Positions 1-64,000 of a stretch of DNA of 64,000 nt are shown piece after piece (within the stretch, counting starts at the first letter, position 1; each line of letters begins with the position of its first letter). The notes under the pieces are model-generated. The model saw nothing but the letters and a program-made list of their open reading frames with translations, ran no database searches and was not told where the DNA came from. The position numbers and the translations under genes were made by a program. The stretch comes from Methanogenium sp. S4BF (GTDB lineage: Archaea > Halobacteriota > Methanomicrobia > Methanomicrobiales > Methanomicrobiaceae). Location of the stretch: positions 124,001 to 188,000 of the forward strand of contig NZ_CP091277.1 in NCBI RefSeq assembly GCF_029633965.1, in the 5' to 3' direction.

Positions 1-74
1 AAAACATCCGAAAAAAGACATTGTTACGTCTTCTCTTTTTCAGGAGTCTGCTGTATTTTTCTTACCATTCCTTT

Positions 75-98
75 CCGGGGAAGTAAATACCTCCCCGG
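75..98. other. Inverted repeat downstream of the 2TM relic
   Basis: CCGGGGA (75-81) and TCCCCGG (92-98) form a 7-bp stem with a 10-nt loop just beyond the last stop of the leftward 2TM relic. There is no U-tract after it on the minus strand, so a terminator role is uncertain. Confidence 0.35.
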
Positions 99-100
99 AC

Positions 101-292
101 CTATGCCGCATGCATCGCAATGCTGACTCCCCGAAAGAGCGTTACCCGGTAAAACCACCTGTTTCCCCAGGCGGTCACTGCATTGACGGTGAAAAGGGGG
201 ATGTTGATGAGGATGTATATGCCGAAATGGATGTAAAATCCCCGGATGTCCGGCACATACGCCTATAACCTGCGGCAGGGTTTTTCTTCCAT
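101..292 (-). pseudogene. 2TM-domain protein relic with an in-frame TAG
   Basis: Read leftward, an ATG at 292 opens a frame that gives MEEKPCRRL, then a TAG at 263-265, then continues in the same frame to a second TAG at 101-103. The downstream part contains RGFYIHFGIYILIN and VSIAMHAA, which look like the small two-helix 2TM domain (helix, short turn, aromatic-rich second helix ending in a conserved His). Where the family usually has Trp there are Arg codons (FYRVTLFRG), each one T-to-C transition from TGG. A stop after nine codons plus lost Trp residues suggests a decaying gene. A GTG at 254-256 could start a 51-residue remnant. Family assignment is from memory of the domain pattern. Confidence 0.5.
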
Positions 293-354
293 GGTAACCT
301 GAAATGGCAGGCGGAGACAAAAAACATTGGGGGCAGGTTGTGACGGGCAAAAGG

Positions 355-1119
355 TTAGAGAGACTTCCTGCGCCCGGATGCGTCCCGTCCGTATGACCCG
401 AATTCACTGTCCACGATAATATCTCCGGTAAATACCGGGCCATCACGGCAGACCCGCAGACCCGTGGGGTCAATACAGCATGATCCGCAGATTCCAACGC
501 CGCATTTCATGTAGCGATGAAGGCTGAACTGCCCTTTCTCCGGGCATCCTGCCTCAATGAGGATGCTGAGGACTGCCTTCATCATGACCTCAGGGCCGCA
601 TACACAGATGGTGTCGTAGGATGAGGGGTCTGCTGCCCGCAGGAGGTCTGTTACAAACCCGTGGTGCCCGTATGTGCCGTCGTCAGTGGCGCACTGAAGG
701 CTGGTGCATCCGGAAAGCTCTTTAGCAAAGAGCAGTTCAGCGGCAGTGCGTGCCCCCAGGATAAAATCATCTGCCATGCCGGATGTGGCGAGAAGGCGCA
801 GTGGTGCTGCCCCGACACCGCCTGCGACGGCGAGCGTTTTTCCGGTGGGGGTAAACCCGTTTCCGAGCGGTCCTTTGATTCCGATCTCATCCCCCGGACT
901 GAGCGCAAAGAGCGCTTCGGTTGCCTCCCCGACCTTCTGTACGGTAATGGCATTCTGTGCGGAGAATGCCATGGGTATTTCATCTGTGCCGGGCACCCAT
1001 ACCATGCAGAAGTGGCCCGGTTCTGCCGGAAACCGGCGGGAGAAGACGAATGTCCTGATGGATGGCGACTCCTCGATGATGTCGGTGATTACCACAGGGA
1101 CAGATGGAATTTCATGCAT
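355..1119 (-). CDS. pyrK: Dihydroorotate dehydrogenase electron-transfer subunit
   Basis: Iron-sulfur flavoprotein that passes electrons between NAD+ and the FMN of PyrD in de novo pyrimidine synthesis. The 254-residue product has a ferredoxin-reductase-like FAD domain, a nucleotide-binding segment with AVAGGVGAAP (about residues 97-106), and a C-terminal [2Fe-2S] site with Cys206, Cys211, Cys214 and Cys224 in CGVGICGSCC...C spacing. The start is taken at the ATG (1117-1119) giving MHEIPSV, because it overlaps the end of pyrD by 8 bp; a longer reading frame to 1161 lies wholly inside pyrD. Co-transcribed with pyrD and translationally coupled to it. Confidence 0.93.
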   Translation of the reverse strand: MHEIPSVPVVITDIIEESPSIRTFVFSRRFPAEPGHFCMVWVPGTDEIPMAFSAQNAITVQKVGEATEALFALSPGDEIGIKGPLGNGFTPTGKTLAVAGGVGAAPLRLLATSGMADDFILGARTAAELLFAKELSGCTSLQCATDDGTYGHHGFVTDLLRAADPSSYDTICVCGPEVMMKAVLSILIEAGCPEKGQFSLHRYMKCGVGICGSCCIDPTGLRVCRDGPVFTGDIIVDSEFGSYGRDASGRRKSL

Positions 1120-2002
1120 GGGCGCACCCCACGATATCTTCCGGACATTTCCCACCCTCATGACGATAAAGGCTCTCTGTTATCTGCCGGAATATCTCCG
1201 CATCATCAATGACCGCGCTGCCGATTTCAACCGCTGACGCACCGGCCATCATCATCTCCACCACATTGTCTGCACTTGATACGCCGCCGCATCCGATGAT
1301 GGGTATTTCACAACTTTCATACAGTTCCCATACGCACCGTACGGCCACCGGGAAGATGGCAGGGCCGGAGAGACCACCCATGCCGTGCCCCAGCACCGGC
1401 CGCCGGAAATTTGTCGATATCCGCATCGCCTTTACCGTATTGATTGCCACAATCGCGTCTGCTCCCCCGCGTTCCGCAGCAAGGCCTATCTCCGTTATAT
1501 CCGTAACATTCGGGGTGAGTTTCACCCATACCGGGAGTCCGGAATGTTTGGCCATGCGCGTACATTGCTCAACCATATCCGGGTCCGCCCCCACTGCCGC
1601 CCCATATCCTTCTGCATGCGGGCAGGAAAGGTTGAGTTCAAGCGCCTGCACCCTTCCCGCAAACCAGTCCGCCACTTCTCCGAACTCCTCCGGAGTCCCT
1701 CCGAAGATGGACGCGATGACCGGGGCCCCCGCGAGTCCGTCCAGTTCCCCGATAAAATCGCGGGACGGGTTGGGAAGACCCATTGCGTTCATCACGGCAC
1801 CGTCATAAACGGCAACACAGGGACCTTTGTGCCCTTCTTTCGGTTCAGGTCCGATTGACTTCGTAACAACGCCCCCTGCACCTGCTTTGAGCATCCGTGC
1901 GAGGGATGCGCCGGTTGTTCCCAGCACTCCTGCTGCAAGGATGCAGTGGTTCTGCAACCTGACGCCGCCTACTGTTATCTCTCCCGGAATTAACGTGACC
2001 AT
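1112..2002 (-). CDS. pyrD: Dihydroorotate dehydrogenase, catalytic subunit (class 1B)
   Basis: Oxidises dihydroorotate to orotate in cytosolic UMP synthesis. The 296-residue FMN TIM barrel shows the class 1 catalytic segment LNLSCPH (catalytic Cys), the FMN/substrate residues around AINTVKAMRI, and the phosphate-binding end GLSGPAI plus IIGCGGVSS. Having Cys rather than Ser and a pyrK partner immediately downstream identifies the NAD-linked 1B type. It is the first gene of a two-gene leftward operon and faces mdh across 49 bp; an AT-rich core at about 2020-2032 is the likely promoter. Confidence 0.95.
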   Translation of the reverse strand: MVTLIPGEITVGGVRLQNHCILAAGVLGTTGASLARMLKAGAGGVVTKSIGPEPKEGHKGPCVAVYDGAVMNAMGLPNPSRDFIGELDGLAGAPVIASIFGGTPEEFGEVADWFAGRVQALELNLSCPHAEGYGAAVGADPDMVEQCTRMAKHSGLPVWVKLTPNVTDITEIGLAAERGGADAIVAINTVKAMRISTNFRRPVLGHGMGGLSGPAIFPVAVRCVWELYESCEIPIIGCGGVSSADNVVEMMMAGASAVEIGSAVIDDAEIFRQITESLYRHEGGKCPEDIVGCAHA

Positions 2003-2051
2003 CTGGTTAGAAATTGTAGTTATTTATTATTAGCATACCCATAACTGATCC
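2003..2051. promoter_or_regulatory. Shared divergent promoter pyrD / mdh
   Basis: Only 49 bp separate the two start codons. The centre (2020-2032, TTATTTATTATT) is the only AT-rich core and lies 20-30 bp from both ATGs, the distance expected of an archaeal TATA box serving leaderless mRNAs in each direction. No Shine-Dalgarno motif precedes either start. Confidence 0.55.
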
Positions 2052-2918
2052 ATGACCAGCCTCTCGGTAATGGGTGTCGGAAAGATTGGTGGTGAGGTTG
2101 CCTACCTCGCCGCAGTGCTGGGAATTGCAGATGAAATCTGTCTTTATGACAGCAATACTGCCCTCTCCCATGCACAGGCGCTTGACATTCTTCATACCGG
2201 TATTGATCTCTCTGTCTCAACAGACCCTGACGACATCAGCGGGGCTGATATTGCAGTCTTTTCTGCAGGTATGCCGCGGACGCCTGATATCAGAACCCGT
2301 GCTGACCTGCTCTCGGTAAACCTTCCTGCAGCCGATGACTGTGCTGCTTTTCTGGATGGGTATTCCGGTGTTCTGATCACAATAACAAATCCGATGGATG
2401 CGAATAACTATTATCTTCACCGGCAGTGCGGCATTCCCCGTGAACGGTGTCTCGGATTCGGCGGTCAGCTTGATGCGGCGCGATTCGGCGGTTACCTGAA
2501 AGAATATGGTATTCAGGGCGACGCATGGGTGCTGGGCGAGCATGGTGAGCATCAGGTGCCGCTTTTCTCCTGCCTCCCTGAGGCTGTGACTGAGGATATC
2601 CGCAATGATATTCTGGGAAAGATGCGCCGGTCAAGTATGGAGGTGATCCGGGGCAAGGGGGGCACTGTATTCGGGCCGGCATGGCATATTGTGAATCTTA
2701 TTCGCACCGTGGCTGATGATGCCCATGCCATACTGCCGGTCTCCTGTGTCCTGAACGGTGAATACGGCATATCGGGTTGTTCTCTGGGAGTACCGGCACG
2801 AATTGGACGGGGCGGGATTGAAGAGGTCATTGAATGGAACCTTGACGACTGGGAACAGGCACGGTTCATGGAGGCGGCTGATGCATCCTGTGCACTCTGC
2901 AGGAGGGCTGATGAGTAA
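2052..2918 (+). CDS. mdh: Malate/lactate dehydrogenase family protein
   Basis: NAD(P)-dependent 2-hydroxyacid dehydrogenase, most likely malate dehydrogenase of the partial TCA pathway. The Rossmann motif GVGKIGGEVAYL is at residues 8-19, followed by the acidic ribose-binding residue in LYDSN. RTRADLLSVN is the Arg-containing loop, TNPMDANNYY the conserved NP region, and LGEHGEHQVPLF carries the catalytic His (family form GEHGD). At 288 residues it is slightly shorter than most members. Its last 8 bp overlap the start of polB, so the two are probably translated from one transcript. MDH versus L-lactate dehydrogenase cannot be decided from sequence alone. Confidence 0.85.
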   Translation: MTSLSVMGVGKIGGEVAYLAAVLGIADEICLYDSNTALSHAQALDILHTGIDLSVSTDPDDISGADIAVFSAGMPRTPDIRTRADLLSVNLPAADDCAAFLDGYSGVLITITNPMDANNYYLHRQCGIPRERCLGFGGQLDAARFGGYLKEYGIQGDAWVLGEHGEHQVPLFSCLPEAVTEDIRNDILGKMRRSSMEVIRGKGGTVFGPAWHIVNLIRTVADDAHAILPVSCVLNGEYGISGCSLGVPARIGRGGIEEVIEWNLDDWEQARFMEAADASCALCRRADE

Positions 2919-5295
2919 CAATGGGAGTCTCAGCCTTGCAATAAACCAGGTTGAGTACGGAAATTCTCCCGATGGCCCGGTGGTCTATATCTTCGGGCGT
3001 GACCCCGCCGGCACAGCCCACCAGATAGAGGTGACCGGGTTTCGACCCTATTTCTATGCTCCTCTGGAGAAGGCAGATTCGCTCCCTCCCCATCCGAAGA
3101 CAGAAGTTGATACAACCGCGGTCTATACCTCGATACGGGGAGAAGCGCTTCGGAGAATCTATACCCGCTTACCCGGTGATGTCCGTGATGTCCGTGATTA
3201 TTATGAACCGCATTACGAAGCAGACATCCCCTTTGCCACCCGGTACCTGATAGACAGGGGTCTGACCGGCGGCGCCATGGTGCCGGGCCCATCTTCAGAT
3301 TTCCGTGATATTATACCCACAGAGGTGGATGCACCCGCACGTATCTGTATGATGGATATTGAGTGTGAGGATGAGCGTGGGTTTCCGGAACCAACGCGTG
3401 ACGCCATTGTATGCATCACCTGCCATGATTCGTTTGATGATGCCTATGTGACCCTCTATCTGCATCCTCCGGGTGATGGGGAGGGTCCGGTGCCTGTCCC
3501 GGTCCGGCCGAACCATCAGATTATCACCTATACCTCGGAGCGGGATCTCTTCAGGGGTCTTGCGGCATATATCCGCGAGACGGATCCGGATATCCTTTCC
3601 GGGTGGAATTTTGTCGATTTTGATATCAGTTATATTACAAAACGCATGGAAGCACTGGGCCTTGAGCCAGACTCCCTCTCCCGGATTCCCGGGGCCGGTG
3701 CCAGAAATCCGCTCCGTGGGCGGGCCCTCTTTGACCTTTTAATGGGATACCGGAAGATGCAGAGCTCCCGCAAGGAGTCATACCGGCTGGACGCCATCGG
3801 GGAGGATGAACTCGGGGAAGGCAAGGTCCGCTATACGGGCACCCTGAGCGATCTCTGGCGGAATGATCCGCAGAACCTCGTGGCCTACAATCTCCGTGAT
3901 GTTGAACTCTGTGTGGGTATTGATGCAAAGAGTACAATCATCGGGTTCTACCGGGAGATTGCCCGGTATGTTGGCTGTCCGCTGGACCGGACCCTCAACT
4001 CTTCGAATGTAATCGATATCTTTGTGCTTCGCAAGGCATCCGGCAAATATGTGCTTCCTTCAAAGGGATTTGCGGCAGGTGATGAATTTGAGGGTGCAAC
4101 AGTCTTTGACCCTTCACAGGGAGTGAAGGAGAATGTGGTTGTGCTTGATCTGAAGTCCCTGTACCCGATGTGCATGATGACTATCAATGCATCAATGGAG
4201 ACGAAGGATCCGGACGGGGAGCTCCATGCACCCAATGGCATCCGGTTCAGAAAAACCCCGGACGGGCTCACGCGGGCTATCATTTCAGACCTTCTCAATG
4301 AACGCGATGAGAAGAAAAAACTGCGTGACACCTTTGAATACGGCTCACCGGATTACCAGTTGTATGACATCCAGCAGAATGTCCTCAAGGTGATCATGAA
4401 CACCTATTATGGTGTCTCCGGATATGCCCGGTTCCGCCTGTATGACCGGGAAATCGGATCAGCTGTCACCTCAGTGGGGCGGGCAATCATTGCCCACACC
4501 CGTGACGTGATCACGGGTATGGGATACACGGTAATCTACGGGGACACGGATTCCTGTATGATTGAACTCCCTGTTGCCGACACCGAAGCGACAATTGCCA
4601 TGGCACGGGCGATTGAGGCACGCCTCAATGAGAGTTATGGGGACTTTTCCCGTGACGTCCTCGGCGCTGATACGCATTACTTCTCCATCAAATTTGAGAA
4701 GATATACCGGCGGTTCTTCCAGGCCGGACGAAAGAAGCGGTATGCGGGACATCTTGTCTGGAAAGAGGGAAAAGAGGTCGATAAGATTGATATCGTCGGG
4801 TTTGAGATGAAACGCTCCGACTCATCCCAGGTGACAAAAGAGGTCCAGCAGCATGTGATGGAGCTGATATTACGGGGTGCCGGGAGGGCTGCTGTCAAAT
4901 CATATCTCGGTGACGTGATCAAAAAGTACCGCAAAGGGAATTATTCTCTTGATGAAATCGGGATACCGGGTGGTATTAACAAATCACTTGACAGCTACAA
5001 AAACAAGGATGCACACGTCAGGGGGGCAGAATATTCCAATAAGTACCTGGGGGCCGGTTTTCTCTCCGGAAGTAAACCCAAACGGGTGTACATTCGAAAT
5101 GTAACGGGCAAATACCCAAAGACCGATGTTGTGTGTTTTGAGTATGCAGACCAGATTCCACCGGAATTCGAGGTAGATCTCGAAAAAATGCTGAACCGGT
5201 CGGTTGAACAGCCAATCTCGCGCATTATTGAAGCAGTCGGCTGGACGTGGCAGGATATGGACCCGTCGCACACGACGCTCTCAGACTTCTTCTGA
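2911..5295 (+). CDS. polB: Family B DNA polymerase
   Basis: Replicative or repair DNA polymerase with 3'-5' proofreading. The 794-residue product has Exo I (MMDIECEDERG), Exo II (SGWNFVDFD) and Exo III (YNLRDVELC), followed by polymerase motif A (LDLKSLYPMCM), motif B (KVIMNTYYGVSGY) and motif C (YGDTDSCM, two catalytic Asp). The start at 2911 follows AGGAGGG (2901-2907) and overlaps mdh by 8 bp; a reading frame extending back to 2758 is inside mdh. No intein is visible at motifs A to C, a common insertion place in archaeal PolB. Confidence 0.96.
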   Translation: MSNNGSLSLAINQVEYGNSPDGPVVYIFGRDPAGTAHQIEVTGFRPYFYAPLEKADSLPPHPKTEVDTTAVYTSIRGEALRRIYTRLPGDVRDVRDYYEPHYEADIPFATRYLIDRGLTGGAMVPGPSSDFRDIIPTEVDAPARICMMDIECEDERGFPEPTRDAIVCITCHDSFDDAYVTLYLHPPGDGEGPVPVPVRPNHQIITYTSERDLFRGLAAYIRETDPDILSGWNFVDFDISYITKRMEALGLEPDSLSRIPGAGARNPLRGRALFDLLMGYRKMQSSRKESYRLDAIGEDELGEGKVRYTGTLSDLWRNDPQNLVAYNLRDVELCVGIDAKSTIIGFYREIARYVGCPLDRTLNSSNVIDIFVLRKASGKYVLPSKGFAAGDEFEGATVFDPSQGVKENVVVLDLKSLYPMCMMTINASMETKDPDGELHAPNGIRFRKTPDGLTRAIISDLLNERDEKKKLRDTFEYGSPDYQLYDIQQNVLKVIMNTYYGVSGYARFRLYDREIGSAVTSVGRAIIAHTRDVITGMGYTVIYGDTDSCMIELPVADTEATIAMARAIEARLNESYGDFSRDVLGADTHYFSIKFEKIYRRFFQAGRKKRYAGHLVWKEGKEVDKIDIVGFEMKRSDSSQVTKEVQQHVMELILRGAGRAAVKSYLGDVIKKYRKGNYSLDEIGIPGGINKSLDSYKNKDAHVRGAEYSNKYLGAGFLSGSKPKRVYIRNVTGKYPKTDVVCFEYADQIPPEFEVDLEKMLNRSVEQPISRIIEAVGWTWQDMDPSHTTLSDFF

Positions 5296-6080
5296 AACGC
5301 CGGCCCTGTGGGTATCAGCGGTCCGGTACACTCCTGATCCGGTTCCTGTCACCCGCCGGGAAATCCTCCCCGGGATCTCATCCGGTTGAGAGAACTGCCT
5401 GGTGGCTGTATGATATCGTCTCTGTGGGAGTCTTTCCGGGGAGTACACCCGACATCCATGGGATGGCTCAGGCGGCTGAATTCAGCAGCATCGGCACGCA
5501 TTGCTGCATCCTTCCTTTTCCTCATATTTCCGGGAGATTTTAGTCAGGGAATTTCGGAATCTCTGCTCTTAGACCCCTGTGTGCCCGATATGCCGAATCG
5601 GAGGTGCCTGACTCTCTTTGGCAGATGGGTTGGTGGCGTATCTGTGAATATGCGGGAAACCGGAAGCTGGAAGAATGGTGCAGGACGACTCGTTCCATAG
5701 AAAATGGGGTGATTCTCCTCATAAATCCTGCATATCTGCAGGGTGGGTTATGAGGAAATAAAAGAATTATTCTGATTGTGCTTTATTGGAAAATGTGTGT
5801 GCAACAGGTCTGTTAGTTTATTGGTATGCAAAGATGGTGGTTCAAGGTGCCGCGCTTATGATCGAAGTGTTGTGCCGTGACCTGTTGCCGTTCTGATATG
5901 CTTGTTTGATTGCATTCCTGATGTATATCGGATCTGTCTGCTTTAATTCGGCTCCCACCTCCCGCAATACATTATGGTCCCCGGGGAAGAATATAATTAT
6001 TCTGATGGATGCATATATCTATTCCAATAATCTCTATAGTGATACTGAGGAGGGAGAAAAGGGAGTTGTCCGGAAATGGG
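5296..6080. other. Gene-free stretch of about 785 bp
   Basis: No convincing gene was found. A frame at 5386-5700 could encode 104 residues but resembles nothing I know, has no convincing ribosome site and is rich in rare residues. The notable element is a 39-nt hairpin at 5717-5755. AT content rises after 5755. Confidence 0.5.
5717..5755. other. Two-tier hairpin in the polB-flavodoxin gap
   Basis: Outer arms CCTCATAA (5717-5724) and TTATGAGG (5748-5755) pair perfectly. Nested inside is a perfect CCTGCA/TGCAGG stem (5727-5732, 5737-5742) with a TATC loop. The structure could be part of a small RNA, a transcript end or a repeat element; no U-tract follows. Confidence 0.5.
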
Positions 6081-6590
6081 TCAGAGCTGGAGAAGGCAGA
6101 GATCAATAAGGCCCTGTGCCCAGATAATGGCCGTTTCCCTGTTGCGGTAATCTCCTGGTTTTGCACCGGTGATCTTCATTACCGCCTTGTCTTTGAATGA
6201 AAGCTGTTCTTCTGATATCTTACCCGCAAAATATCCGATATCCCTGAGTTCAATATGTTCCCGCACCTGATCGAACGCAGCAGATGCGGCCTGCTTTTTT
6301 TCCGGCGAAATGTCAAGGAGCGAGTATCCTGAGAGAAAGCCAATCACGGGTATTTCATGCAGCATATTCTTGTGAAGGCTGACAAATGACACGAGTTCCG
6401 GAAGTACTTTGCCATAGTAAATCGGGCTCCCGATTATTACCGCACTATAGCCGGTAATGTCAAAAACGTCTTTTACGTTTTTTACATCTGTGTCACGACC
6501 CTGTTTTTGAAGACCTTCTGCGATTGCAGTGGCAATTCCTTCTGTTGCGCCGTATTTGGTGGCGTATATGACAAGTATCCGATTGTTCAT
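6081..6590 (-). CDS. Flavodoxin-domain protein (first copy)
   Basis: FMN electron-transfer protein of 169 residues. The phosphate loop YATKYGATEGIATAI is at residues 8-22, followed by the flavodoxin pattern GYSAVIIGSPIYYGK. It resembles the HemG/flavodoxin_5 group found in many methanogens; the partner enzyme is not known. The start at 6590 (MNNRILVIYATK) is preceded by a GGAAGAG-like site, and the longer frame to 6617 adds only a weak N-terminus. A paralogue of the same architecture lies 123 bp upstream on the same strand (6714-7229), so the pair probably arose by tandem duplication. Confidence 0.85.
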   Translation of the reverse strand: MNNRILVIYATKYGATEGIATAIAEGLQKQGRDTDVKNVKDVFDITGYSAVIIGSPIYYGKVLPELVSFVSLHKNMLHEIPVIGFLSGYSLLDISPEKKQAASAAFDQVREHIELRDIGYFAGKISEEQLSFKDKAVMKITGAKPGDYRNRETAIIWAQGLIDLCLLQL

Positions 6591-6713
6591 GGTATTTTCT
6601 CTTCCGGTGTCTGTCAACTGTTCTCTTGTAGGTTAAAGGAAAGGCGTCTGAAGATATGAAATGTATATCGTTTCTCTTTAAGAAACCTCGCCTTTTATGT
6701 GCTGTCGTCGCAT

Positions 6714-7229
6714 TTAGGGGTTAAGCTCAAGGATGGCCGATGCAACTTCCTGTGCCCAGACCCGGATCGCTTCATGATCCCTGAAGTCTCCGACCGGAGG
6801 ACGTACCATGCCGGCAATCTGTGCATCTGCCTCTGAAAGATCGGTTGGACTGAAAGCACCGGCAAATCCTGTTTTCATTGCCGGTCTCACGTATTCATAC
6901 ATTTCATCGATTGCAGCAATCAAAGGTGAAATATCTGTGCTCCCGGGAGGGCAGCATGAGATTCCGTCAACAAATATAGCCAGCCATTTATCCATGAGAT
7001 ATGGCCGGTACTGCTTGCAGAATTCCCGTGCCTCAACAAGCATTTTACCCATATACACCGGGCTTCCGAGAATTACTGCGTCATAGGCATCAATCCTGCC
7101 TGTCTCCAGCACACTGATGAGATCACTCTCTATGCCTTTTTCTCCCAGAACGTCCTGAATTTCTTCCGCTATCTCTTTTGTTGTTCCGTATTTTGTGGCA
7201 TATGCAATGAGTACGCGTGGGCCTGTCAT
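6714..7229 (-). CDS. Flavodoxin-domain protein (second copy)
   Basis: A 171-residue flavodoxin with phosphate loop YATKYGTTKEIAEEI (about residues 10-24) and YDAVILGSPVYMGK. Compared with the neighbour at 6081-6590 it has a Cys pair (SCCPPG) in the middle region and a different C-terminal half, so the two are diverged paralogues. It begins 104 bp from the divergent exported protein at 7334. Its likely role is a single-electron carrier, or a small reductase acting on a porphyrin-like or quinone-like substrate; nothing nearby identifies the partner. Confidence 0.85.
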   Translation of the reverse strand: MTGPRVLIAYATKYGTTKEIAEEIQDVLGEKGIESDLISVLETGRIDAYDAVILGSPVYMGKMLVEAREFCKQYRPYLMDKWLAIFVDGISCCPPGSTDISPLIAAIDEMYEYVRPAMKTGFAGAFSPTDLSEADAQIAGMVRPPVGDFRDHEAIRVWAQEVASAILELNP

Positions 7230-7333
7230 ATAATCCCATGTATGGATTCCCGTGCATTAATCCTTATTGAAAGAAACCGGCGATACATCTTACATATGGT
7301 ACGCCGTAAGGAAGATAATAGTGAGGAAATGCA

Positions 7334-8023
7334 ATGAGAAATAATGGCTGCATCTCGATTGCTCTGTGCATCTGTCTATTCTGCTGGTCTTTGATACTGG
7401 TCTCTCCTGTATCATCTGCAGTGATTGGGGAGACTGTTCACCTCTCCGGCATGGGAGATGGGTATGATGAGATGTATCTCTTCCTGACCGGTCCTAATCT
7501 TGCACCTGGCGGTGTCAGGCTGGACAGCATTACAACGCCGGTTGTCTCCGGGAATGCCGCTTCTTTCACCCGTGCTTCTGTCAGAAGTGGTGTGTGGGAT
7601 TATGAATGGGATACCGGCAGGACAGGTGGGACACTGGACCCCGGCACATATCTGGTCTGGGCACTCCCTCAGCCCCTGGACCGGTATGACCGTGGCCGCA
7701 CATCATATGCAACGAAAAGTGTCCGGCTGACATATCCGGTCCTGACAGCAGATATTTCAGCAACCACTGCCAGTGACGGTGCAGAAAAAGTGGATGAAAT
7801 GACTGCAGAAGCACATGCTGCCGTTCCCGGCGGCATATCTGTTGGAGATGGGGCGTTTCCCGATGTCCGTGATGGATCTGAAGAGGCGCAAACAGTATCT
7901 GAGGACACAATGCCTCTGCCCACGACTGCCGGGTCTTTTTTATATCCGGAGTTGCGTGCCGGAGGTATTGGTGTGTTCTTCCTGATCTGCGTATGGCGAA
8001 AGAAAAACAGAAGATACAAGTGA
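7334..8023 (+). CDS. Exported, membrane-anchored DUF3821-like protein
   Basis: A 229-residue protein of unknown function. Residues 1-29 form a signal peptide (hydrophobic ISIALCICLFCWSLIL, then a small-residue cleavage region near VSSA). The following beta-rich domain starts VIGETVHLSG and includes LFLTGPNLAPGG and WDYEWDTGRT, a pattern I associate with DUF3821, an archaeal extracellular domain common in Methanomicrobiales. A polar, acidic linker (about 150-195) leads to a C-terminal hydrophobic segment (GGIGVFFLICVW) with a basic tail, so it is probably anchored outside the cell. ATG at 7334 follows GTGAGG. Confidence 0.7.
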   Translation: MRNNGCISIALCICLFCWSLILVSPVSSAVIGETVHLSGMGDGYDEMYLFLTGPNLAPGGVRLDSITTPVVSGNAASFTRASVRSGVWDYEWDTGRTGGTLDPGTYLVWALPQPLDRYDRGRTSYATKSVRLTYPVLTADISATTASDGAEKVDEMTAEAHAAVPGGISVGDGAFPDVRDGSEEAQTVSEDTMPLPTTAGSFLYPELRAGGIGVFFLICVWRKKNRRYK

Positions 8024-8028
8024 GATAT

Positions 8029-8490
8029 CTAGTCGCCGTTCTTTTTGAGTTTGACACCATTCACTTCGCAGGAAGCGCCGCACCCGTTTGTTGTTCCGAC
8101 ATCAATGATACGGTATGCATCTGCGAGAACGGCTGCCTGCGCAAGTGACCCTGCAATAAGAACCACTTCAAGGATTTCATCCTTTGTCGCACCTTTTTTC
8201 AGTGCAGAATGCATGTGGTATTCAACACAGTGGTTGCAGTTCAGTGCTGCTCCGACAGCGATACTAATCAGTTCAATCATCTTTGGATCGATAGATGATG
8301 TCTCGAAAATTGCATCCTTATACATCAGGTGCGAAAGAAGAACTTCGGGTTTTTTGGCCATCTTCTGATAAATAAGGGGAACATTACCAAATTCCTCTTT
8401 TATTCCCTCCAGCCAGTCTGTTGATGCTGTCTTTGGTCCGCGTTTCAGAATTTCCTGAAGTGTCTCTTCAAAATCCACGGTATGTGCCAT
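8029..8490 (-). CDS. AhpD-like / carboxymuconolactone decarboxylase family protein
   Basis: A 153-residue all-helical protein of the AhpD/CMD family. The redox-active signature CNHCVEYH gives Cys85 and Cys88 with the downstream His92, as in AhpD-type peroxidase partners, so a thiol redox or peroxide-detoxifying role is likelier than decarboxylation. The KKGATKDEILEVV helix typical of the family follows. It lies just downstream of, and in the same direction as, the MCR activation operon (49 bp from mmp7). That position suggests, but does not show, a link to the oxygen sensitivity of that system. Confidence 0.82.
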   Translation of the reverse strand: MAHTVDFEETLQEILKRGPKTASTDWLEGIKEEFGNVPLIYQKMAKKPEVLLSHLMYKDAIFETSSIDPKMIELISIAVGAALNCNHCVEYHMHSALKKGATKDEILEVVLIAGSLAQAAVLADAYRIIDVGTTNGCGASCEVNGVKLKKNGD

Positions 8491-8539
8491 TAATGTATCA
8501 ACAGAAGTTTGTCAGAAAAAAGGGATATAATTACGTATT

Positions 8540-9484
8540 TTAGACGATAATTTTCGTCTCTGAGAACGGTCTGATGTGAATCAGGATATAATCCCGCATA
8601 CGGGATGGAAGAATGCGGGTAATGTCGCCAATCCTGACGCCGTTTTCAATCTCTATTGCTGCAATTGCGTCTGCATACGTGTCATACGGCAGTTTAACAC
8701 GCAGTGCGCGTATCTGAACGGTTATTGGTGTCGGATGGGTAGACCGCTCGGTAATTTCCATTGCATCATCCAGCACGGTCATCAGACGTGCAGGATTTAC
8801 CGACAGCGGATCTTTTGCCACCTCTTCCCGCTTCCGGGAAAGAACCGTGGATACCTCGTCAACCAGTGCATCAAGACGGTCGATTTCCCCTTCCTGCCGT
8901 TTCATCCGGTGGCCGATTCTCCCGATACCTCCGACATATCCATCAACTGGAGGGTCGATGATCCGCTGCAGGGCCTCTGTAGACGGCCTTCCGGTAAGAA
9001 TGATGGGCACCGTAATACCCCTGCGCAGAGCAGGCATCTTGTACTCAATGCAGGATTCAAAGTTCCCGAGCATAAATACCGCACAGTCGTGCTCATTGAT
9101 AATGTCCCGCTCTTCAATATTGAGGTTTGCAATGCGTTTGCCAAAGCCGCGTGCAAGCCCGATCATATTGGTCTTCGCCCCGGCGCTTCTGAGATACTCT
9201 GCCACGTCACATGAGGTGTGGGGCAAGTGGTGTATCTCAAGGCTGGGGCTGACGACGGCAATCTCGGTACCGACAAGGGGGGCCTCAATTACGATCCCAG
9301 CCAGAGGACGACTTATTGTTCGTATCAGTTCGATGTCATCCTTTGGCACAAGGGACTGAAGGACAACTTCCTGGGCAATCATATGTTTCTGGACAATATA
9401 TCCCCCGAGATCGTCGATCAGGTCAATAACGATGTCATGGCGGTATACTCCTCCTTTGTATGTAATAGGGACAAGGACGGTCAT
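8540..9484 (-). CDS. mmp7: Methanogenesis marker protein 7
   Basis: A 314-residue methanogen-specific protein, last gene of the MCR activation operon. Mmp7 homologues have been found in the ATP-dependent complex that reduces the F430 nickel of MCR, where marker proteins contribute iron-sulfur cofactors. Visible features are the N-terminus MTVLVPITYKGGVYRHD, cysteines in HTSCDVAEYL, EHDCAVFMLGNFESCIEY, and the Gly-rich DGYVGGIGRIGHR. Its ATG overlaps the TGA of mmp17 (ATGA at 9481-9484), implying coupled translation. Recognition is by overall sequence; residue functions are not assigned. Confidence 0.88.
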   Translation of the reverse strand: MTVLVPITYKGGVYRHDIVIDLIDDLGGYIVQKHMIAQEVVLQSLVPKDDIELIRTISRPLAGIVIEAPLVGTEIAVVSPSLEIHHLPHTSCDVAEYLRSAGAKTNMIGLARGFGKRIANLNIEERDIINEHDCAVFMLGNFESCIEYKMPALRRGITVPIILTGRPSTEALQRIIDPPVDGYVGGIGRIGHRMKRQEGEIDRLDALVDEVSTVLSRKREEVAKDPLSVNPARLMTVLDDAMEITERSTHPTPITVQIRALRVKLPYDTYADAIAAIEIENGVRIGDITRILPSRMRDYILIHIRPFSETKIIV

Positions 9485-10065
9485 GCATTTACTCCGATAC
9501 GGGCAAATTTCTCTTTCAGAAGTGCCTCAATCTCCTCTTGATCCAGCGTGTTTTCACTTGCCACATAACTGAAGATTCCTTCACCTATCGACTGGCGCCT
9601 GACTTTGAACCCTTCCGGCGCAATCCACTGCAATGCATAGATGATATCATGGAACATTCCTTCACTGGGGTCCACAACCACCATGTCCTCAATCTCCCGT
9701 GGGTTCAGACCCGGCACAAGAATATTAACGGTAAACCGGTCCGGCTGAGTGATGAGGTCCCTTCCGTACCGGTCCCAGAGGATGGAAAGCATCGGTGAAA
9801 GGTACGTCTCAGTACCGATATCCAGCACCACCCCGGTCTCCGTTCCAAGGGCGCTTGCAAAATCACGAATATGCACCAGCCCCGGCATCTGCTTTATGAC
9901 CCCGACTGCAAGGAACAGCGGTATCTCCGGATCAATATAGATGTGAAGCCTTCCGATGGACTGATTCAGGTTGAGATCTGAGAGAATATTGTCCGCAATC
10001 TGGCTGTATGTCTCTGCACCTGCCTGCTCGACACACTCCACCTCAAAATACTCAAGACCTTTCAT
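9481..10065 (-). CDS. mmp17: Methanogenesis marker protein 17
   Basis: A 194-residue methanogen-specific protein expected to act with Mmp3 and Mmp7 in the MCR activation complex. Recognisable segments include LHIYIDPEIPLFLAVGVI, VVLDIGTETYLSPML and the acidic C-terminus ENTLDQEEIEALL. I take ATG at 10065 as the start: GGAGAAG lies 11 nt upstream, whereas the GTG at 10074 would sit too close to that site. The gene begins 5 bp after the end of mmp15 and ends in an ATGA overlap with mmp7. Confidence 0.87.
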   Translation of the reverse strand: MKGLEYFEVECVEQAGAETYSQIADNILSDLNLNQSIGRLHIYIDPEIPLFLAVGVIKQMPGLVHIRDFASALGTETGVVLDIGTETYLSPMLSILWDRYGRDLITQPDRFTVNILVPGLNPREIEDMVVVDPSEGMFHDIIYALQWIAPEGFKVRRQSIGEGIFSYVASENTLDQEEIEALLKEKFARIGVNA

Positions 10066-10070
10066 GGCAG

Positions 10071-11312
10071 TCACTTCTCCTCAATAAACCCGGATGCAAG
10101 GAGGGCCGACCCGACAGCCCCGATATACTGTGAATGGTGCGGGACAAGGATGTTGGTCTGAAGCAGCTCTCCCATCTCATGAACCAGCCCCTCAATGAGT
10201 GATGTGCCGCCGACCATGATGACCGGCTCTTTAATATCGACTTCCTGAAGCTGCTGCTCAAAGACCTGTTCTGCCACACTCCGGCATGCTGCTGCGGCCA
10301 CATCTTCTTTCGAATTGCCTTCAGCCAGTGCATTCACAAGACTCTGGGTGCCAAAGACGATACAGTAACTGTTCATGGGCACGGTCTTTGAGATCCCTTT
10401 CATTGCAATCTGGCCCAGATCAGTGATGTCGACGCCGATTCGTTTGGCCGTCATCTCCAGGAACCGTCCGGACGCACCGGCACAGATGCCGCCCATGGTG
10501 AACGTGCCGGGGATGCCGTCCTGGACGGAAATCGCCTTGTTGTCCATTCCACCGATGTCGATCACCGTTGCCTCACCGCGCTGCCGGTCAGCCAGATATA
10601 CCGCACCTTTCGAATTGACCGTCAGCTCTTCCTGAATGAGGTCGGCTCCCAGTTTTTTCCCGATGAGATACCTGCCGTATCCGGTGGTGCCAAGAGCTTC
10701 AATATCCGCCATTTCAAGGCCGGCCTCCTTCAGGGCGGCTTCAATGACCCCATTGGCACTATCCATCACTTCTGTGGTGGGCATCCAGCCGGTGCCGATG
10801 ATCTTATTATCCTGCATAATGACTGCTTTTGTTGTTGCCGACCCCGAATCGATGCCCATCGTTGTTCCTGTCTGCACCTCGCGGGCGAGAAGTGCTCTCC
10901 TTCGTGCGATGGTGGTGAGTGCCTCCATCCGGGTGAGGAGTGTCCCTGAGGTAGTCCGTTCGGTAAAGGAATAACTCACAACCGGGAGATCAGAGTGTTC
11001 ATGGATATAGCGCCGCAGTTCATTCCGGACGATAGCTGCCTCCGCACAGCGGAAACAGGTGGCAATAAAGACTGCATCAGCCTCTACTTTTCCCTCAACC
11101 AGGGCCATCGCACGGGCGATGGCGAGTTTCAAATCCCCGGAGCGGGCTTCAAGACCGAATGCATCATAGGACCGGCGGATGTCGGCGAGTGTCACATCCG
11201 GGAAGAACATCTCGGCATTGACTGCCGCAGCAGCATCATAGATCTCTTTTTGGACGCCGCTGTGTTCGGGCCCGCAGGAGAGCTGTGCAACACGGACCGG
11301 CTGCTCACTCAT
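10071..11312 (-). CDS. mmp15: Methanogenesis marker protein 15 (BadF/HgdC-type ATPase)
   Basis: A 413-residue ATPase of the BadF/BadG/HgdC activator family, which uses ATP hydrolysis to drive low-potential electron transfer. The C-terminal two thirds show the ASKHA phosphate loop [35 protein letters not shown], the cysteine motif [13 protein letters not shown] (equivalent to the [4Fe-4S] ligand Cys of HgdC) and a second Cys in [10 protein letters not shown]. An added N-terminal domain has Cys residues ([19 protein letters not shown]). Start ATG at 11312 has a GGTGA site and overlaps mmp5 by 8 bp. Its association with MCR activation is inferred from the operon. Confidence 0.88.
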
Positions 11313-11760
11313 CGCTCTCACCTTCAAGTCCTGTGAGGAACTCTTTGATCTGGGTTACAAATGCGACTCCTTCATCATCCGTTTGCGGATATTTGATGTC
11401 GAGTACAGGCATCCCTTTTCGCTGGCGCACCATGAACATCACCAGTTCATTTGTGCGGGCGCATCCCATGCACCCGAATGAGAGGTCTGCATCATTGATG
11501 ATTATCGCAGCATCAGCCTCTTCAATCATCGGCCCGTAGAGGGACATTCTCCCCCTGACGCCGCAGGGCACCTCAACCGCGGCGTATTTCAGGCCCTTCT
11601 TCGGGTCTTCCGGTGTCATCTGCAGGGGAGGTGAGTCCAGGCTTGCAGTCTGGATTCGTTCCCGGATTCCGGTCGCTGCCCCCAGTGCCTCATGGCCCCA
11701 TCTCTCAACCATATCTGAGAGCACAAGGCTCGTTGCAGGGAAAATAAACACTTTTGCCAT
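11305..11760 (-). CDS. mmp5: Methanogenesis marker protein 5
   Basis: A small methanogen-restricted protein of 151 residues, function unproven. It carries a central [12 protein letters not shown] segment and [15 protein letters not shown], whose cysteines could bind a metal cluster. ATG at 11760 ([14 protein letters not shown]) is chosen because it lies 4 bp after the mmp6 stop; an upstream frame to 11793 would lie within mmp6. Its 3' end overlaps mmp15 by 8 bp. Confidence 0.86.
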
Positions 11761-11764
11761 TCTG

Positions 11765-12229
11765 TTATGCCTCCTCGTTTTTGATGATCTCAACTAATCT
11801 GTTCAGGGGTACCTTTCCTTCATCCAGTTTCTTCTTCCCTAATCGCTTCACCGGTGGTGTGTTCTTCTCCAGTTCCTCAAGGCCATGTGAGATGAACCGT
11901 AAGAGTCCGTTCTCAAATTCATGGCCGTAATATCCCGGCCGTGCGCCGCCCAGGTTTGCACGGCACCGGCGTGGATCACCGGGAGGAAACCCACGGTCTT
12001 TGACAAAGATATGGGCCGGATCAACCGTACGCAGCTCAGTGATAAGTTTCTTCACTTTTTCAGGATCACCTGTCACCTGCAGTCCGAAACAGGTCTCTTT
12101 GATCATCAGCCCGTCTGAGATTTCATATGCACGTATGGCAAGTGTTTGTGGTGTGACGTCAGGTGAATCAATGAAGACGTACTTGGTAATTGTGCCCACA
12201 TATGTGGGAATATATTCCTTTGTGCTCAT
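11765..12229 (-). CDS. mmp6: Methanogenesis marker protein 6
   Basis: A 154-residue methanogen-specific protein, function unproven. Recognisable by TKYVFIDSPDVTP, LMIKETCFGLQVTG and the Gly/Arg-rich FPPGDPRRCRANLGG. A GAGGTGA ribosome site precedes the ATG at 12229, which overlaps the mmp3 stop (ATGA at 12226-12229). The fixed mmp3-mmp6-mmp5 order and overlaps indicate that it is made in step with the MCR activation components. Confidence 0.86.
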   Translation of the reverse strand: MSTKEYIPTYVGTITKYVFIDSPDVTPQTLAIRAYEISDGLMIKETCFGLQVTGDPEKVKKLITELRTVDPAHIFVKDRGFPPGDPRRCRANLGGARPGYYGHEFENGLLRFISHGLEELEKNTPPVKRLGKKKLDEGKVPLNRLVEIIKNEEA

Positions 12230-13782
12230 CGTGTCACCTCTCTGATATAGACGATGCTTCCTTCCTTCAGGGCGGGCAGTTTCTCCGGTTCACAGACACG
12301 CCCGATGATATTTGTCCCTTCAAAGGGTTCTGATGTGGGGCCGAATTCACTGTTTTCCGTTGTTCTGCAGCCGATGAGACCCGCGCTCTTTCGGGAGTCG
12401 TTGGTGATGGCAAGCATATTTGCAGGCACGCTTCCTTCCGGTGTATTTTCTTTATTGATATTCGTACCTTTTTTAATTCGCGGCTGGAAAAGTGATACGT
12501 CCTCAAAATGCATGATCAGTGGCATTTCACCGATTTCATGCCACCTGAGGCCGGTTACCGAACGGAATATGTAGCAGCTCAGTGGTGCTTTGTCGTCAAA
12601 GAGTTCAACCGAGATGACCTGAGTGGCCGGAATTGTGGTAACAGAGACCTCATTTCCTGCAAGAACTTCCAGAGTGGTTTCCGGTGCCTGTGAAATGACA
12701 ATCCGTTCACCGGTTTCATCATCGGTATTCAGGGTGATGCCCCGGTTTTCTGCAACCGCTTTCGCATCCGAGAGGGCCATGCCACGGATGTCAAACTGTC
12801 CCGGTTCCACGGTAAAGAGAAAGGTCTCGCCGTGGCCCGCGATATGTGCCAGTTCGATGCCGTGCTCCACACTGCCGACGGCCGTATGATTCGGGCTTCC
12901 GGCTATGTCATCCGTATAGATGAATACTGAACCCCGGTTTCTTCCGCTGACCCGCGTTGTTATCGTACCTTCAAACCGGGAGTGCGGCTCCCCTTCGTAG
13001 AATACCTCACTCTCACGCATACGATCATCACGGACGTGGGTGCTTGCATCCAGTGAAACATGGTATCGGCCGGTTCTGTATGTCAGGAGCAGGTGTTCCA
13101 CACTCTGTGCCCGTGTGGTGTCGATTTCCCCGTTCCGGTATCCTGCAGCACGTGCACGGACGCAGGTGATAATACTCATGCCATCTTCAAGGACAACATC
13201 CCGGGCTGTTGTTGTGAAGGCATTTGATGTGTCTGCACTCTGGACGATTCGTTCCATTGACGTAATCGCATCTTTTGGTTTCCATTCCTCCAGCACCGAC
13301 ATTCCTGAGACAATTCTGCCAATGATGCCCCCTCCGCCTGCGGCGCCGTGGTCAGCGATGTGGGGTGCCTTTGAAAAGAGCAGGTATGATTGTCCGGGGT
13401 CATATCCCCCACATCCGAGGATCACATCCCCACGGTCATAGCGGTGGGGGGACCGTTCCGGTATATAATTCGTAGGAAACGGGCCAAATGATGCTGCCTG
13501 CCGGTCAGCCCATTTTAGTATCATTATCTCTGGATGTGTTCCGGTATCAGGGGCACCCGCAGAGATGATTTTCTGTAAAATAGATGGTATGTCATCGTTC
13601 ATTTCGATGACTATCTCTCCTGCGGTCGTTGTAACACGAATATTGCGTGTGGCTGCAGATGTGGTGTCCGCCGGGCGGATCACCGCAACACTACACTCAG
13701 TGGGATGCCCGGGGATGAGATCCCCGAGCAGTGTTCCTTCCGGTACCTCCAGCCTCTCGCCATCGAGGCGGATCTCTGTCAT
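12226..13782 (-). CDS. mmp3: Methanogenesis marker protein 3
   Basis: A 518-residue component of the MCR activation machinery. The N-terminus (MTEIRLDGERLEVPEGT) looks like a small ubiquitin/ThiS-like fold. Further on are Gly-rich VILGCGGYDPGQSY and GAAGGGGIIGRIVSG, then a segment IEMNDD..., and two stretches (VSVTTIPATQVISVELFDD and NIIGRV) that recall cyclophilin-like folds; the last comparison is tentative. The start is the ATG at 13782 with GGAG nine bases upstream, rather than the GTG at 13797 that directly follows the atwA stop. Second gene of the operon. Confidence 0.87.
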   Translation of the reverse strand: MTEIRLDGERLEVPEGTLLGDLIPGHPTECSVAVIRPADTTSAATRNIRVTTTAGEIVIEMNDDIPSILQKIISAGAPDTGTHPEIMILKWADRQAASFGPFPTNYIPERSPHRYDRGDVILGCGGYDPGQSYLLFSKAPHIADHGAAGGGGIIGRIVSGMSVLEEWKPKDAITSMERIVQSADTSNAFTTTARDVVLEDGMSIITCVRARAAGYRNGEIDTTRAQSVEHLLLTYRTGRYHVSLDASTHVRDDRMRESEVFYEGEPHSRFEGTITTRVSGRNRGSVFIYTDDIAGSPNHTAVGSVEHGIELAHIAGHGETFLFTVEPGQFDIRGMALSDAKAVAENRGITLNTDDETGERIVISQAPETTLEVLAGNEVSVTTIPATQVISVELFDDKAPLSCYIFRSVTGLRWHEIGEMPLIMHFEDVSLFQPRIKKGTNINKENTPEGSVPANMLAITNDSRKSAGLIGCRTTENSEFGPTSEPFEGTNIIGRVCEPEKLPALKEGSIVYIREVTR

Positions 13783-13797
13783 TGTATAGTACTCCAC

Positions 13798-15402
13798 TTA
13801 GACGGTTGTCATAATTTGCCGCTCTTTATCTGAGAGTTCCTGGAGCACCTCAGCAGTCGGTCCGATCTTGACGATCTTTCCGCCTCGCATGAGAATGCAC
13901 CTGTCACAGATATCGCGTACAAATTCCATGTCGTGGGAGACTACAATAAATGTTTCATCTGTTTCTTCACGGGCCGTCACAATTGAGTGTTTTACATCGA
14001 TCTTGGTGATTGGGTCCATGGTTCCGGTCGGTTCATCGAGAATGACGATTCTTGGCTCCTTGATAAGAACCTGAGCAAGGGCAACACGGTGCTTTTCACC
14101 TTCGGAAAGCTGTCCCGGACGACGGTTGAGAATCCCTTTTGCCTTATCTTCCGTAAATCCGGCCATCTTCAGCGTGATGATTGCCTTGCGCATTGCCAGT
14201 TCCTTGGGGAATTCAAGACCGATGGAATCGGTCAGGTTGTCCAGAACGCTCCGGTGAGGATAGAGATCATATTCCTGGTGGAGAAGGCCGATGTATTTTT
14301 TCGCCCGGCCACGCTTTTCGATACCGGGCTTGGTCATGTCGATGCATTCATCACCGATGCGGATATTCATTTCCCCGTCTGTCGGTTCGATAATGCCTGC
14401 AATCATCTTGGAAAGGGTTGTTTTCCCTGCACCGGATGTTCCGATAATACCGAAGATTTCCCGTTCTGCGACCGTAAATGAGACTCCGTCAACGGCCTTG
14501 ATCATACCTCTGTCAACTGAGAGATACCGTTTGGAAACATCGCGTGCCCGGAGTATCTGTTCTCCAAGTTGAGTCGCTCTGTAACCACTGTCCTCATGAG
14601 CATTTTCCATAAAGGTGCTGATGATCCGGGCAGGCTCACCAATGGCTTTTATCTCGCCTTCTTCCAGCAGCAGTGCACGATTACATGTATCGACAATTAC
14701 CTCCGGAAAGTGTGAGGATACGACCATTGCCATATTGTTATTGACTGCTGAATTGTGCAGCATCTTATGGACAATGGATGCAATACGGGGGTCAAGCGTT
14801 CCTGTCGGTTCATCAGCACAGAGGAGGAATGGATCCTTGGCAAGCTGGCGGGCAAGCACAACACGCTGTTTCTCTCCACCGGAGAGATCACGTGCGATAT
14901 GCATCATCCGGTGGGACAGTCGCACCTCATCCAGAAGATCTGCAGCACGGTTGACTGCCTTTTCACCCGGATATCCGATATCTGAGAGTGCATGAAGAAC
15001 ATTCTCGATAACGCGGTCATCACCGTACAGCGCAAATGTCCGCTGGAACATGATGGCAGTCCGGACCATAATGCTGCGTTTCTTCTGTTTGTTTTCATCT
15101 GCCCATAAATCGATGTCCTCAGCGACCATCTCTCCGCCGCATTTTGCGCATGTGCTGCCCTCTTTGCTTCTAAGGTCAACATATCCGCACTTGCTGCAGG
15201 TCGATATATGGTAGATAATTTTGCCCGTTGTTGGAGGCGTATCCACACCACGGATGAGATGCATCAGCACCGTCTTCCCGGCACCGCTTCGTCCGATGAT
15301 GCCGAGGATCTCACCCTCTGCTAATTGAAAATTGATATTGTTGAGGACGGTATTCCCATCAAACTTCATGGACAGGTCTTCAACTGTTAGTAGAGGCACC
15401 AT
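13798..15402 (-). CDS. atwA: MCR activation ATPase, component A2
   Basis: ATP-binding component A2 that energises reductive activation of methyl-CoM reductase. It is a soluble double-ABC ATPase of 534 residues: Walker A GRSGAGKT (37-44), signature LSGGEKQ (173-179) and DEPTGTLDP in the first half, then GTSGAGKT (321-328), signature LSEGEKH and DEPTGTMDP in the second. A zinc-ribbon-like insert with CxxC pairs (Cys69/72 and Cys85/88) interrupts the first ABC domain, as in known A2 proteins. No membrane segment is present. It is first in the operon; a TTTTAAAC TATA-like box lies about 35 bp upstream. Confidence 0.94.
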   Translation of the reverse strand: MVPLLTVEDLSMKFDGNTVLNNINFQLAEGEILGIIGRSGAGKTVLMHLIRGVDTPPTTGKIIYHISTCSKCGYVDLRSKEGSTCAKCGGEMVAEDIDLWADENKQKKRSIMVRTAIMFQRTFALYGDDRVIENVLHALSDIGYPGEKAVNRAADLLDEVRLSHRMMHIARDLSGGEKQRVVLARQLAKDPFLLCADEPTGTLDPRIASIVHKMLHNSAVNNNMAMVVSSHFPEVIVDTCNRALLLEEGEIKAIGEPARIISTFMENAHEDSGYRATQLGEQILRARDVSKRYLSVDRGMIKAVDGVSFTVAEREIFGIIGTSGAGKTTLSKMIAGIIEPTDGEMNIRIGDECIDMTKPGIEKRGRAKKYIGLLHQEYDLYPHRSVLDNLTDSIGLEFPKELAMRKAIITLKMAGFTEDKAKGILNRRPGQLSEGEKHRVALAQVLIKEPRIVILDEPTGTMDPITKIDVKHSIVTAREETDETFIVVSHDMEFVRDICDRCILMRGGKIVKIGPTAEVLQELSDKERQIMTTV

Positions 15403-15432
15403 AATTTCCGTTCACAGTATCATTTTGCGGTG

Positions 15433-15440
15433 GTTTAAAA
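15433..15440 (-). promoter_or_regulatory. Putative TATA box of the MCR activation operon
   Basis: On the minus strand TTTTAAAC (15440 to 15433) lies about 31-38 bp before the atwA ATG, giving a predicted start site only a few bases upstream of the codon. No other AT core in the 81-bp gap is as well placed. Confidence 0.5.
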
Positions 15441-15483
15441 GTTATTATTCTATCATAATTTTGCGCATAGGTGTAATTAATTA

Positions 15484-16287
15484 TTAGAGATTGTCAATAA
15501 TATGCACAACTTCATACACGGATGTGATGGTGAAGTCTGCAGCTTTCATCAGGGGTTCAGGTTTTTTTCTGTTCTGCTGGAGTGAAAGAATTGCATAATC
15601 CGCCTTTTTCATGGCCCGTAAATCATTAATTCCGTCTCCTACCATCACTACGGTGTCATACTGCCGTTTTAGGTCTTCAACCACCTGTTCTTTAATCGCG
15701 GGGGTGGCAACACCATGCGTATTGTCCTGCGGCACGCCGAGGTAGTCGGCCATCTTCATCAGCTTTTTTGTCCGGTCGCCGGAAGCGATGTATGTGGCAA
15801 TACCCCGTGCCTGCAGGTCATGGATTGTCTCACGCGCACGTGAAAACGGTCGTCCACCTGCCGTAATTACATATTCAATGCCTCCCAGATTGCCATTTAG
15901 CATCACTCCCGAGTTGAGTGCAACCACGGCCTCTTTTTTGCATGCAGCCCAGACAGTCCGTATGCACCCCTGCAGGTCGCCTATTGTTGCATGGGTGTCA
16001 TTGTACAGGAGATCGCGGATATAATCGGCAGTGACCGCCTTGCAGGTGCAGGAGATGCCAAAATCGATGCTGTTCTCACTCAGGTACCCGGAGAGCAGGC
16101 GTGTGGGATCCTCATTGATAATCTCGCGTGAATGGAGATAGAGCAGAATCAGTGCGCGTTCTTTGCAGGAGGCGGTAAGTGTAATAGTCTCTACATTCTT
16201 ATGGACAGTGCCGTTCGTGACATCTTTCAGCACCCGGTATGTATGCAGAAGGGTGCCTGCACTGTCAAAGACAACTGCTGTTGTCAT
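15484..16287 (-). CDS. HAD-family phosphatase, P-type-ATPase-like
   Basis: A 267-residue soluble haloacid-dehalogenase-fold protein. Motif I is VFDSAGTLL (Asp8 nucleophile); the second Asp usual in HAD phosphatases is Ala, which resembles the DKTGT arrangement of P-type ATPases. Motif II is ASGDRTKK and motif III/IV MVGDGINDLRAM, almost identical to the P-type ATPase hinge GDGxND. There is no transmembrane region. It may be a stand-alone regulator or a metabolite phosphatase; the substrate is unknown. It faces the R15P isomerase gene across 53 bp. Confidence 0.8.
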   Translation of the reverse strand: MTTAVVFDSAGTLLHTYRVLKDVTNGTVHKNVETITLTASCKERALILLYLHSREIINEDPTRLLSGYLSENSIDFGISCTCKAVTADYIRDLLYNDTHATIGDLQGCIRTVWAACKKEAVVALNSGVMLNGNLGGIEYVITAGGRPFSRARETIHDLQARGIATYIASGDRTKKLMKMADYLGVPQDNTHGVATPAIKEQVVEDLKRQYDTVVMVGDGINDLRAMKKADYAILSLQQNRKKPEPLMKAADFTITSVYEVVHIIDNL

Positions 16288-16340
16288 CTCAGTTCACCCG
16301 CAAACAGTCGCATTAATACTGATTGGTGTAATTGAAGTAA
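16288..16340. promoter_or_regulatory. Shared divergent promoter HAD / R15P isomerase
   Basis: A 53-bp gap with one AT core, CATTAATACT, at 16311-16320, about 21-30 bp from both start codons. It is weaker than the other divergent promoters here, but has the same central position. Confidence 0.4.
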
Positions 16341-17309
16341 ATGAATACGATGGTTCTCACAAAGACTGCTGATGACATCTCCTCAATGCGGGTACGGGGA
16401 GCCGGGCGAATTGCCCGTACGGCTGCCGCCGCCCTTCAGGAGTACGGGGCATCACTTGACTGTAAAACCCTTGCAGCATTCACCGGTGAAATGGAAAAAG
16501 CAGCAGAAATTCTCTGCGGAACGCGTCCGACGGCTGTTTCTCTGCCGAATGCTGTCCGGTATGTGATGCAGGGCGTCCGGAGGGCCGCAACGCTTGAAGA
16601 TGCACAGCGTGCATTAAATGACCGCGCTGCAGAATTTATCCGTGAGTCTTATGCAGCTGTTGAAAAGATTGCAGAAATAGCTGCACGGCAGATTCCTGAT
16701 GACGCTGTTATTATGACGCACTGCAACTCTGAAGCGGCCATTGCCTGTATTGTCCGTGCCCATCAACAGGGCAAGGTGCGAGAGGTATATGCAACGGAAG
16801 TGCGTCCGCGCAATCAGGGATATATTACGATTCAGATGCTCTCCGATGCTGGTATTCCGGTCAACTTTATTGTTGACTCTGCAGCCCGGATGTTTATGCC
16901 GAAGGTTGATCTGGTTATCACAGGAACTGATGCAGTCACTGCAAACGGGGCGGTTGTGAACAAAATAGGGACGTCACAGATTGCACTCTGTGCACATGAA
17001 GCCCGAAAATCGTTTATCGTTGCTGCTGAGACCTATAAATTTGCACCACGCACGATTCTTGGTGAACGAATACCGATTGAATGGCGTCCGGCAGAGGAAG
17101 TGACCGGAAGTGAAAGGAAGCTTCCTGCCCATGTCACGGTGAAAAACCCGGCATTTGACGTAACACCGCCTGCTTATGTGGATCTCATTGTAACAGAGAT
17201 TGGTGCATTTGCCCCTTCGTATGCCCCGGTTGTCATCCGTGATCACCTGGGGTGGGATATCAGTGAATTCCAAAAAGACTATGCATACAGTCACCATTAT
17301 GGAGAATGA
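16341..17309 (+). CDS. Ribose-1,5-bisphosphate isomerase
   Basis: A 322-residue member of the eIF2B alpha/beta/delta-like family that converts ribose-1,5-bisphosphate to ribulose-1,5-bisphosphate. Family features are MTHCNSEAAI (catalytic Cys region), ATEVRPRNQGY, the TGTDAVTANG motif with its catalytic Asp, NKIGT, and the C-terminal DLIVTEIGAF. Immediate linkage to a RuBisCO gene (ATGA overlap at 17306-17309) points to the bisphosphate isomerase rather than a translation factor or methylthioribose-1-phosphate isomerase. The two enzymes would feed AMP-derived pentose or RuBP into 3-phosphoglycerate. Starts at 16341 or 16350 are both possible. Confidence 0.9.
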   Translation: MNTMVLTKTADDISSMRVRGAGRIARTAAAALQEYGASLDCKTLAAFTGEMEKAAEILCGTRPTAVSLPNAVRYVMQGVRRAATLEDAQRALNDRAAEFIRESYAAVEKIAEIAARQIPDDAVIMTHCNSEAAIACIVRAHQQGKVREVYATEVRPRNQGYITIQMLSDAGIPVNFIVDSAARMFMPKVDLVITGTDAVTANGAVVNKIGTSQIALCAHEARKSFIVAAETYKFAPRTILGERIPIEWRPAEEVTGSERKLPAHVTVKNPAFDVTPPAYVDLIVTEIGAFAPSYAPVVIRDHLGWDISEFQKDYAYSHHYGE

Positions 17310-17314
17310 GAGAG

Positions 17315-18514
17315 ATGGAAGACGTCATTGCGCATTATTATTTCCGTCCTGATGGAAGGACGACACCGCAGGAGGCCGCACAGGCAATTGCGGAGGAAGA
17401 AACAACCGGTACCTGGACCTCCCTTACAACCCGACAGGATTATGTGAGGCGTCTTGACGGCATCGTGGAGAGCGTGGAGGAATCCGGCAGAGGATATCTT
17501 ACTGCTATCCGGTTTCCTGCAGAGATATTTGAACCCGGCAATGTGCCCCAGTATCTCTCTGTTGTGGCAGGCAATCTCTTTGGGCTGGGTAGGCTTGAGG
17601 CTGTACGACTGACTGATGTCGAGTTTCCGGAGTCTCTTGTCCGGTTCAACGGTCCGAACTTTGGTATTGAGGGTGTAAGGCACCTTCTGGGAACACGCAA
17701 CCGGCCCCATGTGGGAACCATCATTAAACCAAAGGTGGGTCTTACTCCTGCTGATACTGCTCTTGTGGCGTACGAAGCAGCATCGGGTGGCGTGGATTTC
17801 ATCAAGGACGATGAAACGCTTACCAACCAGGCATTCTGTCCGATGACGGAGCGGGTTGAGGCAGTGATGGCACGTCTTGATGAGGCAAAGGATGAAACGG
17901 GACGGCAGGTTCTGTATGCCGTCAATGTGTCCGACCGTGCAGACAGGATTGTTGAACGGGCCGAGGAGGCACTTGAACGGGGTGCAAACACGCTTATGGT
18001 TGATGTTATCACCTGCGGATATTCGGCACTGCAGGCACTTGCTGAGGAACCGGGTATTTCTGTTCCCATCCATGTGCACCGGACCATGCACGCCGCAATG
18101 ACCCGAAACCCCGAGCACGGCATTGCGATGCGTCCTCTTGCGCGCCTCGTACGGATGACGGGTGGAGATCAGCTGCACACCGGAACGGTGAGCGGAAAGA
18201 TGGGTGGAAATGCCGAAGAGCTGATTCAGGATAATCATGCACTGACTGATCCGTGGTATGGGTTCCGGCCGGTATTCCCTGTTTCGAGTGGCGGCCTTCA
18301 CCCCGGAAAAGTGCATGCAGAGCTCGAAACGCTCGGAACGGAGATCGTACTGCAGGCAGGGGGTGGCATCCACGGCCATCCGGACGGCACTGCAGCAGGT
18401 GCCCGTGCGATGCGTCAGGCGGTGGACGCGTTCCTTGAAGGGGTATCAGCAGCTGAATATGCAACCGATCACGTTGAACTTGAGCGTGCCCTGAATCTCT
18501 GGGGCACATCATAA
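17315..18514 (+). CDS. rbcL: Form III ribulose-bisphosphate carboxylase
   Basis: Carboxylates RuBP to two 3-phosphoglycerates. The 399-residue archaeal form III protein keeps the active site: Lys138 and Lys140 in IIKPKVGL, the carbamylation site Lys164 with Asp166 and Glu167 in FIKDDET, His in HVHRTMHAA, loop 6 Lys295 in GTVSGKMGG, and the SSGGLHPG phosphate site. I chose the ATG at 17315 because GGAG (17301-17304) is 10 bp upstream; the ATG at 17306, overlapping the isomerase stop, would sit 1 bp from that site. No small-subunit or activase gene is present, as expected for form III. Confidence 0.95.
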   Translation: MEDVIAHYYFRPDGRTTPQEAAQAIAEEETTGTWTSLTTRQDYVRRLDGIVESVEESGRGYLTAIRFPAEIFEPGNVPQYLSVVAGNLFGLGRLEAVRLTDVEFPESLVRFNGPNFGIEGVRHLLGTRNRPHVGTIIKPKVGLTPADTALVAYEAASGGVDFIKDDETLTNQAFCPMTERVEAVMARLDEAKDETGRQVLYAVNVSDRADRIVERAEEALERGANTLMVDVITCGYSALQALAEEPGISVPIHVHRTMHAAMTRNPEHGIAMRPLARLVRMTGGDQLHTGTVSGKMGGNAEELIQDNHALTDPWYGFRPVFPVSSGGLHPGKVHAELETLGTEIVLQAGGGIHGHPDGTAAGARAMRQAVDAFLEGVSAAEYATDHVELERALNLWGTS

Positions 18515-18516
18515 CC

Positions 18517-18522
18517 TTTTTT
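18517..18522 (+). terminator. U-tract terminator after rbcL
   Basis: A T6 run begins 2 bp after the rbcL stop codon (18512-18514), the simple oligo-U type used by archaeal RNA polymerase. Confidence 0.4.
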
Positions 18523-18660
18523 CAGGATTATTGATCGATGGGAATTTTATCCCCGACGACATACAGGATGGGATATGCTTTTCAATGTGCCCGTGCTGTA
18601 GCTTCCCCTGCATCAGGTATTGCGGCGCTGCGATAAGATGAGAATGTCAGGAGAGATATC

Positions 18661-19482
18661 ATGGAAATTCCGTTTGTCAAATTAGAGGGTAATGGTAATG
18701 ATTTTGTGCTTATCGATGAGATGGACGGGCCGGTAATCCCCGATGAAATGAAGGGAGAATTTGCCCGTTTATACTGCGACAGGCGCTTTGGCATCGGTGC
18801 GGATGGAGTTCTTTTTGTATCCCCCTCTGATTCCTGTGACGTACGGATGCGCCTTTTCCAGCCGGATACGAGTGAAGCTGAGATGTGTGGAAATGGCATT
18901 CGATGCCTCGCCAAATATGTATATGATTCTGAATACACGGGGGGAGAGTGCACGGTTGAAACACAGGCCGGGGTGATGCCGGTCACCATGTCTTACAGTG
19001 ATGAGGGTGAATTTACCGCCACGATTGACATGGGTCCTGCAAAATTTATGTCAGCCGATATTCCTGCCGCAGGAGAGGGGGAATTCAGGATGGAGTATGA
19101 TGGGTTTACCGTCTATGCTGCCAATACGGGTGTTCCGCATGCGGTTGTCTTTGTTGATGATGTGGAAGCGGTCAATGTCAATGAAGTGGCACCCGGTATC
19201 CGTTCAAACCCGGTGTTTCCCGAAGGTGCGAATGTAAACTTCGTCCAGTGCGACGGCGAAGACAGCATCACGATACGAACATTTGAACGTGGTGTTGAGG
19301 AAGAGACATATTCATGTGGCACCGGTTCAACAGCAGCCGCAGCCGTGGCGCACCATCTCGGAAAGATGCCGGCAACCGTCCATGTCCAGACACGGGGCGG
19401 ACCTCTGACAATCGTGATGAATGAGACAATTACGATGGAAGGTCCGGCAGTAACGGTTTTTGAGGGAATTATTCCTCTCTGA
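18661..19482 (+). CDS. dapF: Diaminopimelate epimerase
   Basis: Interconverts LL- and meso-diaminopimelate in lysine synthesis. The 273-residue, PLP-independent enzyme has the N-terminal GNGNDFV-type motif (here EGNGNDFVLID), catalytic Cys76 in MCGNGIRCLA and Cys219 in YSCGTGSTAA, plus the RRFGIGADG signature. Both catalytic cysteines are intact. It stands alone after a 146-bp gap and its end overlaps the convergent radB by 14 bp, so transcription from the two sides must terminate within or past the partner gene. Confidence 0.95.
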   Translation: MEIPFVKLEGNGNDFVLIDEMDGPVIPDEMKGEFARLYCDRRFGIGADGVLFVSPSDSCDVRMRLFQPDTSEAEMCGNGIRCLAKYVYDSEYTGGECTVETQAGVMPVTMSYSDEGEFTATIDMGPAKFMSADIPAAGEGEFRMEYDGFTVYAANTGVPHAVVFVDDVEAVNVNEVAPGIRSNPVFPEGANVNFVQCDGEDSITIRTFERGVEEETYSCGTGSTAAAAVAHHLGKMPATVHVQTRGGPLTIVMNETITMEGPAVTVFEGIIPL

Positions 19483-20143
19483 ACCCTTTCTCTTCAATAG
19501 CAAATGTTATTTTGGTCCCTTCGGGACGGGAGCGGTGTTTTTCGAGTATTGCATGACGTTTTGTGTCATTTCGTTCAAAACGAACAATAATCTTCGAGAT
19601 ATGGTGCATGTTAGTGCCGCCAAGGCCCCGGAGTCTGTCGGTGTTGATATCGGTAAAAACCTGATTTGTGACGATCACGGGTATATCATACCGGCGTGCA
19701 TACCCGAGGAGCATGATAAGTTCACGCGCAAGGCGTTTCTGTGCCTCTCCTGAGGGGCCGTTTTCTGTCCGGTACAGTGCCGTTGCTGAATCAAGGACAA
19801 TTAGGCCAATGTTAGCTCGGTCTGCGAGCAGACGTGCGCATTCTGCGATTGCATGATCCTGTCCGGTAAAGTCTGCGGGTTCAAACAGAATGAGGCGTTC
19901 GGCAAGGGACTCTGCATCATCCCCCGCAAGCTGGCAGAAGCGGTCAATGGAGAATCCTTCGGTATCGATGTAGATTACATCTTCTCCATTACGCAGGGTG
20001 GCAATCGCCGATGCCATTGCAGCAGTGCTCTTCCCTGCAGCCGGTTCACCGTAAAACTGGATGATGATGCATGTCTCAAGCCCGCCGCCGATGAGATTGT
20101 CAAGGCAGGGGATGCCCGTGCTCTTTTTTGTTAGTTTCACCAT
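19469..20143 (-). CDS. radB: DNA repair and recombination protein RadB
   Basis: Archaeal RecA-superfamily paralogue that modulates the recombinase RadA. The 224-residue product consists of the ATPase core only, lacking the N-terminal helix-hairpin-helix domain of RadA. Walker A GEPAAGKST is at residues 32-40; Walker B is LIVLDSATALYR; the late RLRGLGGTNMHHIS segment is typical of RadB. Its ATG shares one base with the larC stop codon (TAATG at 20141-20145 on the minus strand), so the two are coupled. Convergent with dapF, overlapping it by 14 bp. Confidence 0.94.
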   Translation of the reverse strand: MVKLTKKSTGIPCLDNLIGGGLETCIIIQFYGEPAAGKSTAAMASAIATLRNGEDVIYIDTEGFSIDRFCQLAGDDAESLAERLILFEPADFTGQDHAIAECARLLADRANIGLIVLDSATALYRTENGPSGEAQKRLARELIMLLGYARRYDIPVIVTNQVFTDINTDRLRGLGGTNMHHISKIIVRFERNDTKRHAILEKHRSRPEGTKITFAIEEKGFREE

Positions 20144-21348
20144 TATCTGTCTTCACCCCTCAGTTCTTTCCAGCGTTTCTCTTCGGCACGGCGTGTAACA
20201 TCACGTAACGGCACCTTTGCGGCTTCTGCCGCCTGCCGTGCTATTTCAAACTCGGCCTTGCAGGACACAGGTTCTGTTCCAATCCAGCCGGTTTTAACGG
20301 GTATGGAAACCGTTTCGGAGCCCACCACAATTTCAACCGGCTCCATAGTGCGTGTGATGATACTCCGGTGGACAGACGGAATACACCGGACGCCGAGTGT
20401 GCCCAGTTCTTCAGACAGTATCCGGATGAGATTCCCTGCCAGTGCATGAGAACAGATAACCCGAATCAGAGTGCCGGGGCGTCCTTTCTTCATGATCAGA
20501 GGTATTGCAGATGCGTCCCGTGCACCGGCATCCATCAGCCGCCCGAGGGTATAGGCAATGACTTCTGCTGTTGTGTCATCCACATTTGTCTCAAGGATAT
20601 CAATAGTGTCTGCTTCTCTTGTTTCTCGTTCGTTCTCTGGTTCGGGTTCACAGACTGAAGCCCGCAATACATTTGGCATGTGTGAAGGATTGCGTGTACC
20701 TGCTCCATATCCCACAGCTGTGACATGCACGGTGTCGGTGGTTATTTCATGGGTGCCTGCTGCCATGAATTCTGCAAGAAGTGCTGCCCCTGTTGGAGTG
20801 CAGAGTTCACGTTCTTCATTGGTATACCGGATGAGAAGGTGCCCTTTTCTGAGGATGGCAAGGGTGGCGGGGGCCGGGAGCGGGTAGATGCCATGGGCAC
20901 TTTTTATTGTTCCCGTCCCGACTGCTACGGCTGTCGTCCTGACCGCATCGGGTGAGAGGGAGTGAAATGCTGTGCATGCACCAACAACATCTGCGATGGC
21001 ATCGTCAGCGCCAACTTCGTGGAAATGGGTATGAGCACCGTGTATCTCTTCTTCCGCATCCCTGATGCGGGTAAATACCCTGACAGCCATCTCCTTCACT
21101 GAGTCAGGAGCATCGGTATCAGAAACAATGTCACATACCTCATGGAATGTCCGTGATGCAGGCCCCGCATGTGTCTCGATCTGAAGTGCCCGGATGCCGC
21201 ATCTTTCCACCACGATATAGGTGGGAGGAGCGACGACCGATGCCATTGCACGGGTGACTGCATCCCTGTCAGCGCCGCATTCAAGCAGCGCACTTGTCAC
21301 CATATCGCCTGCTGCGCCGGAAAATGGGTCAAAACAGAGCACTCTCAT
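20143..21348 (-). CDS. larC: Nickel-pincer cofactor biosynthesis protein LarC
   Basis: CTP-dependent nickel insertase that completes the nickel-pincer nucleotide cofactor used by LarA-type racemases. The 401-residue protein (former DUF111) begins MRVLCFDPFSGAAGDM and contains the metal-binding HTHFHEVGADDAIADVVG (His/Glu/Asp-rich) and a C-terminal LETNVDDTTAEVIAYT domain. Here LarC1 and LarC2 are in one continuous frame, with none of the frameshifting known from Lactobacillus. Start at 21348 is set by the family N-terminus; a longer frame to 21471 runs back into cdc48. No larA, larB or larE lies nearby, so the client enzyme is unknown. Confidence 0.92.
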   Translation of the reverse strand: MRVLCFDPFSGAAGDMVTSALLECGADRDAVTRAMASVVAPPTYIVVERCGIRALQIETHAGPASRTFHEVCDIVSDTDAPDSVKEMAVRVFTRIRDAEEEIHGAHTHFHEVGADDAIADVVGACTAFHSLSPDAVRTTAVAVGTGTIKSAHGIYPLPAPATLAILRKGHLLIRYTNEERELCTPTGAALLAEFMAAGTHEITTDTVHVTAVGYGAGTRNPSHMPNVLRASVCEPEPENERETREADTIDILETNVDDTTAEVIAYTLGRLMDAGARDASAIPLIMKKGRPGTLIRVICSHALAGNLIRILSEELGTLGVRCIPSVHRSIITRTMEPVEIVVGSETVSIPVKTGWIGTEPVSCKAEFEIARQAAEAAKVPLRDVTRRAEEKRWKELRGEDR

Positions 21349-21401
21349 AGATACAGTACTTATACCCCGAGAGGGTATATGAAGGTAGGTGACCATTGGC
21401 C
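21349..21401. promoter_or_regulatory. Shared divergent promoter larC / cdc48 with inverted repeat
   Basis: The 53-bp gap contains a perfect 7-bp inverted repeat, TATACCC (21361-21367) and GGGTATA (21373-21379). The right arm lies 23-29 bp before the cdc48 ATG, a TATA position, and 25-31 bp from the larC ATG. The palindrome could serve as a two-way TATA/BRE element or a regulator site. A GGTGA ribosome site (21388-21392) precedes cdc48. Confidence 0.55.
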
Positions 21402-23948
21402 ATGTTACTGAATGTTGAGAGTGCATATCCTGAGGACCGGGGTCTTGGGCGATGCCGACTGGACCCTGCAACGATGAACGCCCTCAGACTTGTCCCGGGG
21501 GATCTTGTCTGGCTTACCGGGTCACGCAGGACAGTGGCAAAAGTATGGAGGATGCTTGCTGATGACTGGGACCAGGGGAAAGTAAAGATAGATAACTTCA
21601 CCCGTTCGAATGCCGGTGTAAGCAGCGGGGACAAAATTGAGGTGGAGAAGGTGGAGACAGAGACCGACGCTTCCCGCGTCATTCTCGCACCACCCGAAGA
21701 TCTCTCTAATCAGCCCCCCATTAATTTCAACCAGGCGATGCTGCGACTGCTTGGCTATCCTGTTGCAAAAGGGGATACTGTCCCGGTGCTTGCCGGTCTT
21801 CCGTTTATGCAGCAGCAGCTTATCCCCTTCAGGCTCGTGACGGTTGAACCGGAGGATGCCGTCATCATTACCAAGGATACTATTATCGAATTCTCAGAGA
21901 AACCGGCATCCGGTTTTGACGGATTCCGCGAAATCAGTTATGAGGATGTCGGAGGCCTGAAAAATGAGCTGAAGAATGTCCGGGAGACTATCGAACTGCC
22001 CATGCGCCACCCGGAACTGTTCCGGAAACTCGGCATTGAACCCCCAAAAGGGGTGCTCCTGTACGGTCCTCCCGGCACGGGAAAAACCCTGATTGCACGG
22101 GCTGTTGCAAATGAGAGCGGGGCACATTTCATCTCAATCGCAGGTCCTGAAGTTCTTTCAAAATATTATGGTGAAACTGAACAGCGTCTCCGGGAGATCT
22201 TTGAAGAGGCTGAGTCCAATGCACCTTCTGTTATCTTCATCGACGAACTGGATTCAATTGCTCCACGTCGTGAGGATGTGACGGGTGAAGTTGAACGCCG
22301 GATGGTTGCTCAGCTCCTTACCATGATGGACGGTCTGGAGGAGCGGGGGCAGGTGCTCGTTATTGGAGCGACAAACCGTCTTGACGCTATTGACCCGGCA
22401 CTTCGGCGGCCGGGAAGGTTTGATCGGGAAATTGAGATTGGTGTTCCCGATGAAACCGGACGCCTTGAGATCCTGAAAATTCATACGCATGGCATGCCCC
22501 TTGAAGGAGAAGTAACCAGGATTCTGATGGAGGAGGCTCTTGATGAAATTCCTGATGAATATCGTGAAGAGGCAGAGAAACGGTATGAACTTGCGGTTGA
22601 AGAGATTGAGAGTCAGCGGGCACGTCTGCTTCAGGATCTCTCTTCGCGTAGCAACGGATTTGTTGGTGCGGATCTGCAGTCGCTTGCAAGAGAGGCGGCA
22701 ATGCGTGCACTCCGGCGGTATCTTCCGGAAATTGATCTGGAAAAGGATGAGATTTCTCCAGAGCTCCTGAAGAAGATGGAGGTGACCTCCCGTGACTTTG
22801 CTGATGCGCTCCGGGAAGTGAATCCCAGCGCAATGCGGGAAGTGCTTATTGAAGTGCCGCATGTGACCTGGGATGACATCGGAGGTGCGGAACGCGAGAT
22901 TGAGGAGGTGCGTGAAGCGGTTGAATATCCACTGACCCGTCCGGAACGGTTCCTGAACTTAGGCATTGATCCCCCGAACGGAGTGCTCCTTTATGGGCCG
23001 CCCGGCACAGGAAAGACGCTCATCGCAAAGGCTGTGGCACATGAAAGCGGAGCAAATTTCATCCCGGTTCGTGGGCCGCAGCTGCTTTCCAAGTGGGTCG
23101 GTGAGAGTGAACGTGCGGTCCGGGAGATTTTCCGGAGGGCACGCCAGGTGGCTCCTTCGATTATATTTTTTGATGAACTGGATGCCATTGCACCTGCACG
23201 CTCCGGTCAGGACAGCCATGTGATTGAGAGTGTCGTCAATCAGATTCTGACAGAATTTGACGGGCTGGAGGATATGACAGGGGTTGTGGTGATGGGGGCG
23301 ACCAACAGGCCGGATATCATCGACCCTGCCCTCATGCGTGCCGGCAGATTTGACCGTCTTGTCGCAGTCCATGAACCGGATGCAAAGGGGCGTCTGCAGA
23401 TACTTTCCATCCATTCCCGGGGGATTCCTATCGAGAATTCATCGGTGGAGGTGTTGGTAAATGGAACCGCATCCTACGATGAAGGTGGTATTGAGGTGCT
23501 CTTCAGCACTGCTGTCGAAGCATACCGAAAGGAGACCGATACAAGGGTGTTGCTGACTGCAGATGAGATCCTTGCAACGGAAATTGCCGAGATCAATGTC
23601 AGTGATGAAATCCTTTCACCCGGAAGACGGCGACGTGCCGTTGCCCGCCTTATAGAAGAGCACAACATTAAACTAGAAGACCCGGAACGCGAAGCGCTTC
23701 TCCGCGAAATTGCAGGGAAGGCAGAGAATTATGTGGGTTCTGATTTAGACCTGCTCTGCCGTGAGGCTGCCATGTTTGCAATGCGGGATAATGCTGCGGC
23801 AGTGGGGATGCAGCACTTTGAGAAGGCACTTCTGAAGGTTCGCCCGATGATGAATGAGCGCGTGCGTGAACAGTACGACCGTATCCAGCAGTATTTCAAG
23901 GGTGGGCTTCCCCAGCAGATGCAGGTGCATCTGCCTGAATATCAATGA
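21402..23948 (+). CDS. cdc48: Cdc48/p97-family AAA ATPase
   Basis: Hexameric protein unfoldase feeding substrates to the archaeal proteasome or disassembling complexes. The 848-residue product has a double-psi-barrel N domain (about 1-180), AAA module D1 with GPPGTGKT near residue 222, and D2 with GPPGTGKT near 532; Walker B is IFIDELDSI in D1 and IFFDELDAI in D2, with arginine-finger segments RRPGRFDRE and RAGRFDRL. Both AAA modules carry extra charged helical segments just before the GADL/GSDL motif: about 37 residues in D1 and about 84 in D2 relative to human p97 as I recall it. Start ATG 21402 follows GGTGA; a TTG lies at 21396. Confidence 0.95.
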
Positions 23949-24077
23949 TGAAACCTGATAACTGACCATTCGATGAAACGGAGTCTGAAACATCCGTTTC
24001 ATCCTGTTTTTAAAAACAGAATGGTTATTCTTTGATGTATACAATAATACGCTGTAGATCATCTGAGGTTTTTGTGA

Positions 24078-25601
24078 ATGCCAAACTGTACCACATTTCT
24101 TGATGTCAATGCCCGTCTGGGAGACAAACCGGCCCTCATCCACCCGGTTTCGGGGACCGAATACACATTTCGTGACCTCCTGAAACGGGTTTGCCGACTA
24201 TCATCCTGTCTTATCGGCCGTGGAATTGTTGCGGGAGACCGGGTCGGGATTTACCTTCCCCCTTCACCTGAGTATCTCTTCTGGTATTTTGCAATCTGGC
24301 GGATGGGCGGTGTGGCAGTCCCGCTCAATAATGTCCTCCGGCCAGAGGAGGTCGCCTTATTGCTGGATGATTCCGGGGCGGCATGTATTGTGACTGATTT
24401 AAAAGGGAGTGCAGAGATTGAAACACACGTCCTTTCCGGCAGAATTTCAGCTGATGTGATCACAACAGGTATTCCATCGTTTGAGGAGGAATGTCTCTCT
24501 GTACCGTTCATTGCCCGGGCCCGTAACTGCAGGTCAGATGATCTCTGTCAGCTTCAGTATACATCAGGCACCACAGGAAAACAGAAGGGGGCGATGCTCA
24601 CCCATGGAAACTGGATGGCAGCGATGGACAATGAACGTGAAGTACTCGGGTATTGCGAAGATGATGTATATCTGGGGATATATCCGATGGCCCATGTCGG
24701 GGTTTCCTGGGGTATTTCAGCGCTGCGTGCCGGTGCCACCTGGGTGATTATGGACCGTTTCTCTCTTGATGAGTATATTCGGCTCACTGAGTCATATCAG
24801 GCCACAGTCATAGCCGGTATGCCGCCTGTTATCCATTCTCTTCTTCGGACCCCTCCGGGAACAGAGGAGCGGATGCGGTCAGCACGGGAGATGATCAGCG
24901 GAGGGGGCCCCCTCCACCCCAGCATATGGAAGGAGTTTTTTTCACGGTTCGAAATACCGATTGTCAATGCATACGGCCTTTCCGAAACCATCGTTGTCGG
25001 TACAGGGACTGCTATCCGGCCGGAGGACTATGAGTATGCAGATGAATTCAGAAGTGTTGGCATGCCGATTGGATTTACTGAAGTGAAAATTGTCAATACA
25101 GATGACCCGTCGGTTGAGTGTGGAACCGGGGAGATAGGCGAAATTGCACTGCGGGGGCCTGCGGTTGCATCAGGATACTGGGGGATGGAAGAAGAGACAC
25201 AGGCGGTTTTTCTTCCGGACGGGTGGTTTCTAACGGGAGATATCGGGTATCTATCAGAAGACGGGATGCTTGCTATCACAGACCGCAAGAAGGACATGAT
25301 TGTGATGTCCGGGTGGAAAATATATCCGACTGAGGTGGAAAAGGTGCTTATTAACCATCCGGCGATAGACGATGTGGCAGTCTTCGGGGTGCCGGATATT
25401 CACCGTGGCGAGATCCCCTATGCAGCTGTGGCGCTTCTCCCCGGTGCATCTCTCACGCTGTCAGACCTGCAGGAATATGCCCGTGAGCATCTGGCCGGGT
25501 ATAAAGTGCCGCGTGAGATGGTTATTGTTGATGAGCTTCCCCGGGTTGGAGGATGGAAACTGCTGCGTCGGGAACTTCGTGAAACATATGGCCCTGAATA
25601 A
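24078..25601 (+). CDS. Acyl-CoA synthetase-like AMP-forming ligase
   Basis: A 507-residue class I adenylate-forming enzyme, probably a carboxylate-CoA ligase. The P-loop-like motif YTSGTTGKQKGAMLTH, the aromatic motif NAYGLSET, the hinge LTGDIGYLSEDG, DRKKDMIVMSGWKIYP and the catalytic Lys near the C-terminus (GGWKLLRREL) are all present; the residue before that Lys is Trp instead of the usual Gly. The substrate cannot be told from sequence; medium or aromatic acids are possible. It is a single gene with a TATA-like GTATACAATAA about 40 bp upstream. Confidence 0.85.
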   Translation: MPNCTTFLDVNARLGDKPALIHPVSGTEYTFRDLLKRVCRLSSCLIGRGIVAGDRVGIYLPPSPEYLFWYFAIWRMGGVAVPLNNVLRPEEVALLLDDSGAACIVTDLKGSAEIETHVLSGRISADVITTGIPSFEEECLSVPFIARARNCRSDDLCQLQYTSGTTGKQKGAMLTHGNWMAAMDNEREVLGYCEDDVYLGIYPMAHVGVSWGISALRAGATWVIMDRFSLDEYIRLTESYQATVIAGMPPVIHSLLRTPPGTEERMRSAREMISGGGPLHPSIWKEFFSRFEIPIVNAYGLSETIVVGTGTAIRPEDYEYADEFRSVGMPIGFTEVKIVNTDDPSVECGTGEIGEIALRGPAVASGYWGMEEETQAVFLPDGWFLTGDIGYLSEDGMLAITDRKKDMIVMSGWKIYPTEVEKVLINHPAIDDVAVFGVPDIHRGEIPYAAVALLPGASLTLSDLQEYAREHLAGYKVPREMVIVDELPRVGGWKLLRRELRETYGPE

Positions 25602-25711
25602 AAATGGCCTGAATAACATTCACATCTTCATAATTACAGGGAAATAGCCTGAAAAAGGCAGATTAACTTAAGGAATGATTTAAATAATTATGAATCTCTA
25701 CATTTTCGCAA

Positions 25712-26338
25712 ATGCCTGTGGATATTGAAGAGGTTGAAATCACTGGTCAGAAAAAGATATCAACAGGTATCATTGGTCTGGATTATCAACTGGGGGGGGG
25801 ATTTCCGGCGGGTTCGATTATTGTCATTCAGGGATCCGCTATTTCGGGAATTGAAAAGATTGCCGAACAGTTCTGGAAAGCAGATGAAGAAACGACCGGC
25901 GGTGATGACAGCTGGTATCTGATCTCAGACAGCAGTCCGTCTGTTGGCATGACGCCGGTGACGCCGGATGAGATGGGGGATGCCCTGTCAGAGATGCCCG
26001 GAAAACGGTACGTGGTTGATTCACTTTCGAGTGTTATCCATAATGGGGGCGTTGATGCCGCAATTTCACTGATCAGGAATTATGGGGGAATGATTACCCA
26101 GGATGGGGGGACGATACTGTTTCTGCTATATGACAATGTCCACTCAGCGGAAGATGAGATTTCTGTCATACGGTATGCCGATGTCTATATTCACCTCATC
26201 GAAGAGCGTCATGGAAATGAGATTGAACGAAAAATGGAGATTGCAAAAATCAAAAATGCAAATGTGCCAAACCGACTTTTCCCGTACAATATCACGAATG
26301 AGGGAATTGATCTGTCAACAACAGCACGTGTAGTCTGA
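25712..26338 (+). CDS. KaiC/RadA-like domain protein with degenerate P-loop
   Basis: A 208-residue protein of the RecA/KaiC (RAD55-like) superfamily, recognised by STGIIGLDYQLGGGFPAGSIIVIQG, read here as GLDYQLGGGFPAG plus SIIVIQG. The expected Walker A GxxGxGKT is replaced by GSAISGIEK, without a canonical Lys-Thr/Ser pair, so ATP binding is doubtful. The Walker B-like strand KRYVVDSLSSV is kept. Such inactive relatives are often regulatory partners of gas-vesicle, motility or signalling systems, but no neighbour supports any of these. The likely mRNA is leaderless, with TTTAAATAA about 26-34 bp before ATG. Confidence 0.75.
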   Translation: MPVDIEEVEITGQKKISTGIIGLDYQLGGGFPAGSIIVIQGSAISGIEKIAEQFWKADEETTGGDDSWYLISDSSPSVGMTPVTPDEMGDALSEMPGKRYVVDSLSSVIHNGGVDAAISLIRNYGGMITQDGGTILFLLYDNVHSAEDEISVIRYADVYIHLIEERHGNEIERKMEIAKIKNANVPNRLFPYNITNEGIDLSTTARVV

Positions 26339-26346
26339 ATGAAAAT

Positions 26347-27243
26347 TTATGTGAGTTCTTCTCTGCACTGTCGTGCAGCAAGAACCAGATGTTCCAGTTT
26401 TTTATACGCCCCTTCACGGGAATGCATCCGCAGGCCGCAGTCAGGGTCCAGAAGCATATTTTCAGCGCCAAAGACTTCAATTCCTTTTGTGATGCGCTCT
26501 GCAATTACAGAAACACTCTCGACTTCTCTGTCTGCTGAGTCCACACATCCGAATCCGATCTTCTTTCCTTTCAGGTCTGAGCGGGAAAGGACATCCAGAT
26601 TGTCCGGGTTGTTTGCGAATTCAAAGTCCAGTATATCAACCGGAAACCGGAGTATCTCATCGATACATCCCCTGATATTTCCGCAGACATGCATGCAGGA
26701 CGGGACATTCAGTTTTCCGGTGATGATATTCACCGCATCGTGTGCGACCGTCAGATCAGCCGCACCGGTGGAAAGAATAGGTTCATCCAGCTGGAGAATG
26801 GCGACACCCGCATCTGCCAGATACCGTGCCTCCTGCGCCAGTGCGAGGGCCATGTCAGGGATCAGTTCGCTCCGGTCCCGGTAAACCGGTGTCCTGATCG
26901 CAAGCCCATGGGCAAGGGTCGTCGGTCCGGTGAGAATCCCCTTCACTGCAGGATGCCGTGAAAGGGCATATTTCACTCCGGGAAGCGTGATCGGCTTTCC
27001 TGCCGGATGAATCTGTCCGGTGACATCCTGCCCCTTTACACCCGGCAGGAAGTCTGCAATCAGTGCAATCATGTCCCTGCCGACCTGTCCGTCTGATATT
27101 ATGTCAATTCCTGCGGAGATCTGGTCGGATACTGCTGTAGTGCGGGCTGGCTTGAGCGGATCGAAGAGGGCCCGGAGGCCTCCTGACCCGACTGCAGGAT
27201 AACTCCCGACAACGGTGGTCGGGAGTATCAGTTCTGGCATCAT
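26347..27243 (-). CDS. Short MetE-like methionine synthase (MesA type)
   Basis: A 298-residue protein matching the C-terminal catalytic barrel of cobalamin-independent methionine synthase. The zinc ligands are visible: HVCGN (His and Cys) and the late DPDCGLRMH (Cys); VGSYPAVGSGGL resembles the start of the MetE core and LQLDEPIL the Glu/Asp substrate region. Archaeal short forms are thought to take the methyl group from a corrinoid protein rather than folate, making methionine from homocysteine. It starts within the aspS stop (overlap 27240-27243) and is probably translated with it. Confidence 0.85.
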   Translation of the reverse strand: MMPELILPTTVVGSYPAVGSGGLRALFDPLKPARTTAVSDQISAGIDIISDGQVGRDMIALIADFLPGVKGQDVTGQIHPAGKPITLPGVKYALSRHPAVKGILTGPTTLAHGLAIRTPVYRDRSELIPDMALALAQEARYLADAGVAILQLDEPILSTGAADLTVAHDAVNIITGKLNVPSCMHVCGNIRGCIDEILRFPVDILDFEFANNPDNLDVLSRSDLKGKKIGFGCVDSADREVESVSVIAERITKGIEVFGAENMLLDPDCGLRMHSREGAYKKLEHLVLAARQCREELT

Positions 27244-28529
27244 GGGGTTACGCGGTGACGGTCACGTGGGAAGAGGACTGCTTCCCTGATATTGGGCAGG
27301 TCCAGCATTGTCATGATCAGGCGGTCCATGCCGAGACCCCAGCCTGCATGCGGAGGCATTCCATACCTGAATGGCTGAAGATAGAATGAAAAGCTCTCCG
27401 GTGAAAGGCCCTTTGCTGCAATCTGGGTGGTGAGGAGGTCATGTTCATGAATGCGCTGAGCTCCGCTTGAGAGTTCCATTCTCGGGTGCATCAGGTCAAA
27501 TGCCTTACAGACTGAAGGGTTATCCTCATAGGGCATGGCATAATATGGTTTGATCTCTGTCGGCCAGTCGGTGATGAAGTAGTGTTCTCCCATCTCTTCT
27601 CCGATCGCCCGCTCGGCAGCGGTTGAGAGATCATCTCCATAACTGATGTCCTCTTCAATGGAGAGTGCGGCAATGTCAATTGCCTCGGCATAGGATATGC
27701 GGGGGAACGGAGTTTTTGGGATCGTAAACTCTTTCCCGAGAGCCTCCAGCGCCGGCCCGCATGACTCTGCGACTGATGTATATGCCCGGACAATCACCCG
27801 TTCCAGCAGGTCCATCACATCATGGTGGTCTGCAAAGGATACTTCCACATCGATGGATGTCGCCTCATTGAGATGGCGGGTTGTATTGTGCTCCTCAGCC
27901 CGGAATATCGGGGCTATTTCAAAGACCTTTTCAAACCCTGCAGCCATCATCATCTGTTTGTAGAGCTGCGGGCTCTGGTTCAAAAATGCTTCCTTTTCAA
28001 AATATGCGAGCGGGAAGAGTTCTGTTCCTCCTTCTGTTGCCGCTGCGACGATCTTGGAAGTGGTGATGTTTGTAAACCCTTCTTCATAGAGGAGATTATT
28101 GATCGCGTGGGTAACGGTGCTCCTGATCTGAAAAATTGCAGCAACACGGGGGCGCCGTGCGTCCAGGTAGCGGTTATCGAGGCGTGTGTCAATTTCTGCC
28201 GGGACTTTTTCTGACACATCAAGCGGCAGCGGACTCTCCGCGCGTGAGATGATCTCGAAGTTCTCAGGAATAAGTTCACGACCGCCCGGTGCTTTTTCCG
28301 TAGCTTTGACGATGCCGGTTACGCGGACAACTGACTCACGTGAAGCCTCTTTCGCGGCAGCAAGAACTGCATCCGATGCCTTCTTTTTCACGATTGTGAC
28401 CTGAAGGAATCCTGTTCTGTCACGAAGGATATAGAATGCAAGTCCTCCGAGATCACGCACTTCATTAATCCATCCGATAACAACTGCTCGTTCTGTTTCC
28501 GGTGTTACATCCTTTATTGGTATTCTCAT
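27240..28529 (-). CDS. aspS: Aspartyl-tRNA synthetase (archaeal type)
   Basis: Charges tRNA-Asp, and possibly also tRNA-Asn if the organism uses the amidotransferase route. The 429-residue class IIb enzyme has an N-terminal OB fold (about 1-105, [22 protein letters not shown] read as [12 protein letters not shown]), class II motif 2 [20 protein letters not shown] region, the flipping-loop TEGGTELF, and motif 3 GWGLGMDRL. It lacks the bacterial GAD insertion, as usual for Archaea. The start is the ATG at 28529; a TTG lies 6 bp upstream. Confidence 0.95.
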
Positions 28530-28640
28530 GGACAAATCTGGTATACTATCTGCGCTTAAAGAGTAAGTTATTTTTCTCTCAGTGCGATCAGGTGCTATTC
28601 AGCAATACAAAGATTAATCTGCCCTCTATGAAAGAAATCC

Positions 28641-29114
28641 ATGGATAAAGAGATGTTTTCCACAATTCTTGTTGCAACGGATGGTTCTTCCGAATCTTTA
28701 GAAGCAGTACGCGCCGCAGCAGAGGAAGCACTGCGGCATAATGCGGTTCTGCATACGATATGTGTCACAAACCCGGGAGCAGTGCAGTCAATGTTTGTAA
28801 GCCCACAGGCAGATGCTATTGATGTGAATTATGAACTGATCACTGAATTTCTGGCTGAAGAGGCAAAGAGAGCACTTGAAGATGCAGAAAAAGAGGCAGG
28901 GAGCAAGGGTGTCTCCGTGATACCACATCCGGTATGGGGAGATCCCAGAGAAGAGATCCTCCGTTGCGCAGAAGAGATCGGTGCAGACTGTATTATGGTG
29001 GGTTCTACCGGAAAGACGGGTCTTGAGGCACTCCTGCTGGGAAGCGTTAGTTCTGCAGTTGTGACCCATGCACGGACTAATACGATGATTATACGGGGAA
29101 AAAGGAAGGACTAA
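28641..29114 (+). CDS. Universal stress protein (UspA family), first gene of an operon
   Basis: A 157-residue Usp domain. The beta strand TILVATDGSSESLEAV holds the ATP-contacting Asp, and the C-terminal motif MVGSTGKTGLEALLLGSVSSAV matches the GxxGx9Gx(S/T) nucleotide-binding pattern (written here as GSTGKTG...GSVSS). It should therefore bind ATP or AMP. It is followed after 6 bp by the giant HEAT-repeat gene and then an exported protein, suggesting a three-gene operon of stress or surface function. Confidence 0.88.
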   Translation: MDKEMFSTILVATDGSSESLEAVRAAAEEALRHNAVLHTICVTNPGAVQSMFVSPQADAIDVNYELITEFLAEEAKRALEDAEKEAGSKGVSVIPHPVWGDPREEILRCAEEIGADCIMVGSTGKTGLEALLLGSVSSAVVTHARTNTMIIRGKRKD

Positions 29115-29120
29115 CCGGAA

Positions 29121-32100
29121 ATGGGTTTTTTCAGGCGGTCGGCACCCACTCTTGAACAATGCATTGAAAAGCGTGAATATGAGTGTATTGTTCGTTTTTA
29201 CCTGAAAGGGATGGGTGATGATGCCGCAGCAGCCATGAGTGCTCTTCTGTTTTTCAGTGAGAATGACCCGCGGGCTGTAGCTGATGTGCTCGGCGGTCTG
29301 AATGATCGTGAAATGATGGATGTGGCACGGGCCATCGTCCAGTCCGGGGGGCCGGACCATCCTGCTGTTCTTGCACTGGCCAGATATGCAGGGGCTGAAG
29401 CAGGCCGCTCACTTGGCCGTGCTGTCATGCGCTGTGGAGAGGATGCATTTGACATTCTGGTGAACCGTACTGGTGACGAAGATCAGGATGTACGGCTTGG
29501 GGCAATTAGTCTGCTTGGATGTATCGGGAAATCCGGAATTCCTGTCCTGAAAAAGATTGTATATCACGCAGAAGGGGAAGAACAGCGCACAGCAGCCAAA
29601 TGCCTGCGCCGTCTTGAATGGATTCCGGAAAAACCGGATGATAAACCGATGTTTTTCTTTTTGTGCGATGAGTGGGATGAGCTTATCCGGCTTAAAGAAC
29701 GTGCGCTTCCTCTTTTGTTTTCTCTGGTAAAAAAGGACGATCCTATTCTCAGACAGCAGGTGATACATGCGATGGGGGAGACCGGTGACAAAAGGGTTGT
29801 GCCTGTTATTCTTCCGTATCTCGATGACAGCGCTCCGGAAGTCCGCATTGCAGCACTTACTGCATTAGTACGCTATGACACCCCTGAAACCGAACGGTGT
29901 CTTGTCAGTGCTCTGAATCATACCGATTCACAGATCCGTATTGATGCGGCGCATGCACTGAAACGTAAAGGGTGGAGCCCCCGGCAGCATGGGGATCAAA
30001 TCCGGTATACAATCGCCGGTGGGAACTGGGATGCAGTGAAGGGGTTTGGTGGAATGATCATCCCTGATCTCATCCGGATTGTGCGTACAGGAGATAATGA
30101 GTGGGTGGGGGCAGTACATGCCCTGACTGAAATGGGTCCGGCTGCAGCACGTGAACTGGAGGCGATTCTGCCATCACTACCGGCATCGCAGCAAAAGGAG
30201 ATTATCAGGATCTTCAAAAAATCTGAAGAAAAAAATCGTGTCAGAAGAGAAAATATTCAGAAATTATATCATTCCGAAGGGGATGAGCAGCGCATAGCGG
30301 CCAGATGCCTGCAGGATCTTGGATGGACTCCGGAAAAACCTGAGGATAAACCGATGTTTTTCTTTTTGTGTGGTGACTGGAAGGGGCTTATCGGGATGAA
30401 GGACCGTGCTCTTCCTCTTCTGTTTTCTTTGATAAAGAAGGACGATCCTGCTCTCAGACGGCAGGTGATACAGGCGATGGGGGAGATCGACGATAAAAGA
30501 GTTGTGCCCGCAATTCTGCCGTATATGGAGGATTCTGATCCGGATATCCGTATTGCAGCATTCACCGCAATGATGCGCTATGACACTCCTGAGACGGAAC
30601 GGAGTCTTGTGAGTGCCCTGAACCATGCGGATTCCCAGATTCGTATTGATGCGGCGCATGCACTGAAACGAAAAGGGTGGAGCCCCCGGAATCATGGAGA
30701 TCAAATCCGGTATACGATTGCAGGCGGGAACTGGGATGGAATTATCCAGTTCGGTGACCCGGTTATCCCGGTTCTTATCCATATTGTGCGAACCGGAGAC
30801 AACGAATGGCCGGTTGCAGTACATGCTCTGGCAGAATTGGGTCCTGCTGCAGTACGTGAACTGGAAGTGATTTTACCGTCACTCCCGCCGTCACGTCAAA
30901 AGGAGATTATCGGTATCTTCAAAAAATCTGAAGAAAAAAATCGTCTGAGAAGAGAAAATATTGAAAAATTCTATCATTCTGAAGGTGCTGAACAGCGTAA
31001 AGCAGCCGGATGTCTGCAGGGCCTTGGATGGACTCCGGAGAAATCGGAGGATAAAGCGATGTTTTTCTTTTTGTGCGATGAGTGGGATGAGCTTATCAGG
31101 CTTAAGGAACGTGCGCTCCCTCTTCTGTTTTCTTTGATAAAGAAGGACGATCCTGCTCTCAGGCGGCGTGTGATAAAGGCGATGGGGGAGATCGGTGATA
31201 AAAGGGTTATACCTGTAATTCTGCCGTATATGGAGGATTGTGATCCGAATGTGCGTATTTCAGCACTTCATGCTCTTATCTGCTACGACACCCCTGAGAC
31301 GGAACGGTGTCTTGTGGGCGCTCTGAACCATGCGGATTCACAGATCCGTATTGATGCGGCGCATGCACTGAAACGAAAAGGGTGGACCCCCCGGACACAG
31401 GGTGAACAGATCCGGTATGCAATCGCCAGCGGAAACTGGGGTGCAGTTATCCGACTTGGTGATCCGGTCATCCCGGATCTCATCCGGATTGTACGTTCGG
31501 AAGATAATGAATGGATGGGCGCAGTATATGCTCTGGCAGGACTGGGTCCTGATGCGGCACAGAAACTGGAGGCAGTTCTGCCTTCTCTTCCCGAAACGCA
31601 GCAGAAAAATATTATCGGTGTCTTCAGGAAATCGGCAGAGAAACATCGACTGAAACGTGAAAATCTTCAAAAAGAGCAGGAAAGAAAGAAGCTTGAGGAA
31701 GGGGAAAAGAAGAATTCTGAGGCGAATCAACCCAAAGGGCCCACAGATGACGAGATCCGGGAGACCCAGAAACGGGTCATTGAAGGGTTTAAGTGGTTGA
31801 GGCTCCAGAAGGTTGCAACCGAACAGATCTATGCAATCATCAGTGAAGGAGTAAAGGTTCATAATATCTCCTTTGAAATGGCGGTTGCAGCACTTTCCTC
31901 CAAAGACGAAGCTATTCGTGCTGCGGCAGTAGATGTGCTCTCCATGAAAGGGGAGCGTGCTTATCCGTATATTTTGAAGGCTGCCTATGATAAGAGTCAG
32001 ATAGTGCGGACAGCAGTTGCGGATGCTATCGGATTTACCGCCCAGACAGGGATGATGAAGGTTCTTTCCCATCTTTCGAAGGACCCATCGGTTGATGTAC

Positions 32101-33281
32101 GTCTTGCGGTAGTCAGGGCTCTTCAGATGATGAATAACGAGCGTGCATTTCCATTCATCATTAATCTCTTCTCTGATGAGGATGCGGGGGTACGTGATGC
32201 TGCTGCGCATGCAGCGGCGACATATGGGCAGTTTGGTCTTCCTGTTCTTCTTCGGTCACTTCAGGTGCAGGATTCAGAGATCCGTATTTCTGCGGCAGCG
32301 GCACTGGGGGAGATCTGTGATGTCCGATCCCTGCCGTTCCTGTTGCCTCACCTTGAAGAGCCTGATCGACGGGTGAGAGATGCCATACGGGCAGCAATTG
32401 TGCAACATGACTATCGGGCTATTGAACCACTGCAGGAGTTCATTGAGCAAGCCGCAGGTGAAGCAAAGAATGCTGCTCTTCTGGCGCTGTATGAGATTAA
32501 TCCGGTTCTTGCAGGAGATATCGGTGCTGACAGCCGTATTTTCGAAGAGGCGCATGGAGCAGGTGAAAGTATCAGTGATGTCGCTGCCTCTCCTGTCCGA
32601 TCCATATTTTCACGGAAGAAAACAGGTTTTTCTGCCGGAGTTGGGGCAAAGGCGGCAGATGCAGAATCTGCATCTTCTTCAGATTCAGCCGGTGTTCAAT
32701 CCGGGGGTAAGTCTGAATCGCAGGATGTCTGTGTTGATTCGCGCACCTGTGAAGAGCTGGTACTTCGCATTGAAGGTGGTGAAGATTCACTCTCCTCTGC
32801 TCTTCTCGTAGATCTCTATGATGAGAAGAGCAGTCTGAAATCTGACCTGATGTCTGCAATGCGGGGAAGTGACAGGGAATTTGCGATGCATGCTGCAACC
32901 CTCCTTTCAAAGATCGGCTGGTCCCCTGCCGGAAGCGCGGAAGAGACACTCTTTTTGCTTGCGAGTGGAAGAACAGCAGACCTGAAGAAGGGTGGGGAGA
33001 CTACAGCACGTATTCTCTCCGCAATGGTGAGCTCGATGCCTCCTTCTGTGCAGAATACGATTGTGGATGTTCTCTCCGGTATCGGGGGCCGAGAGGGAAT
33101 TGTTGGTCTGGCTCAGATCGTATCCGGTGAATCAGGTGCAATTTCCGATGCGGCTGCAGAAATGCTTGCAGAGATGGATTCGGATGTTGTGCCTTTCATT
33201 CGTGAAGCCGCAATGTCACAGGAGGGTGCCCGTAAGAAACGGCTCCTGAAAATTATCCGGATAATTGAGGAAGGTAAATAG
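29121..33281 (+). CDS. Giant HEAT-repeat protein with triplicated 235-residue unit
   Basis: A 1386-residue, signal-less, presumably cytosolic protein made almost wholly of HEAT/PBS-lyase-type helical repeats, which usually act as protein-binding scaffolds. After an N-terminal region (1-147), three consecutive 235-residue units are nearly identical, each containing KPMFFFLC or KAMFFFLC, RALPLLFSL, AALNHxDSQIRIDAAHALKRKGW-type and QIRYxIA segments. A charged linker (about 855-880) leads to a second HEAT array (about 905-1145), a Ser-rich acidic linker and a third short array at the C-terminus. No catalytic motif is seen. Only 6 bp follow the uspA stop. The function is unknown. Confidence 0.85.
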   Translation: MGFFRRSAPTLEQCIEKREYECIVRFYLKGMGDDAAAAMSALLFFSENDPRAVADVLGGLNDREMMDVARAIVQSGGPDHPAVLALARYAGAEAGRSLGRAVMRCGEDAFDILVNRTGDEDQDVRLGAISLLGCIGKSGIPVLKKIVYHAEGEEQRTAAKCLRRLEWIPEKPDDKPMFFFLCDEWDELIRLKERALPLLFSLVKKDDPILRQQVIHAMGETGDKRVVPVILPYLDDSAPEVRIAALTALVRYDTPETERCLVSALNHTDSQIRIDAAHALKRKGWSPRQHGDQIRYTIAGGNWDAVKGFGGMIIPDLIRIVRTGDNEWVGAVHALTEMGPAAARELEAILPSLPASQQKEIIRIFKKSEEKNRVRRENIQKLYHSEGDEQRIAARCLQDLGWTPEKPEDKPMFFFLCGDWKGLIGMKDRALPLLFSLIKKDDPALRRQVIQAMGEIDDKRVVPAILPYMEDSDPDIRIAAFTAMMRYDTPETERSLVSALNHADSQIRIDAAHALKRKGWSPRNHGDQIRYTIAGGNWDGIIQFGDPVIPVLIHIVRTGDNEWPVAVHALAELGPAAVRELEVILPSLPPSRQKEIIGIFKKSEEKNRLRRENIEKFYHSEGAEQRKAAGCLQGLGWTPEKSEDKAMFFFLCDEWDELIRLKERALPLLFSLIKKDDPALRRRVIKAMGEIGDKRVIPVILPYMEDCDPNVRISALHALICYDTPETERCLVGALNHADSQIRIDAAHALKRKGWTPRTQGEQIRYAIASGNWGAVIRLGDPVIPDLIRIVRSEDNEWMGAVYALAGLGPDAAQKLEAVLPSLPETQQKNIIGVFRKSAEKHRLKRENLQKEQERKKLEEGEKKNSEANQPKGPTDDEIRETQKRVIEGFKWLRLQKVATEQIYAIISEGVKVHNISFEMAVAALSSKDEAIRAAAVDVLSMKGERAYPYILKAAYDKSQIVRTAVADAIGFTAQTGMMKVLSHLSKDPSVDVRLAVVRALQMMNNERAFPFIINLFSDEDAGVRDAAAHAAATYGQFGLPVLLRSLQVQDSEIRISAAAALGEICDVRSLPFLLPHLEEPDRRVRDAIRAAIVQHDYRAIEPLQEFIEQAAGEAKNAALLALYEINPVLAGDIGADSRIFEEAHGAGESISDVAASPVRSIFSRKKTGFSAGVGAKAADAESASSSDSAGVQSGGKSESQDVCVDSRTCEELVLRIEGGEDSLSSALLVDLYDEKSSLKSDLMSAMRGSDREFAMHAATLLSKIGWSPAGSAEETLFLLASGRTADLKKGGETTARILSAMVSSMPPSVQNTIVDVLSGIGGREGIVGLAQIVSGESGAISDAAAEMLAEMDSDVVPFIREAAMSQEGARKKRLLKIIRIIEEGK
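29562..31676 (+). repeat. Three tandem 705-bp coding repeats
   Basis: The unit borders, set at the Tyr codon of YH(A/S)EG, fall at 29562, 30267 and 30972, exactly 705 bp apart, so units run 29562-30266, 30267-30971 and 30972-31676. Long stretches agree at DNA level as well as protein level, for example around KPMFFFLC and DSQIRIDAAHALKRKGW. The equal length and high similarity imply recent duplication or gene conversion. Confidence 0.9.
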
Positions 33282-33291
33282 GGTGGATAAA

Positions 33292-34524
33292 ATGACCGGA
33301 TATAAACGGATAACCTCCGGTGAACTGGCTCGTACAGGCATGGTTTTGATTGCAATCTGGTTTTGTATTCTGCCAGTCTGTGCTTTTACGGTTACTTCCG
33401 GTCCGTCTGTTGTACCGGATGGGCATGCAGTAATCGGAGAGGCGGTGACCGCTGATATTGAGATAATATACGACGTTTCGTCGATGAATGAGTTCATTAC
33501 GGTATATACTGATATGGGGTCTGACTCGTGGGATGCTGTCATAATTGCCGATGGGCGTGAGATGCCTATTGGTACCAGGAGTGGCCGGTATCTGACAGTG
33601 ACAGGCTTTGAACTCTATAATCCCGGGGCGTCGGTAACGAAACTGCAGGTTCACCTTGAAGGGGTTGTGCCCGAGTACCTGGCGGGTTCCGGTGATGCAG
33701 AAGTGCTCTCTCTTGAACACATTGCTGGTGATGGTGTTACTGTTCTCGATTCTGTATCTGAGAGGATCTCCCTCATTGACCTTGCGGCAGTGAATGGCAT
33801 GCGGACAGAAACGGAAAATGATCTCATCCGGTTTGAAGAACAAATTAATCGTGCATACAATGAAGGAAGCGATACATCAGCAGCAGAAGAGGTTGCTGCC
33901 GATGCCCGTGATCTGATAGAGGCCTCCCTTCAGATGGACCTGCATAATGCCTATACTGCCCTTTCTGAAGCAAAGTATCTCCTCAGTGTTGGAAGGACGA
34001 CACTGACTGACTCGGTCACTCAGGATTTTTTTCAGAATACAGAGGGAATGATCTCAGCGATTGAGCCGGCGATAGCAGAGTACAGGGGTGCCGGCGGTGC
34101 TGATAAACAGGGAGTCCTTGTCGTCCTCTCCTACCGGGACAATGCTGAAATGCTCCTAATACTTGCCCATGATCGTGATTCTGCCGGAGATGATGAGGGT
34201 GCACAGCGGTATGCAGAGGATGCGTATGCGAAGGCCGGTGATGCGATGGCATACCTTGCGGGCATGTACACCGAAGCAGGGCTGACAATGGGAGGGTACA
34301 CGCCTGGTGCAGGAACCCCTCCGCCTTCTTCGGAAGTGTCTGCCACGACTCCTGCTCAGGTGATATCACTGCCTTATGCCATGGATCCGGGAGTGGATGA
34401 AAGTGTGGGGGATATTGACATCGAAGGAACCCTGACATTTTTCCAGGTAGTCCTTGACGGAATCCTGGGAATGGCTGAATTTGTCCGGAATGTCATGGAC
34501 GCATTCTCTGAGATTGGGAATTAA
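33292..34524 (+). CDS. Exported protein of unknown function
   Basis: A 410-residue protein with a signal peptide: basic GYKR, then a hydrophobic GMVLIAIWFCILPVCA at about residues 17-32. The mature part begins FTVTSGPSVVPDG and includes a beta-rich domain (to about 170), a helical acidic region (about 175-330) with Glu/Asp- and Ala-rich helices such as NRAYNEGSDTSAAEE, and a Pro/Ser/Thr linker before a C-terminal amphipathic helix. The N-terminal TSGP style resembles the surface protein at 59386-60642. Start ATG 33292 has GGTGG upstream; it lies 10 bp after the HEAT gene. I do not recognise a family. Confidence 0.7.
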   Translation: MTGYKRITSGELARTGMVLIAIWFCILPVCAFTVTSGPSVVPDGHAVIGEAVTADIEIIYDVSSMNEFITVYTDMGSDSWDAVIIADGREMPIGTRSGRYLTVTGFELYNPGASVTKLQVHLEGVVPEYLAGSGDAEVLSLEHIAGDGVTVLDSVSERISLIDLAAVNGMRTETENDLIRFEEQINRAYNEGSDTSAAEEVAADARDLIEASLQMDLHNAYTALSEAKYLLSVGRTTLTDSVTQDFFQNTEGMISAIEPAIAEYRGAGGADKQGVLVVLSYRDNAEMLLILAHDRDSAGDDEGAQRYAEDAYAKAGDAMAYLAGMYTEAGLTMGGYTPGAGTPPPSSEVSATTPAQVISLPYAMDPGVDESVGDIDIEGTLTFFQVVLDGILGMAEFVRNVMDAFSEIGN

Positions 34525-34539
34525 TCATACCTGACAATT

Positions 34540-35439
34540 TTACCGGTTACTCTCTTTTTTCAACCCTTCTGCGAGGGCCATGATGTCCCATGCAAGTGAT
34601 TCACGCCTGGTGCGTGAATCCATCCGTGTGTCAACGTGGAGGGCATTATCAAAGGGCAGGGGGTCACGGGTATCCATCAGATACAAATCGGTGAACTGAT
34701 CGTAAACCGGGCATTCAGCCCTGCTTTCCGGAGCGTATGTCTTTGCCCCACGTGTCCTACTTCGTTCACCGGTAAACGGGACAAAGGAGATTACGGGAAC
34801 GTTCCCGAGTGTTTCCGGTATTCCTGCACACATCAGTACTGGCATGATGCCTGTGACCGGCCTTCCGGGACCGATGATCACGATGTCACTGTTTCGGATT
34901 GCTTCAATGGATTCCATGGATGCGTGAGGTGTCGTGCCTGACGGAGCATGGACAGCACATGCATGCGTGTCGTCATCATATGTGGTCCTGTACCGGGCAA
35001 GCGAAATCCGCCCGGACGGGGTGGTGACAGACCACTCCCCTATATCATCGGTGGTGGGCAGTATCTGTGCCATAATACCATGAGCGTGGGTGATGGAGTT
35101 TGTCGCATCTGTCAGGCGTTCTTCTTTCAGCCTCTGCGCGCGGTAAATATGCAGGGCACGCTCCTGGTCTCCCACGGCTCGTGATTCTTCTGTGCCGAGT
35201 CGTCTGAGGGCACGGTGTGTTGTGCAGGTATCGCCCTGAATGCCATGCCATGTTCTGGTGTTAAGGATGCCTGCAAAGAGAAATATCAGGGTGTCAAGAT
35301 CGGGAATGGAACACCCGCATGGCGACTCTTGTGCATATGCGGGTGTTGCAATGACCGTAATTTCTGAATCATCCATGAATGAACGAAACCCTGCGATGAG
35401 GCGGGCTGATTCGCTTCCGCCTGAGATGAAGGTGATCAT
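34540..35439 (-). CDS. Divergent CofD paralogue
   Basis: A 299-residue relative of 2-phospho-L-lactate transferase, alignable over its length with the cofD two genes upstream: ITFISGGSESARLI against ITFLSGGTGTPKLM, PDLDTLIFLFAGILN against PDIDTVMYLFAGLLD, IIGPGRPVTGIMPVL against IIGPSNPVTSISPIL, and RDPLPFDNALHVDTRM against RDPKPIEGAIRLDTLM. The conserved Asp of the DIDT motif is kept. The Gly-rich GGTGTPK loop is altered to GGSESAR, and NTAEDMW to TPAYAQES, so substrate or activity has probably changed. It is last in a three-gene operon, ATGA overlap with the membrane protein. Its function is unknown. Confidence 0.8.
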   Translation of the reverse strand: MITFISGGSESARLIAGFRSFMDDSEITVIATPAYAQESPCGCSIPDLDTLIFLFAGILNTRTWHGIQGDTCTTHRALRRLGTEESRAVGDQERALHIYRAQRLKEERLTDATNSITHAHGIMAQILPTTDDIGEWSVTTPSGRISLARYRTTYDDDTHACAVHAPSGTTPHASMESIEAIRNSDIVIIGPGRPVTGIMPVLMCAGIPETLGNVPVISFVPFTGERSRTRGAKTYAPESRAECPVYDQFTDLYLMDTRDPLPFDNALHVDTRMDSRTRRESLAWDIMALAEGLKKESNR

Positions 35440-36440
35440 GCTTCTTCCGTATCCTCCCCTGCCTTTGGTGACGACGGGTCTCTCAGAAGGGAATATCTCT
35501 CATCGAAATCACCAACAACATAGAGTGAATAGGTGCGCAAAAACGTCACGAATGGCACACTTGCCATCAGTCCGCAGAAGGTTACTACGGCAAAATATAG
35601 CGCAAAAAGAAGGGCTATGGCAGGAAGGGAGATGTTTTGGGGCCCGCCTGCCGCGATAAGGATCCCCATCAGGGGGATGCCTGCTCCAATTCCCACTCCA
35701 ATCATCACAACGGAGAGGATGATGCTGACACAGACGGAGAGGATGAGTTTCATGACCGTATACAGTGCCGCCTCCGTTTTTTCCGCACTGAAAAGATGCA
35801 GGCATCGGCGCCATCCTTCAATGATGCCGCATCGGTCGACGTTCATGATGGGGACAACAAAATCCGTTGTCAGCATCAGGATAATGAGATAGGGGATCAT
35901 GAGGATGAGCATCAGTACAATAAATATCAGGATTCTTCCTGCAATTGCCGTATCAGCACTAAGTGTTCCCATAAGCGGAGCAAACAGGAGATATGCGAGA
36001 ACCAGACAGATGCCAAAAAAGAGACCCGAAAGGATGAAAAGGAACGCGAAGTAATGAATGCCGGGACGGGTACTTTCACGGAAGTATGTCCGTATGTGAA
36101 TGTCTCCTGCTCCAAGTGCCTTGATAAAGATGAACTGGAATATTCCGTTTAAAAGAAGATAGACTAGGCCGATGCAGAGCAGAACTCCTGCGATGAGCAG
36201 CAGGAGAGATAGGAGGGCATCCGTGTTCTGCGGGAACAGAGAACTGATGTACTGACCATCACCGAGTTCTTCCGGAGAGATGGAGCCGGTTGAAAACTGC
36301 ACTCCTCCGGCTGCCCCCCCGGCAAACAGGGCTATAAGTGCCAGACGAAGCCATATTCCGATGTCAAATGGAATAAGGATGGATTTTGTCATTGCAACGG
36401 CCCGGTCAATCTCCCGAAACGCGTAGTGGTCCTGTGTCAT
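35436..36440 (-). CDS. Polytopic membrane protein between two cofD genes
   Basis: A 334-residue integral membrane protein with about six hydrophobic segments: WLRLALIALFAGGAAGG, LLSLLLLIAGVLLCIGLVYLL (two helices' worth), FAFLFILSGLFFGICLVLAYLL, ILIFIVLMLILMIPYLIIL, ILSVCVSIILSVVMIGVGIG and ALLFALYFAVVTFCGLMA. The layout suggests the DUF7544/DUF4013-like archaeal membrane families, which have no known function; this is tentative. It overlaps cofD at its start and the cofD paralogue at its end, each by ATGA, so the three are coupled. It might couple the divergent CofD-like protein to the membrane. Confidence 0.75.
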   Translation of the reverse strand: MTQDHYAFREIDRAVAMTKSILIPFDIGIWLRLALIALFAGGAAGGVQFSTGSISPEELGDGQYISSLFPQNTDALLSLLLLIAGVLLCIGLVYLLLNGIFQFIFIKALGAGDIHIRTYFRESTRPGIHYFAFLFILSGLFFGICLVLAYLLFAPLMGTLSADTAIAGRILIFIVLMLILMIPYLIILMLTTDFVVPIMNVDRCGIIEGWRRCLHLFSAEKTEAALYTVMKLILSVCVSIILSVVMIGVGIGAGIPLMGILIAAGGPQNISLPAIALLFALYFAVVTFCGLMASVPFVTFLRTYSLYVVGDFDERYSLLRDPSSPKAGEDTEEA

Positions 36441-37357
36441 GAATCCCTGTGGTCTTTTTGTGTGTCAATGATTTGCTGAATGTTTTCTGCCAGTGCCAGT
36501 GCGGCTTCCTTGTCCGTCATGAGGGTATCCAGACGGATGGCCCCCTCTATCGGTTTTGGGTCCCGGATGTCCTGAACAAATACGTCGGTGAACTCCCGGT
36601 AGAGATCATAGGTTGACTGCCCGTTTGGTGCCATGTCCCATGCCATCATCAGTTCTGCAGCTGGCCCGCTCACCGGTATGTCACCAATAAACGGACTAAT
36701 TACTATCACAAACTGATCCTTGAGTGCTTCTTTCACTCCTTCACATTCAAGAATCGGTGAGATGCTGGTGACGGGGTTTGACGGTCCGATAATAACTGCA
36801 TCGGCATCACGGATTGCCTTTAAGACCTGTTCTGTTGCTATGGGTGTTTCACTGCATCTCCGTATGACTGCGTCTATTGTCACTGCTCCCCTGTGTCCGA
36901 CCCAGTATTCCTGGAAGTGCATCTCCGTACCATCGCTCTGGATGCAGGTTGTAACTTCAGTGTCGCACATGGGGAGAATGGTCGCATCACACTGGAGACG
37001 GGATGAGAGATGCTGTGTCGCCTCTGTGAGTGTAATCCCTGAGCGGAGCATCTCTGCCCGTGCAATGTTGACCGCACGGTCCCTGTCCCCGAGGGTAACC
37101 GGTTCGGGACACCCGATTCTCTCAAGAAATTCACTGGTGATGGTGGTGTCATCTTGGATACCCCACCATCTGTCTGTGTCAAGGAGTCCTGCAAAGAGGT
37201 ACATCACTGTGTCAATGTCTGGTGAAAGGTGACTGCCGGAGAACCACATGTCCTCTGCTGTGTTTACAATGACTGTCATCTCATGGTCTGCAATGAGCGT
37301 CCGGTATCCCCGCATCAGTTTGGGGGTGCCTGTCCCGCCGGAGAGGAAAGTTATCAT
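36437..37357 (-). CDS. cofD: 2-phospho-L-lactate transferase (F420 biosynthesis)
   Basis: Transfers the phospholactyl moiety from the guanylylated intermediate to Fo, giving F420-0, the core step of coenzyme F420 synthesis. The 306-residue protein has the ITFLSGGTGTPKLM phosphate loop, VNTAEDMWFSG, PDIDTVMYLFAG with the essential Asp, LGDRDRAVNI and IIGPSNPVTSI. All expected motifs are intact, so this, not the paralogue downstream, is the likely functional enzyme. Start set at 37357 by the family N-terminus; an extension to 37555 would run back through the promoter and the HD gene. Confidence 0.94.
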   Translation of the reverse strand: MITFLSGGTGTPKLMRGYRTLIADHEMTVIVNTAEDMWFSGSHLSPDIDTVMYLFAGLLDTDRWWGIQDDTTITSEFLERIGCPEPVTLGDRDRAVNIARAEMLRSGITLTEATQHLSSRLQCDATILPMCDTEVTTCIQSDGTEMHFQEYWVGHRGAVTIDAVIRRCSETPIATEQVLKAIRDADAVIIGPSNPVTSISPILECEGVKEALKDQFVIVISPFIGDIPVSGPAAELMMAWDMAPNGQSTYDLYREFTDVFVQDIRDPKPIEGAIRLDTLMTDKEAALALAENIQQIIDTQKDHRDS

Positions 37358-37411
37358 GTGACACAATAGTTTTATCACTAAATATATGTTGATTCTTAAC
37401 TGAAGACAGAG
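37358..37411. promoter_or_regulatory. Shared divergent promoter cofD / HD hydrolase
   Basis: The 54-bp gap has a near-symmetrical AT core AAATATATG (37379-37387), 25-33 bp from the HD-gene ATG and 22-30 bp from the cofD ATG. No ribosome site precedes cofD, consistent with a leaderless transcript; a weak GAAGACAGAG precedes the HD gene. Confidence 0.6.
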
Positions 37412-38617
37412 ATGAAGACAATAAAAGACCCTGTACATGGCCATGTCCGTGTATCCGACGAGCTCCTTCCTCTTCTTGATGCTCCCCATGTGCAGCGCCT
37501 CCGGTATATCCGCCAACTTGGTTTTTCGCATCTGGTATACCCTGGTGCAAACCATTCACGGTTTGAACACTCTGTCGGGACAATGCATCTGGCAGGAGCT
37601 ATGGGCCGCGAACTTGAATTTGACGCCGATGAATGCCTTCTCACCGAGGCGGCCGGTCTTCTTCATGATATTGGGCACGGACCGTTTTCACATGCAACAG
37701 AACCGTTGCTCACTGAATTCTGTGGAAGAGGGCACGATGATATCGCACCTCTGCTGATTGAGGATCTGGCTCCCGTTCTTTCCGGGGCCGGAGTTGACCC
37801 GGAGGAGGTTGCGGCGATGGTAAACGGCACCCATCGGTATGCAGGAATCATCCATGGAGATCTTGATGTTGACCGGATGGACTATCTGATGCGCGATGCG
37901 CATTACACAGGTGTCCCGTATGGCACGGTGGATCCTGACCGGCTGATTCACAGCAGTGCGATAAGTGACGAATCCGGCTTGTACCTTAGGGAAAACGGTA
38001 TAAACTCTGCAGAATCTCTGCTTCTTGCGCGAACACTGATGCGTCCCTCTGTCTATTTTCATCATGTGTCACGGATTGCAGAATCGATGATCCTCATTGC
38101 AAGTCTCTCGCATGCCTCCGCACCGGGAGGGGATGCCTACGATGAACTGATGCGGATGAATGATTTCTCGTTTATCGCTGCACTACTCTCATCGCCTTCA
38201 GAAGCGGCTGTCAGCCTGACACAGCGCGTTCTTGACCGCCGGCTCTATAAACGTGCTCTCTATGTGGGTCAGGATCAGGTGAATGCAGAGGAATACCGAC
38301 AGGGAATCACGGTCATCCGGTCAAGGGTAATTGCAGAGGAGATTGCTGCTGAGGCAGGGGTTGATGAGATGTCCGTTCTTGTGGATATCCCTGCCTTTCC
38401 CTCAGAGATGCGGATGGGGGTTCTGGTCAGAAACCATTATGATCTGACATCTCTTGAAGAGCTCTCCCCCCTCCTGACTGCTCTCAACAAAGCACGAAGA
38501 AGTCAGTGGCGTCTGGGGATTTATACCATACCAGGTCAGCAGAATGCCGTCGCGGATGCAGCAGGCAGGGTATTATCGATCAAAAAGCCAACTAAACAGG
38601 ACAGACTAATTCTATAG
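37412..38617 (+). CDS. HD-domain phosphohydrolase (SAMHD1/dGTPase-like)
   Basis: A 401-residue HD-superfamily enzyme. The metal-binding residues are visible: HSRFEHSVGTMHLA, LLHDIGHGPFSHATE and DVDRMDYLMRDAHYTG, the last being the signature of the SAMHD1/YdhJ-type group. The start MKTIKDPVHGHVRV is also typical of that group. It probably cleaves dNTPs or another nucleotide. The gene is 18 bp upstream of ubiX on the same strand, so may be read through with the mevalonate genes, though no functional link is known. Confidence 0.9.
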   Translation: MKTIKDPVHGHVRVSDELLPLLDAPHVQRLRYIRQLGFSHLVYPGANHSRFEHSVGTMHLAGAMGRELEFDADECLLTEAAGLLHDIGHGPFSHATEPLLTEFCGRGHDDIAPLLIEDLAPVLSGAGVDPEEVAAMVNGTHRYAGIIHGDLDVDRMDYLMRDAHYTGVPYGTVDPDRLIHSSAISDESGLYLRENGINSAESLLLARTLMRPSVYFHHVSRIAESMILIASLSHASAPGGDAYDELMRMNDFSFIAALLSSPSEAAVSLTQRVLDRRLYKRALYVGQDQVNAEEYRQGITVIRSRVIAEEIAAEAGVDEMSVLVDIPAFPSEMRMGVLVRNHYDLTSLEELSPLLTALNKARRSQWRLGIYTIPGQQNAVADAAGRVLSIKKPTKQDRLIL

Positions 38618-38635
38618 AGACAGGCCGGTAAAGAT

Positions 38636-39187
38636 ATGAAGAAACGATTTGTTGTGGCAGTTACCGGTGCAAGCGGTATGGTGTATGCACGGCGCCTTCT
38701 GGAAGTGCTCCAGGACAAAGCAGAAGTGCATCTCATCATATCGGATATTGCACTGCGTATCGCTGAATATGAAGGGGTGGATTTCTCCGGGTTTGATGTT
38801 GTCTATGCAGATAATGACAATATGTTCGCCGATCTTGCGAGCGGGTCATTCCGGTATGACGGCATGGTCATCATTCCGTGCAGTATGAAGACGCTTGCTG
38901 CTATTGCTTCAGGATTTTCGGATAATCTTATTACACGAACGGCAGATGTCTGCCTGAAAGAGAGAAGAACGTGTATTCTGATGCCCCGTGAGATGCCCCT
39001 TTCCCGGATTCACCTGAAGAATATGCTCTGCCTTGATGAAGCAGGAGCCACAATCATGGTTATCAGCCCGGCATTTTACACACGGCCGCAATCAATCGAG
39101 GACCTTGTCGATATGGTGGTGGCCCGTGTCCTTGATCATATGAATGTCGACCATACCCTCAGTACACGATGGAAAGGTGAATATTAA
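38636..39187 (+). CDS. ubiX: Flavin prenyltransferase, UbiX family
   Basis: Makes prenylated FMN, the cofactor of UbiD decarboxylases, from FMN and dimethylallyl phosphate. The 183-residue Rossmann-like flavoprotein starts KRFVVAVTGASGMVYARRLL, with the family segments GMVIIPCSMKTLAAIASGFSDNLI (read as IIPCSMKTLA) and LMPREMPLSRIHLKNM. It shares one base with the next gene (TAATG at 39185-39189), a UbiD homologue, so enzyme and cofactor maker are co-produced. Confidence 0.94.
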   Translation: MKKRFVVAVTGASGMVYARRLLEVLQDKAEVHLIISDIALRIAEYEGVDFSGFDVVYADNDNMFADLASGSFRYDGMVIIPCSMKTLAAIASGFSDNLITRTADVCLKERRTCILMPREMPLSRIHLKNMLCLDEAGATIMVISPAFYTRPQSIEDLVDMVVARVLDHMNVDHTLSTRWKGEY

Positions 39188-40428
39188 TGCGAACGTTTAT
39201 CGAAAAAATGCGCGGGGAAGGACGGGTCATCGATATTGAAGAGCCCTGTTCAACCGTCTTTGAAGCCCCGAAACTGGCCAGTGAAACCGACGATCTCCTC
39301 TTCTTCCATAAGCTGGACGGCAACAGAAAGGGTGTAATGAATGTGACGGCATCGCGTGCCTCCCTCTCCTGCGCCCTTGGGATTCCTGAACATGATATTG
39401 TGCCCCGCCTGGCAGCCACCGGGCAGAATGGAATGATTACGGAAGGGAAACGCCTGAATATGAGTGTACCGGATCTGAACAGTCTTCCGGTGATGAAACA
39501 TTTCCCTCTTGATGCGGGAAGATATCTGACATCAGCGATCGTCTTTTCACAATATGGCGGGGTTGAAAATGCATCCATCCACCGGATGCAGGTCCTTGAT
39601 GAGAAGCGGCTTGCGGCCCGGCTCGTAGAAGGGAGGCATACACATTCCCTTCTCCAGGATGCCCTTTCCGATGGAGAACGCCTGCCGGTTGCCATAACAA
39701 TCGGTACTCATCCGGCAGTGACGTTTGCCTCCTGCACCCGCGTACCGCAGGGAAAAGAGATGCAGTATGCTGCTGAGCTGCTTGGCGGTGAGATCGAGTT
39801 AAACACCTGTTCACATGGTGTGCGGGTCCCGGATGCAGAGATCGTGCTGGAAGGGTATATTGGAAGTGAGACCACCGAGGAAGGTCCTTTCGTGGATATT
39901 ACCGGGACCTATGATCCGGTTCGACAGGGTCCGGTGATTGAGATCACCGGGATGCACATGAAGCCCGATGCAATCTATCACGGGATTCTTCCGGCCGGTA
40001 ATGAGCATAAAATCCTGATGGGCATGCCGTATGAACCGAAGATCTTCCAGGCAGTTGCCGGTGTTACGCGGGTGAAAAATGTGGTTCTTACAACCGGTGG
40101 GTGCGGATATCTGCATGGCATTGTCCAGATAAAAAAGAGCACGCAGGGGGATGCAAAAAATGCTATCATGGCGGCCTTCGCTGCTCATACGTCCCTGAAA
40201 CATGTTGTGGTGGTTGATGAGGATATCAACCCGTTCCGGATGGAGGATGTGGAGTATGCTATTGCAACCCGCGTGCGTGCAGACCGTGATGTGATGATCA
40301 TCGAAGGAGTCCGTGGGTCATCTCTGGACCCCTGCCGTATTGGTGACGGGACCAATGTGAAGATGGGAATTGATGCGACAATGGTCATGGGAGAAGAAGA
40401 GAAGTTTATCAGAGCTGAATGGGACTGA
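39187..40428 (+). CDS. UbiD-family decarboxylase, likely anhydromevalonate phosphate decarboxylase
   Basis: A 413-residue prenyl-FMN-dependent decarboxylase. UbiD landmarks include SAIVFSQYGGVENASIHRM (split as IVFSQYGGVENASIHRM), TIGTHPAVTFASCTRVP, ETTEEGPFVDITGTYD with catalytic Glu/Asp, and VVVDEDINPFRMEDVEYAIATR. Position directly after ubiX and 6 bp before an aconitase-X gene fits the archaeal modified mevalonate route, in which trans-anhydromevalonate 5-phosphate is decarboxylated to isopentenyl phosphate. The assignment to that step is by gene context; other UbiD substrates cannot be excluded from sequence alone. Confidence 0.87.
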   Translation: MRTFIEKMRGEGRVIDIEEPCSTVFEAPKLASETDDLLFFHKLDGNRKGVMNVTASRASLSCALGIPEHDIVPRLAATGQNGMITEGKRLNMSVPDLNSLPVMKHFPLDAGRYLTSAIVFSQYGGVENASIHRMQVLDEKRLAARLVEGRHTHSLLQDALSDGERLPVAITIGTHPAVTFASCTRVPQGKEMQYAAELLGGEIELNTCSHGVRVPDAEIVLEGYIGSETTEEGPFVDITGTYDPVRQGPVIEITGMHMKPDAIYHGILPAGNEHKILMGMPYEPKIFQAVAGVTRVKNVVLTTGGCGYLHGIVQIKKSTQGDAKNAIMAAFAAHTSLKHVVVVDEDINPFRMEDVEYAIATRVRADRDVMIIEGVRGSSLDPCRIGDGTNVKMGIDATMVMGEEEKFIRAEWD

Positions 40429-40434
40429 TATATA

Positions 40435-41607
40435 ATGTACCTTGATTCAGATGATGAAAAGGTTCTTGCGGGAGAATACGGCGAAACCCGCAGGAAGATG
40501 ATGGAGATTCTTGTTGCTCTTGGAAAAGTCTTCGGGGCAGAGAAGTTTGTGCCAATCACCAGCGCACAGGTGGCAGGTGCATCATATAAGACGATAGGTA
40601 AATGGGGTCTCGAATGGCTGAGAAGTCTTGATGCACGGGTGGCTGTGCCCGCTGTTCTTAATCCAATCGGGATGCCGCGTGAACGATGGCAGGAGATGGG
40701 CATTCCCTCTGATTTTGCAGAGAAACAGAACGCTGTTCTGGATGCATACCGGCGGCTGGGAGTTAAACTGGAGTGCACCTGCACACCGTATTATATCAAC
40801 CGGACATCATACGGAGAACATATTGCATGGTCTGAGTCGTCTGCTGTGTCCTATGCGAACTCGGTAATCGGTGCCCGGACGAATCGTGAGGGTGGTCCTT
40901 CTGCCCTTGCTGCTGCAATTATCGGGAAGACGCCGTTTTATGGTCTGCATATCTGGGAGAACAGGATGCCGCAGGTGGCATTCCGGATTGAAGCGGAAGA
41001 AACGCTCCATGCCCGCCATTATGGTGCCATCGGGTATCTCGCCGGAAAGGTGGCGGGCAACCGTGTGCCGTTCTTTTATGGAATACGGCCAAATCGCGAC
41101 CAGCTGAAGGCACTTGGCGCTGCAATGGCTGCCAGTGGGGCAGTGGCGCTGTATCACGTTGAGGGTATCACCCCTGATTCCCGTGTGCTGCAGGAACGAG
41201 GGACTGATATATCCGCACTGGAAACGATCACCATTACCGGGGAAGAGATTGAGGCAGTCTTTGAGGAACGGACTGTTGATGCGGTGGCAATTGGGTGTCC
41301 GCACTGCTCAGAGGATGAACTGGAGGAGATTGCAGGGCTACTGAAGGGGAAAAAGGTAATAAAACCATTGTACATCTTTGCTGCACGGGGTGTGGCGCAG
41401 GCACATCCCAATCTTGTTGGAAGAATTGAGCAGTCCGGTGCACGAGTGTGGGAGGATACCTGTATTGTTGTTTCGCCCGGAATGGATCACTTTGACACGA
41501 TAATGGTCAATTCGGGTAAGGCATTTGCGTATGTACCGAATATGTGCGGTGCAGCGGCGGTCCTTGGATCTACTGAGGAATGTATTGCTGCTGCTCTGGG
41601 CGAATAA
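40435..41607 (+). CDS. Aconitase X large subunit, phosphomevalonate dehydratase
   Basis: A 390-residue catalytic subunit of the aconitase-X family, expected to dehydrate (R)-5-phosphomevalonate to trans-anhydromevalonate 5-phosphate. Cysteines that would ligate the Fe-S cluster are in CTCTPYY, GCPHCSEDE and NMCGAAAVLGS. TSAQVAGASYKTIG and TNREGGPSALAAAIIG are family hallmarks. It ends the operon ubiX-ubiD-acnX. The small subunit, normally a separate protein of about 130 residues in Archaea, is not found nearby and must be encoded elsewhere. Confidence 0.9.
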   Translation: MYLDSDDEKVLAGEYGETRRKMMEILVALGKVFGAEKFVPITSAQVAGASYKTIGKWGLEWLRSLDARVAVPAVLNPIGMPRERWQEMGIPSDFAEKQNAVLDAYRRLGVKLECTCTPYYINRTSYGEHIAWSESSAVSYANSVIGARTNREGGPSALAAAIIGKTPFYGLHIWENRMPQVAFRIEAEETLHARHYGAIGYLAGKVAGNRVPFFYGIRPNRDQLKALGAAMAASGAVALYHVEGITPDSRVLQERGTDISALETITITGEEIEAVFEERTVDAVAIGCPHCSEDELEEIAGLLKGKKVIKPLYIFAARGVAQAHPNLVGRIEQSGARVWEDTCIVVSPGMDHFDTIMVNSGKAFAYVPNMCGAAAVLGSTEECIAAALGE

Positions 41608-41708
41608 CCCTGCCCCCACCCTTCTTTTATTCGTGAATACGATTTACCGGTGAATTGAGGAAGGTCTTATTTTTCAAAAAGAATTCTTTATTATTATCAC
41701 TTTTTTCT

Positions 41709-41736
41709 GAGCATCAAATTGGGATGCTCATTTTTT
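41709..41736 (+). terminator. Hairpin plus U-tract terminator of the mevalonate operon
   Basis: GAGCATC (41709-41715) and GATGCTC (41723-41729) form a 7-bp stem with a 7-nt loop, followed one base later by T6 (41731-41736) on the plus strand. It overlaps the 3' end of the convergent HEAT gene, whose stop is at 41714-41716. Confidence 0.55.
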
Positions 41737-42385
41737 GCATTTCATCCCTGCTTTCGATTTGTTTTACCGCCTGAGTGACTTCTTCCTGAATATCGGTGTC
41801 ATTGAGACATTCTTTTAGTGCTTTGATTACTCGATCCCCCTTAAATGTCACGAGTGCATGTGCTGCAGCAACTTTCACCTTTTTTTCTCCATCTTTTAGC
41901 AGACCGATGAGTGGTCCCACTGCGCGTTCATCACCGATTGATGCCAATGCCTCAATTGTTGCGATTCTGACTTTTGTTTTCTCATCGTTCAATAATTTTA
42001 TGAGCGGGTTTACGGCCCTTTTATCTCCTATCCTCCCGAGTCCTGTTGCAGCCCCTGTTCTCAGCCACTGCTCCTCACTGGCCAGACAATGTATCAGGGG
42101 CATGACTGCTCTTTTGTCACCAATCGTTCCTAATGATTTGGCGGCAATCCAGCTTACGTCGACATATTCATCCGAAAGTGCTTCTATGAGAGGTTCGACT
42201 GCTTCACTGGCATGCATTCCCCCCAGCATCTGGGCGGCTTTCCATCTGAACGTAAGATTTTCACTTTTTAGAAATTCGATGAGCTCGTGAATCGTATCTC
42301 TTCTTTTTTTTTCAGAATCCTCTTCAGGAGGACTATCTTTTACAGTGGTTTCGGTGGGATGTTGCATGGTAAACCACAACGCCAT
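41714..42385 (-). CDS. HEAT-repeat (PBS-lyase-like) protein
   Basis: A 223-residue protein with about five 31-residue HEAT repeats of the form AVxPLIxxLxDExxxVRxxAAxALGxIGDxRA, for example AVNPLIKLLNDEKTKVRIATIEALASIGDERA (split: AVNPLIKLL, NDEKTKVRIA). The N-terminal 35 residues are charged and the C-terminus is coiled. No enzymatic motif. It probably mediates protein contact. Two in-frame ATGs exist, 42385 and 42367; neither has a good ribosome site. Confidence 0.85.
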   Translation of the reverse strand: MALWFTMQHPTETTVKDSPPEEDSEKKRRDTIHELIEFLKSENLTFRWKAAQMLGGMHASEAVEPLIEALSDEYVDVSWIAAKSLGTIGDKRAVMPLIHCLASEEQWLRTGAATGLGRIGDKRAVNPLIKLLNDEKTKVRIATIEALASIGDERAVGPLIGLLKDGEKKVKVAAAHALVTFKGDRVIKALKECLNDTDIQEEVTQAVKQIESRDEMQKMSIPI

Positions 42386-43063
42386 TGTGGCAACAGAATA
42401 CTTAAATATGATCTACAAATTCCGGGCTTAGGTATTTTTTAACTTTAGTGATTGCCGCGTAGCATGTTGTTTGGGTCGGAGGTTTATTGCATAAATTGGG
42501 ATTGACGTTGTAAATAAATCGTATTCTCCGGAAATACTGTACTATGTAAAAATTACCGGTATGGGATGGGGTTATCGGTGATTAGATGAATTGTCTGACT
42601 GGTATCTGCCGGTTTTTTAGATGCCCAATCGGGAGTGAATTTCATATTGTTAGTCCCTGCACGGCGGTGGGGTGCATGGTATCTTTTCTGCTGACAGTCA
42701 CCCTCTCGTGCATGAACGGTATGAATTTTAAAATTGTTAAAGAAGGAATCAAAATTTCTTCTTCATTGCATGAAAGATAATAATACTTATTCAATGGGTC
42801 CTGCCGGTCTTTTCTGCAATTGATTCAGGAAAAACGATCATTCTGCTGGGTGACCTTCCATGACACATAATTCATGGATTTGAAATGAGTGAACAATTGA
42901 AAATGGTGTTATTTTCTATCTATATTGATATTGATTAATTCACTATTGATTTTGCAGCTGATACTATTGATTATATGGGTGTCTGTTGTAGAATTCAGTT
43001 AATAATTAATAGTGATGGAAATTAATTTCCTTCTCTGAAATGTGGAGATGATGATTTAATACT
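42386..43063. other. 678-bp intergenic region upstream of amt
   Basis: AT-rich, with no convincing gene (a 64-residue frame at 42586-42780 is unconvincing). ACTATTGATT occurs twice, near 42941 and 42963, and an NrpR-type operator lies at the right end (see that entry). Confidence 0.5.
43017..43030. promoter_or_regulatory. NrpR-type nitrogen operator upstream of amt
   Basis: GGAAATTAATTTCC is a perfect 14-bp palindrome and an exact match to GGAA-N6-TTCC, the operator bound by the methanogen nitrogen repressor NrpR. It lies between a TATA-like TTAATAATTAA (42999-43009) and the amt ATG at 43064, covering the predicted transcription start (about 43028-43032). That is the place for a repressor that is released under nitrogen limitation. 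Confidence 0.8.
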
Positions 43064-44263
43064 ATGGAAACTGGCACGATTATGATTAATTCGGCGTTCA
43101 TACTCATATGCACTGCAATGGTTATCCTGATGACGCCAGGGGTAGGTTTTTTCTATGGAGGCCTTGTCAGAAAAAAAAATCTGATATCAATGCTGACGCT
43201 TTCTTTTGTTTCAATTGCACTGGTATCTGTACAATGGGTAGTGATTGGTTACAGTCTCACGTTCGGTCCTGATATTGGGGGGTTAATCGGGGGCCCTGAC
43301 TATTTCATGCTCCAGGGTGTTGGCATGTCGGGTGAGCCTGTGCCTGATATGCTTTTCATGATGTTTCAGCTGTCATTTGCGGCAATAACTCTTGCAATTA
43401 TTACATCCGCTGTTGCTGAGAGAGTAAGGCTCAGCTCTTTTATCATATTCGGCCTTTTATGGACGACATTTATCTATGATCCACTGGCACACTGGGTGTG
43501 GGGCGGCGGCTGGGCATCTTCTTTGGGAGTTCTGGATTTTGCAGGCGGAATTGTGGTTCACATAGGGGCAGGGTTTGGCGCTCTCGCACTTGCACTTGTC
43601 ATAGGATCACGACTTGGGTTTGGAGAGCACAATATTGAACCTCATAACATACCCCTGACGCTGCTCGGCGGTGCACTGCTCTGGTTCGGCTGGTTTGGGT
43701 TTAATGCGGGAAGTGCTCTTGCAGTAAATGAAGTTGCAATAAATGCATTTGCGGTAACAAACATATCCGCAGCAGCGGGTGCATTATCCTGGATGTTTGC
43801 ATCCTGGATTCATGGAAAACCAAGTTCTCTCGGTATGATCTCCGGTGCAATTGCAGGTCTTGGCGCAATAACGCCGGCTGCAGGATTTGTGGGCCCCATG
43901 TCTGCAATATGTATCGGGACCATATCCGGGATATTATGTTATGGGGCTCTTCTGTTTAGACTTGAACACAACTGGGATGAATCGCTGGATGCATGGGCAA
44001 TCCATGGTGTTGGCGGATTATGGGGGACAATTGCCCTTGGCATATTTGCCGTACCTGCAATCGGCGGAATAAGCGGTCTCCTTTCTGGCGGCAGCTCCCA
44101 GATTGGACTTCAGATTGCCGGTGCACTTGCGGCAGTGCTATTCGCATTTGTTGGGACGTTTATCCTGGCAAAAGCAGTCGATATGGCATTTGGCCTCCGG
44201 GTCACAAAAGACGAGGAGTATGTCGGACTCGATATTGCACAGCATGGTGAGACGATAAACTGA
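43064..44263 (+). CDS. amt: Ammonium transporter Amt
   Basis: A 399-residue membrane channel for ammonium uptake with about eleven helices. The N-terminus [33 protein letters not shown] (hallmarks: [11 protein letters not shown]) fits the family. The [21 protein letters not shown] and [18 protein letters not shown] segments (pore His and Asp region) and the [10 protein letters not shown] motif with the second pore His are intact. Unlike many archaeal amt genes, no glnK follows; downstream lies the unrelated convergent sulP. Expression is probably NrpR-controlled through the palindrome at 43017-43030. Confidence 0.96.
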
Positions 44264-44285
44264 CCTGCTGAAATGATCCGAATCC

Positions 44286-44300
44286 TTTTTTGCCGTTTTT
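44286..44300 (+). terminator. U-tract terminator after amt
   Basis: Two T runs, T6 at 44286-44291 and T5 at 44296-44300, lie 23-37 bp downstream of the amt stop codon, as in archaeal oligo-U terminators. Confidence 0.4.
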
Positions 44301-44408
44301 CGATGAGAGTGCTATGGTGATTTGTGATGTATGGGATTCAACTGAATTCGCAATTATTCTGAATAACAGGGGATATATCCTGAATTCATGTTTGAACAAA
44401 TCCTGACT

Positions 44409-45857
44409 TCAGGAAAATCCCTTATCAAGCGTCTTCTGGCTTTCTGTATCGAGGCCGGTAACATAAACTGATTTGTTTTCCTGCTGATATTTGTCAATAA
44501 CTCTGGCAATTGCCTCAACAGCAGAGTGATCCCATATATGGGAATTTTGAAAGTCGATCTCAATTCTCCCCGGGTCTCCGGAAAAATCAAAAAGATCAAT
44601 GAATGCGGCCATTGTTCCAAAGAAAAGCTGCCCTTTTACGGTATAAATTTTCACTCCGTCTTCCATGGCAACTCCTGAAACGGATATAGCGGACATTTTC
44701 CACGCCATGGCAAGTGCGGCAAGCACAACACCGGTGAGTACACCCTTTGCAAGATCATGGGTGTAGACAACAATGGCTATCGTTGCAATCATAACAAATG
44801 CATCGCTCCGGGGGATTTTGGCGATGTCTTTCACAGATTGCCATTCAAATGTGCCTATTGCAACCATGATCATAACGCCTACAAGTGCTGCCATGGGGAT
44901 CTGTGCCACAAGATCCCCAAGAACAATAATCAGAAAAATCAGGAAAAGGCCGGCAGTCATTGAAGAAAGCCTTCCTCTTCCTCCGGATGTTACATTAATG
45001 ACGGACTGGCCTATCATTGCGCATCCGGCCATACCTCCGAAAAAACCGGTAATGAAGTTTGCAATGCCCTGTCCCTTTACTTCCCGGTCTTTATTGCTTT
45101 TTGTACCGATCATTTCATCAATGATTGATGCCGTCAGGAGTGATTCAAGAAGCCCAACGATAACCAGCGTTGCAGAATACGGGAGGATGATTAAAAGTGT
45201 TTCAATGCTTATCGGCACCATTGGAAGATGAAACAGGGGGAGTGTCTTGGTAATTGTACCTAAATCTCCGACTGTCAGCACATGCAACCCTGTTCCGATT
45301 GCAATTGCAGTCATGAGAGTGATGGCGATAAGGGGTGCGGGCACTGCCCGTGTGAAGCGGGGCAGCAACAGGATAATTGCGATTGTTGCTGCAGTCATTG
45401 CATATACGGGGAGTGTGGCGCCAATTAAAAACGGGATCTGGGCGAGGAAAATCAGAATTGCAAGGGAATTTACAAAGCCAAGCACTACTGAATATGGAAT
45501 GAATGAAATAAACCGGCCCACTTTCAAAAGACCAAGGCAAAATTGAATAATTCCGGTCAGGATGGTTGCTGCCAGGAGATATTCGAGTCCGAAATCCCGG
45601 ACAAGAATAACCATCACCAGTGCCATTGAGCCCGTTGCAGCCGAAATCATGCCTGGCCGTCCTCCTGCAACGGATATTACAACTGCAATACAGAATGACG
45701 CATACAGGCCGACCATTGGATCAACGCCGGCGATGATTGAAAAGGCAATTGCTTCGGGAATCAATGCAAGTGCAACGGTAATTCCTGCAAGTATGTCACC
45801 TCTGATATTTGAGAACCATTCGTCTTGTATTGTCTGCGCGTTCAAGGGATGTTTCAC
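44409..45857 (-). CDS. SulP-family anion transporter with STAS domain
   Basis: A 482-residue inner-membrane carrier for sulfate, bicarbonate or another small anion. The N-terminus [24 protein letters not shown] is the SulP signature (core [20 protein letters not shown]). About twelve to fourteen helices follow, then a cytoplasmic STAS domain (about 390-482) with [19 protein letters not shown]. It starts with GTG at 45857; no ATG is in frame near. It converges with amt. Sulfate assimilation is rare in methanogens, so bicarbonate is a reasonable alternative. Confidence 0.9.
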
Positions 45858-46436
45858 CGTTTCATTGTAATATTGAATATTTGCTTATTTTTTTGGATTT
45901 CGCGGGATATTAATGTGCCAATTAGAAATCATTTTTTACTCAGGGCCTGCCCCGGTTCAGATGATTGGCGTAATCTTTTTTTAAGAATATCTCCGTTTCT
46001 GGTTTTTCTGTTATGCCATTAACAGTTGCTGGCCGGATGGTTAATATTTACGTGACGAAAAACAGATGATCAAACATATCTTTTAGCGACATTCCGGGGC
46101 TTTTTTTTCAAATCTCCTGATTATCTGAAATCCCCGCAATTGACAAAAATACCGTGTTTTGCTGAATGCTTTGATAATGCACATGGATTGAACGTTTTTT
46201 TCATATTTTGATGAAACATCACGAAATATTTGGTGAATCAATATAGCGGATCGTTATTTCTTTATATCGGGTCAATGAAAATCTATCGCGAATCTGTGGA
46301 TTGGCATGCACCTGATTGTTTCCAGATGCAAACATATTGAAATAAGAATCTCTCCCAATGGTGGGCCCTTTATCTGGCATCTCATGTCGGGTGAAACCCA
46401 TGTACGTTCTGAAAGGAATTGTATTGGAGTAATACC
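45858..46436. other. 579-bp AT-rich intergenic region
   Basis: Divergent leader between sulP and uspA. No gene seen. Contains a small TTTCAT/ATGAAA inverted repeat (about 46199-46216) and a TATA-like TTTATATC at 46261-46268 for uspA. Confidence 0.5.
46261..46268 (+). promoter_or_regulatory. Putative TATA box of the second uspA gene
   Basis: TTTATATC predicts a start near 46290 and hence a leader of about 150 nt, unusually long here given that many nearby genes look leaderless. Confidence 0.35.
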
Positions 46437-46859
46437 ATGTATAAAAATATTCTACTTGCAACTGACGGATCTGAAAATGCACGACGTGCGGCCGATGAAG
46501 CGGCAGGTTTTGCAAGGATTCTGTCTTCCCATGTGATCCTGGTATATATCATACAGACTCCTCCTTCGCAATCAAGAATGGTACAGGCAAACTTTGATGT
46601 ACATTCCCTTCTCATAGAAGATGCGAAATCCAGAATAAATGATATTATTACGATTTTTGAACAGGGGGATTTGTCATATACATTAAAGGTTGCAATAGGT
46701 GATCCCTCAACTGAGATAATTGGAATTGCCGAGAGGGAAAAAACTGACCTAATCATCATTGGCAGCAGGGGTCTTGGAACTATAAAAGGCGTATTTCTGG
46801 GAAGTGTAAGTCAGAAAGTAACTTATCATGCGAAATGCCCTGTCATGATTGTAAAATGA
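46437..46859 (+). CDS. Universal stress protein (UspA family)
   Basis: A 140-residue single Usp domain starting MYKNILLATDGSENARRA, with the ATP-binding C-terminal signature IIGSRGLGTIKGVFLGSVSQKV (GxxGx9GS pattern). It differs from the usp gene at 28641 in most helices, so the two are not recent copies. Start ATG 46437 has GGAG eight bases upstream; a frame back to 46419 lacks that. Monocistronic, followed by GGGTTTTTTCCC just after the stop. Confidence 0.9.
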   Translation: MYKNILLATDGSENARRAADEAAGFARILSSHVILVYIIQTPPSQSRMVQANFDVHSLLIEDAKSRINDIITIFEQGDLSYTLKVAIGDPSTEIIGIAEREKTDLIIIGSRGLGTIKGVFLGSVSQKVTYHAKCPVMIVK

Positions 46860-46860
46860 C

Positions 46861-46872
46861 GGGTTTTTTCCC
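46861..46872 (+). terminator. U-tract terminator after uspA
   Basis: GGGTTTTTTCCC at 46861-46872 lies 2 bases after the stop codon; the T6 tract is flanked by a weak GGG/CCC pairing. Confidence 0.45.
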
Positions 46873-47291
46873 AAAATAAATTGGAATGCTCTGTTGTACA
46901 GACAAATAATGGACGCTGGATCGTCCGGCAATAGTGAAGGGAAAATCTGTGATGAAATTTCAGATTACCTGGGTGCAATCCACTCGAATTAATTTTTGAA
47001 TTATCTGTTGTCTCATGAAGGGTATCCTGCACCGGAATTCTTCAAAACCTGATGTATCATATCCTGATGGTGAACTGATCATCTTCATCAGCTGCATTTT
47101 TCAGGCAATTTAAAGAGTGATTCTGGCTGTATGGCGGTGGCATCCTCTATATCAGGGGTTATCATCACCTCTGTCAACCGACCTGAACGTATCTTGTTCA
47201 TATTATGTTGGGGTGAAGTACATGCAGTGGGTGTGCCTGATTGTGTGACTATAAGGTTGGATTTTCAGAGTAATTTTTCGAAAAAAAAGGA
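46873..47291. other. Gene-free gap with a minus-strand U-tract
   Basis: No gene seen in this stretch of about 420 bp. A8 on the plus strand (47281-47288), read as U8 on the minus strand, follows the stop of the glutamate-synthase-like gene within 4 bases and is its probable terminator. Confidence 0.5.
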
Positions 47292-48884
47292 TTATTCGAG
47301 AAGAATATCAAGCGCTTCGTCCCGGTATGATTCCATGACGTAGGGGATGCCTGATACTTCTGCTGCTTCCGGTGTAAGTGCCATCACGTCGTTTCTTGAG
47401 ACTGAACTGAAGCTGAAGTTGCGGCTTCCGGCCATCATCTGCTGCATTCCTGTTCTGAAACGCTGAGCATAGGTGTAAATACCGACTGCTCCGAGTGGAA
47501 TCTCATCGATTCTTCCGTCGTACTTCTCTTTAAGCTCCTGGTAGGATACAAAGATCTCTTCAACTGATGAACCATATTTTGAAACGCTCTTTGGCAGTTC
47601 GTCATTCTCAATCCATTTGGCGATGTTCTTTCCGACCATGCCCGGGATCATGAGTGCACGGCCCATGCAGACTGCCTTGAAGTACGGTGCACCCATGCAG
47701 AGCGCCTTGAATGCATTTGCTTCGTCAGCAAATCCGCCGGCGATTGCGAGGTCAGGTACACGGTAGCCCTTCTTCTCAAGCTGTGCTGCAAAGTCATATG
47801 CAAGGGACTGGAGATAGAATGTCGGGATACCCCATTCGTTCATCATTGGCCATGGGCTCATTCCTGTTCCGCCCGGTGCGCCGTCAATGGTAAGGAGGTC
47901 AATCTTTGCTTCTGCAGAGTAGCGTATTGCCATTGCAAGTTCCTTCATTGAGTAGGCCCCGGTCTTGAGGGTGACACGCTTGAAGCCGATGTCACGGAGG
48001 CGGTCTACTTCTTCCAGGAATCCTTCTTTGGTGACAAACCCAAGGCGGGAGTGGCGCTCGAACTCTTTGATTGCACCGTCTTCAAAGGCTTTCTGAACGT
48101 CGTGGCGTGTGGGGTCCGGAAGGACGATGTATCCACGTTCTTTCAGTTCAGTTGCACGTGAAAGGGAACCGACTTTAATTTCACCGCCGATGCACTTTGC
48201 ACCCTGTCCCCATTTCAGTTCAATGGTTTCGAGGTTGTGTTTGCTGGATACGTATTCTGCGGTACCAAGGCGTGTGTCTTCAACGTTGAGCTGAACAAGA
48301 AGTTCTCCATACCCTTCGTGGAATTTCTTGTATGTCTCAATCCTTCTGTCCATCTCAGGTGAGCTTTCCACCATTCCGTTCTGGTCAAGCTTAAGGTCTG
48401 GGTCTACACCACAGACATTCTCACCACAGACAAGGGTGATTCCAGAAATTGCAGCACCGATTGCGAAGTGCTCCCAGTTTTTACGTGCAATGTCTGTAGA
48501 GCCGAGTGCTCCGGTAAAGATAGGCACTCTCATCGGGACTTTAATATCCCATCCATATTCCACTTCAGTATTTACATCTTCGAATACCGCGGTATCTGAG
48601 TCTGCTGTTACGCCCGCGGGAAGTCCGCGTGCACCAACTGCATATCCGTGGATGTTGAGGTGTGAGTAGTCAATCGGGTAGTTTTTATCTGCACCTGCAG
48701 TTACTTCTCCGAAGGGCCCGGGATAGAGTACTTCACGGCCTCTGAACGATGAAAGCCAGATGTCACAGTTTCCTTTGCATCCGTCAACACATCGTGAACA
48801 CATGCCTGACATTGGCACGACATTTTTTGAACGGTTGGATGTGTGGACAGCATCGTTTGAATTGGGTGTTTTAAGGTTTACCAT
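47292..48884 (-). CDS. FMN-binding glutamate synthase-family protein
   Basis: A 530-residue TIM-barrel flavoprotein matching the FMN/amidation domain of glutamate synthase, without the glutaminase domain. The barrel motifs TIDGAPGGTGMSPWPM, IAGGFADEANAFKALCMGA and AVCMGRALMIPGMVGK line the FMN site. An N-terminal CSRCVDGCKGNCD cluster (four Cys) could hold an Fe-S or Zn site. In methanogens such proteins may pair with separate GltA-like or ferredoxin subunits; none is adjacent. ATG 48884 has GGAGG 7 bases upstream, whereas the TTG at 48896 overlaps that site. The function in nitrogen assimilation is likely, not proved. Confidence 0.88.
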   Translation of the reverse strand: MVNLKTPNSNDAVHTSNRSKNVVPMSGMCSRCVDGCKGNCDIWLSSFRGREVLYPGPFGEVTAGADKNYPIDYSHLNIHGYAVGARGLPAGVTADSDTAVFEDVNTEVEYGWDIKVPMRVPIFTGALGSTDIARKNWEHFAIGAAISGITLVCGENVCGVDPDLKLDQNGMVESSPEMDRRIETYKKFHEGYGELLVQLNVEDTRLGTAEYVSSKHNLETIELKWGQGAKCIGGEIKVGSLSRATELKERGYIVLPDPTRHDVQKAFEDGAIKEFERHSRLGFVTKEGFLEEVDRLRDIGFKRVTLKTGAYSMKELAMAIRYSAEAKIDLLTIDGAPGGTGMSPWPMMNEWGIPTFYLQSLAYDFAAQLEKKGYRVPDLAIAGGFADEANAFKALCMGAPYFKAVCMGRALMIPGMVGKNIAKWIENDELPKSVSKYGSSVEEIFVSYQELKEKYDGRIDEIPLGAVGIYTYAQRFRTGMQQMMAGSRNFSFSSVSRNDVMALTPEAAEVSGIPYVMESYRDEALDILLE

Positions 48885-49184
48885 AATTTCCTCCAAATTT
48901 TTCGGGTATTACAGGATATCAGTAGAACTCACGGATGCCCTGCGATACGGATACCAAATAAAATTACAGGAGTTTTAATCCTGAATTGTGGCATCTTACC
49001 AGACATGCCTTTATCATCCGTATTTCTACGAATGCTTACAGACATCTTCCTTCTAACGGATATAAATATTTCTATATATTCTATAGTACCGGGGTTGAAT
49101 CTTAGTACGTATATAGGGAGAATGTATGATAAAACCCGGTAAATAGTTAAAAAAGGGGAAAAAGAGAGAATATGGGACCTTTTT
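48885..49184. other. 300-bp gap upstream of the glutamate-synthase-like gene
   Basis: No gene. On the minus strand a TATA-like ATTTATATCC lies near 49060-49069, about 175 bp before the gene, so a long leader is possible. No GGAA-N6-TTCC operator was seen here, in contrast to amt. Confidence 0.4.
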
Positions 49185-49835
49185 TCAGTAAAATTTGATT
49201 CCGACGTCCTTCATATTGTTGAATTTTGCAATGTTGAGAATGAGGGGGGTTATACTCTCGATGATTGATGATGTTTCAAGGGGTCCTGCATCAAATGCGG
49301 TAAGTTCAGAGACTTCTTCTACAAGTCCCATTACAATTTTTTTTGCATCCTTGTCATCCCCACAGACTGCAACTGAATAATCCAGTGTTTCATCGAGGTT
49401 TTTCCATTTTTGTGCAGAAATGTTGTTGAATGCAGCAACTATCTTCGCACTTTCAGGCAGCATTTTTTTAATAGCAAGGGCAGCTGATCCTTCGGCAGGC
49501 GGGTTGTAATAGAAATGATCCGATTTTCCAATGGGGTTTACCGGTGTGATTACAATCTTATTTTCAAATCCGGTCAGAGAACTGATTGTCGATTCCAGGT
49601 GCCGGTAATTGACAGAAATTACAATAATATCGGCAATATCGACTGCTTCCTGGTTCGTTGCCCCGCAACAGTGGGCTGAACAGCCTCTCTCTGAAAGGCA
49701 TTGGACCATGCATTCACTGCTCTCACACGCTTTGTCTTTGTCACGTGATCCTATGATGATCTGGTGGTTTTGTGAGAGGCGGTGGGCCAGACCTTCCCCG
49801 ATATCACCTGTGCCTCCAATGATGCCGATTTTCAT
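49185..49835 (-). CDS. F420H2:NADP oxidoreductase-like protein
   Basis: A 216-residue enzyme of the F420-dependent NADP reductase family, moving hydride between F420H2 and NADP+. The NADP-binding Rossmann motif IGIIGGTGDIGEGLAHRL is at residues 3-20, followed by IGSRDKDKA (phosphate-binding Arg). VITPVNPIG, AFNNISAQKW and VCGDDKDAKK are family segments. Start at 49835 by the motif position; an extension to 49952 is not supported. A Cys-rich segment SSECMVQCLSERGCSAHCCG is unusual for the family. Confidence 0.87.
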   Translation of the reverse strand: MKIGIIGGTGDIGEGLAHRLSQNHQIIIGSRDKDKACESSECMVQCLSERGCSAHCCGATNQEAVDIADIIVISVNYRHLESTISSLTGFENKIVITPVNPIGKSDHFYYNPPAEGSAALAIKKMLPESAKIVAAFNNISAQKWKNLDETLDYSVAVCGDDKDAKKIVMGLVEEVSELTAFDAGPLETSSIIESITPLILNIAKFNNMKDVGIKFY

Positions 49836-50304
49836 AATTATTCCTGATGAGGATGTCAGCGATAATATGATAAAAGGGTATCTTTTATGAAAATGGGGCT
49901 CAGCTAGCCAGCTAAATAGCGGGGCTTTCTCTGTATTGCATAGCAGCACCATGGAGAAAACCGAAGATTCTGCGGCTGTTCATGTTCCAATGGGGTCATT
50001 TCTATATATGTTGTTTTTCATTGCCCCATTGAATGTCTATTTTCCACCTTTCTGTCCGGAATGATGAAATACTGGAATGAATGGAAAAATGCTGCCCGAA
50101 GTCTTTTGCCGGATGTGAATGGAATTTATGTTCTATTACCTTTTTTACTGCCTGAGGGAGTGTCTCACGGTAATCAGATATCTTTCAAAACTCCGTTTCC
50201 TGAGTGTAATACCTGCATGCCTCAAAACGGGATATACATCGATCAGGAGATCCGGGGAATGATTATGCACCTGCAGATGGGAATTACTGGGAGAGGTCAA
50301 AAGT
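49836..50304. other. 469-bp divergent gap before trpF
   Basis: Mixed composition, with no gene I can support; a frame at 50061-50402 overlaps trpF and has no homologous feel. Promoters for the flanking genes must lie here. Confidence 0.4.
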
Positions 50305-50904
50305 ATGCGGATAAAAATCTGTGGTATCACCACAAAAGAAGATGCAATGGCTGCAGTTGCCGCCGGTGCAGATGCTATTGGTGTGATTTCCCATTCCGCT
50401 GAATCAAGGCGCAATCTGCCTGATTACAGGGTGAAAGAGATATTTTCAGCCGTAGGTTCTGATGCAATCTGTGCCATTGTCACCCACACAACTGACCCGG
50501 ATGAACTCAGGGCTGTATGTGCGCTCCGGCCCGATGAGATCCAGATGAGCCACCCTTTTCCCCGTACGATGGTTCCCTCTTCGATTCATGTTGTCCGGGT
50601 CGTCTCGCCCGGGATGGTTGTACCGGACGATTGCGATGCAGTGATTGTCGATGCGAGTATGGGGAAAGGAAAACAGTATGATTTTGAATATTCCTGCTCA
50701 GTGCGACAAACGGCAACGGTTCCGGTCTATCTGGCGGGAGGCCTGACTCCTGAAAACGTTGGTACGGCAGTGAGGGCTATCCATCCGGATGGTGTGGATG
50801 TGGCGACGGGGGTCGAACGGTCTGCCGGGGTTAAAGACCATGCCAAAATTCGTACATTTATCCGTGCGGTAAGAGAGGCCGAAGTATTCGGGGAAAAATG
50901 TTAA
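50305..50904 (+). CDS. trpF: Phosphoribosylanthranilate isomerase
   Basis: Catalyses the Amadori rearrangement in tryptophan synthesis. The 199-residue TIM barrel starts MRIKICGITTKEDA with catalytic Cys6 (family KICG) and has the general-acid Asp116 in IVDASMGKGKQYDF, where the usual GGTG loop is altered to MGKG. The phosphate site VYLAGGLTPENV is kept. It stands alone, with no other trp gene in the window, so either the pathway is scattered or this is a second copy. The altered loop lowers certainty of activity. Confidence 0.85.
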   Translation: MRIKICGITTKEDAMAAVAAGADAIGVISHSAESRRNLPDYRVKEIFSAVGSDAICAIVTHTTDPDELRAVCALRPDEIQMSHPFPRTMVPSSIHVVRVVSPGMVVPDDCDAVIVDASMGKGKQYDFEYSCSVRQTATVPVYLAGGLTPENVGTAVRAIHPDGVDVATGVERSAGVKDHAKIRTFIRAVREAEVFGEKC

Positions 50905-50939
50905 TGAGAAGTCAGAATTGAACATTCAGAGCCGAAAAT

Positions 50940-52289
50940 TCAGGGTGAGATGATTCTTTTTATCTCATCCCTGAATGCCCCGGCTTCCTCTTCTGTCTCT
51001 GCCTCAACATAGAGGCGCATAAAGGGTTCTGTGCCGGAGGGGCGCAGAAGTGCCCACATTCCCTGACGGTTGACTCTGACCCCATCCGTCAGATCGGGAT
51101 TCTCTCCTGAAAATGTTTTTTCTGCCATTTTAAGGAGTTCTTTTGGTGAATCAGTGTAGATTTTATCTTTCAGCATTGCATGGGGCGGCAGTGTCGCCCG
51201 GAGTTCACTGAGTGTTTTCCCGCTTGATTTCAGCAGTGCCACCATCGTCGCGGCAGTCATGGCGCCGTCACGGCAGTGCTGGTGGCCGGGAAGAATGAGC
51301 CCTCCGTTTCCTTCTCCACCAAAGACGACGGTTTTTCCTTCTTCTGCCAGGGCAAGCATCCGTCGTGCGACAGATATGCTCCCGACACGCGTGTACTCGA
51401 CAACGGATCCTGTTTCTTCAGCAATGCGTTCTGCCAGGAGTGATGTACTGACCGGTGTTACGACAATACCGGGCGTGGCTGAACAGATGAATCGTTCAAC
51501 AAGGGCAAACTGTTCATTCTCCTCCAGGTATTGTCCGGTTTCATCGACAAAGACTGCACGGTCTGCATCACCGTCATGGGCAACACCAAAGGCCGCACCG
51601 GTTTCGCGTACGAGTTCTGAAAGAGGCTGCAACCCTTCCGGTGTTGGCTCCGGCATTCTGCCCGGAAATGTCCCGTCCATCATGCCGTTTATGGTGATCA
51701 CGCGGCACCCCATCTTTGTGAGAATCCGGGGTGTGCTCTCACATGCCGGGCCTGACCCCGGGTCAGCAACAACGGTCATTCCATCAGCATTGATATCTTT
51801 CCAGTATCCGGCAACGGCATTGATATACTCATATATCATTTCCGGAGAGGAAGTGAGGCTCCCCATGGCTTCCCATCCCGACAGGGTGAAGTCTTCTCCA
51901 AAAAGGTGCCCTTCAAGGCAGATGGTCTCATTATCGTCCATCTCTGTACCGTCACCTTCGATTATTTTCACGCCGTTATATTCCGGTGGATTGTGGGACG
52001 CAGTGATGACCGCACCGGCATCAAAGTGTTCGCGCACCAGATACTGGACCGCAGGGGTTGGAAGCACGCCGAGATCAACAACGTCGCATCCGGTTGCAAG
52101 CAGGCCTGCTATCATTGCACGGGATAGTGCAGGCCCGGATGTACGGGTATCACGGCCCACGCCGATGCGTCCCTTTCTCATGCTTCCGAGTGCCATTCCT
52201 ATCTTCATCACCAGTTCAGGGTTCATCTGTTCCCCGATGATACCTCGTACTCCGTTTGTTCCGAACAGTTGTTTTTCAGGTGTTTCCAT
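50940..52289 (-). CDS. glmM: Phosphoglucosamine/phosphomannomutase
   Basis: A 449-residue alpha-phosphohexomutase. The phosphoserine loop TASHNPPEYNG, the Mg2+ loop DGDADRAVF and the sugar loop GEGNGGLI are intact, as is the terminal phosphate site RPSGTEPF. The product is probably glucosamine-1-phosphate for UDP-GlcNAc and cell-envelope sugars, though mannose or glucose phosphates are possible. Its GGAAGGAGAATACC ribosome site and ATG (52289) lie inside the 3' end of the upstream mobB-moaE gene (14-bp overlap), so translation is coupled. Confidence 0.93.
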   Translation of the reverse strand: METPEKQLFGTNGVRGIIGEQMNPELVMKIGMALGSMRKGRIGVGRDTRTSGPALSRAMIAGLLATGCDVVDLGVLPTPAVQYLVREHFDAGAVITASHNPPEYNGVKIIEGDGTEMDDNETICLEGHLFGEDFTLSGWEAMGSLTSSPEMIYEYINAVAGYWKDINADGMTVVADPGSGPACESTPRILTKMGCRVITINGMMDGTFPGRMPEPTPEGLQPLSELVRETGAAFGVAHDGDADRAVFVDETGQYLEENEQFALVERFICSATPGIVVTPVSTSLLAERIAEETGSVVEYTRVGSISVARRMLALAEEGKTVVFGGEGNGGLILPGHQHCRDGAMTAATMVALLKSSGKTLSELRATLPPHAMLKDKIYTDSPKELLKMAEKTFSGENPDLTDGVRVNRQGMWALLRPSGTEPFMRLYVEAETEEEAGAFRDEIKRIISP

Positions 52290-53067
52290 GGTATTCTCCT
52301 TCCAGTGTTTTTCCTGCATCATGTAATTCATGTTTCATTCTGTCGATACCGTGCATTAGTGCTGCGAATGCTTCCTGACGGTGACGGGCGATAACAGCAA
52401 TATAGGTGAGGTCATCTCCTGCAGGAATGATTCCTGTCCGGTGGTGGAAACGTACACCCAGCACACCGGGAATCTGTTCCATCTCTCTGCGTATATCTGC
52501 GGAGAGTGTATGGATGGTTGTGGTTTCTGAAAAGTCCAGTGTTTCTGTTATATCCGTCCCGGTGATTCTTCGTACGATTCCGTTAAATGCGGCTACACAT
52601 CCGGTATCATCTGACATGCAGTCTCGTTTCAGCTCCCGTACCAGTCCCTGAAGGGTAAATACCTCGGCAAATTCACCGATATGGGTAAGGACATCTTGCG
52701 GTTCTGGAGTCCTGAGGACGCATCTTTCAACTTCCAGATCTCCGATAACAACTTTTGGAAATGGTTCTTCTTTATGCCCTTCAATGATGGTGAATTCTAT
52801 TCCCTGATCGCAAAGAAGGTTCAGTATATCATGTAGTGATCCGTTGCGTATGGCGGCGATTGCTTTTTCCGGGTCTGTTCCGATGACAATGTCTGCCCCA
52901 TGTTCGTAGTGGGTTGTTGTGTCTTTTCCGGGGGGTTGTTCAAAATAGTGCGAATGAAGGTTTTTAATCACTGCAGTTTTTCCCTGTTTCATCAGGAGGG
53001 GGATGAGGGAATGAATAAATGTGGTCTTTCCACTGTTTGACCTGCCGACTACGTGTATAATTCTCAT
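52276..53067 (-). CDS. MobB-MoaE fusion protein (molybdopterin synthesis)
   Basis: A 263-residue two-domain protein. Residues 1-125 are a MobB GTPase-like domain with P-loop GRSNSGKTTFIH (8-19) and IIEGHKEEPFPK. Residues 135-263 resemble MoaE, the large subunit of molybdopterin synthase, with GCVAAFNGIVRR, VLGVRFHHRTGIIPAGD and the terminal MKHELHDAGKTLEGEYHG. The fusion joins dithiolene formation with nucleotide delivery, useful for tungsten/molybdenum formylmethanofuran dehydrogenase. It overlaps the upstream acidic protein gene by ATGA (53064-53067) and glmM downstream. Confidence 0.88.
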   Translation of the reverse strand: MRIIHVVGRSNSGKTTFIHSLIPLLMKQGKTAVIKNLHSHYFEQPPGKDTTTHYEHGADIVIGTDPEKAIAAIRNGSLHDILNLLCDQGIEFTIIEGHKEEPFPKVVIGDLEVERCVLRTPEPQDVLTHIGEFAEVFTLQGLVRELKRDCMSDDTGCVAAFNGIVRRITGTDITETLDFSETTTIHTLSADIRREMEQIPGVLGVRFHHRTGIIPAGDDLTYIAVIARHRQEAFAALMHGIDRMKHELHDAGKTLEGEYHGNT

Positions 53068-53999
53068 ATGGCTTCTCCGTCTATGGACATTTCGTCCTCG
53101 TCCTCATCTTCTTCATTCTCATCTTCTTCCTCTTCGTCATTTTTCACAGATTCCCGGTTCCGGATCATGGATGCCGCTTCTGCAACCTCTCGCATGACTT
53201 CGGTAATGCGGTCCTCGATATCGATTTCATCATCAATGTCGATCGATGTGCCCTCTACTTCCAGAAGGAATCGGGCAACTTCGGAGGATTCAAAGAGGAT
53301 ATCGTCGAGTTCATCTGCGGTAAAGAAACCACAGAGGGCGCCATAAAAAAAGGTTGCTCCTGACTTTCGTACTTTTCGTTTGAATGAACTACGTGCCTGA
53401 TTTACTGCCTGCGGCGAATAGGTGTCTGTCATGAATGGCACGAGTTCCGGGAGGTTTTCACCGATAAATGTCATCTCTGCGCCCCCTCGTGTAGTAAAGT
53501 CGGCGCAGAGTCGGGCGATTGCCCATTCCCGTGCAGTTACATAGGTATGTTTCCGGAGAAACTGGTTTACCCGCCGGTATGCGGCGCCATCGACCTTCTG
53601 AAACTTGCGGTATTTGTTGATCCGCTCTTTATCTTCAGGGGTAAGTGATGTTCGTCCCGGCATCAGGACTGGCAGATCAGGATTGAATCCGAGGATGGCC
53701 TGTACTTCCTCCTGTACTTGTGCATACGATTTCTCTGACGGTGATATGCCGGTTTCACCCACGATTTCAGAAACCGGAGGTGTGGCTTTGGTAGGGTTGT
53801 TATTTGGTATTTTTTCCCTGTCCTTACCTGCAATTTCACGTTCTGTGTCCTTTTCGTCTGTTTCTTCTGTAAAACCGGCTGTGGGGGTGTCGGTTAATGC
53901 GGCTGGTTCGTTCTGTTCTTCCCGAAGCATTTCTTCTGTTGGCTCAGAAGAGTCGTTATGCCCGTTTTCGTCTTGCGGGAGATTCCCTTCAACAACCAT
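53064..53999 (-). CDS. Acidic protein of unknown function (DUF5806-like)
   Basis: A 311-residue soluble protein. Residues 1-95 are disordered, Glu/Thr/Pro-rich. The conserved core (about 130-240) begins INKYRKFQKVDGAAYRRVNQFL, read as KYRKFQKVDGAAYRRVNQF, and has RKHTYVTAREWAIARLCADF, which I recall as DUF5806 from haloarchaea and methanogens; that recall is unverified. The C-terminus is a Glu/Asp run (NDEEEEDENEEDEDEDEM). It is first in an operon with mobB-moaE and glmM, and could be a nucleic-acid-binding regulator, but no motif proves this. The ATG at 53999 follows a TTG in frame. Confidence 0.6.
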   Translation of the reverse strand: MVVEGNLPQDENGHNDSSEPTEEMLREEQNEPAALTDTPTAGFTEETDEKDTEREIAGKDREKIPNNNPTKATPPVSEIVGETGISPSEKSYAQVQEEVQAILGFNPDLPVLMPGRTSLTPEDKERINKYRKFQKVDGAAYRRVNQFLRKHTYVTAREWAIARLCADFTTRGGAEMTFIGENLPELVPFMTDTYSPQAVNQARSSFKRKVRKSGATFFYGALCGFFTADELDDILFESSEVARFLLEVEGTSIDIDDEIDIEDRITEVMREVAEAASMIRNRESVKNDEEEEDENEEDEDEDEMSIDGEAI

Positions 54000-54062
54000 C
54001 AATTAATATGGGGTTGTTCCATTCATCAACCTTATGGGATAGTTCGGAATTTTCAGTGAGAT

Positions 54063-54080
54063 ATATAGCATCATATGGTT
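54063..54080 (+). repeat. 18-bp direct repeat, copy 1
   Basis: ATATAGCATCATATGGTT. A second exact copy lies at 54506-54523, 443 bp downstream in the same orientation. Confidence 0.75.
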
Positions 54081-54361
54081 CTACCGGTGTGGACTGCGGT
54101 CCTGCATGGCCTTGCCAGCTCCTTAAAATATCTTTCAAATTGCTCATTCTTGCGTTTGGATCATATTCTGATTGAATGCCGGGGGTGGTGGTCCTTTTCA
54201 GCTAAGTTGGGTGTGTGGCATCATGTGCGTCTTGGCTGTTTTGAGGGGGGTGTTCCCTGGGATGGGGTTATGTAAGGGTGTTTCGTTGGTTTCCTGAATT
54301 ACATGGATTACAGAATGTCCTGCCTTTCATTTTCCGATTGAATGCCGATCTGCCTGTCTGT

Positions 54362-54386
54362 GGGTTCTGAGGGGGGGTGTGGGGGG
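54362..54386 (+). other. Potential G-quadruplex motif
   Basis: GGG (54362-54364), a 6-nt spacer, then G7 (54371-54377), TGT and G6 (54381-54386). This fits four G3 tracts with loops of 6, 1 and 3 nt. Confidence 0.5.
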
Positions 54387-54505
54387 TGCCAATTTTTCTT
54401 TGTTTTGGTGTTTGCAGCGGGTGCAATTCTGTGATTGCTATTGTATTCCTGCATATCTGTATGTGGGGTATTTTGGCAAATGAATTAAAATTGGGCATCG
54501 CATCC

Positions 54506-54523
54506 ATATAGCATCATATGGTT
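54506..54523 (+). repeat. 18-bp direct repeat, copy 2
   Basis: Exact copy of 54063-54080. The interval between them holds G-runs but no gene; the copies could be target-site or recombination relics. Confidence 0.75.
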
Positions 54524-56053
54524 TATTGCCGTTGTGGTGGCATGTAAATTGTTCAAATTATTCTGACGATTTGCTGATATTCTGTGATTTTGCGTCAGAT
54601 TTTTGGTTAATTTGTGTGCAGATGTGGTTTCTGTCGGGTGGTTTGAAATGAGTCGGGATTCTAGTGTCGTTGGGGGTCAAATCGTATTTTCAGGATGCTA
54701 TAGATCCTCCAATTGTCTTTCCAATTGATATGTCGGGGTTTATTGACCGGCTGGTGCTGGCCTGTTTTCCAAAAATGCTGCATTGGTATGGGTGATATTT
54801 CAGGATGTCGGGATGGGGTTTGTAGGAGGTGGGTGGGGTTCATGTCATTGGTCCGAGTTTCCGTGTATTGGCTTGGGGAATTTTCTGCGCTTATGTGGTG
54901 GATTTTTCACCATCCGGATGGAGAAAATTGTGTCAGGAATGGCTGGCATCCTTAATTTTGATTTGTCCTGGGTGGTAAACGGCGCCCTTTTTCCATGCGG
55001 GGCCTGGTGTTTGTGATGTGTATTGGTATGGTGGGTGCGGCACTTCGCTCAAAATTCCTCTAAAATTACTGTGTGATTGACGTAACCATTACTGTATTAT
55101 TGAGGAGCCATCTCTAAAATCGCCCTAATTTTGGCTTAATTTCCATACTTCATTCACATTTGTACAAAGGGGATTCGACTTGACCCTCAAATCGGGCCTA
55201 ATATTCACATTCAATATTGGATGATGAGTTTTTGGGAACTGCGTCTCAGTTTTCTCTATTTTGCCTCGGGGGGGGCTTCATGGCCGAAAAATCTCAAAAA
55301 TAATCGGAATTGGATTTGACAAGTTGGATTCAATTTGTGGGCAGTCAAAGCAAGTTTCATTGTCTGAATGTCGGTGTTGTCTGAAATTTAAGCCCAAAAT
55401 GGGGCGATTTATTGGAATAATTTTCAGAATGCCTGGGGCTGTCAATTTCTATTTCGCCATAATTTGAGGGAATTGGGTGAATTGGCAAACTTGGGCTGTA
55501 TGCATCTCAAAGGGGGGGTTGCAACCCGGATGCCACTGCTGAATCTGTATTTTTTGGTTCTTTTTTCCAAAGGTGGTTTATTGGGGTTATTTACTTCTGG
55601 TGTTTCTTCGGCTTCTGGTTTTTTCAATGCGGTGCAAAAAGAGTGGTTGGGGGTGGGGGTGGTGTGGTGATTCTGCCGGATGTGGGTGAAATGTGGAGTA
55701 GAATACAAATGCAGTCTCAGGATTATCTTTTCTGAAGAGGTAGTGTGGTTCATCTGCAAGGGTGAAATGGCAGCAGAGGGGTCTTTATGTGGCCGTTTCC
55801 TGCCCTTTAATGGGGTGGATACTGTTTGTTGGATATATTGTTGGGTTAATTTGTTTGTTCATCTCAGAGATATCAAAAATAGTATTACTGAATTGTTTCC
55901 ATTTTTGAGTCAGTTTTTTTTTCATTTGTCCGGTGAAAAAAGGCTCTTTTGATACCTGTAATTTTGGTAAAACAGCAAATCAATGGGTGGGGTGCATATG
56001 TGTAATTCTGGCGTAAATGAGCGAAAAGGTTCCAATTACTCTTAGAATTGTGT

Positions 56054-56068
56054 GTTACCTTATGTAAC
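56054..56068. repeat. GTTAC-N5-GTAAC inverted repeat
   Basis: GTTACCTTATGTAAC, 5-bp arms and 5-bp spacer, 653 bp before the xerA ATG. First of three related motifs with GTTAC/GTAAC blocks spaced 10 bp apart. Confidence 0.6.
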
Positions 56069-56235
56069 GTGGGTCTAAATCGTTCTTAGTATTTGCTTTA
56101 ATCTTCTGGCCGCCAGACAAATGCGTCAGATCAAGTGGTGTTTTTTGTGTCTGGTTTTTGGGTTCAGCCTGGCTGAAATCCTCTTTTTTGGTCTGAATTG
56201 TTTAAATTGGGCAAATTTTCTGAAGAATTCTTCTC

Positions 56236-56250
56236 GTAACTATTTGTTAC
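56236..56250. repeat. GTAAC-N5-GTTAC inverted repeat
   Basis: GTAACTATTTGTTAC, the same blocks in opposite order with spacer TATTT, which recurs in the third motif. Confidence 0.6.
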
Positions 56251-56486
56251 ATCATCGTCGTACTTGTGGTGGGTGATCCGTTTTTTCCGGTTGCATGTCA
56301 GAAATGGCTGATTATCATTGGAATTGAAGAATTGGGCGTATTTTTAGCAGATTGATTTCTGGTAATCTTTTTGATAGGGGTGTGACTGTTTTTTCCGTAC
56401 CTGCATGTTTTGTGATATCTTTTAAACCGGGCTCAGTAATCGCCTGAATTGTTAATTTCGACCGCAAATTGTGGTTGCGGGGTTCT

Positions 56487-56511
56487 GTTACTATTTGTTA
56501 CTATTTGTTCC
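56487..56511 (+). repeat. Tandem GTTACTATTT repeat
   Basis: The 10-bp unit GTTACTATTT occurs twice (56487-56506) and is followed by a partial unit GTTCC (56507-56511). One-helical-turn spacing suggests cooperative protein binding on one DNA face. Confidence 0.65.
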
Positions 56512-56690
56512 GTATTTTTGTTGTTGTTCTCCTTCTCTTGTGATATTTTTTATGTACTCTGTGTTGTTCTCTTCGGTAATCCTGGCTCTGATTCTCCTGC
56601 ATTATCTCTTTGGATATCCTGGTGTCCGATTCTTCCCTCTCGCTCTGGGGTTTCTGATTTTTGCGCGAAATGACTATTCTACGCAAAAAG

Positions 56691-56699
56691 CATATAAAT
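56691..56699 (+). promoter_or_regulatory. xerA promoter TATA box
   Basis: CATATAAAT centred about 26 bp before the ATG at 56721, preceded by a purine-rich stretch AAAAAG like a BRE. No ribosome site precedes the ATG, so the mRNA is probably leaderless. Confidence 0.6.
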
Positions 56700-56720
56700 G
56701 CTTAAATCAAAGAAATAGCT

Positions 56721-57638
56721 ATGCAGGCAGATTTTTTTTCAGAGTGGCTTCCACGGTTCCTTCATCACCTCAGAATGAGGAATTATTCGCCTGGTACGAT
56801 AGCAAGTTATGGGCAGGTGATCCGAAAATTTGGATATTATCTCTGGATCTGCCGTAACAAGGGTATGGAAAAACTTGTGGTATACTGGCATGATCTGGCT
56901 CATGGGCGCCTTGATACTACGGTGAATACGACTCCGATTGCAATAGATGATTATCTGGCTTTTTTAACGTCATTGCGTGATTATAAAGCTAAAACTCTGC
57001 ATCGGATCCTGTCATCACTTTCGTCATTTTATCGGTATCTGTATGCTCAGGGCGTTATCGGATCTAATCCCCTTCCGGCAGTGGGCCGGCCCAGGATCAA
57101 GGAGGCGGAGCTCAAATATCTCAAACATAATCAGGTGATGCTTCTCTTACAGTCAATTCCTGATGGTGATGCCCGCGACAGGCTGATTATTCGGCTGATA
57201 TATGCTACCGGAGTTCGTGTGTCTGAACTCTGTGGTATAACGCTCTCTGATATCGATTTTGACGATTATACCATACGTGTTTTAGGTAAAGGTGGGAAAA
57301 TACGGATTGTTTTTGTTGATGACGAGACACTTGAAGAGATACGGAAATTTAGTGCGGGGAGGATTGACGGGCCCTTGTTTGTAGGGCAGATGGGGCATGC
57401 AATCTCTCCCCGTACTGTCCAGTACATATTCAATAAATGGGCTCCTAAGGGCATTACGCCCCATAAGATCCGTCACTCATATGCATCTGAATTGTACAGA
57501 AGATCGAAAAATCTCCGGGTTGTACAGGAGAACCTCGGGCATTCCTCAATTCAGACAACTGAAATCTATCTGCACACTGATGTTGATGAAAGGAGGGATG
57601 TTTACCAGCAGTTCTTCCCCCTTTCACGGCAGGATTAG
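56721..57638 (+). CDS. xerA: XerA-type tyrosine recombinase
   Basis: A 305-residue site-specific recombinase of the archaeal XerA type. The core-binding domain (about 1-115) is followed by the catalytic domain with the complete active site: Arg166 (GVRVSEL), Lys190 (LGKGGK), His248 and Arg251 (HKIRHSYA), His274 (NLGHSS) and the nucleophile Tyr283 (TEIYLHT). The chromosomal XerA of Archaea resolves chromosome dimers at dif; a phage or element integrase is the alternative. It is the only gene in 5.4 kb of non-coding, G/T-rich DNA. The ATG at 56721 is placed for leaderless transcription. Confidence 0.92.
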   Translation: MQADFFSEWLPRFLHHLRMRNYSPGTIASYGQVIRKFGYYLWICRNKGMEKLVVYWHDLAHGRLDTTVNTTPIAIDDYLAFLTSLRDYKAKTLHRILSSLSSFYRYLYAQGVIGSNPLPAVGRPRIKEAELKYLKHNQVMLLLQSIPDGDARDRLIIRLIYATGVRVSELCGITLSDIDFDDYTIRVLGKGGKIRIVFVDDETLEEIRKFSAGRIDGPLFVGQMGHAISPRTVQYIFNKWAPKGITPHKIRHSYASELYRRSKNLRVVQENLGHSSIQTTEIYLHTDVDERRDVYQQFFPLSRQD

Positions 57639-57654
57639 ATATTTTATTCATCGC

Positions 57655-57660
57655 TTTTTT
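57655..57660 (+). terminator. U-tract terminator after xerA
   Basis: T6, 17 bp after the xerA stop codon. Confidence 0.4.
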
Positions 57661-58056
57661 ATGCGTGCTCTTACGGTGAGTCTGAGAATTTTTTCATGAA
57701 TCCTGGGTCCTGTCAATATCTTCGAATGATTCATTTCTTCCGTTTTTGATGGGGGCGGGGGGTGTCCCTCTCTTTGTGAATCCTTGTGCACTGTGTGATG
57801 GGTCATGTGGGGTTTGTGTGCTGTTATTGTGTTATTCCTGTGCAAGGTTGCGAGTTCGGAGGTTATTTGCTATATAATTCTCCTAATGGTCTGTTTCTCT
57901 GCCCTTTTTTCATATCGTTGTTCTATCTGCTGCCCACTGTTATTCAACAATAAACTGTATGTTGCTATATGATTTGGGCATGCCATTCGATCACCAATGG
58001 TTGGTCGGTTTGCTGAAAAAAGGGTGAAACTATCTCTCTGATGAGGGGTGTTCATA

Positions 58057-58091
58057 GGCACCTCGAAAAAGTGTGGCTTTTTCGAGGTGCC
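58057..58091. repeat. Perfect 15-bp-arm inverted repeat
   Basis: GGCACCTCGAAAAAG (58057-58071), loop TGTGG, then the exact reverse complement (58077-58091). It lies 419 bp after xerA. It could be a hairpin RNA, a Xer-type or transposon site, or a terminator-like element; no U-tract follows. Confidence 0.75.
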
Positions 58092-58965
58092 GCCAGATCA
58101 ACAGATATTCTGAATATGTGAGTGAAAAGAAATACAAAAAAATTCCAACGATGGGGGAATATCAGAATAAGCAAAAAGAACCATTCCGAATCAATTTTAT
58201 TTCTGGTTTGATGGACCGTTTTCGTGAGGGTATCGGGGGGTCGATGACAATAACAAAGTGGGTTTGGGGTTTTCGGGTACGCAGGTGTTAAAGACCTATG
58301 ACGATTCAGCAATTCAAGATTCCAAATGGGCCTGTTTTTGGTTTGACAATTAATGGGGGCATCTGGCATGAATGTGCTGATGCCTGAACTGTATCCAGCA
58401 TATGTCTGCTATTAATAGAACGAATGTGGACCGAATGGGGCCTTGCAGTGCTGAAGGCGATTCTCCGGTGGTATAACAATAGGGGGCAGGAGGCGGATTT
58501 CAGCTGTACCTGTTCTCTCTAATCTGCTTCAGGGTGATAATTGGCATTTTCCCCTGCCCTCGATCGCAAACGGTGCGCATTTGATATGATCGGTCGGGGT
58601 CAGTTCTTATCTGAATCAATGCAGAATGAATCTCGGAAGGCTGATGGCGGCCGATCCTGCTGTTTGCATGGACAGGCAGTGAATCTGTCCTTTTTTCTTT
58701 CCATTTGGTATTCACTGGTATGCATGGGTCGGTGAATCATAAAACGTCGGATTTCGTTTACCAGCAGTGGATATGTGGGGAATCTTTGGGCAAAAAGTGT
58801 TTTCTTGAAATACTGCAGCTCTCAAGGAAAGCAGCCCTTAAAAAATACTGAATACTCCTGAAAATGGTGCTCAATCAAATGAAGAATCTGGTGCTGGTAT
58901 CTGCTGGAAGCTGACTCATTCTGCATTTTATGACAAATCATCCTCCGTATGCCAGTATCACGGTC

Positions 58966-58993
58966 ATTATTTCGGGTGTATTATTTCGGGTGT
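58966..58993 (+). repeat. 14-bp tandem duplication
   Basis: ATTATTTCGGGTGT repeated twice without spacer. Likely slippage. Confidence 0.6.
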
Positions 58994-59385
58994 ATGGTGG
59001 TGCAGAATCTGGAATATCTGCCTTTAGTAATAAAGGGGCTGCTGTGGTGCGTATGAGGTTATTATTGTTTCTTCCGGATTATCAAATACCATCGCGTAAG
59101 GGATTTGCCACTCGGATCCCGTGTGGAGGGGGCTGTACCTGAAATCAGGCCGTCTTTTTTTCATATATGTGGGTGGAAGTTGGATGAGTGGGTATTCGAG
59201 TGATCTGATTCTCTATTTTATTATATATTGGTGGTTTTGTCCTGCATTTGGGCACATGTCAGAGATTGGTTATTGGAGGTGTGGCACTCCTCTCCTGTTC
59301 TATCTGGTAGGGATACGGTGAGACAAAAAAGATCTGCTCAGCTATCTGAAACGTGAAACGGGATAAAATAAGGGTTATTCATTTA

Positions 59386-60642
59386 TTACTTAACCAGTCT
59401 CTGCACAACGAACAGTGCTCCAAGAGCGGTGAATATGCCGGCATATAAGGGAAGTCCTGAGGCTGTGGGTGTGGGGATGGAGGGTTCCGGAGATGCAGAT
59501 CCATCTGTATCAACGGGTGTTTGCAAGGGTGCAGTCGTTTCCGGAACAGATTCCGTATTCTCAAAGGTCATGAGTGCATATGTCCCGGATTCTGATATCT
59601 TTGCAACAAGGGTATTGCCTTTCAGTTCAGTTGGGAGGATAGTCCATTCTCCATTTTTGTATTCAGCAATAAACCGTGCATTCGTCTCGAGTCCTTCATC
59701 ACCTGTGATTGAAAAGTCTGCCGGCTCACTGAAACGGAGTGATGCCGGTGAAAGCACATATGCTCCGTAGACAAGCTCCCATTCATCCGGTATGTCTTTA
59801 GGATGGGAATTTTTCATAATTACAATGTCCTCGGCTTCTGCTCCTGACATGGTTTCTGTCAGGGCATTTAGTGCTGCATACCCATCGATTGATGATGCTG
59901 TTATTTCTGTGTCCTGGGCTGCTGTATCTGGTGTTGCTGTGGGGTTTGCTGAATATTCAACATCATCACCGCCCGATGAGGACTGTGTCGGGACTGCTGT
60001 TGGAACTGTTGTCGGGATTGCTTCGCCCACCTCTATTTTTTTATGTAATGCTTCCGTTCCGTCAACAGATACGATGATGGTGGCCGTCCCCTGGTCCATA
60101 TTGTTAATGGTATATGATATTGATGAGTCGTCAACTCCTGATTTCACTCCGTTCAGTTCAAGAGAAATTGAAACCAGGCTGGCTTCCGGCAGGGCTTTTC
60201 CGGTGATCTCAAGCATTGCTATCTCAGATCCCCCGTTAATCAATCCGAAACTTTCCTCATCATTTATAACGCCATCTCTGACTGGGTGGTCATCACTCCC
60301 GAATCCAAGACTTTTAATCGGGCTGTCCGAGTCCTGCTGGTACCTGAAATTGGTCCATATGATTGGTTCCGCCTGTACTATTACAGTTGTATCGGAAAGC
60401 GTAAATGGCATATTCAGGTTATTGGACGAAAATGCAAACTCCTGATTTTCTTCAGGTACAATATCTGCGCCGATGTGCATGGAAAAGGAGCTGCCGTCCT
60501 CAAGTCCCTGAATTGTTACGGTTATTTGTCCCCCTTCTTCAATATGGTCAGGTCCTGCGGTTATCGAAAGTGCCTGTACTCCTGATGCAAGAAATGCAAT
60601 GATGAGGATGCACAGAAGTGTTATGTATTTTTTTTGAGCCAT
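59386..60642 (-). CDS. Surface-anchored protein of unknown function
   Basis: A 418-residue exported protein. Residues 1-24 are a signal peptide (KKYITLLCILIIAFLASGVQA). The mature N-terminus LSITAGPDHIEEGGQITVTI is a beta-domain likely shared with other Methanomicrobiales surface proteins. A Thr/Pro/Ser linker (about 200-235) precedes a second beta domain, rich in aromatic and acidic residues (about 245-370). A Pro/Thr-rich stalk then ends in the hydrophobic anchor LPLYAGIFTALGALFVV and a basic end (QRLVK), the layout of archaeal cell-surface proteins processed or anchored at the C-terminus. An AGGT ribosome site precedes ATG 60642. The function is unknown. Confidence 0.75.
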   Translation of the reverse strand: MAQKKYITLLCILIIAFLASGVQALSITAGPDHIEEGGQITVTIQGLEDGSSFSMHIGADIVPEENQEFAFSSNNLNMPFTLSDTTVIVQAEPIIWTNFRYQQDSDSPIKSLGFGSDDHPVRDGVINDEESFGLINGGSEIAMLEITGKALPEASLVSISLELNGVKSGVDDSSISYTINNMDQGTATIIVSVDGTEALHKKIEVGEAIPTTVPTAVPTQSSSGGDDVEYSANPTATPDTAAQDTEITASSIDGYAALNALTETMSGAEAEDIVIMKNSHPKDIPDEWELVYGAYVLSPASLRFSEPADFSITGDEGLETNARFIAEYKNGEWTILPTELKGNTLVAKISESGTYALMTFENTESVPETTAPLQTPVDTDGSASPEPSIPTPTASGLPLYAGIFTALGALFVVQRLVK

Positions 60643-61224
60643 GCGATTACCTGATTAATATTTTCAGTAATATGATATGAAATTGCTGTCATGCGTATTT
60701 TCAGGTCCAAATAATCCCCTATCCAATACTCTATTATGGTCCTGATTTCATCACAAATCTTAAATGAATTGCGCGAAAATCGACATATATTGGTTTAATA
60801 ATCTATTTTAAACATATTTGCGGTTTAAATGTGCTTCATTCAGTTATGTATGCAATATTGGAAGGCAGGAATCCGAATCTGTTATAGATCTGTTATAGTA
60901 TAGCACATTTTTATTCATTAACAATTGTTTAATTGAAATTTTCAGGATGTGTGTGTCGATTTTTCGTCACCGATTTCTCCAGTTATGTTTTTTTCAGATT
61001 GAGATATGTTTATATAGTTATGTTTGAATGCCAAATTTTGATTAAATTACTAAATTAATGCTTATTTCAAGCAATAATACTGAGATATGGATTATATGGA
61101 TTGTTTAAATCAACAATAATATTTATAATCATTACTGGTATGCAATACCAAAAAATCCTGCAGGGATGACAAATTTATTATATTTTCCTAGCGTTGACAA
61201 TGGTATTTACTGAGAGGTAGATTT
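60643..61224. other. 582-bp divergent AT-rich region between two surface-protein genes
   Basis: No gene. Contains TATA-like elements, including TTTATATAG near 61009 and ATTTATAATC near 61121 for the protease, and an 11-bp tandem repeat at 60877-60898. Confidence 0.5.
60877..60898 (+). repeat. 11-bp tandem repeat ATCTGTTATAG
   Basis: Two exact copies, 60877-60887 and 60888-60898, then TATAG. It sits in the divergent intergenic region, so an operator role is possible. Confidence 0.55.
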
Positions 61225-64000
61225 ATGGGATCGCTTGTAAATAAATGCATATTTCTGTCATTTGCATTATTCCTCCTGATTGTGTCTGCGTCAGCAGCGC
61301 AATTTGACGGTGATGGAACTGGCGAATATGTGATTGTAGACCCGCCACAGGATGCTGGCGGGGAGCGTATTCCGGTCTTTTTGATCATGAGTGATCAACC
61401 GACCGGGACTACGTCGGTACAGATGATGAAAGCTGTTGCTGCGTCGCAGCAGGAGATGGCAATGGGTGCACTTGCCAGAATGGATCCTCTGGCCGCACAA
61501 ACTGCACAGTCTTACTGGATTGTAAATGCCATTCGTGTGGAGGCATATCCGGCAGACCTTGAAAAGCTTGCATTGCTGCCCGGAGTGGATCACATTGAAC
61601 ATGACTTTACGGTTACAGCGACCGATCCTGTCATAGAGACGATGAATGAGGTGTCTCCGGATTCCATTGTGTATTCAACCGAAGAGGGTGGCATTGTCTG
61701 GAGTGCAGATTTTATCGAAGCCCCATCCGTATGGGATACGGGAAATCTCGGTGCCGGAGTCAATATCTCAATTATTGATACTGGTATTGACGGTAGTCAC
61801 CCTGCCTTTGGCAACCGGATTGTCGCATGGGCTGATTTTGTCAATGGTAATAATGAGACGCCATATGATGACAATGGCCACGGCACACACTGTGCAGGGA
61901 CATCTGCCGGAGGTGTTGTGGAAACGACATACGGTGGCAACATAATTGATGTGGTGCTGGGTGTGGCACCCGGTGCAAACCTGATGGGTGCAAAGGTCCT
62001 GAATGCAGCCGGAAGCGGTCAATTCTCCGATATCCTGGACGGTGTTGAGTGGTCGGTTGAGAATGGGGCAGATATTATCTCCATGAGTCTTGGTGCATTC
62101 TATGGTCCGTGGAGTGAGTATTTCTCTTCTGAAACGATTGTCGGAATGCTTGAGGCCAATTCTTCTGTAGAAGTAACCGTTGAGGCAGCGCCATCATTCG
62201 AAACGAACTTTGAGCCGCAGTTCATTGTTGGAGCTGTGTACGGAGGCAATGCAGGAAGCTATGTTATTGATGAGATTATCAATGGCGGAAACGTGACCTT
62301 TACCGTAACTGATGGAGATGGTTACACTGCTACAGGCAGTGCCATTGACTGGCTTGGATTTGATACCCCATCGAATATCTACTACTTCAAGGCACCGTAT
62401 ACAGACAATTCAGGTGCATGGACAGGCAACTGGAAAGCGACGCTGACTAACGCAGGGAGCGAGAGCATCAGCGTCGATAGTATCAGGATAGCGGTCTGTT
62501 ATCAGTCCAATGGTAGGGACCTGGTTTCAGAAACACTGAACAACGTGATGAACCTCGATACTACGGTTGTTGTTTCCGCCGGAAATGATGGTGAATTCGG
62601 CCATGGTACCATCGGCATGCCGGGTACAGCAGAGGACGTCATCACGGTCGGTGCCACGGATTACATGATGGACTATCTGGCGACATTCAGCGGTATGGGC
62701 CCGGTGGACTCAGCTAACCCCTATATCAAACCTGATGTTGTTGCTCCAGGCGTGGGGATCATCTCTTCATATAAGGATGGGCGATATGCAATTCTTGACG
62801 GAACATCCATGTCGGCACCTGCAGTGGCAGGAACAGCGGCACTGATGCTTGCAGGAAACAGCAGTCTCTCTTCTACAGATATCAAAGACGCCCTGATGGA
62901 TTCAGCTGTTCACATTGACGAGAATGGTGCTGTGCATGACACGATGGTGAAAAACAGTGTCTACGGTGCCGGAAGAGTGAACGCCTTTGAGGCAGTCAAT
63001 GTAACAGGTGGTCTGGGTAACACCCCGATTGGTGACGGTGTTATCTATGAACTCTTTGGCGGCAGTGTTTCAGAAGAATTTACTGTTTACGGCAATCTGC
63101 TGCCCGTCATCGCAGTCGCGTGGAATGTCACCGGCGGTGTGCCGATGGCAGGCGAAGATGTTGAATTCTCTGTCGGGAGAAACGCTTACGCTCCTCCCTA
63201 TGACTTTGTGAATCAGACCGTTGTTACCGATGCGTCGGGCAATGCCCTGACATCGATGGATCTCTCCACGTATGCCGATAATACAGGCCTGATGCTGCGT
63301 ATCACCTGGAATGAGCATAAAATAGAACAAGCTTTCTTCAAGGCTGCCCCTCCGCCAGAAATGCCGGCTGGTGACTTTATCTATAAATCACAAGATTACC
63401 GGGCAGCACCGAACGACACGTTATCCATTATGTATCCCCTCTTAAATACAGACGGGACACCATACACCGATGATGTGGTATTGACAATTCGGAACAATTC
63501 GCCGGTGCCGATCGTCTATACTGAGACAATTACCCCGGTTGGCGGAGTTGTGGCAACGGAACTGAACCTGAGCGCGATTATTGAGGACGTCGGAGATTAT
63601 TGGTATTATTCAATTTATCTGAATGATGTACGGGTAGGCTCTCTCAATTCCGAGGAGGATGACCGTTATGAAGTATCGATTTCTCCGGAATATTCAATCT
63701 GCAGTCCCGGCTCTTCGATTGATATCAGTGCAGTCATCTCTTCCGGACATTACGGAAAATCTACCAGCACTACTGCTACTGCGACAGTGGTAGCATTTAG
63801 TGAGACCCAGATAAACTCCCTTACTGCAGAAGCACGCAATTCGCTCCTTGGAGGGGAGCTTACATCCCTTGCTGACCTCGAAGCAGAGATTCAGGGGATG
63901 GATGTCACTGGATATTCTGAAAATTTCGACATGAACAGTGGTATCGGTGTCTACAGCCTGACCATGCCTGAGGGTGCGTACCTCGCACTGGTCTATGTTA
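61225..64000 (+). CDS. Secreted subtilisin-family (S8) protease, partial at the right edge
   Basis: Open frame of 925 complete codons to the edge, without a stop. Signal peptide about residues 1-26 (CIFLSFALFLLIVSASA), then an I9-like propeptide (about 40-135). The catalytic domain has the full triad: Asp185 (IIDTGIDG), His219 (NGHGTHCAGT) and Ser528 (DGTSMSAPAVAG), with oxyanion Asn454 (SAGNDG). The long insertion between His and Ser (about 290-420) is an extra beta domain. Beta-rich extracellular domains follow from about 600. It probably degrades peptides or processes surface proteins. GAGAGGT precedes the ATG. The 3' end is outside the window. Confidence 0.92.
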   Translation, partial: MGSLVNKCIFLSFALFLLIVSASAAQFDGDGTGEYVIVDPPQDAGGERIPVFLIMSDQPTGTTSVQMMKAVAASQQEMAMGALARMDPLAAQTAQSYWIVNAIRVEAYPADLEKLALLPGVDHIEHDFTVTATDPVIETMNEVSPDSIVYSTEEGGIVWSADFIEAPSVWDTGNLGAGVNISIIDTGIDGSHPAFGNRIVAWADFVNGNNETPYDDNGHGTHCAGTSAGGVVETTYGGNIIDVVLGVAPGANLMGAKVLNAAGSGQFSDILDGVEWSVENGADIISMSLGAFYGPWSEYFSSETIVGMLEANSSVEVTVEAAPSFETNFEPQFIVGAVYGGNAGSYVIDEIINGGNVTFTVTDGDGYTATGSAIDWLGFDTPSNIYYFKAPYTDNSGAWTGNWKATLTNAGSESISVDSIRIAVCYQSNGRDLVSETLNNVMNLDTTVVVSAGNDGEFGHGTIGMPGTAEDVITVGATDYMMDYLATFSGMGPVDSANPYIKPDVVAPGVGIISSYKDGRYAILDGTSMSAPAVAGTAALMLAGNSSLSSTDIKDALMDSAVHIDENGAVHDTMVKNSVYGAGRVNAFEAVNVTGGLGNTPIGDGVIYELFGGSVSEEFTVYGNLLPVIAVAWNVTGGVPMAGEDVEFSVGRNAYAPPYDFVNQTVVTDASGNALTSMDLSTYADNTGLMLRITWNEHKIEQAFFKAAPPPEMPAGDFIYKSQDYRAAPNDTLSIMYPLLNTDGTPYTDDVVLTIRNNSPVPIVYTETITPVGGVVATELNLSAIIEDVGDYWYYSIYLNDVRVGSLNSEEDDRYEVSISPEYSICSPGSSIDISAVISSGHYGKSTSTTATATVVAFSETQINSLTAEARNSLLGGELTSLADLEAEIQGMDVTGYSENFDMNSGIGVYSLTMPEGAYLALVYV

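Follow-up and report, generated by a model that had tools for sequence, protein, structure and literature searches.

Organization of the locus

The window, i.e. the whole stretch of 64,000 nucleotides of Methanogenium sp. S4BF that was analysed, carries on its minus strand three genes arranged head to tail in the order cofD1, DUF7544 and cofD2. Their features are as follows:

36437..37357, minus strand: cofD1, canonical 2-phospho-L-lactate transferase, 306 aa (TIGR01819, PDB match, key residues)
36437..36440, minus strand: ATGA overlap cofD1/DUF7544, 4 bases
35436..36440, minus strand: DUF7544 membrane protein, 334 aa, about six TM segments (PF24400, hydropathy)
35436..35439, minus strand: ATGA overlap DUF7544/cofD2, 4 bases
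34540..35439, minus strand: cofD2, diverged CofD paralogue, 299 aa (PF01933, predicted fold)

The start of cofD1 was set at the ATG at 37357, the mechanical open reading frame reaching as far as 37555. The arrangement proposed in the sequence-only reading—a cofD, a membrane protein gene and a cofD paralogue with ATGA at both junctions—has been borne out by the reading frames and the two 4-base overlaps. The genome possesses exactly two CofD genes.

Concerning the individual proteins, CofD1 passes the TIGR01819 equivalog cut-off (337 vs. 257.45 bits), has the M. mazei CofD as its best PDB match (3C3D, E 6e-79) and exhibits the full set of key residues in the alignment. The middle protein is a clear member of the family DUF7544 (PF24400; 228 bits vs. 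a cut-off of 27); its hydropathy profile displays about six hydrophobic segments, in agreement with the six helices read from the letters alone, and its nearest named relatives originate from Methanogenium marinum (81% identity) and M. cariaci. No relative of DUF7544 was found in the PDB, and its structure model was discarded as too poor (pLDDT 43, pTM 0.30). CofD2 shares 35% identity with the window's own CofD1; the Pfam CofD domain PF01933 spans its whole length (81 bits vs. a cut-off of 30), while its score remains below the TIGR01819 equivalog cut-off (157.6 vs. 257.45 bits) and it fails the GlmR/YvcK subfamily profile TIGR01826 (30.3 bits vs. a cut-off of 196). Its predicted model, of modest quality (pLDDT 60), has the M. 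mazei CofD (3C3D/3C3E) and FbiA as top structural matches (Foldseek against 3c3d: E 2.3e-16, prob 1.00), so that the distal gene does encode, as proposed, a full-length CofD relative.

The trio is flanked by genes of various kinds. The gene at 33265-34524 codes for a fast-evolving protein of 419 aa without a Pfam match and is convergent with cofD2; its place is conserved in most Methanomicrobiaceae genera and its rate covaries with that of DUF7544 (partial r 0.67). At 29121-33281 lies the gene of a HEAT-repeat protein of 1386 aa containing internal blocks that are nearly identical; it gives shorter or weaker alignments in other genera. On the opposite side, at 38636-41607, a UbiX-like flavoprotein, UbiD and AcnX (by Pfam) are encoded in a row beside an HD gene, this set adjoining cofD through most of the order; the first three make up the archaeal mevalonate pathway set (a dehydratase together with a prenyl-FMN decarboxylase).

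Distribution and history of the cofD pair

The Methanomicrobiaceae sample comprised 28 genomes from nine genera. The trio in the same order was found in 19 genomes covering eight of these genera, the region being broken by contig ends in the ninth; it is thus family-wide, although the sequence-only reading had left room for its being confined to the present genome. The ATGA overlaps are restricted to Methanogenium, gaps of about 20-180 bases separating the genes in the other genera. Several genomes deviate: DUF7544 is absent from G083 and G087, both retaining CofD2; CofD2 of G025 is located at another site, still adjoining a gene homologous to that at 33265-34524 of the window; the assembly of G079 stops within cofD1; and G049 has lost most of DUF7544 and kept CofD2. 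In the last case (L067:6516-6983) the internal deletion is in frame, with residues about 89-249 gone and both ATGA junctions retained.

In the sister family, designated f4—by the GTDB reading it would be Methanoculleaceae—CofD2 lies immediately upstream of CofD1, the distance being 71-497 bases in most cases and larger in two genomes; DUF7544 occupies other sites unlinked to CofD2. Both CofDs occur in all 14 f4 genomes of the phylum sample that are at least 90% complete; the remaining families of that sample have one CofD, except for a few draft assemblies. The seeming second CofD of haloarchaea (two matches per genome) was rejected, being one gene split into two stretches. The two genes are neighbours in nearly all genomes and non-adjacent in three (G025, G141 and G157). 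Their linkage could go back to a tandem duplication that never dispersed.

DUF7544 itself is widespread in the order, usually as one full-length copy, its linkage to cofD being absent outside Methanomicrobiaceae; in its tree, the trio and stand-alone copies separate weakly (72/87). In the examined loci of f4 and of the Methanospirillaceae-like family f3, the stand-alone gene is divergent from a tetrapyrrole synthesis cluster (L146:5566-11607, L147:80-6100; L145, L151, L153) coding for a Met8-like dehydrogenase, glutamyl-tRNA reductase, ALA dehydratase, an aminotransferase and porphobilinogen deaminase. A function of DUF7544 in the neighbourhood of cofactor synthesis may merit attention.

The CofD2 sequences all fall into a single clade (support 100/99), within which the parts from Methanomicrobiaceae and f4 are each supported. 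The branches separating its genera exceed those of CofD1 several times in length, so that some influence of long-branch attraction is conceivable; the shared derived residues, i.e. the C-terminal W, S and D, nevertheless support a single origin of CofD2. A duplication placed in the common ancestor of both families was not rejected by the AU test (p 0.056). In five Methanogenium genomes, omega is about 0.15 for CofD2 in all pairs, 0.10 for CofD1, 0.18 for DUF7544 and 0.05-0.09 for the neighbouring housekeeping genes HD/ubiX/ubiD/acnX, and the cofD2 frame is open in all good assemblies. Judged from this purifying selection, CofD2 is functional and no relic.

Residues lost, retained and gained in CofD2

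The residues of 38 CofD2 sequences (21 from Methanomicrobiaceae, 17 from f4) were compared with those of 73 CofDs (59 CofD1 and 14 outgroup CofDs), the contacts being taken from FbiA and a review, and the motif losses being read from the alignment. In the window's CofD2 the following positions are concerned:

35401..35421, minus strand: residues 7-13, GGSESAR replacing GGTGTPK (alignment)
35332..35337, minus strand: Y35-A36 replacing E35-D36, E35 aligning with the FbiA metal ligand D45 (alignment; PMC7253369)
35299..35301, minus strand: D47, retained, equivalent to FbiA D57 and M. mazei CofD D46 (alignment; PMC8498797)
34987..35004, minus strand: SLARYR replacing HFQEYW, deazaflavin-pocket subdomain (alignment; PMC7253369)
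34738..34785, minus strand: stretch aligned with the GDP-enclosing FbiA loop 239-254, the P-x-S-GPA motif lost (alignment; PMC7253369)
34585..34602, minus strand: CofD2-specific C-terminal motif ESLAWD (CofD2 alignment)

The substitution in the phosphate loop, seen already in the sequence-only reading, stands; its AR part is, however, no lesion by itself, since AR is also present in the loop GGVGGAR of the active FbiA, the phosphoenolpyruvate transferase from M. smegmatis (6UVX-6UW7), which has the same fold and likewise departs from GTGTPK. The metal ligands of FbiA are D45 and D57 (PMC7253369), which align with E35 and D47 in the numbering of the window's CofD, and D46 of the M. mazei CofD, corresponding to FbiA D57, is important for activity (PMC8498797). 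While FbiA retains both aspartates and a working nucleotide loop, the window's CofD2 has Tyr at the first position and thus one of the two metal acids of a CofD. The Asp of the DLDT motif, described earlier as kept, is indeed there (D47 of PDLDT), but its retention is untypical because 10 of the 21 CofD2 from Methanomicrobiaceae have lost it. Both metal-ligand positions are acidic in 73/73 other CofDs and in 20/38 CofD2 (9/21 in Methanomicrobiaceae, 11/17 in f4), the missing acid differing by genus. The second acid of NTAED, D36, invariant in the 73 CofDs, is found in none of the 21 Methanomicrobiaceae sequences and in 16/17 from the sister family.

Concerning the substrate pockets, the FbiA loop 239-254 encloses GDP and the subdomain 145-189 helps to form the deazaflavin pocket (PMC7253369). 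The GPA of the former is present in 73/73 CofDs vs. 0/38 CofD2; as for the latter, HFQ-x-x-W is invariant in the 73 CofDs, its W152 persisting in 4/38 CofD2. Of the 72 columns invariant in CofD1 and the outgroups, at least 90% retention was observed in 20 for CofD2 from Methanomicrobiaceae—structural glycines and prolines, W64-G66-D70-T74 and G90-D91-R94-R100—and in 38 for those from f4. Fourteen of the 72 are lost nearly everywhere in CofD2, clustering at 147-157 and 228-233, inside the regions of the two FbiA elements just mentioned. The alignment of the paralogues, suggested along with the sequence-only reading and related here to the described regions of FbiA, places the losses at the GDP lid, the deazaflavin pocket and the metal acids. 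In comparison with the M. mazei CofD (3C3D/3C3E/3CGW), the LPPG:Fo 2-phospho-L-lactate transferase, CofD2 has the fold and length in common but lacks GPA, HFQ-x-x-W, the NTAED acids and the GTGTPK loop.

A new C-terminal S-L-A-W-D motif is fixed in CofD2 (W 38/38, S 37/38, D 34/38); it is not strictly unique to it, since CofD1 of f3 contains a similar ALAWELMAV. It should be added that in CofD2 of G083 and G087 the DTYST motif is followed by an insert of low complexity in which T, D, N, S, A and E abound (L155:2709-3770, L156).

Possible roles of CofD2

Our preferred, albeit tentative, reading is that CofD2 represents an ancient CofD paralogue which does not perform LPPG:Fo transfer and serves CofD1 as its partner or regulator. 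It goes back to an ancient cofD duplication, its present range being Methanomicrobiaceae and f4, and keeps the CofD fold; it would have lost the transfer reaction and be a pseudo-enzyme, most likely joined to CofD1 as a heteromeric partner or as a regulatory subunit. The CofD1-CofD2 couple would then tune the incorporation of 2-phospho-L-lactate into F420. Co-transcription of the pair with the DUF7544 gene is probable in Methanomicrobiaceae, and the product of that gene may localise the complex without being essential to it. A pseudo-enzyme working with CofD1 fits the stepwise disappearance of catalytic residues in a gene under purifying selection, the new fixed motif and the lasting linkage to cofD1. 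For a contact of CofD2 with CofD1 or CofC, co-occurrence and linkage are the signs seen. CofD and FbiA are dimers (PMC7253369) and CofC is inactive without CofD (PMC8498797), which would offer an obvious place for a CofD-like partner to act. Within the CofD superfamily, GlmR/YvcK regulates another enzyme, GlmS, in B. subtilis (PMC10128056); it binds UDP-GlcNAc and its D40/D41 are predicted to be catalytic, CofD2 being far closer to CofD. That the two families share a pseudo-CofD in an obligatory hetero-complex with CofD1, which DUF7544 would tie to the membrane in Methanomicrobiaceae and which would control the committed F420 step, is a more far-reaching version that we regard as rather doubtful.

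Somewhat less likely, CofD2 could be a working transferase whose substrate has changed, the donor not being LPPG or the acceptor not being Fo, so that a modified deazaflavin or an unrelated phosphodiester would be made. The strong purifying selection is consistent with this, as are the fold, the metal acid D47 and G90-D91..R94..R100 retained in the window's CofD2; such a change of activity is most conceivable in f4, where most acids persist (D36 in 16/17, both metal acids in 11/17). Against it speak the metal acids lost at different positions in different genera, the GDP-lid motif lost in 38/38 CofD2 and the single copy of CofC: no second CofC was found, the extra PF01983 matches being weak, so that a second activating enzyme as a sign of a second substrate pathway was rejected and a second donor pathway gains no support.

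The view that CofD2 senses Fo, F420 or a nucleotide by binding it and signals through DUF7544 draws on the trio order conserved in eight genera; we consider it improbable, CofD2 being free of an adjacent DUF7544 in f4 and staying where DUF7544 is lost (G083, G087) or mostly deleted (G049). The covariation of rates between DUF7544 and CofD2 (partial r 0.43) is not specific and was dropped as evidence of partnership, since the fast convergent neighbour gene, used as a control, covaries with DUF7544 more (0.67). The membrane partner proposed for the paralogue in the sequence-only reading has accordingly fared poorly, the relocated CofD2 of G025 adding to the above points; with DUF7544 unlinked to cofD outside Methanomicrobiaceae and the weak split of its tree, a specific role as a CofD2 partner is weakly supported.

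It is very improbable that CofD2 is an ordinary isozyme catalysing the same reaction, as the common fold and the vicinity of cofD1 would allow: it scores below the TIGR01819 equivalog cut-off and lacks GDP-lid, deazaflavin-pocket and acid residues invariant in 73/73 CofDs. That CofD2 is a functionless duplicate in decay, for which the lost catalytic motifs and long branches could be quoted, is scarcely credible in view of omega about 0.15 in all Methanogenium pairs, the open frames, the universal presence in near-complete genomes of two families and the newly fixed motif.

In the open-access literature, no description of such a paralogue was found, the sequence-only reading having known of no described role for the trio; methanogen CofD paralogues and pseudo-enzymes went unmentioned there, as did DUF7544, which is weak evidence of novelty. 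Likewise, no dedicated regulator of F420 synthesis was found described in open-access papers. An annotation by domain only would label CofD2 a second CofD, a name that misleads if it is not plainly wrong. In hydrogenotrophic methanogenesis, F420 serves as the central hydride carrier. If true, the hetero-complex with CofD1 would add to F420 synthesis a regulatory layer not found described, and CofD2 is a testable candidate for a regulator of F420 synthesis or for a new deazaflavin reaction.
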